Shown here one piece after another: positions 1-46,500 of a stretch of 46,500 nucleotides of DNA. Source of the DNA: Marinosulfonomonas sp. (GTDB lineage: Bacteria; Pseudomonadota; Alphaproteobacteria; Rhodobacterales; Rhodobacteraceae). The stretch spans positions 1 through 46,500 of the forward strand of contig JAHRVC010000021.1 of assembly GCA_019090885.1 (NCBI GenBank), in the 5' to 3' direction. Position 1 is the stretch's first letter; each line of letters starts with the position of its first letter. The notes under the pieces were generated by a model. It had not been told where the DNA came from and searched no databases. It saw nothing but the letters and a program-made list of their open reading frames with translations. The position numbers and the translations under genes were made by a program.

Positions 1-1
1 G

Positions 2-871
2 GTGGTTGGAATTGTTGGGATTGTCCTGATCTTTGTGATGGTATTTGGTGGCTATCTTGCTGCTGGCGGCAAAATGGCAATTATTCTGAAATCGGCGCCG
101 TATGAGTTCACGATGATCGGCGGTGCGGCTGCTGGTGCGTTTGTCATCAGCAACGATGTTCCGGCGATTAAGCACACACTCAAAGATATGGGAAAGGTGT
201 TCAAGGGCCCTAATTGGAAGCCGGAGGATTATCGTGATCTACTCTGCCTTCTGTTCGAACTGATACGGATTGCGCGCCAAAACCCCGTCGGCCTTGAAGA
301 ACACATCGAGGAACCTGAAAGTTCATCGGTTTTTTCGCGCTACCCGAAAATACTGACCGATACTGAAGCTGTGAATTTGATCTGCGACACGATGCGCTCT
401 GCGTCCATGAATTACGATGATCCGCACCAAGTCGAAGAAGTCCTTGAAAAAAGGATTGAAGCAAACCTGCACCATTCGATGCATTCAAGCCATGCGTTGC
501 AGACCCTTGCCGATGGTCTGCCGGCATTGGGGATCGTTGCCGCGGTTCTTGGCATCATCAAAACCATGGGTTCGATCGACCAGCCGCCAGAAATATTGGG
601 GAAATTAATTGGTGGCGCGCTTGTGGGGACTTTCCTGGGTGTGTTTTTGGCCTATGGGTTGGTGGGGCCATTTGCGGCCAAGGTAAAATCTGTTGTCGAA
701 GACGATAGCCATTTTTACCAACTGATCCGCGAAGTCCTAATTGCCAATCTATATAACCATGCCACCAATATATGCATCGAAGTCGGCCGACAAAATACAC
801 CAAGTCACATCAGACCGACCTTCTCCGATCTCGAGATTGCTCTGAAAGAGTTGAAACAGGCAGCAGCGTGA
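2..871 (+). CDS. motA: flagellar motor stator protein MotA (5' end may lie at or beyond the window edge)
   Basis: MotA-like N-terminus (VGIVLIFVMVFGGYLAAGG) and C-terminal TM segments (GIVAAVLGIIKTMG...LIGGALVGTFLGVFLAYGLVGP). Confidence 0.95.
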   Translation: MVGIVGIVLIFVMVFGGYLAAGGKMAIILKSAPYEFTMIGGAAAGAFVISNDVPAIKHTLKDMGKVFKGPNWKPEDYRDLLCLLFELIRIARQNPVGLEEHIEEPESSSVFSRYPKILTDTEAVNLICDTMRSASMNYDDPHQVEEVLEKRIEANLHHSMHSSHALQTLADGLPALGIVAAVLGIIKTMGSIDQPPEILGKLIGGALVGTFLGVFLAYGLVGPFAAKVKSVVEDDSHFYQLIREVLIANLYNHATNICIEVGRQNTPSHIRPTFSDLEIALKELKQAAA

Positions 872-3417
872 GACGTCTTTTCTGCCTGTTCATGTTAGTT
901 GCGAGTTCCGCCAATGGTCAGGCGGTTTCTACTATCGTTCTGTCCGGTGAGCATGCGGATTTCTCGCGGATAGTGTTGCAATTGGATACGTCACCAGAAT
1001 GGGAGTTTGGTCGGGTGGCCGGTGGGTACGAACTCCGCTTCTCGGTGGATGCAGAATTAAATTTGTCGCAAGTTTTCGACCGCATCCCAAGAACTAGAAT
1101 TTCGGCGTTAAGCCAAACCGGACCGAACACACTATTTTTCGAAGTTGATTGTGATTGCGCCGGAGACGCATTTGAAATTCGCGCAGGGCGATTAGTTGTC
1201 GACATAAAAAGCGGGCAGAGCGATCCAAATTCTCAATTTGAACGGCAGTTGCCAACCTTGTTTGCCGAGCGCAACACAGCACAGATTCCGGCGTCGGGAG
1301 GATTGAAATTTGGATCTGAAATTTCACAGGTGGCACCGCAAACCGATTTTGGAAACTTAGGTTCGCAGGCCGATCAACCCTTTATTAGCGTGTTAGAATC
1401 GGGCTCTACACATCCAAATACTCTACCAAAAATTGGAGCCAGATCGGAGGTTGCAGATGAAATTGAAATTGCAACAGTTAGTGTCGCCGCCCATGGGGAA
1501 CCGAAACCCCCAGAAGAATCTACTAAAAGTGTGGAAAACTCTACCCGCGCCGCGGACCTCTTTCCGAGCTTTGGAACGTTCAATATTATGCCTGATGCAA
1601 TGGGTACTATTCCGTCTACACGGTTTCTGGATGATCCGCTCAATCAAAGAGTGAACCAAGCGCAATCAGCATTGTTATCGGGGCTTCTTCGTGCAGCCTC
1701 GCAGGGGTTGGTTGTTGTGGATCCGCCGCAATTGGCGCCACTTCCAAATATTGGTGCCGAAAATGGCCGACCGTCCGACGGTCTGAAATTAGAATCAGAG
1801 CCGCCAGCCAAACCTGTTGAATTATTGCCCTACAAGAATGCCCATTTACGAATAGAAACGGCGGTCGATCGGAGCGCAATTCAGACGATTGAGCCGACGG
1901 TATTGTCACACGACGGCGACATCTGCCTGCCGAATGACTATTTTGACGTGCGAAATTGGGGCGAGGCTGGTCAGGTGGCACACACCTTGGAATCATTGCG
2001 CGCCTCGCTGATCGGAGAATTTGACAATCCGGAACCAGTTGCAATTGAACAGCTGGCGCGACGATATATTTTTATGGGGTTTGGCGCTGAAGCTAACGCA
2101 GTTCTCAAGACCTTTGGCACTGGATCAAAACCCGAGCAAATTCTTAGCGAACTGGCGTCGATATTGGACGAATATCAGGTGGCGGCACCTAGTATAGTTC
2201 GGGCACAAGTCAGTTGCGCAACATCGGCGTCGATGTGGGCAATTTTGGCAATGGATAAAATTCCCAAAGGAAACGTTCATGATGTCAAAGCGATTTTGCG
2301 AACGTTCTCTGGTCTACCTGTCCATTTGCGTCAACATTTGGGGCCACGTGTTGCGACACGGTTTCTTGCAGCCGAAGATGTGGAAGCGGCGAAAGCGATT
2401 CGAGATTTAGTTGATCGGGCTCCGGCCACCGACGGCCCGAGGTTTAATCTAACAGAAGCGCGAATTGCAGCGAAAAGCGGAAATGTCGGCCAGTCGATCC
2501 ACAGTTGGAATTTAGTTGTGGATGCGGACAGTCCGCACTCTGCGGTAGCATTGGTTGAGATGATTGATGCGACCTTGGAAAATGGTCAACCAGTCAGCGA
2601 AAATGTGGCTCGTTCGGCTGATGCGCTTGCTGTCGAGTATCGGGGCCTGGAATTGGGAGGCCAACTGATGCGCGCCTCGATCCGGGCATTTGCGACCAAC
2701 GGAAATATCAAGACGACATTTGAGCGGATCGATTCGGCAATCAGAACAGGCGACATGTTGACAAAAGAGGCGGATAGTTTGCGCGCCGAAGCACACCTTC
2801 GAAACACGTCAATCTCCAGTGATGGAGAATTTCTAGAGATTGTTTTTGAAAACAAAATTTCCAGTTTTGATCAGAGCGCGGCAACAATCGCGGCCCGAAT
2901 TGCTATCGCCCGACGTCTAGTTGAACTTGGCTTCGTTAACACGGCTCAAATGACCGTTGCCCCGATCGCTGGCATACGTAACGACGAGCATAAACTCTTG
3001 TTAGCTGATATTGCTTTTGCAGACGGGCAACTTGCAAGCGCAATGGATCAACTGGACGGTTTACAAAACGTCCCTGCAGACAAGTTGCGTGCAAGAATAT
3101 TGGAGCAATCCGGCGATCTTAGAAATGCTGTAGGACTGTATCAAAAATTTGATGACGCAGCTGCGCGCAACAGTGCGGCTTGGCGATCTGCTGACTGGAA
3201 TCAAATTTCCAATCTTGAAATTCCCGGAAAATCGGCTGCCGCAAAACTGGCGTTGGCGTCGGTCTCGCAGCCACAGTTGTTGGATGTCGGCATTGGCGCC
3301 GAGCCAATTGACTCTGCGCGAAACGAGGCGGTGGCACAGGGTCGATCAATACTTGAATCCAGCCGCGGAACCCAAAATATACTGAAAGAAATGCTGGCAG
3401 CGAAGTCAGTTTATTAA
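868..3417 (+). CDS. large secreted/periplasmic flagellar-cluster protein, AMIN-like N-terminal beta region plus TPR-like helical repeats
   Basis: Long ORF; GTG start at 868 overlaps the motA stop (GTGA) and is followed by a signal-like VRRLFCLFMLVASSANGQA; alanine-rich helical repeats in the C-terminal half. The listed ORF start at 772 lies inside motA. Confidence 0.75.
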   Translation: MRRLFCLFMLVASSANGQAVSTIVLSGEHADFSRIVLQLDTSPEWEFGRVAGGYELRFSVDAELNLSQVFDRIPRTRISALSQTGPNTLFFEVDCDCAGDAFEIRAGRLVVDIKSGQSDPNSQFERQLPTLFAERNTAQIPASGGLKFGSEISQVAPQTDFGNLGSQADQPFISVLESGSTHPNTLPKIGARSEVADEIEIATVSVAAHGEPKPPEESTKSVENSTRAADLFPSFGTFNIMPDAMGTIPSTRFLDDPLNQRVNQAQSALLSGLLRAASQGLVVVDPPQLAPLPNIGAENGRPSDGLKLESEPPAKPVELLPYKNAHLRIETAVDRSAIQTIEPTVLSHDGDICLPNDYFDVRNWGEAGQVAHTLESLRASLIGEFDNPEPVAIEQLARRYIFMGFGAEANAVLKTFGTGSKPEQILSELASILDEYQVAAPSIVRAQVSCATSASMWAILAMDKIPKGNVHDVKAILRTFSGLPVHLRQHLGPRVATRFLAAEDVEAAKAIRDLVDRAPATDGPRFNLTEARIAAKSGNVGQSIHSWNLVVDADSPHSAVALVEMIDATLENGQPVSENVARSADALAVEYRGLELGGQLMRASIRAFATNGNIKTTFERIDSAIRTGDMLTKEADSLRAEAHLRNTSISSDGEFLEIVFENKISSFDQSAATIAARIAIARRLVELGFVNTAQMTVAPIAGIRNDEHKLLLADIAFADGQLASAMDQLDGLQNVPADKLRARILEQSGDLRNAVGLYQKFDDAAARNSAAWRSADWNQISNLEIPGKSAAAKLALASVSQPQLLDVGIGAEPIDSARNEAVAQGRSILESSRGTQNILKEMLAAKSVY

Positions 3418-3438
3418 GTGGATATTTGGTTACACAAT

Positions 3439-3453
3439 TTAAACTAGATTTAA
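3439..3453. promoter_or_regulatory. putative CtrA binding site, TTAA-ACTAGAT-TTAA
   Basis: Perfect match to TTAA-N7-TTAA in the 78-bp gap upstream of the transglycosylase-flhA-fliR-flhB run. Confidence 0.6.
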
Positions 3454-3495
3454 GTAGCATTGAGGCCAACAGATACAGCAAGAATTGCGCATCAA

Positions 3496-4260
3496 ATGGC
3501 CAAAAGAAACCTACATTCTTTGATTCAAAAAATGGCGTTAGCGCAGCTATTCCCGTCGGTTTTAGTTATAATACTAGGTGCACACCCTGCCCTTTCATTG
3601 GCGCCTTCCGATACGGCGGATATTTGCAGCCGGGCAGCCAATTTCGCCGCAAAAGCGACCGGTGTTCCGGCTTCAGTGCTTCATGCAATTTCACTTACGG
3701 AAACAGGACGAAAACGCGGCACATCTTTCCGTCCGTGGCCCTGGACCGTAAATATGGAAGGGAAAGGATTGTGGTTTGATAGCGTTACAAAAGCAAAAGA
3801 ATATGTTGCCAAAGAATACAATCGTGGTGCCCGCAGTTTTGATATTGGTTGCTTCCAATTAAACTATAAATGGCATGGTCAGGCGTTTGTTTCGATTGAT
3901 GAAATGTTTGAACCGAATGCGAATGCGCTTTATGCGGCAAAGTTTCTGGCTGAACTATATGCGGAAAAGGGCAACTGGCCCGATGCTGCGGGCGCTTATC
4001 ACTCGCGCACCCCGAAATATGCCAATAAATATCGGGCACGTTTTAAGTCCCTACACTCGAAATTTTCCAACGGCCAGATGGACGTTGCGGTTGTCGGTCC
4101 CAAGCAAATTTCACCCGCGGGGCCCAATACAGTACCCAAGCCGACGCGAGTAAACCGGTTTCCACTGCTGAAAGGCGGTGCAGCTTCCGTCGGCGGACTA
4201 GGTTCACTTTTTCCTTCAGCTTCCGGAAATGGCGTCACGAGACTGATCGGTGATGGCTGA
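3496..4260 (+). CDS. lytic transglycosylase (SLT-like), probably flagellum-associated
   Basis: SLT-type motifs ASVLHAISLTETGR, GCFQLNYKWHG and AGAYHSRTPKYANKYRARF; sits in the flagellar cluster like SltF of Rhodobacter. ATG at 3496, with an upstream TTG at 3460 possible. Confidence 0.8.
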   Translation: MAKRNLHSLIQKMALAQLFPSVLVIILGAHPALSLAPSDTADICSRAANFAAKATGVPASVLHAISLTETGRKRGTSFRPWPWTVNMEGKGLWFDSVTKAKEYVAKEYNRGARSFDIGCFQLNYKWHGQAFVSIDEMFEPNANALYAAKFLAELYAEKGNWPDAAGAYHSRTPKYANKYRARFKSLHSKFSNGQMDVAVVGPKQISPAGPNTVPKPTRVNRFPLLKGGAASVGGLGSLFPSASGNGVTRLIGDG

Positions 4261-6349
4261 TATGCCAACGCAGTTTTCCTTATCAAATCTATTCCAGCCA
4301 ACGATCTTGTTGGCTCTTGCCCTGATGGCGATCATTGTAATGATGATCTTGCCAATGCCGGCCTGGGTCCTGGATGTCGGGCTGGCGGCTTCTTTTGCTT
4401 TGGCAATCTTGATGTTCACTGTCACCTTGTTCATCGAAAGGCCGCTCGAATTCTCGGCCTTTCCGACAGTTTTGCTGGCGTCTCTTATGTTAAGATTATC
4501 GCTGAATGTTTCATCGACAAAACTAATTATCGGGGAGGGTCACACAGGAACCGGAGCCGCTGGCGACGTCATCCAAGGATTTGCAAATTTTGTGATGAAT
4601 GGGAGCGTTTTCCTTGGGTTAGTAGTTTTCGGAGTGCTACTCATTGTGAATTTTATGGTCATCACGAAAGGTGCGACGCGCATGGCAGAAGTTGGCGCAA
4701 GGTTTGCGCTGGACGGTATGCCCGGCAAACAACTTGCGATTGACAGTGACATGTCAGCAGGTGCCATCGACCATGACGAAGCCAAAAGGCGTCGCGAGAT
4801 AGAACAAGCGGAAACGACTTTTTTCGGCTCCCTTGATGGTGCGTCAAAATTTGTGAAAGGTGACGCAATTGCAGGCCTTTTGATCACAGTTCTGAATATG
4901 GTGATGGGCCTGATTATTGGTGTCGTCGTGCATGACATGCCGCTTGGACGCGCATTCGAAACATATGCAATTCTGACGGTGGGTGACGGTCTGGTGTCAC
5001 AAATTCCCGCTGTAATCATTTCGATTGCCTCGGCATTGCTGTTGGCCCGCGGCGGCAATAAAGGCGCAACCGATATTGCTTTGTTCGATCAACTTGGACG
5101 ATACCCTGCTGCACTTTTGACGGTTTCTGTGTTGATGGCGCTTTTTGCCCTGGTGCCAGGCCTGCCATTTTTGCCGTTCTTAGTTGGCGCGGTGACGTTG
5201 GGAGCAGGTGGTTGGACCGGCTACCTCAGCGAAGCCAAAAAGAGAAAAAGTGAAAACCAGCCGGCTTCCAAGGCCCAGCCTGAAAGCAAACTTACGCTAG
5301 GTGATTTGCTCGATCTTGATGATATCCACGTCGAATTTGCGCCCGATCTCGTATCGATGGTGCTCGACCCTGCCACTGGGTTAGAGGCACGGGTCGAAAA
5401 CATCCGCCGTTACATAGCGACTAGTTTTGGGGTGATCCTTCCGGAAATACGGCTGACAGACGCTGCTTCATTGCCAACCGGAGCCTATTCAATCCGAATT
5501 CAAGGTGTGGAGCAAGCGCGGGACTATCTGGATCCCGATCGCGCGCTTGCACTTTTAAATGGGGAAGCTGCGGGTGTCCCTGATGGCAAGGATGTGAGTG
5601 AACCAGTATATGGCGCCCCGGCGCGTTGGGTAAATGTACCGGATCAGGAAACTGTCGCGCTGTCGGGAATAACGCTTGTTAACCCTGCCGAAGTGCTTGC
5701 CACACACTTGTTGGAAGTTCTCAAAAAGAACCTCGCCCGGTTGTTGGGGATGAAATCGCTGCGCCGCCTTCTGGAAGAGATGACCAATCTCAGCGATCCA
5801 AACAGGGCTGAGGCAAACCGCCGCCTATTTGATGAGTTAATGCCAGATAAAATTCCGATTGATGCCCTGCTGGCCACGCTGCGATTATTGTTACAGGAAA
5901 GGGTCTCGATCCGAAACTTGCCTCTAATTTTGGAGGCAATGGCAGAAGCAAGACCAACGACGTCCTCGCCAGAATCGGTTTGTGAATTTGTGCGTCAGAA
6001 ATTGGGGTTTCAGTTGGTTGCAGATCTTCGCCGCAGTGACGGCACCGTGCCGCTGATACAACTAGCACCCGACTGGGAAGAGAAATTCACAAAATACCAA
6101 TTGGAGAGTGAACGTGGGACAGATGTAGCCTTGCCGCCTGACGAATTTAACAAGCTGGCCAATGCAATTGCAGACAAGATCGCAATGGCAGGAGAAACCG
6201 GAGTCTATCCCGCATTGGTAACCAGCACGCACCGCCGTCGATTCTTGCACACCGTCCTTGTCGCAAAAGGCATAAATAATACGGTCCTGTCATACGATGA
6301 GATTGGCACTGAGGCGAAACCATCTTTGGTTGGACTGGTGCCAGCTTGA
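4250..6349 (+). CDS. flhA: flagellar biosynthesis protein FlhA
   Basis: FlhA export gate signature (LLIVNFMVITKGATRMAEVGARFALDGMPGKQLAIDSDMSAGAIDHDEAKRRR); GTG at 4250 or ATG at 4253. Confidence 0.98.
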   Translation: MMADMPTQFSLSNLFQPTILLALALMAIIVMMILPMPAWVLDVGLAASFALAILMFTVTLFIERPLEFSAFPTVLLASLMLRLSLNVSSTKLIIGEGHTGTGAAGDVIQGFANFVMNGSVFLGLVVFGVLLIVNFMVITKGATRMAEVGARFALDGMPGKQLAIDSDMSAGAIDHDEAKRRREIEQAETTFFGSLDGASKFVKGDAIAGLLITVLNMVMGLIIGVVVHDMPLGRAFETYAILTVGDGLVSQIPAVIISIASALLLARGGNKGATDIALFDQLGRYPAALLTVSVLMALFALVPGLPFLPFLVGAVTLGAGGWTGYLSEAKKRKSENQPASKAQPESKLTLGDLLDLDDIHVEFAPDLVSMVLDPATGLEARVENIRRYIATSFGVILPEIRLTDAASLPTGAYSIRIQGVEQARDYLDPDRALALLNGEAAGVPDGKDVSEPVYGAPARWVNVPDQETVALSGITLVNPAEVLATHLLEVLKKNLARLLGMKSLRRLLEEMTNLSDPNRAEANRRLFDELMPDKIPIDALLATLRLLLQERVSIRNLPLILEAMAEARPTTSSPESVCEFVRQKLGFQLVADLRRSDGTVPLIQLAPDWEEKFTKYQLESERGTDVALPPDEFNKLANAIADKIAMAGETGVYPALVTSTHRRRFLHTVLVAKGINNTVLSYDEIGTEAKPSLVGLVPA

Positions 6350-7125
6350 CGGAACTACTCTCGCTAGTTTCAGAAGTTGGTGATGATGCACTTCTAATCG
6401 TATTTTTTGTTTTCCTCAGAGTAGGGGCAGCGGTTGCGATTCTGCCCGTTGTTGGCGAACAATCGATCCCCAAACGCGTACGTCTTGTAATAGCTTTGTG
6501 TTTTACTGCAATTATCACGCCGGCGGTATTCTCGTTATTTTCCGAAGTAGAGCCAACGTTTGCATCGGCATTGAGCTTCCTATTCTCCGAAGTAATTTCT
6601 GGTCTCGCCATCGGGCTTTCGCTTCGGCTATTCATCCATTCATTGCAGATTGCGGGATCAATAGCTGCGCAATCAACATCGTTGTCGCAAATCTTTGGTG
6701 GCGCCGCTGCCGAGCCTCAACCTGCAATTGGGCATCTGTTTTTAGTTGCCGGATTGGCAATAGCTGTCTCCTTTGGGCTACATGTTCAAGCGGTCGAACT
6801 CTTGGTCTATTCATACGAGATTTTGGAACCAGGGAGGTTTCCTGACGGCGCCGAATTTTCGGCGTGGGGGGTACATAGAATCGGTCGCGCATTTGGTTTG
6901 GCATTCTCGTTGGCCGCGCCATTTGTTATCGCGTCGCTGATTTACAACACGGCTATGGGTGTGATCAACCGGGCAATGCCGCAACTGATGGTGTCGTTCG
7001 TTGGCGCGCCAGCCATTACTGCGGGTGGCTTAGTCTTATTGTTTGTGACGACGCCATTGATATTGCGGGTTTGGATGTCGGCGTTGACTTATTTTCTGAA
7101 TAATCCGTTTGGAATTTCACCATGA
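6346..7125 (+). CDS. fliR: flagellar biosynthesis protein FliR
   Basis: FliR-like polytopic protein between flhA and flhB; TTG start overlaps the flhA stop (TTGA). Confidence 0.93.
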   Translation: MTELLSLVSEVGDDALLIVFFVFLRVGAAVAILPVVGEQSIPKRVRLVIALCFTAIITPAVFSLFSEVEPTFASALSFLFSEVISGLAIGLSLRLFIHSLQIAGSIAAQSTSLSQIFGGAAAEPQPAIGHLFLVAGLAIAVSFGLHVQAVELLVYSYEILEPGRFPDGAEFSAWGVHRIGRAFGLAFSLAAPFVIASLIYNTAMGVINRAMPQLMVSFVGAPAITAGGLVLLFVTTPLILRVWMSALTYFLNNPFGISP

Positions 7126-8216
7126 GCCAGGGTGAAGACGAAACAGAAAAGCAATTTGATCCCACACAGAAGAAACTGGAGGACGCCCGAAAAAAGGGAG
7201 AAGTTCCAAGATCGACAGACTTAACGACAGCTGCTGCATATTGTGGGTTTTTGTTAGTGGCGCTGTCTTTGGGGGCAAAGACGTTGGGCGATTTGGGTTC
7301 CGTATTAACCAAGCTGATCGCGCAACCTGACTATTTATCCGCCAACTTGTTTTCCGGCGGGCACATCGCAGTTTTCTCGTCGATAATTTTGGAAGCCATC
7401 AAGCCATTGTTAGCTTGGTTTGCAGTCCCGGCAGCCGCTGCCTTGCTGACGATAATCGCACAGCAGTCCTTTGTTGTTGCGCCCTCCAAACTTGCACCAA
7501 AAATCAGCAAAATTTCTTTCATATCAAATGCAAAGAACAAGTTTGGGCGGCAGGGATTATTCGAGTTTCTGAAAAGTTTTTCTAAACTACTAGTGTACTC
7601 AATTTTTTTGGGTGTGTTTTTGACCAACCATACGCCGGAGATAGCGGCTGCGGTGACCCTTGAACCCGCGGCTGTTACTGCAATGATGCTGCGTTTGACC
7701 ATTGAGTTTTTACTTGTGGTGCTTTTGGTTTCCGGGGCGATTGGTGGGATTGACTTCCTATGGCAGAATTCTGAACACATCCGCAAAAACCGGATGTCAC
7801 GGCAGGAACTTGTGGATGAGTCTAAACAGATGGAAGGTGATCCCCACATCAAGCAGCAGCGCCGTCAGAAAGCGCAGGAAATTGCCCTAACTCAGATGAT
7901 GGCCGACGTCCCTTCAGCCGATGTGATTGTTGTAAACCCAACCCACTTCGCCGTTGCTTTGAAATGGAGCCGTGCCCCGGGTGAAGCGCCGGTTTGTGTC
8001 GCTAAGGGTGTCGATAGTGTGGCAGCTCGAATTCGTGAAATTGCGCAAGAATCTGGCGTCCCGGTTCAACACGATCCGCCAACGGCACGCACACTATATG
8101 CAAATATTGATGTCGGCGAACAAATCCAGCCGGAACATTTTCGCGCTGTCGCCGCTGCGATCCGTTTTGCAGAAGCAATGAACACCAAAGCCAAAGGGCA
8201 GGCATGGCGAAAATGA
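7122..8216 (+). CDS. flhB: flagellar biosynthesis protein FlhB
   Basis: DPTQKKLEDARKKGEVPRS N-terminus and NPTH autocleavage motif (VVNPTHFAVALKW). Confidence 0.98.
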   Translation: MSQGEDETEKQFDPTQKKLEDARKKGEVPRSTDLTTAAAYCGFLLVALSLGAKTLGDLGSVLTKLIAQPDYLSANLFSGGHIAVFSSIILEAIKPLLAWFAVPAAAALLTIIAQQSFVVAPSKLAPKISKISFISNAKNKFGRQGLFEFLKSFSKLLVYSIFLGVFLTNHTPEIAAAVTLEPAAVTAMMLRLTIEFLLVVLLVSGAIGGIDFLWQNSEHIRKNRMSRQELVDESKQMEGDPHIKQQRRQKAQEIALTQMMADVPSADVIVVNPTHFAVALKWSRAPGEAPVCVAKGVDSVAARIREIAQESGVPVQHDPPTARTLYANIDVGEQIQPEHFRAVAAAIRFAEAMNTKAKGQAWRK

Positions 8217-8566
8217 AAAGTGCGTTTCAATCTCTTGTTCCGTTGCTAGTAATGGTGCGCGATGCAGATATGCAAAAACTGGCAATAACCAATCAGAAAA
8301 TGGAATCTCTTGAAAAAGAAATTCGATCACTTCGGGCGAATGCTCGTTCGAATTGGTCCGGCGAGAGCAATTGCCGTGGGTCGAACTTTCGGACGCAAAA
8401 CAATTGGCGTGATTGGTTGGCCAAACGGCGCCAAGTACTTTCGCTGGAGCTCATTCATTTGGCCGCTGATCGCGAATTCCAGAAAGAAAAATTGGCGGTG
8501 GCATACGGCCGTGCTGATGTCGTGGTTGAGTTGGCAAAGAGGAAGCCCAAAGGCTCTTGGAAATAG
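8204..8566 (+). CDS. small helical protein, candidate FliJ-like flagellar export chaperone
   Basis: 13-nt overlap with flhB; 120 aa, charged and coiled-coil-like (KLAITNQKMESLEKEIRSLRAN...); no recognisable fliJ beside fliI. Confidence 0.6.
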   Translation: MAKMKSAFQSLVPLLVMVRDADMQKLAITNQKMESLEKEIRSLRANARSNWSGESNCRGSNFRTQNNWRDWLAKRRQVLSLELIHLAADREFQKEKLAVAYGRADVVVELAKRKPKGSWK

Positions 8567-8603
8567 CAAACTAATGCTGGGATATTACCGTGCCGAAATC
8601 AGT

Positions 8604-9098
8604 TCAGGCATCTTGCCGTACAACATCCACAATCAATACATCGGAAATTATTGAACCCAGAGTTTTAATGGCGGATTCCCTCAACGCATCCCGTAGCAAC
8701 GACATGTTCAGCCCACTGGTGAACGCTCCGTCAAATCCGCCGGCGTTTGCGTGATCAAATAGCACTTGAAGGAACACGTCACGCAACTTTGGTTCACGTT
8801 GATAGACTAGCTCCTGTTGGCCGCTGGCAACCTCCAAACTTAGCGCGAGCACGACAAGTGCGCTGACGCGTCCATCTTGCACGACAGGGATTACAAACTG
8901 GTTGTTCAGTTTTACATAGTCGACATTTTCGTCGGTGACTTTCTCGTTTGGTATTGCACTGGCTGTATGTGGCACAGCAACATCGCCGCACGGATTCATT
9001 TCCACAGTTTCAACGGGATCTGGTCGCAGCGCGATGCCGCCACCAATTCCCGCGCCGAGGCCTAGTGCGGAAAGAACAACTGGAAGTATTTTACTCAT
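8604..9098 (-). CDS. fliL: FliL-family flagellar basal body-associated protein
   Basis: N-terminal TM, VKLNNQFVIPVVQDGRVSALVVLALSLEV, and C-terminal LRDALRESAIKTLG typical of FliL-like proteins. Confidence 0.65.
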   Translation of the reverse strand: MSKILPVVLSALGLGAGIGGGIALRPDPVETVEMNPCGDVAVPHTASAIPNEKVTDENVDYVKLNNQFVIPVVQDGRVSALVVLALSLEVASGQQELVYQREPKLRDVFLQVLFDHANAGGFDGAFTSGLNMSLLRDALRESAIKTLGSIISDVLIVDVVRQDA

Positions 9099-9109
9099 AT
9101 TCTTTCGCC

Positions 9110-9829
9110 TCAGAATGGAAGGACACTATCAATCACTCGTTGGCCATATCGTGGCCTCTGGTTGTCGGATATTTGGCCTCGACCACCGTAAGAAATCCGA
9201 GCGGATGCTATTTTGTCGTAGGTGATCTCATTTTTTCGGGAAATATCTTCGGGCCGAACGAACCCGGATACAAGTAATTCGCGGACCTCAAAATTCACGC
9301 GTACTTCTTGTGATCCCTGAATTTCCAATACACCATTTGGCAATACAGCTGTAATTGTGGCCGCGACTCTTAGGGTCAGTTTTTCCTTTCGACGCACCGA
9401 GCCGTCGCCATTTGCTTTGCTTGAAGAGTTTGTTGAAACTGCAGAATCCAGACTGGCGCCATCGGGTAGAAGTGGGTTAATGCGTTGCGGAATCCCCAGT
9501 AATGAAGGCAGCGCCATAGTTTGTGATCCGCTTCGACTACTTGTCGTCGAATTGGAAATTTCTGCCTTGTCATCTATTTCAATGACAACAGTCATGATGT
9601 CTCCCTGACGCAGCGCGCGCCGGTCACCAAGCAAAGATTTTCGCCCACCGCTCCATAACGATGCGGTGTCAGTGTTATCGTTGCGGTCGGCCTGTAACGG
9701 TAAACCAGGCGACATCATGGCCAAATGCTCGACACTATTTATGCTGGTTGTCAGCCTTGTTGCGGAATCGATATTTTCCAGCCGCGCGCACGCAGGAACA
9801 AGAAATAGTAGCAGCAGTAATTTTCGCAT
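9110..9829 (-). CDS. flgH: flagellar L-ring protein FlgH
   Basis: Lipobox-like LVPAC, SLWSGGRKSLLGDRRALRQGDIMTVVIEIDDKAEISN and C-terminal YGQRVIDSVLPF; ATG at 9829 preferred over the longer ORF start. Confidence 0.95.
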   Translation of the reverse strand: MRKLLLLLFLVPACARLENIDSATRLTTSINSVEHLAMMSPGLPLQADRNDNTDTASLWSGGRKSLLGDRRALRQGDIMTVVIEIDDKAEISNSTTSSRSGSQTMALPSLLGIPQRINPLLPDGASLDSAVSTNSSSKANGDGSVRRKEKLTLRVAATITAVLPNGVLEIQGSQEVRVNFEVRELLVSGFVRPEDISRKNEITYDKIASARISYGGRGQISDNQRPRYGQRVIDSVLPF

Positions 9830-9848
9830 TAAGACTATCCAATTTTGA

Positions 9849-10274
9849 TTAGTAACTGCGGACTGATACCGTTCCGTCGTGCCTGACGATTCCAGTGACC
9901 GTTTGCCGCGAAGCAAGATTCATAATCCGAACAACTTCGCCAATACCGGCGCGTCCGAGCGATCGTGCTTCGGCGGCAATTGACAGCCCTCCGCGTTGAT
10001 ACATTAAGGTCACAATTTGATTGCGCTCAACGATAGCAGCCGGGCCAATGTCGCGGCTGTTTATTGGTCGCCCTTCATAAAGCGTAACGCGCGTTTCCAA
10101 GCCGATGATGTCGTCGATTCCTGTCAAAGCGTTAGGAGAATTGTTGCGCAGAATAGTAACGTCATTTTTGGTTAAAACCGTCTGCGCCCGGATAGTGCGC
10201 GTGGCTATCAATGTGTCGCCAAAAACAAGTGTTGGAAAACCAATAATTGCCAGTGCCACGTATCCAAGTTTCAT
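9849..10274 (-). CDS. flgA: flagellar basal body P-ring formation protein FlgA (short form)
   Basis: SAF/FlgA-like: ATRTIRAQTVLTKNDV, YEGRPINSRDIGP, SLGRAGIGEVVRIMNLASRQTVTGIV. Confidence 0.9.
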   Translation of the reverse strand: MKLGYVALAIIGFPTLVFGDTLIATRTIRAQTVLTKNDVTILRNNSPNALTGIDDIIGLETRVTLYEGRPINSRDIGPAAIVERNQIVTLMYQRGGLSIAAEARSLGRAGIGEVVRIMNLASRQTVTGIVRHDGTVSVRSY

Positions 10275-10275
10275 G

Positions 10276-11061
10276 CTAGCGCACCTGTGTCGTTGCAGCC
10301 AACATTTGGTCTGCTGCGGTAATGACCTTGGCGTTTAGTTCATAACCGCGCTGAGCCTCGATCAATTCAGTCACTTCCCGGACGGCATCAACCGAGGAAT
10401 CCTCTAAGTAGCCTTGCCGCAAAGTGCCCAAACCGTCGGAACCGGGCGTTGTCACGAGGGCTGAACCAGAGGCGGATGTTTCGAGAAACAAGTTATTTCC
10501 CATCGCCTCGAGTCCTTTTGCATTGGCAAATCCGGCCAATGTGAACTGACCCAACAACTCTGGCTCTACGCGGTCAGTGAAATATGCGTAAATCTCGCCC
10601 TCGGCATTGGTCGAAATACTGCGTGCATCCGAGGGTATGACAATATCCGGGACGACAGCGTGGCCGTCGGACGTGACGACCAAACCATCGGCGGACCGTT
10701 TCAATGCGCCGTCGCGCGTGTAAGCCGACAAGCCCGACGGCAGCGTCACCTCAAAATATCCCTGACCATCAATTGCGAAATCGAGATCGCCGTTGGTCGG
10801 CGATAGTGACCCCTGCGACAGGCTCACAGTTACCGATGACGGGCGCACACCAAGTCCCAATTGAACACCAGTTGGCAAAACGGTTCCGTCCGACGAACTG
10901 ATTGATCCTGCGCGGGTCACTTGCTGGTAGTGTAAATCGGAAAATTCGGCGCGCCGGGCATTGTAGCCAGTGGTATTCATATTGGCGAGGTTGTTTGAAA
11001 TCACCTCTACGCGCATTTGTTGTGCACTCATTCCAGTGGCTGCAATTTTTAAAGCTCGCAT
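10276..11061 (-). CDS. flgG: flagellar distal rod protein FlgG
   Basis: MRALKIAATGMSAQQMRVEVISNNLANMNTTGY and C-terminal EVTELIEAQRGYELNAKVITAADQML. Confidence 0.97.
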   Translation of the reverse strand: MRALKIAATGMSAQQMRVEVISNNLANMNTTGYNARRAEFSDLHYQQVTRAGSISSSDGTVLPTGVQLGLGVRPSSVTVSLSQGSLSPTNGDLDFAIDGQGYFEVTLPSGLSAYTRDGALKRSADGLVVTSDGHAVVPDIVIPSDARSISTNAEGEIYAYFTDRVEPELLGQFTLAGFANAKGLEAMGNNLFLETSASGSALVTTPGSDGLGTLRQGYLEDSSVDAVREVTELIEAQRGYELNAKVITAADQMLAATTQVR

Positions 11062-11072
11062 TGTATACTCCC

Positions 11073-11789
11073 CTATCGGCTAAGTGTCTGCATGACACTT
11101 CGAATTCGGTCGTCTTCCTGATCGAGCAGTTTTTGCCCCAGTTCATAAGCGTGTTGAACTTCGATCATCCGCGCGATTTCAAGCACCGGATTAACATTGG
11201 AATCTTCCAAAAAGCCTTGCAAAATTTGCGCATTGGAAACTGGGTTTAAGTCACCTTCAGCCTCAAACATTGTGCTGCCTGCACGAATAAATTTCGCCGG
11301 ATTGGCCGGTTCAAAGACGCCAATTTGTGCCAATGGCCTTCCTCCGGTTGAGACCGTGCCATCGCTGGCAATTGCGATAGAGCTGGCATCTGGCGGCACG
11401 AAAACGGGGGCAGACCCAATGTCCAAAACCCGGTAGCCATCGGCTGTAACCAGCTCTCCCTCAGAATTTGGGGTGAAATTTCCAGCTCTGGTAAGTCGGT
11501 TTCCGTTCGGAGTTTCGACAAGAAAAAACCCCGGGCCTTCAATCGCCAGATCGAATGGGTTTGTGGTCTGAGTCATCGGGCCTTGTGCCATGTTCGTCGC
11601 TCGGACATTTGCATGAGCCATCGAAAGTGAGGGATCGCTGCCATCCATCGCATGAACGTATTCCGCAAACACCAAGCCTTCTTTGCGAAACCCGTTGGTA
11701 GAGATATTGGCGATGTTATTTGCGACCAATTGCATTTCGCGCAACAGGCCGGATTGGCGGCCAAGCGATGTATATCCAGCGTTGTCCAT
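11073..11789 (-). CDS. flgF: flagellar proximal rod protein FlgF
   Basis: MQLVANNIANISTNGFRKEGLVFAEY and EIARMIEVQHAYELGQKLLDQEDDRIRSVMQTL. Confidence 0.95.
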   Translation of the reverse strand: MDNAGYTSLGRQSGLLREMQLVANNIANISTNGFRKEGLVFAEYVHAMDGSDPSLSMAHANVRATNMAQGPMTQTTNPFDLAIEGPGFFLVETPNGNRLTRAGNFTPNSEGELVTADGYRVLDIGSAPVFVPPDASSIAIASDGTVSTGGRPLAQIGVFEPANPAKFIRAGSTMFEAEGDLNPVSNAQILQGFLEDSNVNPVLEIARMIEVQHAYELGQKLLDQEDDRIRSVMQTLSR

Positions 11790-11792
11790 TCT

Positions 11793-12059
11793 TCAAACTC
11801 CCGCGATCAGCGGAACAATGCGCTGAGTGAAGAACGACGTGATTGATTCTGTCATGAAACCCATCGACGCCCAAAATACGGCCAATATGGCTGCCAATTT
11901 TGGAACGAATGTCAGTGTCATTTCCTGAATAGAGGTAAGGGCTTGAAACAATCCCACAGCTACGCCCGCGACAAGTGCCACGAGCAAAATCGGTGTCGAG
12001 ACTACGACGGCAACCCATAGGCCTTGTCGCAAGGTGTCATAAAATACTACTTCGTCCAT
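11793..12059 (-). CDS. fliQ: flagellar biosynthesis protein FliQ
   Basis: Two-TM FliQ pattern (TPILLVALVAGVAVGLFQALTSIQEMTLTFVPKLAAI); start MDEVVFYDTL. Confidence 0.93.
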   Translation of the reverse strand: MDEVVFYDTLRQGLWVAVVVSTPILLVALVAGVAVGLFQALTSIQEMTLTFVPKLAAILAVFWASMGFMTESITSFFTQRIVPLIAGV

Positions 12060-12063
12060 AAGG

Positions 12064-12351
12064 CTACACCGGCATCCGCAGTATTTCTTGATAGGCTTCC
12101 ACAACCTTGTTGCGAACAGTAACGGCTGTTTCGACCGCCAATTCAGTTTGGGCCAATGCCTGAACAAGTGCGTGTGGATCAGCGCCGCCGGTCAATGCCG
12201 CTTTGGCTGTATCTTCGCCAGAGCGAAGTAAATCGGCAAAATTGCCCACCGCTTCTGAAATGCCATTTTGCCCGCCCGGTGCGGGTTTTGCCGCTGTAAC
12301 CGGGCGGGTCGCTGCATACTGCTGGGTGGCGATTGAGGAACGTAAGTCCAT
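12064..12351 (-). CDS. fliE: flagellar hook-basal body protein FliE
   Basis: 95 aa; C-terminal ALAQTELAVETAVTVRNKVVEAYQEILRMPV. Confidence 0.95.
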   Translation of the reverse strand: MDLRSSIATQQYAATRPVTAAKPAPGGQNGISEAVGNFADLLRSGEDTAKAALTGGADPHALVQALAQTELAVETAVTVRNKVVEAYQEILRMPV

Positions 12352-12362
12352 TTTAGTCTCCT

Positions 12363-12755
12363 CTAACGGCGTAGAAGTTCAAGCAGGCTTTTGGACATTT
12401 GCCGCGCCTGATCAAACATCTTTAAATTCGCCTCATAGCTGCGCTGCGCTTCGCGCGCGTCAGCGATTTCGACCACCAGATCGACATTCGATCCATCATA
12501 GTGGCCAGTTTCATCGGCCATTGGATGACCGGGGTCGAAAATTTGCGACAATTCGCGTTGGTCTAGTTCAACATTGCCGGTTTGAACGGCGCCAGTCATT
12601 CTGCCGGCCAACATTTCAGCTTCAAAACTGATCGATTTCCGGTGATAGCCGGGGGTGTCCGCGTTCGCGATGTTTTCGGAAATGTGACGAATTCGATTTG
12701 CCTGCGCCTGCATGCCACTTGCTGACAACTGGAGAGTTTTGGAAAGATCAGTCAT
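12363..12755 (-). CDS. flgC: flagellar basal body rod protein FlgC
   Basis: LSASGMQAQANRIRHISENIANADTPGYHRK and SNVDLVVEIADAREAQRSYEANLKMFDQARQM. Confidence 0.97.
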   Translation of the reverse strand: MTDLSKTLQLSASGMQAQANRIRHISENIANADTPGYHRKSISFEAEMLAGRMTGAVQTGNVELDQRELSQIFDPGHPMADETGHYDGSNVDLVVEIADAREAQRSYEANLKMFDQARQMSKSLLELLRR

Positions 12756-12769
12756 TAAACTTGCATCCC

Positions 12770-13159
12770 CTAGCGTCCACGCCCAAGACTAGTGCGCAAA
12801 ATATTGAGTGAGCTGGAGTAAACGGACAAAGCCAGATCGTGCTGACGGCGAACCTCAGTCGCTTTCACCATTTCCAGTTCCAGAGAAACAGTATTACCAT
12901 TAGGCGAAGACTCTCCGCCTGCATCGAGCAGATTGGTCCCGGTGTTCCCGGCAGAGTTTGGTTTTAGGTGCTTACTGCGCGTGATCCGCAGACTGCCCTC
13001 ATTCGAATTTACGTAAGTATCCGAAAAAGGCTGCGTATCTTTGGCCCGGTATCCCGGTGTATCGGAATTGGCGATATTCTGCGCGATGACCGACTGTCGG
13101 TTGGCGGAATGTACCGCCAAACCGTTTGCCAGTCGAAAAATCTCAATTTTGTCGAACAT
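12770..13159 (-). CDS. flgB: flagellar basal body rod protein FlgB
   Basis: MFDKIEIFRLANGLAVHSANRQSVIAQNIANSDTPGYRAKD; ATG at 13159 preferred. Confidence 0.94.
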   Translation of the reverse strand: MFDKIEIFRLANGLAVHSANRQSVIAQNIANSDTPGYRAKDTQPFSDTYVNSNEGSLRITRSKHLKPNSAGNTGTNLLDAGGESSPNGNTVSLELEMVKATEVRRQHDLALSVYSSSLNILRTSLGRGR

Positions 13160-13182
13160 CGGGGCTTCTCCCTCGAAGGATT

Positions 13183-13197
13183 TCAACCAAGGCTTAA
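13183..13197. promoter_or_regulatory. putative CtrA-like site TCAA-CCAAGGC-TTAA
   Basis: 7/8 match to TTAA-N7-TTAA in the 82-bp divergent flgB/fliI intergenic region. Confidence 0.45.
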
Positions 13198-13241
13198 CCC
13201 TGATTCCTTTAGAAACCGTTTTCAAAGCCAAAGGAATTTTG

Positions 13242-14591
13242 ATGACACATGTAGACTTGACTGATTTGCTGCCCGAGGTTGCGCGACTTGAAACGTCAAA
13301 ATGGGTCGGAAGAATTAGGGAAATTGGCCGCGGAACACTTTGTGTGGCGGGGCTATCTAATAGAGTTGGGTTGGGCGATCTCGTCGAAATTCATTCCCAT
13401 TCCGGTGCGGTTGTTGCCGGAGAAGTGTTGCAAATTGATGATGAAAACCTAATTGTTCTGCCCGATGGTGTGGTGGATGGGCTGCGTATTGATGATGCAG
13501 TCCACCATTTAGGTAAAAATGAAATTGCTCCCCATTCCAGTTGGTTGGGCCGGATTATCGACCCCTATGGAAAAGCAATAGATGGCAGCGAAATCCTTTC
13601 TGGCGCAGTTGCTAAACCGTTGCGGGGCGCTCCGATCAATCCGTCAAATCGTCGGGGTTTTGGGCAGCGGTTAGAAACCGGGTTGGCAGTATTCAACACA
13701 ATGTTGCCGCTGGTTCGCGGCCAACGGATAGGGCTGTTTGCGGGTTCCGGCGTGGGAAAATCTACGTTGCTTGGGCGGCTGGCAACCGGTGTTCAGGCTG
13801 ACGTTGTTGTCATCGCAATGATAGGAGAGCGTGGTCGGGAAGTGCGCGAGTTTGTTGAAAAAATCCTAGGAAAAACCGGCATGGAGCGCGCTGTAGTCGT
13901 GGCCGCTACATCCGACCAATCACCCCTGGCGCGCCGACGGTGTGCTTGGGCCGGGATGGCTGTCGCCGAATTTTTTCGGGATCAGGGGCAACATGTTTTG
14001 TTTTTGGCGGATTCCGTCACCAGGTTCGCAGATGCCCACCGAGAAGTGGCTTTGGCAATTGGTGAACCCGCGACGCTGCGTGGATATCCCCCATCAACGG
14101 CATATGAGATCACTGCGCTTTGCGAACGGGCCGGAACCGGTTTCGAATTTACAGGTGACATAACGGCAATTTTTAGTGTTCTTGTCGCCGGGTCTGAAAT
14201 GGATGAACCAGTTGCAGACATACTGCGCGGGGTTCTGGATGGGCATATCGTTCTGGACCGAGAAATTGCCGAGCGTGGGCGTTTTCCGTCAATTGACTTA
14301 CTGCGCTCTGTTTCCCGGTCGCTACCATTGGCCGCCAGTGTGCAGGAAAATGAATTGATTGGCCGAGCGCGCAGGCTGTTGGGAAGCTATGAGCAAAACC
14401 AGATGATGATTCGCGCCGGATTATATACGGCTGGAACTGACGCCGAGATCGACGAGGCGATAGCCGTTTGGCCAAAATTGGATAACTTCATTGCCGCCAA
14501 CGAGCTCTCGGGCATTCGGGAAAGTTTTGAACGCCTTGCCGGTTTCTTGCCGGAACATTCAGAGAATCTGAATGAACATTTTCCAACTTGA
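13242..14591 (+). CDS. fliI: flagellum-specific ATP synthase FliI
   Basis: Walker A GLFAGSGVGKSTLLGRL, VIAMIGERGREVREFVE, LRGYPPSTAYEITALCERAG; ATG at 13242. Confidence 0.97.
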   Translation: MTHVDLTDLLPEVARLETSKWVGRIREIGRGTLCVAGLSNRVGLGDLVEIHSHSGAVVAGEVLQIDDENLIVLPDGVVDGLRIDDAVHHLGKNEIAPHSSWLGRIIDPYGKAIDGSEILSGAVAKPLRGAPINPSNRRGFGQRLETGLAVFNTMLPLVRGQRIGLFAGSGVGKSTLLGRLATGVQADVVVIAMIGERGREVREFVEKILGKTGMERAVVVAATSDQSPLARRRCAWAGMAVAEFFRDQGQHVLFLADSVTRFADAHREVALAIGEPATLRGYPPSTAYEITALCERAGTGFEFTGDITAIFSVLVAGSEMDEPVADILRGVLDGHIVLDREIAERGRFPSIDLLRSVSRSLPLAASVQENELIGRARRLLGSYEQNQMMIRAGLYTAGTDAEIDEAIAVWPKLDNFIAANELSGIRESFERLAGFLPEHSENLNEHFPT

Positions 14592-14634
14592 AACCCATGC
14601 AGTAAAAAGCACTGAATGACAGAGCCGACGAAGT

Positions 14635-15435
14635 TTAGTAGCCGGCATTTTGCAATAACGCCAAAGCGACGGATCCGGATGATGTCGAGGCAAATGAATT
14701 TTCTGCCTCAGTGCGAATAAGAAACCTGCGCACTAACCATTCTTGTTTTTCTGGGTCCGAAAACTGTTGCACAGAGCTATCTCCGAGAATCTGGCTGGCT
14801 TTTTCTCGAAATTCTAGAAGCTGGCGGTCGAGGTCCAGACCCGAGAGCGATGCAGGCATACCCAATGCCGTTTCGAATACCCGCCGCAGCGGAGGGTTGC
14901 CCATAACTAAGAACCAATACCCATCATCGGTCGTGTCGGTCGACAAAAGGGCCCCTACCTCTCTTTCAACGCCAAGCGCCAGCCTGAGGTCTTCGTCTTG
15001 TGTGCCGATCCTTAGTTCAAATTCTTGGTCTTGATACCCCGTAATTATCTTATCTGGAAAATCCGAAAGCTGAGTATTAGCGATCGAAAAATCGCCAAAA
15101 CCGAATGCTTTTGACATTGCTAGATACCGCTTGTCTGATAGCCGGTTTCCCAAAGCACCATCGTCAAGTGTTCCGTCTTCCAGAACTGACTTTATGAAGA
15201 ATGTATTGCCGATATCGTCGTGCAACCCAAACGCGCCAAGAGCCACGCTTAACAATCGGCGATCCGCAACCAAATCAGATGCAGTTTTGGCGTTCGCAAT
15301 GTTGTCGCGAAAATAGTCGGTTTCGCGCCGCATCTGCGCAGTTTCTGATAGCGCTTCTTGTTGGTCCTCTTTCGTGCGGGCCAAAAATGTCCAACCGGTA
15401 TATCCCGAAGAAAGAACAATCGGTTGAAAGCTCAT
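14635..15435 (-). CDS. DUF1217-type flagellar-cluster protein
   Basis: Pattern TDYFRDNIANAKTASDLVADRRLLSVALGAFGL...IKSVLEDG resembles DUF1217 proteins; ATGA-type overlap with flbT. Confidence 0.75.
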   Translation of the reverse strand: MSFQPIVLSSGYTGWTFLARTKEDQQEALSETAQMRRETDYFRDNIANAKTASDLVADRRLLSVALGAFGLHDDIGNTFFIKSVLEDGTLDDGALGNRLSDKRYLAMSKAFGFGDFSIANTQLSDFPDKIITGYQDQEFELRIGTQDEDLRLALGVEREVGALLSTDTTDDGYWFLVMGNPPLRRVFETALGMPASLSGLDLDRQLLEFREKASQILGDSSVQQFSDPEKQEWLVRRFLIRTEAENSFASTSSGSVALALLQNAGY

Positions 15436-15836
15436 GAGGGCTGTGCCGCCATCAACCGTTCCTCGCGCGGCAGCAAGCTTCGAAGCGCTTTCATTGCTAA
15501 ATAGTATTGCGCATCAAGGACTGCATCGGTGGCTTCGGACAGTAAATCGCGACTATCTATATCGGTGAGGACCTGACTGAGTTGCTCGATCCCACGGAGC
15601 AGTTGCATCTTTGCGTCTTCTGCCTTTGCGTCGCCGGATAATACCAACTGCGCGATATAGCAGACGCGTCGCACTGGTGTATTAACCTCTTCCGGATGGA
15701 TTGAGTCGCGCAAGCGCAGGATGTTGGCGTTGGGCGTGACAATCGACAAGCGGCTGCGCCGATCACCATTTTCGATTACCGCACCATTAACCAGAATTCT
15801 TTCTCTTGGCCCGAGCTTAAGAACCAGACCACTCAT
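15432..15836 (-). CDS. flbT: flagellar biosynthesis repressor FlbT
   Basis: LVLKLGPRERILVNGAVIENGDRRSRLSIVTPNANILRLRDSIHPEEVNTPVRRVCYIAQLVLSG. Confidence 0.95.
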   Translation of the reverse strand: MSGLVLKLGPRERILVNGAVIENGDRRSRLSIVTPNANILRLRDSIHPEEVNTPVRRVCYIAQLVLSGDAKAEDAKMQLLRGIEQLSQVLTDIDSRDLLSEATDAVLDAQYYLAMKALRSLLPREERLMAAQPS

Positions 15837-16204
15837 GCGCCACCTCTACCGTGGCGCAGGCCACGCATTACAGAAGTGTTCACATCGATTAGTGGTGCGG
15901 AATCAGCCCTACCAGCAATGATTTGCGAAGTATGTTTCTGGGTAAACTCCGCAAGGTAAAACAACTGAGCACGCAACTGGCGTGGCAGGCCATTGTCAGC
16001 GTCTGCGACGTCAACGGCAAGTAATGTCCAGAGTTTTCTGTTTTCGTGTAGAGCCGCGATAAATGCAGGATAGTCAGATTTTTCCGAGGTAGCCTTTAGA
16101 GCGCGGGTGACGTGTGAAAATGCGTCATATTCTGTGCCACGTTCTGTTTTCACCGGGGCAATGGAAGATGTATAAGCCGTTTGGGCCATGTTGAAAGCGT
16201 TCAC
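15833..16204 (-). CDS. flaF: flagellar biosynthesis regulator FlaF
   Basis: NMAQTAYTSSIAPVKTERGTEYDAFSHVTRAL...LWTLLAVDVADADNGLPRQLRAQLFYLAEFTQKHT. Confidence 0.95.
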   Translation of the reverse strand: MNAFNMAQTAYTSSIAPVKTERGTEYDAFSHVTRALKATSEKSDYPAFIAALHENRKLWTLLAVDVADADNGLPRQLRAQLFYLAEFTQKHTSQIIAGRADSAPLIDVNTSVMRGLRHGRGGA

Positions 16205-16229
16205 TTTGGGTCCTTCCTTAGACCAAATT

Positions 16230-16248
16230 AATGAGCGTTTTGCTCATT
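16230..16248 (-). other. perfect hairpin AATGAGC-loop-GCTCATT between flagellin and flaF
   Basis: 7-bp inverted repeat with 5-nt loop. Confidence 0.6.
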
Positions 16249-16252
16249 CAAA

Positions 16253-16280
16253 TGTGGACGCCACCGTCACGGCGCCCACA
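16253..16280 (-). terminator. candidate flagellin 3' hairpin / attenuator
   Basis: 10-bp stem TGTGGGCGCC/GGCGTCCACA on the minus strand (one G-U) starting 9 nt after the flagellin stop; weak U-tract. Confidence 0.5.
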
Positions 16281-16289
16281 CTGATTGTC

Positions 16290-17756
16290 TTATCGGAAAA
16301 GTGACAAGATCGACTGCGGTGACTGGTTTGCAATCGACAATGACTGAACGCCAAGTTGTTGCTGAACCTGCAGAGCTTGTAACCGAGCCGACGCTTCTTC
16401 CATGTCGGCGTCGATCAGCGTCCCGATACCTGATTTCAACGAGTCCGTCAGCTTGCCGATAAAGTCGCGTTGAATTTCGATGCGTCCCTGTGCGGAGCCA
16501 AATTCTGCCGCCGAATCGATTGAGTTGCTGATCAGGGTTTCGATGTTGGAAAGGGCTGCGTCTGCCCCAGCATTCGTTGTGACGTTGATCGCGTCCAGTC
16601 CAAACAGCCCACCTGACGCAGTGCCATCCGCTGCACCAGCCCGCGCGAGAGATTGTGACGAAGCGCCGTCGTTGTCGACTTTTAGTATCCATTGGCCGGA
16701 AGTATTCTGGGTAACCTGGGTTGATACGTCTGTGATGGTACCACCGTCGACCGCTGCCTTCAGACCCTTGGCAACATCTTCAAATGTTTCATCTTTGCCA
16801 GCAACATATGTGAAAGCATTGCTGCCAACGGTTACCTGATACCCATCGCCTTCCGCCACGTTAGCTGACCCAGAGAAAGTAAGCGTTTCTGCACGTTCGG
16901 CGATCGTCGCTGCTGATGCGGTAGCACCAGTTGATGTCAAGCTTACGTCATCAAATGCCCGGGTGGATGTCAGCGTTATTACATTTGTCGAAACGCTGGC
17001 CGTTACACCGACAATTCCAAGTGCATTGATCGCACCGGAAATCAACGATGCAGCCGCATCCTGATCACCCGACAGGTCGCCCACAGAATAGCTAAGGGTC
17101 GCACCGCCAACATTGATCGACACAGCATTATCGCTCATGTCGCCGTCAGTTGCGATTGTAACTGTGGCTGTATTACCTGCATTTGTAGCGGCAGCCGCGC
17201 TGAGCGCCGCATTTGTTGATAAGTCAGTGCCCGTGCCAAGCGCGCCGGCAGAGGTCGACATATCCTGCCGTGAAATTTTAATATTGCTGGCGGTCACTGA
17301 CCCGTCGCTGGCCCGGTCGAGTGACGACAGAATATTTACATCTTCGGTGCCTTTCAAAAGGTTCAGGCCGTTAAACTGCGCGGCATTCACAACCGATGTG
17401 ATCTGATCGCGAAGCGTCGCAATATCAGTCTGAATTTTACTGCGGTCGACGTTTTCTTCTTGTGCGGCAACAATTTTGCCTTTGATGTCAGTCAGCAGGT
17501 CAGTAATCGTTTCAGCGCCCTGCCGGGCTACAGCAACCGTGGATTCACCAAGCCCGAGACTTTCAGAAATGCCTTTGTAGCCCTTCACATCTGATTCCAT
17601 CACTTTCGAAATGGCCCAGATCGAGGAATTGTCTTTCGCACTTCCGACTTTCAATCCGGTCGAAATTTCGCCCTGCGTCTGGCCAAGGTTCGCGTTGATT
17701 GTTTTTAGCGTCTGAAGGGCCACCATGGCGCTTCTGTTCGTTAGAATACTGGACAT
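16290..17756 (-). CDS. fliC: flagellin
   Basis: N-terminal MSSILTNRSAMVALQTLKTINANLGQTQGEISTGLKVGSAKDNSSIWAISKVMESDVKG and C-terminal LIDADMEEASARLQALQVQQQLGVQSLSIANQSPQSILSLFR. Confidence 0.98.
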   Translation of the reverse strand: MSSILTNRSAMVALQTLKTINANLGQTQGEISTGLKVGSAKDNSSIWAISKVMESDVKGYKGISESLGLGESTVAVARQGAETITDLLTDIKGKIVAAQEENVDRSKIQTDIATLRDQITSVVNAAQFNGLNLLKGTEDVNILSSLDRASDGSVTASNIKISRQDMSTSAGALGTGTDLSTNAALSAAAATNAGNTATVTIATDGDMSDNAVSINVGGATLSYSVGDLSGDQDAAASLISGAINALGIVGVTASVSTNVITLTSTRAFDDVSLTSTGATASAATIAERAETLTFSGSANVAEGDGYQVTVGSNAFTYVAGKDETFEDVAKGLKAAVDGGTITDVSTQVTQNTSGQWILKVDNDGASSQSLARAGAADGTASGGLFGLDAINVTTNAGADAALSNIETLISNSIDSAAEFGSAQGRIEIQRDFIGKLTDSLKSGIGTLIDADMEEASARLQALQVQQQLGVQSLSIANQSPQSILSLFR

Positions 17757-17890
17757 TTAGTTTCCTTTGGTCGATGGCGCTTTTGCACCAAATTAAAATA
17801 GGCCCAATTAAAACGGGACCAGTGAATGCCATTCTGACGGATACGGAAACATGGCAATTCGCCAGCCGTGCCACCCCTCGGGGCGCACGT

Positions 17891-17905
17891 GTAATCTGAG
17901 ATTAA
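17891..17905. promoter_or_regulatory. putative CtrA-like site upstream of flagellin (TTAA-TCTCAGA-TTAC on the minus strand)
   Basis: 7/8 match to TTAA-N7-TTAA, ~135 bp upstream of the flagellin ATG. Confidence 0.45.
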
Positions 17906-17989
17906 ATTGCTAATGGATAGATAAATTGACGGCGTAATATAGTTAGGTTTTTAAGGAGTTTCGGCAGGTATCTTCCGAGAATAAAGGCG

Positions 17990-18346
17990 TCAGGCGCGCC
18001 GCTCAACACTGACCTTGTGTTCACTGTGCGTCTTGCGACTGCCAGCACGGTCATAGGTTGAGAGCGGAGCACCGTTTTGCATTTTTTTCAGTAACTCAGA
18101 AACTGACCGTATGCCCTTGCCAGCAGCGTCGAGAAGTTGCTGATTTCGTTTTGCCATAGTGCTTAGCTTGGCCAAACGGTCCGGGGCCAGCGACCCATGT
18201 TTTGCCGAATTCAATAGGCGTTCTTTTTCCGCAACTAAGCGGTGCAGTTTGTCAAACTCGCCCTTTAGGATGCACTTGCGCTCGCGGTCCAATAGATCTT
18301 CCAGACCATCAAGTGCATCGCGGGACTTAAACAGAGCCATCTGCAT
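17990..18346 (-). CDS. FlgN-like flagellar chaperone
   Basis: Small helical protein (LDGLEDLLDRERKCILKGEFDKLHRLVAEKERLLNSA...) overlapping the rod-binding-like gene by 20 nt. Confidence 0.6.
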   Translation of the reverse strand: MQMALFKSRDALDGLEDLLDRERKCILKGEFDKLHRLVAEKERLLNSAKHGSLAPDRLAKLSTMAKRNQQLLDAAGKGIRSVSELLKKMQNGAPLSTYDRAGSRKTHSEHKVSVERRA

Positions 18347-18626
18347 GTTCCTTCAAAGCTTCAAACAGGGATTGTGCCAGGCCAATTCCGCCAGCCTCTA
18401 CCATTGTGTCGGCTTGGGCTTGGCGCAGAAACGAACTGAACTGATCTTCGCCAGAACCGCCACCAAAGGCCTGCGGTGTTTGACCAAGCCCGGAAGATTT
18501 CAACATTTCTGCCAAAAAAGTAGCCTCTAATTTTTTGGCAGCGTCCCACAGCGCCTCATCACGTTGTGTGACCGCTGTACTGACAGGGTTTGAATGCGTC
18601 GGCATTGTAATCATCGATTGTTCCAA
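18327..18626 (-). CDS. rod-binding protein (FlgJ N-terminal domain-like)
   Basis: AAKKLEATFLAEMLKSSGLGQTPQAFGGGSGEDQFSSFLRQAQADTMVEAGGIGLAQSLFEAL. Confidence 0.8.
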   Translation of the reverse strand: MEQSMITMPTHSNPVSTAVTQRDEALWDAAKKLEATFLAEMLKSSGLGQTPQAFGGGSGEDQFSSFLRQAQADTMVEAGGIGLAQSLFEALKEHADGSV

Positions 18627-18660
18627 TTCGAATTACTTGGACTGTAATAAACTCAAACCA

Positions 18661-18675
18661 GTAAAAAAGTGGTAA
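18661..18675. promoter_or_regulatory. weak CtrA-like site GTAA-AAAAGTG-GTAA
   Basis: 6/8 match to TTAA-N7-TTAA in the divergent rod-binding/fliK intergenic region. Confidence 0.25.
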
Positions 18676-18724
18676 CCAAATGCGGCCATAGTCATTGCAT
18701 CGGCGAAGAATTCCCGGATGGCCA

Positions 18725-20497
18725 ATGGATATTGAAAACGCACTTCCTAAACTGCCCGAACAGGGTGCAAAACGTTCGATCGCGGACGCTATGCCCTCTA
18801 TCGAACCAGTGGATAATTTTGAAATAGTTCTTGGGGAATACCCGGAAAACTCGACGGGCGACCCGGCCCTGCAACCCGCGGTGGCGGCCATATTTGCCGG
18901 GCCAAACAGTACAGGTTCTAACACAAGAGAGTTTTCTTATGATCCTCAGACGCTGCCCCAATTGCCGTCCGCCACGGTCGTTCCTGCTGGAGCCGAATTA
19001 CTGGACGTGGCTATCTTCAGGGAACAGCAGAGTGCTTTCGATCTAGAGCCAGTTACTGGTCGGAAGGCCGAAAATGAGTCACGCATTCCCGAATTCAGGA
19101 TTATCCCACAATCCAACTTAGCAGGTGCCGGTCAAAACGATTCTGCACCATTCACTCAGGATCGCATTCTTTCCAAAACCAACATTCAGATCGAAAATGA
19201 CCCGCGCAGGGCACAGAAAACACCAGAAGCGGTGACTCAGCATGCTGTAAAAGTTCTTGGCATAGAGGCCCCAGCTAATGAACAGACGGCGGTTGGCACC
19301 AAAAACCAAGAATTGGGTAATTTTCGGCCCATTCCAGAAGATGTGACAGCCAACCACACGGTTCCAAAGCAAGAATCGTTGGCGGTGTTTAAACTAGAGA
19401 ATGCGGCGAACAACTTCAGCGACAAGCCAAGCAGTTTGCTGGCAACAAAACCGAAGATGTCTCAAAAAGCATCGGACAACGCACCACAACTGACACAACA
19501 GCCGGAGACCAAAATTCAGAAAAGCATCGCTGCACCGGGCGTGTCAGCACAGCTACCTAGTTCATTGCCGCGTGTTGAAGCAGGTTATCCTGAGTCGGCT
19601 TTTAGCAATGATCCGGCAAAAAGCGTTTCAACATTCGTTAAACCGACCGAAGGTCAGATATCTGAGTCGGCCCTGATTAAAACACACCAGCGCGCAGATA
19701 TTGAAATGAAGGTTTCACTGGTGTCAGCCCGGAATTCAATCTCCGAAATCAAACCACGCGACGCGCAAACCACCCCACCGCAGATTGCCTTACCGACATT
19801 GCCGGATGCACCCGGGATGTCGGACCAAGATGTCGGGAATTTTCCCTCCAAATTTGGTTCGCCAGATAAAACAAACCAAGTTTCGCATAGCCCGGTTAAA
19901 TTGAGCTATCCGAAAGCTGGGGCAACCTTGGAAGCGCATCAGATTTCCAAACCCACCGATGTTGGCGCAATTACGCAACCAATGCCTATCATATCCTTGG
20001 AATCGGAAACTCTGCCAGAGGGCAATCTATTTGAGGTCGCGCGCCCGCAGCTTTCGGCCCAACCAACCACGACAAACCCAGCCCAACCGTTAATCGACCA
20101 TTCGCCGCGCATAGTTCAAATGATCGCCGAATCTGCGCGTGCGCTACAAGACAAACCGGTCGAATTGGCGCTTAGCCCTGAGGAACTGGGAAAAGTACGT
20201 CTGACGCTTCAGGCCGGCGACGGATCAATGGTTGTGTCAATATCGGCAGAACGCTCTGAAACTTTGGAATTATTGCGGCGAAATATCGATCAGCTTGCGG
20301 AACATTTTCGCGAAATTGGTTTTGACAATTTGTCATTTCAGTTTTCTGGCGAAGGTAGCTCTGACAGTGAAAAGCCGCCATCAAAAGAGCGTCGCCCTTC
20401 TGATGCGTTTGGAACTACAGAACTCGATTCTCAACCCACCCAAGACGTTCATCGCCTGACTTTACAGGTTGATGGGCACGTCGATATCAGGCTTTGA
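18725..20497 (+). CDS. fliK: flagellar hook-length control protein FliK
   Basis: Low-complexity Q/P/K-rich body with C-terminal Flg_hook-type domain (PVELALSPEELGKVRLTLQAGDGSMVVSISAERSETLELLRRNIDQLAEHFREIGF). Confidence 0.9.
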   Translation: MDIENALPKLPEQGAKRSIADAMPSIEPVDNFEIVLGEYPENSTGDPALQPAVAAIFAGPNSTGSNTREFSYDPQTLPQLPSATVVPAGAELLDVAIFREQQSAFDLEPVTGRKAENESRIPEFRIIPQSNLAGAGQNDSAPFTQDRILSKTNIQIENDPRRAQKTPEAVTQHAVKVLGIEAPANEQTAVGTKNQELGNFRPIPEDVTANHTVPKQESLAVFKLENAANNFSDKPSSLLATKPKMSQKASDNAPQLTQQPETKIQKSIAAPGVSAQLPSSLPRVEAGYPESAFSNDPAKSVSTFVKPTEGQISESALIKTHQRADIEMKVSLVSARNSISEIKPRDAQTTPPQIALPTLPDAPGMSDQDVGNFPSKFGSPDKTNQVSHSPVKLSYPKAGATLEAHQISKPTDVGAITQPMPIISLESETLPEGNLFEVARPQLSAQPTTTNPAQPLIDHSPRIVQMIAESARALQDKPVELALSPEELGKVRLTLQAGDGSMVVSISAERSETLELLRRNIDQLAEHFREIGFDNLSFQFSGEGSSDSEKPPSKERRPSDAFGTTELDSQPTQDVHRLTLQVDGHVDIRL

Positions 20498-20507
20498 AGG
20501 AGGCATA

Positions 20508-21176
20508 ATGGAAATTGTTCAGACATACGCAACCGGTTCAAACGCGACCACGGCATCGCAATCGGACAATTCAAGAAATTCCGCCATTAGTTCTGACTTT
20601 GAGACATTTTTAAAAATGCTCACGGTGCAGATGGAAAACCAAGATCCGCTTAATCCAGTCGATTCGGCCGATTACGCCGTCCAGTTGGCGACTTTTTCCG
20701 GCGTCGAGCAACAAGTGCAAACCAATGATTTATTGGAAACTCTGGGTCAGAAAATGGGGCTAACGGGCCTGTCGCAGATAGCGGGTTGGGTTGGGATGGA
20801 AGCACGTGTCCAAGCGCCCGTATATTTTGGAGGCGCGCCGATTTCAGTTTTCGCGCCCTCAAATTCTGGCGCAGATCAGGCATTTTTGGTGGTACGCGAT
20901 TCCAATGGGACCCAGGCAGACCATTCCGAAATTGATCCAGCCGGCGGGCAACTGCAATGGGCCGGTGTCGACGCCTCTGGGGCACCGTTTCCGGCTGGAA
21001 CATACAGTTTTTCGGTGGAAAGCCGCGCCGACGGTGCCGTTATATCGACCGATCCGGCGCAGGTTTATGCACTTGTGACCGAAGCAAAATTGGACAATGG
21101 CGTCGCGATGATTGCGCTGGCAGGTGGAAGCGAATTGCCCGCAGATCAGATTTCCGCAATTCGCACGCCGGGCTGA
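20508..21176 (+). CDS. flgD: flagellar hook assembly protein FlgD
   Basis: FETFLKMLTVQMENQDPLNPVDSADYAVQLATFSGVEQQVQTN; AAGGAGG Shine-Dalgarno upstream of ATG 20508. Confidence 0.96.
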   Translation: MEIVQTYATGSNATTASQSDNSRNSAISSDFETFLKMLTVQMENQDPLNPVDSADYAVQLATFSGVEQQVQTNDLLETLGQKMGLTGLSQIAGWVGMEARVQAPVYFGGAPISVFAPSNSGADQAFLVVRDSNGTQADHSEIDPAGGQLQWAGVDASGAPFPAGTYSFSVESRADGAVISTDPAQVYALVTEAKLDNGVAMIALAGGSELPADQISAIRTPG

Positions 21177-21294
21177 CAAGGGGGGTTGCGGCTGGGCGCT
21201 GCCATAAATAGCTTGCTGCGTTGAGAATAAGCGGGGCAGTTGTTTGTTATCTGAGCAAAAAGAAAGAACTGCGTCCGCCGCACTTGTAAAGACG

Positions 21295-22131
21295 ATGAGG
21301 TCTGAGTTGATCACCGCGGGATACTTGGGCGCGGCGGGCCCTTGGCAGCCACTTTCTGGCGGGCGAACAAATCATATTTGGCGCATTTGCGATGGCCCAA
21401 ATGCTATCGTGTGCAAACTATATGATTCCATAGGTGGAACCGATCTGTTCCCAAATAGCCCACAAGATGAGGCCTTGGCGCTGCAAGCGTTGACGGAATC
21501 CCACATTGCACCGGAATTTATCGGCGCGCTTTCAGTCTCGGCAGGAACATGTCTGTTATATCGGTTCGTGACAGGCGAACCGGCGTCTGCCAGCCTCGCT
21601 TCGGTGGCAGCTGTTTTGAAGGAACTGCACGCGATTTCACCGCCTGCCGAACTGCGAAAAACCGGCATTGGGTCAGATGCCATCCTTGGCCAAGGGGACG
21701 ACATATTGGTCAAATGCTATGGGGCAAGGAAAGACCTTTTAATGGCGTTGCGCCCGCGAAGCGTTGCAACAAATAACGTGCGCTCGGTTTTTTTGCACGG
21801 TGATCCCGTCCCGCAAAATATCATTCTTGCACCGCACGGTGCCGTTTTGGTCGACTGGCAATGCCCGGCACAAGGCGATCCATGCGAGGATTTGGCGACA
21901 TTTCTGTCACCAGCAATGCAGACGCTTTATGGCCATGGGCCGCTGTCGACCAAACAACGCCAGCAATTTGTGGCCGCATACGACGCGCCAGAAGTCACCG
22001 ACCGTCTTGATCAATTGCAATCGCATTTTAACTGGCGGATGGCGGCGCATTGCCTTTGGAAGGTCGAAAACTGCGAACCCGACTATGAACAGGGATTTGC
22101 ATTGCAAATGGCCGAGTTACAAAAAGTTTAA
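21295..22131 (+). CDS. aminoglycoside/choline phosphotransferase-family kinase
   Basis: SGGRTNHIWRI...CKLYD, FLHGDPVPQNIIL, VLVDWQCPAQGDPCEDLATFL motifs; ATG 21295, alternative TTG 21244. Confidence 0.85.
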   Translation: MRSELITAGYLGAAGPWQPLSGGRTNHIWRICDGPNAIVCKLYDSIGGTDLFPNSPQDEALALQALTESHIAPEFIGALSVSAGTCLLYRFVTGEPASASLASVAAVLKELHAISPPAELRKTGIGSDAILGQGDDILVKCYGARKDLLMALRPRSVATNNVRSVFLHGDPVPQNIILAPHGAVLVDWQCPAQGDPCEDLATFLSPAMQTLYGHGPLSTKQRQQFVAAYDAPEVTDRLDQLQSHFNWRMAAHCLWKVENCEPDYEQGFALQMAELQKV

Positions 22132-23646
22132 GCCCCAGAGCGCCAGTAACGTTAAAATACCGCCCAACAGGATGTGTTTTACCGCCCGCAGCTTGCTCGG
22201 ACGCGCGGGTGTTCGCGGTTCCTCGGCTTGGCGCACCAAAGCTTCCTCTGCCAGTTGCGGCAGTTTTGGTCCGAAACGGGCCAGAACCATTATGGTTCTC
22301 GACAAATCCCGCAGCAGAGCTTTGGGGCCAATGTTTTCTTTGATGTATTTTTCAACAACCGGCCGGGAGACCTCCCAGATGTTGATATGTGGATCCAGTG
22401 ATCGCGCCACGCCCTCGACGACGACCATTGTGCGTTGCAGCAAGATCAATTCGGTTCGTGTTTCCATGCCAAATCGCTGCGTCACATCAAACAGGTAGCT
22501 TAACAGCCGTGCCATCGATATTTTGCTGGCTTCCACGCCAAAAATCGGTTCGCCAACGGCACGCAAAGCACGGGCAAATTCTTCGACGTCCTGATCTGCA
22601 GATACGTAGCCGGCTTCGAAATGAACTTCGGCTACACGGCGAAAATCGCGCTTGATGAAGCCATAAAGAATCTCGGCGTAAACCCGGCGCGTATAGTCAT
22701 CGATATGCCCCATGATGCCGAAATCGAGTGCGATGATATCCCCGTTCGCGCCGACTTTTAGGTTTCCCTGATGCATATCGGCATGAAAATACCCGTCACG
22801 CAACGCATGGCTAAGGAACAGTTGAAGAACCCGTTGGCCAAGGTCTGTGCGATCATGCCCTGCCGCGTCGAGCGCGTCGAGTTCATGTATGGCAATCCCT
22901 TCTGCCCAGCCGAGCGTCATCACCTGCTTGGCAGAAAGGTCCCAGTCAACAACCGGCACTTGAAAACCAGGATCATCATTGGTGGTCGCGGCAAATTCAG
23001 CGGCGGCCGAAGATTCAAGCCGCAGATCTAACTCCGCCATAACGACGCTTTCGAAATGGGCGATGACCTCTGTTGGGTGCAGGCGGCGGGTGGAGGGCAA
23101 AAAAGTTTCGATGACCGAGGCGGCCAAATGGAATGCGTCGATATCCCGACGGAACGCGCGTTCAATTCCCGGACGCAAAACCTTTACCGCGACGTCGGTT
23201 CCGGTATCGGCACGTTTAGCCCGATGGACCTGTGCAATTGACGCAGCCGCGACGGGTTCGCTGAATGACGAGAAAAGTTCATCGACGGGCCGGCCAAGCT
23301 CATCTGAGACAATCTTTTGGGCGATCTCGGTGGAAAATGGTGGCAGTTTATCCTGCAACATCTGCAATTGTTGTGCCATCTCGTCGCCCACGACGTCGGG
23401 TCTGGTCGACATGATTTGGCCGAACTTGATGTATGCTGGGCCAAGCGCTGTCAGCGCCCGCGTTACCGGTGCAAGTTCAGGGTCACCTTTGTATCCGAGA
23501 AACTTGAATGGCCAAACCAACACGCGTGATGCCACCCGAAATGACAACGGTGCATCCAGTAAATCCAGCGCCACACGCATCGCGCCGGTCCGTTCCATCG
23601 TGGCACCGGTGCGGATCAGTCGCCAGATATTATGTGGGCCGCGCAT
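22117..23646 (-). CDS. ubiB: ubiquinone biosynthesis accessory kinase-like protein UbiB
   Basis: ALGPAYIKFGQIMSTRPDVVGDEMAQQLQMLQDKLPPF, PVAAASIAQVHRA, HADMHQGNLKV, ALDFGIMGHID. Confidence 0.96.
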   Translation of the reverse strand: MRGPHNIWRLIRTGATMERTGAMRVALDLLDAPLSFRVASRVLVWPFKFLGYKGDPELAPVTRALTALGPAYIKFGQIMSTRPDVVGDEMAQQLQMLQDKLPPFSTEIAQKIVSDELGRPVDELFSSFSEPVAAASIAQVHRAKRADTGTDVAVKVLRPGIERAFRRDIDAFHLAASVIETFLPSTRRLHPTEVIAHFESVVMAELDLRLESSAAAEFAATTNDDPGFQVPVVDWDLSAKQVMTLGWAEGIAIHELDALDAAGHDRTDLGQRVLQLFLSHALRDGYFHADMHQGNLKVGANGDIIALDFGIMGHIDDYTRRVYAEILYGFIKRDFRRVAEVHFEAGYVSADQDVEEFARALRAVGEPIFGVEASKISMARLLSYLFDVTQRFGMETRTELILLQRTMVVVEGVARSLDPHINIWEVSRPVVEKYIKENIGPKALLRDLSRTIMVLARFGPKLPQLAEEALVRQAEEPRTPARPSKLRAVKHILLGGILTLLALWGLNFL

Positions 23647-24399
23647 CTAAATTTTCCACCCGGAATGCAGCGCCGCAATGCCCAGAGAAAGGTTGCGATA
23701 TTTCACATTCTCAAAACCAGCGTCACGGATCATCGCGGCAAATTTCTGCTGGTCTGGAAACTTGCGAATCGATTCGACCAGATACTGGTAACTATCCCGA
23801 TCGCCAGCAATCAGCTTGCCCATGCGTGGAATGACATTGAATGAATAGGCGTCATAGGCCTTTTGCAGGCCGTCATTTGGAAGCTGGCTGAATTCCAAAA
23901 CCATCAACCGCCCGCCGGGTCGCAGAACCCGGAATGCCTCGGATAAAGCGTCTCCGATGCGGGTTACATTTCTGATCCCGAAAGAAATTGTGTAAACGTC
24001 AAAGCTGTTGGCGGCGAACGGCAGTGCCATCGCATCCCCAACGACCCAGTCCAGATGATCGGCCATCTGCCCGGCCTCGGCGCGTTTGCGCCCGGCAATC
24101 AGCATTTGCTCGGTCATGTCCAGAACAACAGCATCTGCGCCGGGTGCGCGTTTTAGGAACCGAAAGGCGATATCCCCGGTGCCCCCGGCGACATCCAGCA
24201 ACCGCTGCCCGGCGCGTGGTGCCAGCCAGTCCATCATCGCGTCTTTCCAAAGCCGGTGAATTCCCACCGACATGACGTCATTCATGATGTCGTATTTGCT
24301 CGCGACGTTGGAAAACACGCCGTGCACCATGCCTGCCTTTTGATCCTCGGCAACTTCGCTGAAGCCAAAATGGGTTGTTTTTTCCGATCCGTCGGTCAT
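23647..24399 (-). CDS. ubiE: demethylubiquinone/demethylmenaquinone methyltransferase UbiE
   Basis: [49 protein letters not shown]. Confidence 0.97.
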
Positions 24400-24485
24400 C
24401 TGTGCTTGCCGTTCTACAAAAACTCACCCTTCTTATAGGTCTCTCTTGGGTCGATACAATGCACCTGACTGACTGCGAGGATGTT

Positions 24486-25337
24486 ATGCCCGAATTACCA
24501 GAGGTTGAAACTGTCCGCCGGGGCCTGCTGTCGGCGATGGAGGGGCAGGTGATCAAAGCCGCCGACATTCGTCGGCCGGACCTGCGCTGGCCGTTTCCTG
24601 AAAACATGGCAAAACGTCTGACCGGGGCCAAGGTTACGCATTTGCGCCGGCGTTCGAAATACATTCTTGCCGACCTGTCCACTGGTGAAACCCTGATCAT
24701 TCATCTTGGAATGTCAGGCCGAATGCTGATTTCCGGTGATGAGACAGCGAAATTCTATCAACCCCACACCGCCATTCAAAAACATGACCATGTTGTTCTG
24801 GATATGCAAAACGGAGCGCGGATCACGTTCAATGATGCCCGCCGTTTCGGGGCGATGGATATGGCACAGACGGCAGAGCTTGAGGCGCATTGGCTGCTGG
24901 CAAAATTGGGGCCGGAACCTTTGGGCAATGATTTTAATGAGCCTTACCTGGTTGACCGGCTGAAAGGCCGGAACACGCCGATCAAAACCGCTTTGTTGGA
25001 TCAGCAGATCGTTGCGGGGTTGGGAAATATCTACGTTTGCGAAGTGCTGCACCGCGCCGGGATATCGCCTAAACGCAAGGCCGGACAGATCGCTAAGGAA
25101 CGGATCTCCACGCTTGTTCCGATCATCCGTGTCGTGCTGTCGGAAGCGATTGAGGCGGGTGGATCATCTTTGCGCGATCACCGCCAAACAAACGGTGAAT
25201 TGGGCTATTTTCAGCACAGTTTCTGCGTCTATGACCAAGAAGACCAGCCCTGCGTCACCTCGGGGTGTGAGGGCAAGATTAGCCGTATCGTTCAATCCGG
25301 GCGATCGACCTTCTACTGTGCGCAATGCCAAAGATGA
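24486..25337 (+). CDS. mutM: formamidopyrimidine-DNA glycosylase MutM
   Basis: [15 protein letters not shown]-terminus, [20 protein letters not shown]-terminal zinc-finger-like C-x4-C...C-x2-C. Confidence 0.97.
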
Positions 25338-25400
25338 CTTGATTGTGCGTTCAAGGCTGTTAGAAATCGCGCTCAGTTGAAACAACCGAGGCGCTCACAG

Positions 25401-26177
25401 ATGGCCTATAAAACAATAATCGTTGAGATCGCAGACGACGTTGCCTTAATCCGGCTTAACCGCCCGGATGCAATGAATGCGCTGAATTCGGAATTGCTGG
25501 GTGAATTATGCGACGCGCTAAAAGATGCCGATAACAGCGACAAAGTGCGCGCGATCGTGCTGACCGGCTCGGAAAAGGCATTCGCTGCGGGCGCTGACAT
25601 CAAGGAAATGGCCGACCAGTCGTTTGTAGACGTCACCACATCCCAACTGTTCGCCTTTGCCTGTGAGGGGATTACATCAGTTCGCAAGCCGGTGATTGCC
25701 GCTGTGTCTGGTTATGCCTTAGGCGGTGGGTGCGAATTGGCGATGATGTGTGATTTCATCGTGGCGTCAGACACCGCCAAATTTGGCCAACCCGAGATCA
25801 ATCTTGGCGTTATTGCTGGAATGGGCGGCTCACAACGCCTTGCACGATCCATCGGCAAGTCCAAAGCAATGGATATGAACCTGACGGGCCGGTTCATGGA
25901 TGCCGATGAAGCCGAGCGTGCTGGCCTTGTCAGCCGGATATTCCCAGCGAAAAAACTGGTCGAGGAAGCCTTGGGGATTGCCCAGAAAATCGCCGAAAAA
26001 TCCAAGATTTCTGCCGCCGTTGCCAAAGAAGCGGTGAACCGCAGCTATGAAACGACGCTGGCCGAAGGTCTGTTGTTTGAACGGCGGTCTTTTTACGCTT
26101 TGTTTGCAACTGAAGACCAAAAAGAGGGCATGCAGGCGTTTCAGGAAAAACGGCAACCGCAGTTTCGCGATAAGTAA
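25401..26177 (+). CDS. enoyl-CoA hydratase
   Basis: Crotonase fold motifs [65 protein letters not shown]. Confidence 0.95.
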
Positions 26178-26201
26178 GACGCAAAACTTGGCTTTACCCA
26201 G

Positions 26202-26230
26202 TTGACTTAACGCCGACTCGGGCCTAGAAG
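26202..26230 (+). promoter_or_regulatory. putative sigma70-like promoter for rpsT (TTGACT-N17-TAGAAG)
   Basis: -35/-10-like hexamers with 17-bp spacing upstream of rpsT. Confidence 0.4.
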
Positions 26231-26274
26231 CGCGACTTCAGATTTACACCACCATTAAAGTGGAAAGATACCGC

Positions 26275-26538
26275 ATGGCCAATACGGCACAATCTAAAAA
26301 ACGCGCCAGACAGAACGAACGCCGTTTTGCTGTCAACAAAGCACGTCGTTCACGCATCCGCACTTTTCTGCGTAATGTAGAAGAAGCGATTTCGTCCGGT
26401 GACCAAAAAGCCGCTGCTGAGGCACTTCGCGCCGTACAGCCGGAACTGATGCGCGGTGTGAGCCGTGGCGTTCTGCACAAAAAGACGGCTTCACGCAAAA
26501 TTTCGCGTCTTTCGTCACGGGTCAAAGCGATCGCCTGA
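26275..26538 (+). CDS. rpsT: 30S ribosomal protein S20
   Basis: [39 protein letters not shown]...[20 protein letters not shown]. Confidence 0.98.
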
Positions 26539-26560
26539 CACAGATCGAACAGAATCACTG

Positions 26561-26589
26561 AAAAAGCGCGCCCTCGGGTGCGCTTTTTT
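26561..26589 (+). terminator. intrinsic terminator downstream of rpsT
   Basis: AAAAAGCGCGCCCTCGGGTGCGCTTTTTT: GC-rich stem with A/U-tract. Confidence 0.85.
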
Positions 26590-26751
26590 ATTTTTGGACT
26601 GTGGTAATTTCGCGCCGGGAATTTCGGGATTCAAAGCGGTTACGAGATTCGGTGTCACAAAGGTTTGAGTCAATAGTAAAGGTCTGTTGCGATGTGCTCT
26701 GACCACTTGCTAGCTTTGCCAAGCGATTCACACCGTCTTGGGGGACATTCG

Positions 26752-27201
26752 ATGAGCACAGGCAGCGTTCAGCGCATTGATGAGGTTTTACCGGTTGATG
26801 CGTGGGCAATTCTAAAATCTGAAAATGATGCCCGTCTTATCGACGTCAGGACACAGGCAGAATGGGATTTTGTCGGCGTTCCTGATCTTTCGGAAATTGG
26901 TCAGACGTTGATTTGCGTCGAATGGGCCAGTTTTCCGGGAATGTCTGCCAACACACGTTTCGTGGATATGGTTATGGACGAACTGGGGGCCGGGACGACG
27001 GGAAAACTGCTGTTTCTATGTCGTTCTGGTGTTCGCTCGATGCATGCTGCTTCTGCAATCACCGCCCACCTGTCTGCAATGGGTTTGGCGCGTGAATGCA
27101 TAAATGTTGCCGAGGGGTTCGAAGGCAACATGGATTACGATGGGCACCGGGGTAATCGCAATGGGTGGAAAAACCGGGGATTGGCATGGCGCCAGTCTTG
27201 A
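26752..27201 (+). CDS. rhodanese-like domain protein
   Basis: ARLIDVRTQAEWDFVGVPDL and active-site loop LFLCRSGVRSMHAA. Confidence 0.9.
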   Translation: MSTGSVQRIDEVLPVDAWAILKSENDARLIDVRTQAEWDFVGVPDLSEIGQTLICVEWASFPGMSANTRFVDMVMDELGAGTTGKLLFLCRSGVRSMHAASAITAHLSAMGLARECINVAEGFEGNMDYDGHRGNRNGWKNRGLAWRQS

Positions 27202-27233
27202 ATTTTAAAAAATAAAAAAACGGATTAAATCGT

Positions 27234-28592
27234 ATGACTGACGACACCTGGGGCCAAGTGCAGGACGAATTGCTTAAATCTGTTGGGCAGAACAACTACA
27301 AAAATTGGATCGAACCGCTTGAATTCAAAAATTTGAAGAATGGGGTGGCGACCTTTGTCGTCCCTACGGTTTTCATGGGAAACTGGGTGTCGCGCCATTT
27401 CGGTGAGCAGATCCAGCATCACCTGATTAACGTCGGCGCGGACGTAAGCCGTGTGGAATTTTCCGTTCCTAAACTGAAAAAGAAAAAGTCCAAAAAGCAG
27501 CACAAACAAAAACAGACATCTGCTCCGGTGCGAAATAGCGTTGCTGACGATCTGCCCGGCGCGCCACTGGATGCACGGTTCACATTTGACAGTTTTGTCG
27601 TTGGAAAACCAAACGAGCTGGCCCACGCCGCAGCCCGGCGCGTGGCAGAGGGCGATACTGCTGCCTTCAACCCACTGTTCCTTTATGGTGGCGTCGGACT
27701 GGGAAAGACCCACCTGATGCATGCTATGGCATGGGAGCTGAAGACGAAACGCCCGGATTTGAGGATCGTCTATCTGTCGGCAGAACAGTTCATGTATCGG
27801 TTTGTTCAGGCGCTGCGCGAAAAACAGATGATGGATTTCAAACAGTTGTTCCGTTCGGTCGATGTTCTGATGGTTGACGACGTGCAGTTTATTGCTGGAA
27901 AAGACAGCACACAGGAAGAATTCTTTCATACTTTCAATGCTTTGGTAGATCAAAACAAGCAAATCATCATTTCTGCCGATCGCGCGCCTGTCGAGATCAA
28001 AGGTTTGGAAGAGCGGATTAAGTCCCGTTTGCAATGTGGCTTGGTCGTTGATTTGCACCCAACTGACTACGAACTACGCCTTGGCGTTCTTCTTCAGAAG
28101 GTCGAGCAGTATCGGATGCAATATCCGGGTCTTGTCATTGCGGATGGTGTTCTGGAATATTTGGCACACCGTATTTCGACCAATGTGCGCGTTCTGGAAG
28201 GTGCGTTGATGCGTCTGTTCGCATTTGCTTCACTGGTGGGGCGCGAGATTACACTGGAGCTGGCACAGGACTGTCTGGCAGACATCCTGCGCGCGTCAGA
28301 CCGTAAAGTGACCGTCGAAGAAATTCAGCGAAAAGTCAGCGAGCACTACAATATCCGCTTTTCAGACATTATCGGCCCAAAGCGTGTGCGCATTATTGCG
28401 CGCCCCCGACAAGTGGCGATGTATCTGGCCAAGCAGTTGACAACCCGCAGCCTGCCCGAGATCGGGCGTCGATTTGGCGGCCGGGATCACACAACAGTCA
28501 TGCATGGTGTGCGGCGGATCGAAGAGCTGAAAGGCCACGATAATCAGATCGCCGAGGATCTGGAACTGCTGCGCCGTGCGCTGGAAGCGTGA
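27234..28592 (+). CDS. dnaA: chromosomal replication initiator DnaA
   Basis: NPLFLYGGVGLGKTHLMHAM, VDVLMVDDVQFIAGKDSTQEEFFHTFN, C-terminal GRRFGGRDHTTVMHGVRRIEEL. Confidence 0.99.
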   Translation: MTDDTWGQVQDELLKSVGQNNYKNWIEPLEFKNLKNGVATFVVPTVFMGNWVSRHFGEQIQHHLINVGADVSRVEFSVPKLKKKKSKKQHKQKQTSAPVRNSVADDLPGAPLDARFTFDSFVVGKPNELAHAAARRVAEGDTAAFNPLFLYGGVGLGKTHLMHAMAWELKTKRPDLRIVYLSAEQFMYRFVQALREKQMMDFKQLFRSVDVLMVDDVQFIAGKDSTQEEFFHTFNALVDQNKQIIISADRAPVEIKGLEERIKSRLQCGLVVDLHPTDYELRLGVLLQKVEQYRMQYPGLVIADGVLEYLAHRISTNVRVLEGALMRLFAFASLVGREITLELAQDCLADILRASDRKVTVEEIQRKVSEHYNIRFSDIIGPKRVRIIARPRQVAMYLAKQLTTRSLPEIGRRFGGRDHTTVMHGVRRIEELKGHDNQIAEDLELLRRALEA

Positions 28593-28700
28593 TCTGATTG
28601 CTTGACGCCTGATTGCGTTCGGCCGACATTCCAAAATAGCTATTGAGCCGGGCGGTGAATGGGATACATTCGCCGTCCCGACATATGCAGGAGTGGGACC

Positions 28701-29819
28701 ATGAAAATCAGCATTGAACGCAGCGAGTTGCTCAAGGCTGTTGGCCAAGCACAATCTGTTGTCGAGCGTCGCAACACCATTCCAATTCTTGCCAATGTCC
28801 TGATTGAGGCTGACGGCAGCAACGCGACGTTCCGGGCCACCGATCTGGATATCGAGGTGATCGACAAAGCACCCGTGCAAGTTGAACGGGCCGGGGCCAC
28901 AACCGTATCCGCCGTTACGCTGCACGAAATTGTCCGTAAGCTACCTGACGGCGCATTGGTTACGCTGACTGATGACGGTGCCTCTGGCCGTATTACGGTC
29001 GAAGCCGGGCGCTCAAACTTTTCACTCGCGACACTGCCGAAAGAAGATTTTCCGGTTATGGCGTCGTCGGAATATGAAACCAATTTTTCCATTCCTGCGC
29101 CGATACTGCGCCGCCTGTTTGATAAATCCAAATTCGCGATCTCGACCGAGGAAACCCGCTATTACCTGAACGGTGTCTACATGCACGTAGCGGCAGGCGA
29201 GTCCGGTCAAATGTTGCGCTGTGTTGCCACCGATGGCCACCGGCTTGCACGGATCGACGCGCCCCTGCCCGAAGGCGCTGATGGTATGCCCGGTGTGATT
29301 GTTCCGCGTAAAACGGTTGGTGAGCTGCGCAAATTACTGGACGATGACGATGCAACGATTGCGGTTTCGGTGTCTGAAACAAAAATCCGCTTTGCGACGC
29401 CAGAAATCACCCTGACGTCCAAAGTTATCGATGGCACATTTCCCGATTACACCCGCGTCATTCCGCAGGGTAACACCCGAAAACTGGAAGTCGATGCGGC
29501 TGAGTTCGCGCAGGCCGTGGATCGCGTTGCAACCGTGTCTTCGGAACGCTCGCGTGCGGTGAAACTGGTGTTGGACGAAGACCGGTTGGTGCTGTCAGTA
29601 AATGCGCCCGAAAGTGGTGCGGCTGAGGAAGAACTGGGTGTGGCCTATTCCGACGAGCCGTTGGAAATTGGGTTCAATGCCAAATACTTGTTGGAAATTG
29701 CCAGTCAGGTGGATCGCGAGAATGCCGTGTTCCTGTTTAACTCGTCGGGCGACCCGACGTTGATGCGTGAAGGCAACGACGATTCCGCGATTTACGTCGT
29801 TATGCCGATGCGTGTGTAA
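28701..29819 (+). CDS. dnaN: DNA polymerase III beta sliding clamp
   Basis: MKISIERSELLKAVGQAQSVVERRNTIPILANVLIEA; C-terminal YVVMPMRV. Confidence 0.99.
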   Translation: MKISIERSELLKAVGQAQSVVERRNTIPILANVLIEADGSNATFRATDLDIEVIDKAPVQVERAGATTVSAVTLHEIVRKLPDGALVTLTDDGASGRITVEAGRSNFSLATLPKEDFPVMASSEYETNFSIPAPILRRLFDKSKFAISTEETRYYLNGVYMHVAAGESGQMLRCVATDGHRLARIDAPLPEGADGMPGVIVPRKTVGELRKLLDDDDATIAVSVSETKIRFATPEITLTSKVIDGTFPDYTRVIPQGNTRKLEVDAAEFAQAVDRVATVSSERSRAVKLVLDEDRLVLSVNAPESGAAEEELGVAYSDEPLEIGFNAKYLLEIASQVDRENAVFLFNSSGDPTLMREGNDDSAIYVVMPMRV

Positions 29820-29883
29820 CGCTGGCCAGACTCGGGAATTTCACCTGTGGCAAGCCAGTGTTTGCCAGTAAGAAGGGTCGGAC

Positions 29884-30990
29884 ATGACCGCCCTTGCCCT
29901 GAACGAACTGACCTTATTGCATTTTCGCTCTCACAAACGCGGGCGCCTTGAGCTTGATGGCCGTCCGGTCGCGATTTACGGCGCCAACGGAGCAGGTAAG
30001 ACGAATATCCTAGAGGCGATTTCGCTTTTGTCACCGGGCCGTGGCCTGCGCCGCGCCAGCGCCGACGAAATGGCCCGGCAACCCGAAGCACTTGGCTGGA
30101 AAATTACCGGCGTTCTGCGCCGCCTGCATCAGGTCTACGAAGTCGAAACTACGGCCCTGCCAGAGGCATCCCGGCAGGTGCGCATTGATGGGAAATCTGC
30201 CACCCAGACGGCCCTTGGGCGGATCGCTCGTATCCTGTGGCTGGTCCCGGCGATGGATCGGTTGTGGATTGAGGGGGCTGACGGGCGCCGGCGTTTTCTG
30301 GATCGTATGACGTTGAGTTTTGAGCCGAACCACGGCGAAGCAACGCTGACCTACGAAAAGGCGATGCGCGAACGCAATCGCTTGTTGAAGGATCAGGTGC
30401 GCGATCCGGCTTGGTATGGTGCGGTCGAGGGGCAGATGGCCAAAGCCGGGGCGGCAATCGTGCAGAACCGCGCAGATGCCCTGATACGCGTCGCAGCGGC
30501 GCAGGAGGGCGCGAAAACCGCCTTTCCGGTGGCTGCGCTTACGATCAGTGGTCCGGAAGATGGACCAACGCCCACCACGCAATCCGATCTGGCGGATGCT
30601 TTTGCCGACAACCGGCAGCGTGATCTGTACGCTGGGCGCACCCTGATAGGCCCACATCGCGCTGACCTTGGTGCCATTTATGTCGCAAAGGATATAGCCG
30701 CCAAACAATGCTCGACTGGCGAGCAAAAGGCCCTGCTAATTTCGCTGATCTTGGCCAATGCACGGGCGATTGCAGATGATTTCGGCGCACCACCCCTGCT
30801 GTTGCTTGATGAGGTCGCCGCCCATCTTGATGCCGACCGTCGGGCAGCACTTTATGATGAGATTTGCGCATTGGGCGCGCAGGCATGGATGACAGGAACC
30901 GGGTCAGAATTGTTTGCCGATCTCGGGGGCAGGGCCCAGAATATCGAAGTAAGTGAGGACGACGGCACATCCATGATTGCGACGTGCTAA
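29884..30990 (+). CDS. recF: DNA replication/repair protein RecF
   Basis: LTLLHFRSHKRGRLEL, IYGANGAGKTNILEAISLLSPGRGLR, LLLLDEVAAHLD. Confidence 0.97.
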   Translation: MTALALNELTLLHFRSHKRGRLELDGRPVAIYGANGAGKTNILEAISLLSPGRGLRRASADEMARQPEALGWKITGVLRRLHQVYEVETTALPEASRQVRIDGKSATQTALGRIARILWLVPAMDRLWIEGADGRRRFLDRMTLSFEPNHGEATLTYEKAMRERNRLLKDQVRDPAWYGAVEGQMAKAGAAIVQNRADALIRVAAAQEGAKTAFPVAALTISGPEDGPTPTTQSDLADAFADNRQRDLYAGRTLIGPHRADLGAIYVAKDIAAKQCSTGEQKALLISLILANARAIADDFGAPPLLLLDEVAAHLDADRRAALYDEICALGAQAWMTGTGSELFADLGGRAQNIEVSEDDGTSMIATC

Positions 30991-30993
30991 GCC

Positions 30994-31635
30994 ATGGGTG
31001 ACGGGGGCTGCCGAATGACGATCACTATCTGGGAATTGCTGATTTACGCTGGCGCGCTTGCGATCCTGTTCCTCACACCGGGGCCGGTTTGGGTTGCCCT
31101 GACAGCACGCACATTGGCTGGCGGTTTTCGTGCGGCGTGGCCGCTTGCGATGGGCGTGGTCGTCGGCGACATCCTTTGGCCGTTTCTGGCGATATTGGGT
31201 GTGTCGTGGGTGGTATCTGTTTTTGCCGGGTTCATGATCGCCCTGCGCTGGGTGGCTTGCGTCATATTTTTGGCCATGGGCATCATGATAATTCGCAACG
31301 CGGGTCAGACAATCGCCACCAACAGCCGTTTGACGCGCCCCGGGGCATGGGCCGGATTTGCGGCGGGCGTTGCCGTCATTCTTAGCAACCCCAAGGCAAT
31401 TCTGTTCTACATGGGTGTCCTGCCGGGTTTCTTTGATCTGACGGCGCTGACATGGCCCGACATCGCCGCAATCGCCACTCTTTCAGCGATTGTTCCGCTA
31501 TTAGGAAACCTGTTGATGGCCCTGTTCATCGACAAGGCCCGCCAGCTTTTAACGTCGCCCAAGGCGCTTCGCAGAACCAACCTGACAGCCGGATCGCTGT
31601 TAATATTTGTGGGCTTAGTGATCCCGTTCGTCTGA
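30994..31635 (+). CDS. LysE/RhtB-family amino-acid exporter
   Basis: LysE-like TM protein (ILFLTPGPVWVALTARTLAGGFRAAWPLAMGVVVGD, VILSNPKAILFYMGVLPGF); alternative ATG 31015. Confidence 0.9.
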   Translation: MGDGGCRMTITIWELLIYAGALAILFLTPGPVWVALTARTLAGGFRAAWPLAMGVVVGDILWPFLAILGVSWVVSVFAGFMIALRWVACVIFLAMGIMIIRNAGQTIATNSRLTRPGAWAGFAAGVAVILSNPKAILFYMGVLPGFFDLTALTWPDIAAIATLSAIVPLLGNLLMALFIDKARQLLTSPKALRRTNLTAGSLLIFVGLVIPFV

Positions 31636-31657
31636 GGTTGAATTTTGCGTCGCGCAC

Positions 31658-31686
31658 GTGACATCCCCCCCCAGATATAGTATAAA
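31658..31686 (+). promoter_or_regulatory. putative gyrB promoter GTGACA-N17-TATAAA with C8 tract in the spacer
   Basis: 5/6 and 5/6 matches to sigma70 hexamers with 17-bp spacing just upstream of gyrB. Confidence 0.55.
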
Positions 31687-31701
31687 TCGTCGAAATTATG
31701 A

Positions 31702-34131
<2,430 letters not shown>

Positions 34132-34175
34132 CGAACCCAAAACTGCGATAGGTCGTTATAATTCGGGCAGGCGTA

Positions 34176-35093
34176 TCAGGCCTTCTGGCCGATATGCCGC
34201 TCACCCCGTGCCGCTGACAATGCCACCTGTTTTTGGCGTTCACGAAACCGGCCTTTGTGTTCCTCTGTCGTTGTGTCAAAACACAAATGGCAGGACACGC
34301 CGTTTTCATATTCCGGCCGGTTCTTGTCGTCGGGCAGGATAGGTTGGCGACAGGCAAAACACAGCTCATGCGGGCCTTCGACCAGCCCGTGACCCACTGA
34401 AACACGCCCGTCAAAAACAAAGCACTCGCCGTTCCAGGTGCTCTCATCTTTGGGCACGTCTTCCAGATATTTCAGGATGCCACCCTTAAGGTGATAGACA
34501 TCCTCAACCCCCTGACCCAGCAGATAGTTCGTCGACTTTTCGCAGCGAATCCCGCCAGTGCAGAACATCGCAATTCGCTTGTTATGGAATCGTTGTTTGT
34601 TCTTTTGCCACCAGTCTGGAAACTCTCCGAACGACTTGGTTTCCGGATCAACAGCCCCGTCAAACGTGCCAATCGCGACCTCATAATCGTTGCGCGTGTC
34701 GATCACCGCAACGTCGGGCGCTTGTATCAGCTCATTCCATTCGGCCGGATCAACATAATGTCCGGTTTGCGCCAGCGGATCGACGTCCGGCTGGCCCATA
34801 GTTACAATTTCGCGCTTCAGCCGGACTTTCATCCGATTGAATGGCTCTTCAACAGCGTTGCTTTCTTTCCACTCAAGGCTGCCACAGCCGGGCAGGGCGC
34901 GGATATGCGCCAGAACCGCGTCAATTCCAGCGCGTGATCCGGCAATCGTTCCGTTGATCCCTTCACCGGCAAGCAGCAAGGTGCCTTTGACGCCGTTATC
35001 GCGACAGCGCGACAGCAATGGGCCCTGCAATTCAGCAGGGTCATCAAAACGGGTGAAATGGTAGAGTGCGGCGATGGTAAACATGGCAGGCAA
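34176..35093 (-). CDS. trhO: rhodanese-family tRNA uridine-34 hydroxylase TrhO
   Basis: [67 protein letters not shown]-terminal cysteine region. Confidence 0.93.
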
Positions 35094-35168
35094 ATTAATG
35101 CAGTTTGCCGGATAGTTGCAAGCGGCGTGGTGTCGCGCCGATTGTTCTTGGTAGCAACTTCGCAGGTG

Positions 35169-36089
35169 TCAGCGCGTCTTCCACGCGTCCAGAATATACC
35201 GCCCGGTCATAAGATCGAGGTGCGCGCCGCCACCGTTTTTGAACAGCGTAATCTCTTCATCGGATTGCCGCGCAAAGCCGCCGCCCGACAGATCATAGAA
35301 ATCGGCAATGACGTCGGCCTTGGAAATGACGCCATGGGCCAATGGGATCGCCAGTTCCCCAATATGGTCGATCGTTGTATCGCGGCTATCCACGAATTTC
35401 CGGGCACGTTGTAGCGCAATATCATCTGCTTCGCGCATATCGGGCGTATAGGCCCCGATCAGGTCAATATGTTGCCCCGGTTGCAGCCATTCACCTCGGA
35501 TCAACGGCGCCGTCGTCATTGTTGCAGCTGATACGATGTCAGCCCGGCGCACAGCGGCCTCCAGATCATCGATTGCTGACGTGCGTGGATGGGCTGCGGC
35601 CAATGATTTAGCGCCGTCAGCTGAGCGATTCCAGATCACAAAATCCGCATCCGGGTAATGCGTGCCGTAAGCCTCGCGCAGTGAATGCGCGACCGTTCCG
35701 GCACCAACGATCAGAATACGCCGGGCGTCCGTGCGGGCCAGCAGTTTTGCCGCCAGCAGGCTATCGCCAGCGGTTTTCCACTTGGTAACAAGACGGAAAT
35801 CAACAAGCGCATCCAGCGTGCCGTCCGTATCGGAATAAAGGCACATGCCGCCATTGACGCTTGGCAAATCGAATTTCCCGTTGTCGGGAAATATCGTTGC
35901 TGTTTTTACCGCCATACCAAGGCCGTCAATCCACGCCGAGCGGGACAACATCCTGTCGGGCCCACGCCCAAGCAGGGTGTCGCCGATTTTTGCCCGGGGC
36001 AGATCGTGCCCGGCCCGCAGCGCTTGCATCAGACTGGGCCAGTCCAACAGGGCCTCACCCGCTTCAAATGGGATGATCTCGATAGCCAC
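35169..36089 (-). CDS. ornithine cyclodeaminase/mu-crystallin family protein
   Basis: MAVKTATIFPDNG, ARRILIVGAGTVAHSLREA, DIVSAATMTTAPLIRGEWLQPGQHIDLIGAYTPDMREAD. Confidence 0.92.
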   Translation of the reverse strand: MAIEIIPFEAGEALLDWPSLMQALRAGHDLPRAKIGDTLLGRGPDRMLSRSAWIDGLGMAVKTATIFPDNGKFDLPSVNGGMCLYSDTDGTLDALVDFRLVTKWKTAGDSLLAAKLLARTDARRILIVGAGTVAHSLREAYGTHYPDADFVIWNRSADGAKSLAAAHPRTSAIDDLEAAVRRADIVSAATMTTAPLIRGEWLQPGQHIDLIGAYTPDMREADDIALQRARKFVDSRDTTIDHIGELAIPLAHGVISKADVIADFYDLSGGGFARQSDEEITLFKNGGGAHLDLMTGRYILDAWKTR

Positions 36090-36539
36090 TCAACCCTCTT
36101 TCTTCGCCGCTTGCACTGCGCGTTCCAGCCCATCCAGAAACCGTGATCTGTCGGCCTTTGAAAAGGCCCGGCCACCGCCCTGACGAAATGGGTCAGCCGC
36201 GCGCAGATCTGTCATAAGATCACGGGTTGCCAGAACATTGCCGATATTTGCTTGCGTCAATGGTTCGCCATTGTGCTTGAGCACCTTTGCACCAGCCTCG
36301 ACACATTTTGCGGCCAAGGGGATGTCGCCGGTCACCACAACATCACCGCGTCCAGCGCGTTCGGCGATCCACATATCCGCAACGTCCGGCCCGTCGGGCA
36401 CAAAGACCATTTCGACCAGCGGATTTTGTGATGGCCGCAAGCCGCCATTTGACACAATGAAAATCTTCAGCCGATGTCGCGTCGCAACTTTTTCGGCCTC
36501 TGCCTTTACCGGGCAGGCGTCGGCGTCCACATAAATCAT
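36090..36539 (-). CDS. YaiI/YqxD (DUF188) family protein
   Basis: [55 protein letters not shown]. Confidence 0.93.
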
Positions 36540-36551
36540 CAGATCAATCCG

Positions 36552-37529
36552 CTAACCACTGCCAATCAATGCACCTGCTGCAAAGACCAGTGCACCACCC
36601 AGCACGACCTGAAACGTGGCCCGCAGGAAAGGCGTGTCCATAAACCGGTTCTGGATCCAGACGATGGCCCATAATTCGACGAACACGATGATGATGGCTG
36701 CGATAGTTGCAGTCCAAAAGTCCGCAATCAGATACGGCAAGGCGTGGCCGAGTCCGCCGAGCGTGGTCATTATCCCGGCTGACAGCCCGCGTTTGTAGGG
36801 TGATCCACGCCCGGATAGCACGCCATCGTCCGACGCCGCCTCGGTAAAGCCCATGGATATACCCGCGCCGATTGAAGCCGCCAGCCCGACCAGAAATGTT
36901 GTGCTGGTGTTGTGGGTTGCGAATGCGACCGCAAAGATTGGCGCGAGGGTCGAGACCGATCCATCCATCAACCCGGCCAAACCCGGCTGAACCCAAGTCA
37001 GGATGAATTTGCGGTGTGCTTCACGATCTTCGGTGCCGCGCGTGTCGGGATCAAGATGCTCTTGCTGAAGTGCTGCGGCTTTGTTCGAATGGCCGGCCTC
37101 GGCTGCAGCAAGATCACCCAGCAATTTTCGCGTGTCAGCATCGCCAGTCCGTTCGGCGGCCATACGATAGAAAAGCTCCGCCTGCCGTTCCATTGCATCC
37201 GCTTCTTCTCGCATGCGTTCCAGCCCAAGGTTTTCGACCAACCAAACCGGTTTGCGCGCATAATAGCCAGACACATGTTCGCGCCGGATCAACGGGATCA
37301 CATCGCCAAAGCGCTGTTTGTGCAATTCGATCAACCGGCGGCGATGTTCGTCTTCTTCTTCGGCCATTTCGTCAAACACGGCCGCAGACCCGGGAAATTC
37401 CTCTCGCAGCCGCTCGCCATATTGTCGATAAATCCGCGCGTCGTCTTCTTCCGACGAGATCGCCAATGCCAGAATTTCCTGTTCGCTCAGGTCAGCAAAA
37501 CGCTTACGACTGGAAATTCCGGGGATCAT
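36552..37529 (-). CDS. mbfA: membrane-bound ferritin-like iron exporter MbfA (rubrerythrin domain + VIT1/CCC1 domain)
   Basis: N-terminal rubrerythrin-like EEDDARIYRQYGERLREEFPGSAAVFDEMAEEEDEHRRRL; C-terminal VIT1-like PGLAGLMDGSVSTLAPIFAVAFATHNTSTTFLVGLAASIGAGISMGFTEAASDDG. Confidence 0.93.
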   Translation of the reverse strand: MIPGISSRKRFADLSEQEILALAISSEEDDARIYRQYGERLREEFPGSAAVFDEMAEEEDEHRRRLIELHKQRFGDVIPLIRREHVSGYYARKPVWLVENLGLERMREEADAMERQAELFYRMAAERTGDADTRKLLGDLAAAEAGHSNKAAALQQEHLDPDTRGTEDREAHRKFILTWVQPGLAGLMDGSVSTLAPIFAVAFATHNTSTTFLVGLAASIGAGISMGFTEAASDDGVLSGRGSPYKRGLSAGIMTTLGGLGHALPYLIADFWTATIAAIIIVFVELWAIVWIQNRFMDTPFLRATFQVVLGGALVFAAGALIGSG

Positions 37530-37540
37530 GGCAGGCTCCT

Positions 37541-37557
37541 TTTAGAACAGTTCTAAA
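37541..37557. promoter_or_regulatory. ICE motif / Irr-box-like palindrome TTTAGAA-CAG-TTCTAAA
   Basis: Perfect 7-3-7 palindrome 11 bp upstream of the mbfA start codon. Confidence 0.8.
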
Positions 37558-37656
37558 GTATTAGGATTTTGGCCGTGGGCAAGGGGCAAATGCTGCCGAC
37601 TGGCCGTCTATTTCGCCGTGGTCAAAGCCGTTCGTTGGCAGAAGCGGGCCAATCAG

Positions 37657-38373
37657 CTATTTCTTGCTCCGAACCTTTAGCGACCCGCCAATTTCCTGCA
37701 CATCGAATTTTCCGGCCTTCTTGAGCAAGGTGCTAAGGTTTCGGCAACCATAGTTGCGAGGGTCAAACCCCGGGTTAGCTGCGTTGATCTGCTGACCGAG
37801 CGGGCCTAACGCAACCCACTCGGCGTCGGGGTCCATCTTGGCCATTGTGGCCGCGATAAGTGGGCGCGCTTTCGACGGGGGGTCAGTATTCTTCGAGTCG
37901 CCCTCATTTGCTTCGCTGTCGGCGTTCATCGCTTCGAGGTTTTCTAAGAAGATGAAGCGTTTGCAGGCAGCTATGAAGGAAGCGGGTGTTTTTCGCTCAC
38001 CCATGCCGTAAACATCTAATCCCTGCTCACGGATACGGCTTGCAAGGCGCGTAAAATCGCTATCCGAGGAGATCAGGACAAAGCCGTCAAACTTTCCTGA
38101 GTGTAAAATGTCCATTGCATCGATAACCAAAGCAATGTCACTCGCATTCTTATTTATTGTGTTCGCAAATTGTTGGTGCGCATTTATCGCAAGAGACGCC
38201 AAAATTTCTTTCGTCCACCCTTGCGGTGCCCCGGCTGAGAAGTCGCCGTATATCCGGCGAATGCTGGCCTCACCCAAAGATGCAATTTCTTCAAATAGCG
38301 GATGTGCAAACCGAGCGGCCACATTGTCCGCGTCGATTAAAACCGCGTAGTGCGGGCGATCTGGCGCCGTCAT
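37657..38373 (-). CDS. NYN-domain (LabA-like) protein with C-terminal OST-HTH/LOTUS domain
   Basis: YAVLIDADNVA...IRRIYGDFSA, SDIALVIDAMDILHSGKFDGFVLISSDSDFTRLASRIREQG; C-terminal LGQQINAANPGFDPRNYGCRNLSTLLKKAGKFDV. Confidence 0.9.
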   Translation of the reverse strand: MTAPDRPHYAVLIDADNVAARFAHPLFEEIASLGEASIRRIYGDFSAGAPQGWTKEILASLAINAHQQFANTINKNASDIALVIDAMDILHSGKFDGFVLISSDSDFTRLASRIREQGLDVYGMGERKTPASFIAACKRFIFLENLEAMNADSEANEGDSKNTDPPSKARPLIAATMAKMDPDAEWVALGPLGQQINAANPGFDPRNYGCRNLSTLLKKAGKFDVQEIGGSLKVRSKK

Positions 38374-38472
38374 AAAATAAGTCCCTTTTCAAAATTACCC
38401 AGGCACACGAAAAAATGTATGTGCCTTCGCAACCGCACGATAATCCTGTACCGTCGGTGCTCCCAAAACTGT

Positions 38473-39585
38473 CTAGTAAACCACGACCGACCGAATGCTC
38501 TCGCCCGAATGCATCAAATCAAACCCTTTGTTGATGTCCTTCAAAGACAACTTATGGGTAATCATCGGGTCGATCTCGATTTTTCCGTCCATATACCAGT
38601 CGACGATTTTGGGAACATCGGTTCGCCCGCGTGCGCCACCAAACGCCGTGCCGCGCCAGACCCGGCCGGTGACCAGTTGGAATGGGCGGGTGGAAATCTC
38701 GGCGCCGGCCGGGGCCACGCCGATAATCACGCTTTCGCCCCAGCCCTTGTGGGACGCTTCAAGTGCTGTGCGCATGACGTTTACATTGCCCGTCGCGTCA
38801 AAAGTATAATCTGCGCCGCCGCCGGTTAGCTCGACCAGATGAGCGACCAGATCACCCTCGACATCGTTCGGGTTCACGAAATCGGTCATGCCAAAGCGGG
38901 CTGCCATCTCGACTTTGTCGGGGTTCAGGTCAACGCCTACAATCTGATCGGCCCCCGCAAGGCGCAGCCCCTGCACCACGTTCAAACCGATGCCGCCCAG
39001 ACCAAATACAATTGCCCGGCTGCCAATCTCGACCTTGGCGGTGTTCATTACCGCCCCAAGTCCGGTGGTCACGCCACAACCAATGTAACAGATCTTGTCG
39101 AACGGGGCGTCCTTGCGCACCTTGGCAAGTGCGATTTCCGGCAGGACTGTATGATTGGCGAATGTGGAACAGCCCATGTAATGCAGGATCGGCGTGCCAT
39201 CCAGCATCGAAAAGCGGCTGGTGCCATCAGGCATCAGGCCCTGACCTTGGGTGACGCGGATCGATTGGCACAGGTTGGTTTTCGGGTTCAGACAATAGTC
39301 GCAGGTCCGGCATTCGGGTGTGTAAAGCGGGATCACGTGATCGCCGGGTTTCAGGCTGGTGACACCTTCGCCAACTTCCAGAACAACGCCTGCACCTTCG
39401 TGGCCAAGGATCGCGGGAAACAGCCCCTCGGGGTCGGCGCCGGACAGGGTAAATTCATCGGTGTGGCAAATTCCGGTCGCCTTGATTTCAACCAAAACCT
39501 CGCCCGCACGTGGCCCGTCTAAGTTCACGTCCATGATTTCCAGTGGTTTGCCGGCCTCAATGGCCACTGCGGCTTTCGTGCGCAT
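38473..39585 (-). CDS. S-(hydroxymethyl)glutathione dehydrogenase / class III alcohol dehydrogenase
   Basis: [71 protein letters not shown]. Confidence 0.96.
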
Positions 39586-39633
39586 CCGATATCCTTCCAA
39601 TAACTACGAGGCCCACCTTAGTGATTGCTAACA

Positions 39634-39646
39634 TCAGTTCAACTGA
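39634..39646. repeat. perfect palindrome TCAGTT-C-AACTGA
   Basis: 6-1-6 inverted repeat in the divergent intergenic region. Confidence 0.6.
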
Positions 39647-39647
39647 A

Positions 39648-39664
39648 TCGAGTCTGGGACTCGA
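39648..39664. repeat. perfect palindrome TCGAGTC-TGG-GACTCGA
   Basis: 7-3-7 inverted repeat in the divergent intergenic region. Confidence 0.6.
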
Positions 39665-39691
39665 CTCTGATAAGGTCGATACTCTAAATTA

Positions 39692-39706
39692 GAACAAATC
39701 AAGAAC
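39692..39706. promoter_or_regulatory. alphaproteobacterial LexA box GAAC-AAATCAA-GAAC
   Basis: Exact GAAC-N7-GAAC (= GTTC-N7-GTTC) 26 bp before imuB; a third GAAC at 39715-39718. Confidence 0.75.
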
Positions 39707-39732
39707 ACTATGTAGAACACACGGGTTTTAAA

Positions 39733-41388
39733 ATGCATGGCCGCCGTATCCTTTCCCTGTGGTTTCCCCGCCTTGGGGCAGAGCGGTTGTTGCGCTTGGA
39801 ATCTGGCTTGCTCGGCGGTCCGGTCGCCGTTGTCCGGGATCAAAGCAATATGCAGATCCTGTCCAGCCTGTCAGTTGAAGCAGAAGAGCAGGGCCTGCGT
39901 CCCGGCCAACCCATGCGCGATGCCCTTGCCATGTGTCCCACGCTGATTACCCGTCTTGCCAACCCGCAGGCAGAGGCCGCGTTCCTGACAGTGTTGCGCA
40001 GATGGGCGGGCAAATATTCCCCTTGGGTGTCCGAGGAACCCCCGGCCTCGCTGGCGATCGACCTGACCGGGTGTGCGCATCTTTTTGGCGGCGAACAGGC
40101 CGTGCTGGCAGCGGTTGAGGATGATTGCGCCGCGCTTGGTCTGACCATTCATGCCGGGATTGCCGATACGGTTGGTGCGGCCTGGGCGTTGGCCCGCTAT
40201 GCCGGGCAGCCGATGCAATTGGCACGCACCGGTGACGCTGTTGATCAGGAAGCGCGCGCTACCCGTGTGCGGGCGGTGAAACGGCGCAACTGGGAACGTG
40301 GCGGCCCGCCGCCCCGACTGGCGCCGCCGGGCAACCGGGCCAGCCGGATCGCCCTGCCGGGTCAGACCCGCACGGCGCTTTCTGCTTTGCCAATCGCGGC
40401 CCTGCGCCTGCCTGAAGATGCGGTTATCAGCCTGACCCGGCTTGGCTTGCGACGGGTGGATGATCTGATCGGCACGCCCCGCGCTGCATTGGCGCGCCGG
40501 TTTGGAAAAGATGTGGTGCGGCGGCTGGATCAGGCTTTGGGGGTTGAGCCTGAACCGGTCTCTCCTGCGCGCCCGCCAATGCATTTTGCCGCCCGGTTAA
40601 GCTTTCCGGACCCGATTGGTCTGGAAAGCGACATTCTGGCCGGGATCGACCGGCTGCTACCGGTCCTGACCAAGCGCTTGCAACAAAAGGGCCGAGGTGC
40701 GCGGCGGGTTGTGCTGCAGCTTTTTCGTAGCGACCGGACGATGCAGTGGTTCGATGTCGGCCTTGCCCGCCCATCTGCGACGCCTGACCGTATCCGCCCG
40801 TTGTTGGCGATGAAACTTGGTGATCTGGACGCAGGTTTTGGCATCGACACGCTGCGGATTAAGGCCAGCGTTACCGAGCCTTTGCATGCCCATCAGCACA
40901 AGGGGCATCTGGATGCGGCGGCCGAGGCCTCGAGCCGTCTGAATACAAATACGGTCATCGACGACCTGATTGGCAAGATCGGCGCGCGGATCGGGCTAGA
41001 GCGGGTGACCCGGGTCCATCCTGCCGACAGTTACATCCCGGAAAAGACCAGCCTGACCTTGGCCGCAGCTTGGTCCGAGGCAGTAACCGACTGGCCCAAA
41101 CCACCTGCGCCGCGCCCCTTGATCCTTTGGTCACCGGAACCAGTGAACGCGCATGAGGTTCCGGTCTTGCCGCTTTCGTTTCGCTGGCGAAGGCGCAAAT
41201 TGCTCGTTTTGCAGGCCACTGGCCCGGCCCGTATTTCGCCCGAATGGTGGCTGGATGATCCGGATTGGCGCACAGGCGTGCGGGATTACTGGCAGGTTAC
41301 GACAGATAGCGGGGAACGCCTGTGGCTTTACTTTGCACATGGCGGCACGATGTCGGCTGGCTGGTTTTGTCAGGGTAGTTTTGCGTAA
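39733..41388 (+). CDS. imuB: Y-family DNA polymerase-like protein ImuB
   Basis: RRILSLWFPRLGAERLLR..., GLRPGQPMRDALAMCP, ASLAIDLTGCAHLFGGE, DLIGKIGARIGLERVTRVHPADSYIPE. Confidence 0.92.
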   Translation: MHGRRILSLWFPRLGAERLLRLESGLLGGPVAVVRDQSNMQILSSLSVEAEEQGLRPGQPMRDALAMCPTLITRLANPQAEAAFLTVLRRWAGKYSPWVSEEPPASLAIDLTGCAHLFGGEQAVLAAVEDDCAALGLTIHAGIADTVGAAWALARYAGQPMQLARTGDAVDQEARATRVRAVKRRNWERGGPPPRLAPPGNRASRIALPGQTRTALSALPIAALRLPEDAVISLTRLGLRRVDDLIGTPRAALARRFGKDVVRRLDQALGVEPEPVSPARPPMHFAARLSFPDPIGLESDILAGIDRLLPVLTKRLQQKGRGARRVVLQLFRSDRTMQWFDVGLARPSATPDRIRPLLAMKLGDLDAGFGIDTLRIKASVTEPLHAHQHKGHLDAAAEASSRLNTNTVIDDLIGKIGARIGLERVTRVHPADSYIPEKTSLTLAAAWSEAVTDWPKPPAPRPLILWSPEPVNAHEVPVLPLSFRWRRRKLLVLQATGPARISPEWWLDDPDWRTGVRDYWQVTTDSGERLWLYFAHGGTMSAGWFCQGSFA

Positions 41389-41427
41389 AAATACCCCCAG
41401 TGCAATAATGCCCGAGGGTATAAGAAC

Positions 41428-41476
41428 CCCCGACGTCGCAGACTGGGGTGGGGGCTGAAAAACTGCGACGCCGGGG
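41428..41476. other. long imperfect inverted repeat in the imuB-DUF2794 intergenic region
   Basis: CCCCGACGTCGCAG (41428-41441) versus CTGCGACGCCGGGG (41463-41476): 13/14 complementary. Confidence 0.6.
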
Positions 41477-41612
41477 TATGAGTATTGCTACAACACCTTA
41501 ATTACCTGAAAATCCGGCACAAAAAGGGTCAACCCGTGGCCCGGCGTAGGCGATAGCAAGGCAAAAGTAGGGCACGCTTGATTTTGTCGACTGAAACGCC
41601 CAGTATTTCAAC

Positions 41613-41960
41613 ATGAACGTACAAACACCCACGCCGTTGCCACCTCGGCGCAAAATACCCGAAAAAACCACATTCCATCGCACAGAACTCAATGCCATTT
41701 TAGGCGTTTATGGTCGTATGGTCGCCGCCGGTGAATGGCGCGACTATGGGATGTCCTTTCTGAAAGACGTTGCGATATTCTCAATCTTTCGCCGGACCGC
41801 CGAACATCCAGTCTATCGCGTCGAAAAGCGCCCGAAATTCCGCAATAAGCAGGGAATGTATTCGGTGGTGGCGATGGATGGGCGCATTTTGAAGCGCGGC
41901 CACGACCTGAAAACGGTATTAAGTGTTCTGGAACGAAAACTAATCCGGGCCGTGAACTAA
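41613..41960 (+). CDS. DUF2794-type conserved protein
   Basis: FHRTELNAILGVYGRMVAAGEWRDYGMSFLKDVAIFSIFRRTAEHPVYRVEKRPKFRNKQGMYSVVAMDGRILKRGHDL. Confidence 0.88.
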   Translation: MNVQTPTPLPPRRKIPEKTTFHRTELNAILGVYGRMVAAGEWRDYGMSFLKDVAIFSIFRRTAEHPVYRVEKRPKFRNKQGMYSVVAMDGRILKRGHDLKTVLSVLERKLIRAVN

Positions 41961-41968
41961 GTCGTGAA

Positions 41969-42799
41969 TTAAAGCCGTTTGCGGGACGTAACTTCACCTT
42001 CGCCCTGCGCAATGATCCGTTCGATCGCTTTATCAATCGGCTCGTAGCTTACCGCCATCGAACCGGCATTGGCATGGATGATCGTGTCTGAATCGACAGC
42101 AATTGCCACATGGCCCTTCCAAAAGAATAGATCACCACGATGAACCGGTTCGGAATTATCAAGCGGCTCACCCAAGGATGCCTCTTGTTGGTCACTGTCC
42201 GCCGGGCAGGCGATGTTGCAGGCCATCATGGCGCTTTGAACAAGGCCGGAACAATCTATGCCGCGATGACTGTTACCGCCCCAAAGATAAGGCGTGCCGA
42301 AAAACTGCTGCGCAACGGTTACCGGATCGCGCAGGGGTGCGGTGATCGGGCGGATATGATCGCGCCAGATAAAATACCCGTCATGGGTTTCGCTGTAATC
42401 CCCATGCCCGCTGACGATGCGCAGCCGTGACCCGAAAGAAATATCGTCGATCATTGCACCCTTTAGGCCGGCCTTTGCAAAAAGATGGGCCGACCGCGCG
42501 GATACGAAATGTGTCGCTTCGGCCGCCTCGCTCAGATGCGAATGCGAAACATATCCGACATAGCCGTCGCGGTCCGATTGGACAAAAGCCATCCCGTCGC
42601 GGGTTTCAAAAACAGTAAGCGTTTCGCCAAACAGCATCTGCCGGGCGCGCCCCTGTTGCCCCGGATCAGCGCGCAGATCCGCAATCGGAACGCAGATTTG
42701 CGCGGCTTTGCCATCAACATAAGCTACGGCATCAACCCGACCTTTCAGATGCGCAGCAGCAACACGCCCATTGGCCGGTATCAATCGCGCATCTGTCAT
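41969..42799 (-). CDS. NlpC/P60-family peptidase with SH3-like N-terminal region
   Basis: GTPYLWGGNSHRGIDCSGLVQSAM, GDLFFWKGHVAIAVDSDTIIHANA. Confidence 0.93.
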   Translation of the reverse strand: MTDARLIPANGRVAAAHLKGRVDAVAYVDGKAAQICVPIADLRADPGQQGRARQMLFGETLTVFETRDGMAFVQSDRDGYVGYVSHSHLSEAAEATHFVSARSAHLFAKAGLKGAMIDDISFGSRLRIVSGHGDYSETHDGYFIWRDHIRPITAPLRDPVTVAQQFFGTPYLWGGNSHRGIDCSGLVQSAMMACNIACPADSDQQEASLGEPLDNSEPVHRGDLFFWKGHVAIAVDSDTIIHANAGSMAVSYEPIDKAIERIIAQGEGEVTSRKRL

Positions 42800-44184
42800 A
42801 GCCCAAGCAATTCTGGCAGCGCTTCAAGCAGGGCCCTCGCGCCTTGACCAACACCACCCTTGGGGCGTGCCGGCGCGGACGTGGGCTGCCATCCATACAT
42901 ATCAAAATGCATGTAGCGGGGGGTATCTGTCACGAAACGCCGCAAAAATAATGCTGCCGTGATTGATCCCGCGAAGGCACCCTTTGGCGCGTTATCCAGA
43001 TCGGCGATGCCCGGCTCGATCATCGTTTCATAAGCATCCCAGAACGGCATTTGCCAAACCGGATCGCGCACCCGCTGCGCAGCTGACATCACAGCAGCCG
43101 CGTCGCCTTGTTCAGTCGCATAAAATGGCACCATATCGGGACCAACCGCGATCCGCGCGGCCCCCGTCAGTGTCGCCATCGACAAGATCAAGTCTGGCTT
43201 TTCTTCGTCAGCTAGTGCCAGCGCATCCGCCAAAACTAACCGTCCCTCGGCATCGGTGTTGTTGATCTCTACGGTCAGACCTTTGCGCGAGGTCAATATA
43301 TCACTTGGGCGAAAAGCGCTGCCGTTGATAGCGTTTTCGACTGCCGGTATCAAAACCCGAAGCCGGATCGGCATATTCAAAGACATTATCATCCGCGCCA
43401 GTCCAAGCACCGCCGCGCTGCCGCCCATGTCTTTTTTCATCAACCCCATCGACGCGCCCGGCTTGATGTTCAGACCACCGGTGTCAAAACAAACGCCTTT
43501 ACCAACAAGCGTCAAACTTGGACCCGACGTTCCCCATGTAAGGTCAATCAGGCGCGGTGCGCGATCAGATGCGCGCCCAACCGCATGTATCATAGGCAAG
43601 TTTTCACCAAGCAAATCATCGCCAGTCACAACCCGCACACCAGCCCCGAATTCCGCCGCCAAACCCTGCGCTGCGGTTTCCAATTCTGCGGGCCCCATGT
43701 CGGATGCGGGTGTGTTGATAAGGTCGCGCGTCAAAGCCTCGCCCGCGGCGATAGATTCGAGCCTTTTCACATCAATACCCGTAGGCGGTTTTAACTGCGC
43801 CATGGGAGTGGGCGCTGTCGCATACCGATCAAACCGATAGCCTGCCAGTAACCAGCCAAGCGATGCTTCTTCCAGCTCATCGACGTCAAGCTGATCGGTG
43901 GCCAGATCATAAATTCCATTCGGCAGTTTTGCTCTTGCCGCCGAAATGACAAACCTGTTGCGGTGAGCTGATTTTTCGTCACCAAGGCCAACGGCCGCCA
44001 TTGCCACGCTGCCATCCTGATTGGGTAGTGTCAGCACTTCACATGCAGCGGCTTTGAACCCGGCACTTTCAGCCCAGGCGCGCTGCGCGTCATTCAAACG
44101 TGCCAGCCATGCGTCCAGATATGACTTTTTGACCGGGATCAGCGGTATCCCGGGTTTGTTGCTGGTAGAGAAAGTCAAACTCAT
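42796..44184 (-). CDS. M17 leucyl aminopeptidase family protein
   Basis: LVGKGVCFDTGGLNIKPGASMGLMKKDMGGSAAVLGLA, NTDAEGRLVLADALALA. Confidence 0.96.
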   Translation of the reverse strand: MSLTFSTSNKPGIPLIPVKKSYLDAWLARLNDAQRAWAESAGFKAAACEVLTLPNQDGSVAMAAVGLGDEKSAHRNRFVISAARAKLPNGIYDLATDQLDVDELEEASLGWLLAGYRFDRYATAPTPMAQLKPPTGIDVKRLESIAAGEALTRDLINTPASDMGPAELETAAQGLAAEFGAGVRVVTGDDLLGENLPMIHAVGRASDRAPRLIDLTWGTSGPSLTLVGKGVCFDTGGLNIKPGASMGLMKKDMGGSAAVLGLARMIMSLNMPIRLRVLIPAVENAINGSAFRPSDILTSRKGLTVEINNTDAEGRLVLADALALADEEKPDLILSMATLTGAARIAVGPDMVPFYATEQGDAAAVMSAAQRVRDPVWQMPFWDAYETMIEPGIADLDNAPKGAFAGSITAALFLRRFVTDTPRYMHFDMYGWQPTSAPARPKGGVGQGARALLEALPELLGL

Positions 44185-44243
44185 GTGCCGGTCCTGTTTT
44201 TTGCCTGACCCCAGATTAGTGCCAACGTTAAGACCTGCAAGTG

Positions 44244-44618
44244 CTAGACGGATAAATCCTCAAGTTCCCAGACCTGCATCAGCGACAATTCACCGACCCG
44301 TGTCAGCCGTGCGACAACCGCGGCCAGTGCGGTGGAATCATTTGCTGTCGCCAATTCACACACATGTTGGGCGATAAGCGATAGGCTGGCCAATCCTATA
44401 TGATCCGAAACCTCCGCAACTTTTCCCGCAGATGCCCGCATTTCGTTCATATTGCTGCGCAAAAATGATCGGTGCGCCTTGGCCAACTGAACGGCCAGTT
44501 CTTCCAGCGCCCGCGACATCAGTTTATCAGCCCCAACTGGCCCAAGCCTGATTGCCAATTCTGTCATTCTGTTTCTGTCTATTTCTGCCACTTCGACATA
44601 TGCTGGCCTGAATATCAC
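44244..44618 (-). CDS. conserved hypothetical small helical protein
   Basis: Complete ORF between aminopeptidase and carbonic anhydrase; plausible internal start MTELAIRLGPV at 44567. Confidence 0.65.
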   Translation of the reverse strand: MIFRPAYVEVAEIDRNRMTELAIRLGPVGADKLMSRALEELAVQLAKAHRSFLRSNMNEMRASAGKVAEVSDHIGLASLSLIAQHVCELATANDSTALAAVVARLTRVGELSLMQVWELEDLSV

Positions 44619-44771
44619 GATTGCCTACCCCAATTGTTTACGCCCCACCGGCGCGGACAGTCGCCCAACAGGTTCAAGAAAAGGTTGAGGCGGATAAGAG
44701 AAATCCCTCGAATTGCGGTAAAATGCACCGTAAACAGTCAGACAGCCAGCAATTAGGAACCGACCAGCGAT

Positions 44772-45422
44772 ATGGAAATCACCAAACATCTGCCAGCTTA
44801 TCTGGTCCAGCGTTATCACGGCTGGAAGGCGACGACGTATAGTGAAAATAAAGCCTGGTATCGGCGTCTGGCGGATGATGGCCAGCATCCACGGGCGATG
44901 GTAATTTCGTGCTGCGACAGTCGCGTGCATGTGACGTCAATTTTTGGGGCAGATCAGGGTGAATTCTTTATTCACCGCAACATTGCCAATCTGGTGCCAC
45001 CATATGAGCCTGATGGCGATCATCACGGCACATCGGCTGCGGTTGAATATGCGGTAACGGCATTGAAAGTTCCGCATATTATTGTGTTGGGGCATTCAAA
45101 CTGCGGTGGGGTTCAGGGCTGCCATGATATGTGCTCTGGAAATGCGCCCGACCTGAATGCATCCACAAGTTTCATCGGACGTTGGATGGAAATCCTGCGC
45201 CCCGGCTATGACCGGGTTTCCGGCATCGGTGACACAGAGGCGCAAATCGCTGCACTGGAGAAGCAGGCAGTTTTGATATCTATGGAAAACCTGATGACTT
45301 TCCCATTCGTTCGCGAAGCCGTTGAAAGCGAAAACCTGTCGATACACGGGTTGTGGCACGACATTGGCGAAGGCGGATTGTTGGAATTTAGGTCCGAAAA
45401 GGATGGTTTTGTAGCGATTTGA
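44772..45422 (+). CDS. beta-carbonic anhydrase
   Basis: VISCCDSRVHVTSIFGADQGEFFIHRNIANLVPP, SAAVEYAVTALKVPHIIVLGHSNCGGVQG. Confidence 0.96.
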   Translation: MEITKHLPAYLVQRYHGWKATTYSENKAWYRRLADDGQHPRAMVISCCDSRVHVTSIFGADQGEFFIHRNIANLVPPYEPDGDHHGTSAAVEYAVTALKVPHIIVLGHSNCGGVQGCHDMCSGNAPDLNASTSFIGRWMEILRPGYDRVSGIGDTEAQIAALEKQAVLISMENLMTFPFVREAVESENLSIHGLWHDIGEGGLLEFRSEKDGFVAI

Positions 45423-45447
45423 CGCCACCCGCAATGCAGGTGACGCC
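45421..45447 (-). terminator. asd 3' hairpin (wobble-completed on the minus strand)
   Basis: Minus strand GGCGTCACCTGC-ATT-GCGGGTGGCGTC forms a continuous 12-bp stem with three G-U pairs; no U-tract. Confidence 0.5.
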
Positions 45448-45454
45448 GTTAATG

Positions 45455-46477
45455 CTAGCCTTTTTTCAAAACCTTTTGCCCCAGAACTTCTGCGATTTGC
45501 ACAGCGTTCAGCGCCGCGCCTTTGCGCAAGTTGTCAGATACGCACCACAGGTTCAGCCCGTTTTCAATCGTTGAATCCTGACGAATGCGGCTGATGAATG
45601 TCGCGAAATCCCCGACGCATTCAACCGGCGTGACATAGCCACCATCCTCGCGTTTATCGACGACCAGAATACCCGGTGCCTGACGCAGAATTTCCCGTGC
45701 CTCATCCTCATCCAGAAAATCCTCAAACTCGATATTGACGGCTTCTGAATGGCCGACAAATACCGGCACGCGCACGCAAGTGGCCGTGACCTTGATTGAC
45801 GGATCGACGATCTTCTTGGTCTCGGCGACCATTTTCCATTCTTCTTTGGTGGTGCCGTCTTCCATGAATACATCGCATTGCGGGATCACGTTAAAGGCAA
45901 CCTGCTTGGGGTAAATTGAAGGTTCAACCTCTTGTCCGGGCACATACATGCCCTTGGTCTGGTTCCAAAGTTCATCAATTGCGGCCTTACCTGTCCCTGA
46001 AACGGCCTGATAAGTGGACACGACAACACGCTTAATGCGCGCCCGGTCGTGCAGCGGCTTAAGTGCTACAACCATCTGGGCGGTTGAACAATTCGGGTTG
46101 GCGATGATGTTTTTCTTGGAATACCCGAAAATCGCATCTGCGTTCACTTCTGGCACAATCAGCGGAACATCAGGATCATAGCGATAAAGCGATGAGTTAT
46201 CGATCACCACGCAGCCAGATTTGGCCGCGCCCGGTGCGTATTTTTTCGTGGCTTCAGAGCCGACGGCGAAGAACGCAATATCCCAGCCGGAAAAATCAAA
46301 GACGTCCAGATCTTTCGTCTTATACGTCGTGTCGCCAAAGCTAACCTCAGTCCCAAGCGATTTACGCGATGCAAGCACCGCCAATTCATCAATTGGAAAC
46401 TGGCGCTCGGCCAGAATATTCAGCATTTCGCGGCCCACATTTCCGGTGCCGCCAACAACTACGACGCGATAGCCCAT
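45455..46477 (-). CDS. asd: aspartate-semialdehyde dehydrogenase
   Basis: MGYRVVVVGGTGNVGREMLNILAER, VVIDNSSLYRYDPDVPLIVPEVNADAI, IIANPNCSTAQMVVALKPLHD, STYQAVSGTGK. Confidence 0.97.
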   Translation of the reverse strand: MGYRVVVVGGTGNVGREMLNILAERQFPIDELAVLASRKSLGTEVSFGDTTYKTKDLDVFDFSGWDIAFFAVGSEATKKYAPGAAKSGCVVIDNSSLYRYDPDVPLIVPEVNADAIFGYSKKNIIANPNCSTAQMVVALKPLHDRARIKRVVVSTYQAVSGTGKAAIDELWNQTKGMYVPGQEVEPSIYPKQVAFNVIPQCDVFMEDGTTKEEWKMVAETKKIVDPSIKVTATCVRVPVFVGHSEAVNIEFEDFLDEDEAREILRQAPGILVVDKREDGGYVTPVECVGDFATFISRIRQDSTIENGLNLWCVSDNLRKGAALNAVQIAEVLGQKVLKKG

Positions 46478-46500
46478 CAGGGTCTCCTTAAGTCTGGTAA

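Follow-up and report, generated by a model that had tools for sequence, protein, structure and literature searches.

The palindrome TTTAGAACAGTTCTAAA, located at positions 37541-37557 of the window (the whole 46,500-nucleotide stretch of DNA that was analysed), is in all likelihood an operator of the iron regulator Irr that serves to repress mbfA. Its binding, the resulting repression and the signal sensed in this organism are what we infer from the sequence and its conservation. The operator is predicted to share bases with the −10 hexamer of the mbfA promoter and to touch the Shine-Dalgarno sequence of the gene.

The palindrome and the mbfA gene

The gene mbfA (36552-37529, minus strand) encodes a membrane-bound ferritin-like iron exporter of 325 aa. 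Its product scored 551.3 bits against the curated equivalog model NCBIfam NF045676 (iron exporter MbfA; cut-off 450) and carried the two domains expected of MbfA, an N-terminal rubrerythrin-like domain and a C-terminal VIT1/CCC1 domain (Pfam Rubrerythrin and VIT1). The box is upstream of this minus-strand gene and ends 11 bases from the ATG. The Shine-Dalgarno AGGAG was found at 37536-37540 (minus strand), directly adjacent to the box, which confirmed the initial proposal that the palindrome abuts the mbfA ribosome-binding site.

On the minus strand the site reads TTTAGAACTGTTCTAAA, and it matched all 14 defined bases of the ICE pattern TTTAGAA-N3-TTCTAAA. It had been described as a perfect palindrome of 7-3-7 symmetry; the palindrome is indeed perfect, but its arms are longer, since the outer bases of the central CAG are complementary and the symmetry is thus 8-1-8 (TTTAGAAC-A-GTTCTAAA). 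No second site with up to three mismatches was present on either strand of the window, with 0.03 expected in shuffles, and the 2.96-Mb genome assembly contained no other perfect TTTAGAANNNTTCTAAA. Given its base composition, the genome would be expected to contain about 0.006 perfect and about 0.25 one-mismatch sites. At three mismatches we counted 56 sites against about 72 expected and 102 for a reversed-pattern control. Since this is no excess over chance, only near-perfect genome sites are informative, and the genome-wide three-mismatch count was left out of the evidence.

Conservation of the box and anatomy of the promoter

We have investigated the conservation of the box in two partly overlapping samples. 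Among 30 mbfA loci, comprising that of the window and those of relatives, the box was found just upstream of the start codon in 22, and 20 of 29 had it with up to three mismatches within 60 bases, compared with a shuffle mean of 0.025. In the wider set of 81 mbfA loci, nearly all from Rhodobacteraceae, the upstream box was perfect in 8, had up to two mismatches in 60, up to three in 67 and up to four in 70. None of the 81 shuffled upstream sequences contained a box with up to three mismatches, and two reached four. Together with the sequence match and the uniqueness of the perfect copy in the genome, this conservation upheld the identification of 37541-37557 as a perfect ICE/Irr-box palindrome.

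To describe the promoter, we have aligned 22 mbfA upstream regions anchored on the box. Four conserved blocks emerged, numbered here relative to where the box begins: TTGCa (−25 to −21), TA (−3/−2), the box itself, and a G-rich block (+19 to +22), corresponding to the Shine-Dalgarno sequence. The stretches between them were conserved at background level. At the −10 position the conserved columns read TAnTTT, the closing TTT of which also opens the box. In the larger set, TTG occupied the exact −35 place in 43 of 70 regions (background 2.6%) and TAnnnT the −10 place in 53 of 70 (background 1.9%).

In the window, the TTGCa block, 25 bases ahead of the box, corresponds to a predicted −35 hexamer TTGCCC (37577-37582, minus strand), separated by a 16-base spacer from the predicted −10 hexamer TACTTT (37555-37560, minus strand), whose final three bases would double as the operator's first three. 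Scanning the region with a promoter consensus gave no match, the promoter being recognised only through the comparison between genomes. Based on the −10 position, transcription should start near the operator centre, at 37547-37549 (minus strand), with the operator fused to the −10 of mbfA. The sequence-only reading, which had placed the box between the promoter side and the Shine-Dalgarno sequence, was thus correct on the latter boundary, but on the promoter side the alignment indicates an overlap with the −10, not a position past the promoter. The overlap with the −10 and the covered start site also modify the proposed block of transcription at or just past initiation: polymerase binding itself should be prevented, and not a post-initiation step.

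We propose that an Irr dimer on the box would cover both the −10 hexamer and the start site, keeping RNA polymerase off the mbfA promoter. Release of Irr, which in relatives follows high iron or heme, or peroxide, would allow transcription of mbfA from near the box centre, giving a transcript with a leader of about 19 bases. The MbfA exporter would then be made and cytoplasmic iron lowered.

The box was absent from the site in 8 of the 30 loci of the first sample, and seven of those genomes retain irr (L020, L021, L024, L026, L031, L033 and L040). Judging from these upstream regions, Irr-box control of mbfA is not universal among the relatives, and the boxless loci of irr-keeping genomes, some of which still show a −35/−10-like pair, are suggestive of repeated escape of mbfA from Irr. 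An irr hit was missing in 13 of 249 family genomes, four of which carry mbfA. The box at mbfA was present in 21 of the 29 irr-bearing genomes and in one of four without an irr hit, a trend only (Fisher p = 0.10), given that just these four genomes lacked a hit. The one exception, G167, has an assembly that is 95% complete and fragmented, and its irr may be missing from the assembly. Another genome without an irr hit, G129, has the palindrome TTTTGCATTAATGCAAA about 60 bases before mbfA (L216), which a different regulator, Mur for instance, may recognise.

Irr and alternative explanations for the site

The search for irr, proposed at the outset as the decisive check, identified an Irr-family protein in the genome (G000:C254:1280-1702) that passed both NCBIfam models, with 191.9 bits for IrrA (cut-off 150) and 189.2 bits for Irr (cut-off 170). 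The protein has a single Cys, at position 71, and an HPH motif at 95-97, and its sequence contains no Cys-Pro heme regulatory motif; the heme-triggered degradation of rhizobial Irr should thus not be assumed. The gene adjoining irr is presumably fabA. The genome encodes three Fur-family proteins, Irr, one Fur/Mur-like and one Zur-like, with the Zur-like gene adjoining a pair of zinc-binding-protein/ABC-transporter-like genes. IscR is also encoded and ends in CPAV, with a single cysteine, as has been described for Rhodobacteraceae (PMC4618611).

Irr repression of mbfA had been cited for Rhizobiales. The link between Irr and mbfA held, but the organism belongs to the Rhodobacteraceae, for which the direct precedent is Rhodobacter sphaeroides. 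There, Irr binds the promoter of mbfA (RSP_0850), mutation of irr raises mbfA about 8-fold when iron is limiting, and H2O2 raises it about 9-fold, while the authors assigned Irr no major part in the mbfA response to iron (PMC3413700). According to the citations in PMC3413700 and PMC6956336, this control had been predicted by Rodionov et al. 2006. The two organisms share the family, the gene and an Irr-box at its promoter, with the start here also predicted inside the box, and both Irr proteins lack the heme regulatory motif and possess the HPH motif. They differ in that the box here is a perfect palindrome known from sequence, and in that a Pfam PF03150 search of this genome found no ccpA, the other Irr target in R. 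sphaeroides. Bradyrhizobium japonicum likewise has an MbfA exporter gene with an ICE at its promoter, through which Irr represses mbfA (blr7895; PMC4902296, discussed in PMC3413700). The B. japonicum Irr is subject to degradation with heme and has a heme regulatory motif; because the Irr of this genome has no Cys-Pro motif, it probably reads the signal differently.

A palindrome abutting a Shine-Dalgarno sequence could also act in RNA, as a hairpin controlling mbfA translation, were transcription to start upstream of the box. The conserved −35/−10 instead places the start inside the box, as does the 5′ end of R. sphaeroides mbfA mapped by 5′-RACE (PMC3413700), so that the mRNA would contain one arm only, which makes such a hairpin unlikely. 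Folding revealed no unusual stability (z of 0.97 with the left arm and 0.03 without it), the palindrome hairpin was not the predicted minimum-energy structure, and Rfam gave no match. The box also occurs at other promoters, at varying distances from the start codon. Based on start-site position, folding and the Rfam result, we have rejected hairpin control of translation, which we regard as extremely improbable. A chance palindrome devoid of function is less credible still, to the point of being negligible: AT-rich promoter sequence does generate many three-mismatch look-alikes such as the 56 counted above, but hardly any perfect site is expected genome-wide, and the in-register conservation at 70 of 81 mbfA genes already refutes this explanation.

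Of greater weight, although still improbable, is the binding of another iron or manganese regulator in place of Irr, since the genome does encode a Fur/Mur-like protein, a Zur-like protein and IscR. However, the site agrees with the ICE consensus at every defined base, the Iron-Rhodo-box at which IscR would act is another palindrome, 19 bp long and resembling the RirA box (PMC4618611), and in R. sphaeroides the mbfA promoter is bound by Irr whereas the Mur target sitA is not (PMC3413700). Irr thus remained the preferred regulator of the site.

Boxes at other genes and neighbouring elements

The search for further ICE copies in the genome, also suggested by the sequence-only reading, returned no perfect one, the nearest promoter sites being those of iscR and of a peroxiredoxin gene, both of which are plausible Irr targets and thus in keeping with the proposed operator. 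The iscR site (C177:9685) has one mismatch and is located between iscR and a divergent hydrolase gene. Of 30 relatives, 24 had a box with up to three mismatches ahead of iscR, with 0.07 expected, and it is positioned 3′ of a conserved TTGAC. An Irr-box has also been predicted over the R. sphaeroides iscR/isc-suf promoter, where Irr binding could not be shown in vitro (PMC6956336); hence, a box match alone is no proof of binding.

The two-mismatch site CTTAGAACTGTTCTAAT (L005:1501-1517, equivalent to G000:C244:13175-13191) is 25 bases before a peroxiredoxin gene (L005:1543-2082) whose product belongs to the redoxin family, and it has a 15-base core in common with the mbfA operator. Among 16 peroxiredoxin orthologues, nine had a box with up to three mismatches in the 120 bases upstream, with 0.05 expected. 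That Irr directly controls this redoxin-family peroxiredoxin, in addition to mbfA and iscR, in many Rhodobacteraceae is a proposal to which we give an even chance. The peroxiredoxin was not found as a candidate Irr target in the literature searched.

Several genera also have a near-perfect Irr box before an nfuA-like gene, and one has such a box before a dps-like ferritin gene, the loci being L102, L109, L104, L103, L110 and L113 (in G009, G036, G038, G039, G012 and G030, respectively) and L107 (in G044). The nfuA gene of the present genome has no box.

Upstream of mbfA in many relatives (L016, L022, L023, L030, L032, L037, L040 and L043) there are one to several copies of a different palindrome, T(G/A)AAC-N6-GTTCA, mostly located between mbfA and a divergent TetR/AefR-like regulator gene. 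We have considered these copies as peroxide-activator sites and rejected the idea, as they are better explained as operators of the divergent TetR-type gene, which they probably are. In the window this palindrome has only a three-mismatch look-alike, located elsewhere, and mbfA is not flanked by a TetR gene of this kind; the position occupied by the TetR gene in relatives holds an NYN and OST-HTH/LOTUS gene (37657-38373). The window further contains GAACAAATCAAGAAC at 39692-39706 (plus strand), a GAAC-N7-GAAC motif 26 bases before the gene at 39733-41388. We take this to be the alphaproteobacterial LexA-type motif, and the gene to encode an ImuB-like Y-family polymerase. The motif occurred four times in the window against 1.5 expected, a count that is weak alone.

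The Irr switch at mbfA is already known experimentally in related bacteria, and the site described here is an ordinary, although particularly clean and well-conserved, example of it that adds little beyond what a specialist would expect. The wide comparative sample supports an mbfA operator of Rhodobacteraceae fused to the −10 hexamer and carries over to dozens of genera a mechanism that had been mapped in a single species. Useful by-products are a set of genera that keep irr but whose mbfA appears freed from Irr, and the candidate peroxiredoxin target. If the latter is a true target, one type of Irr operator would link iron export with peroxide removal.
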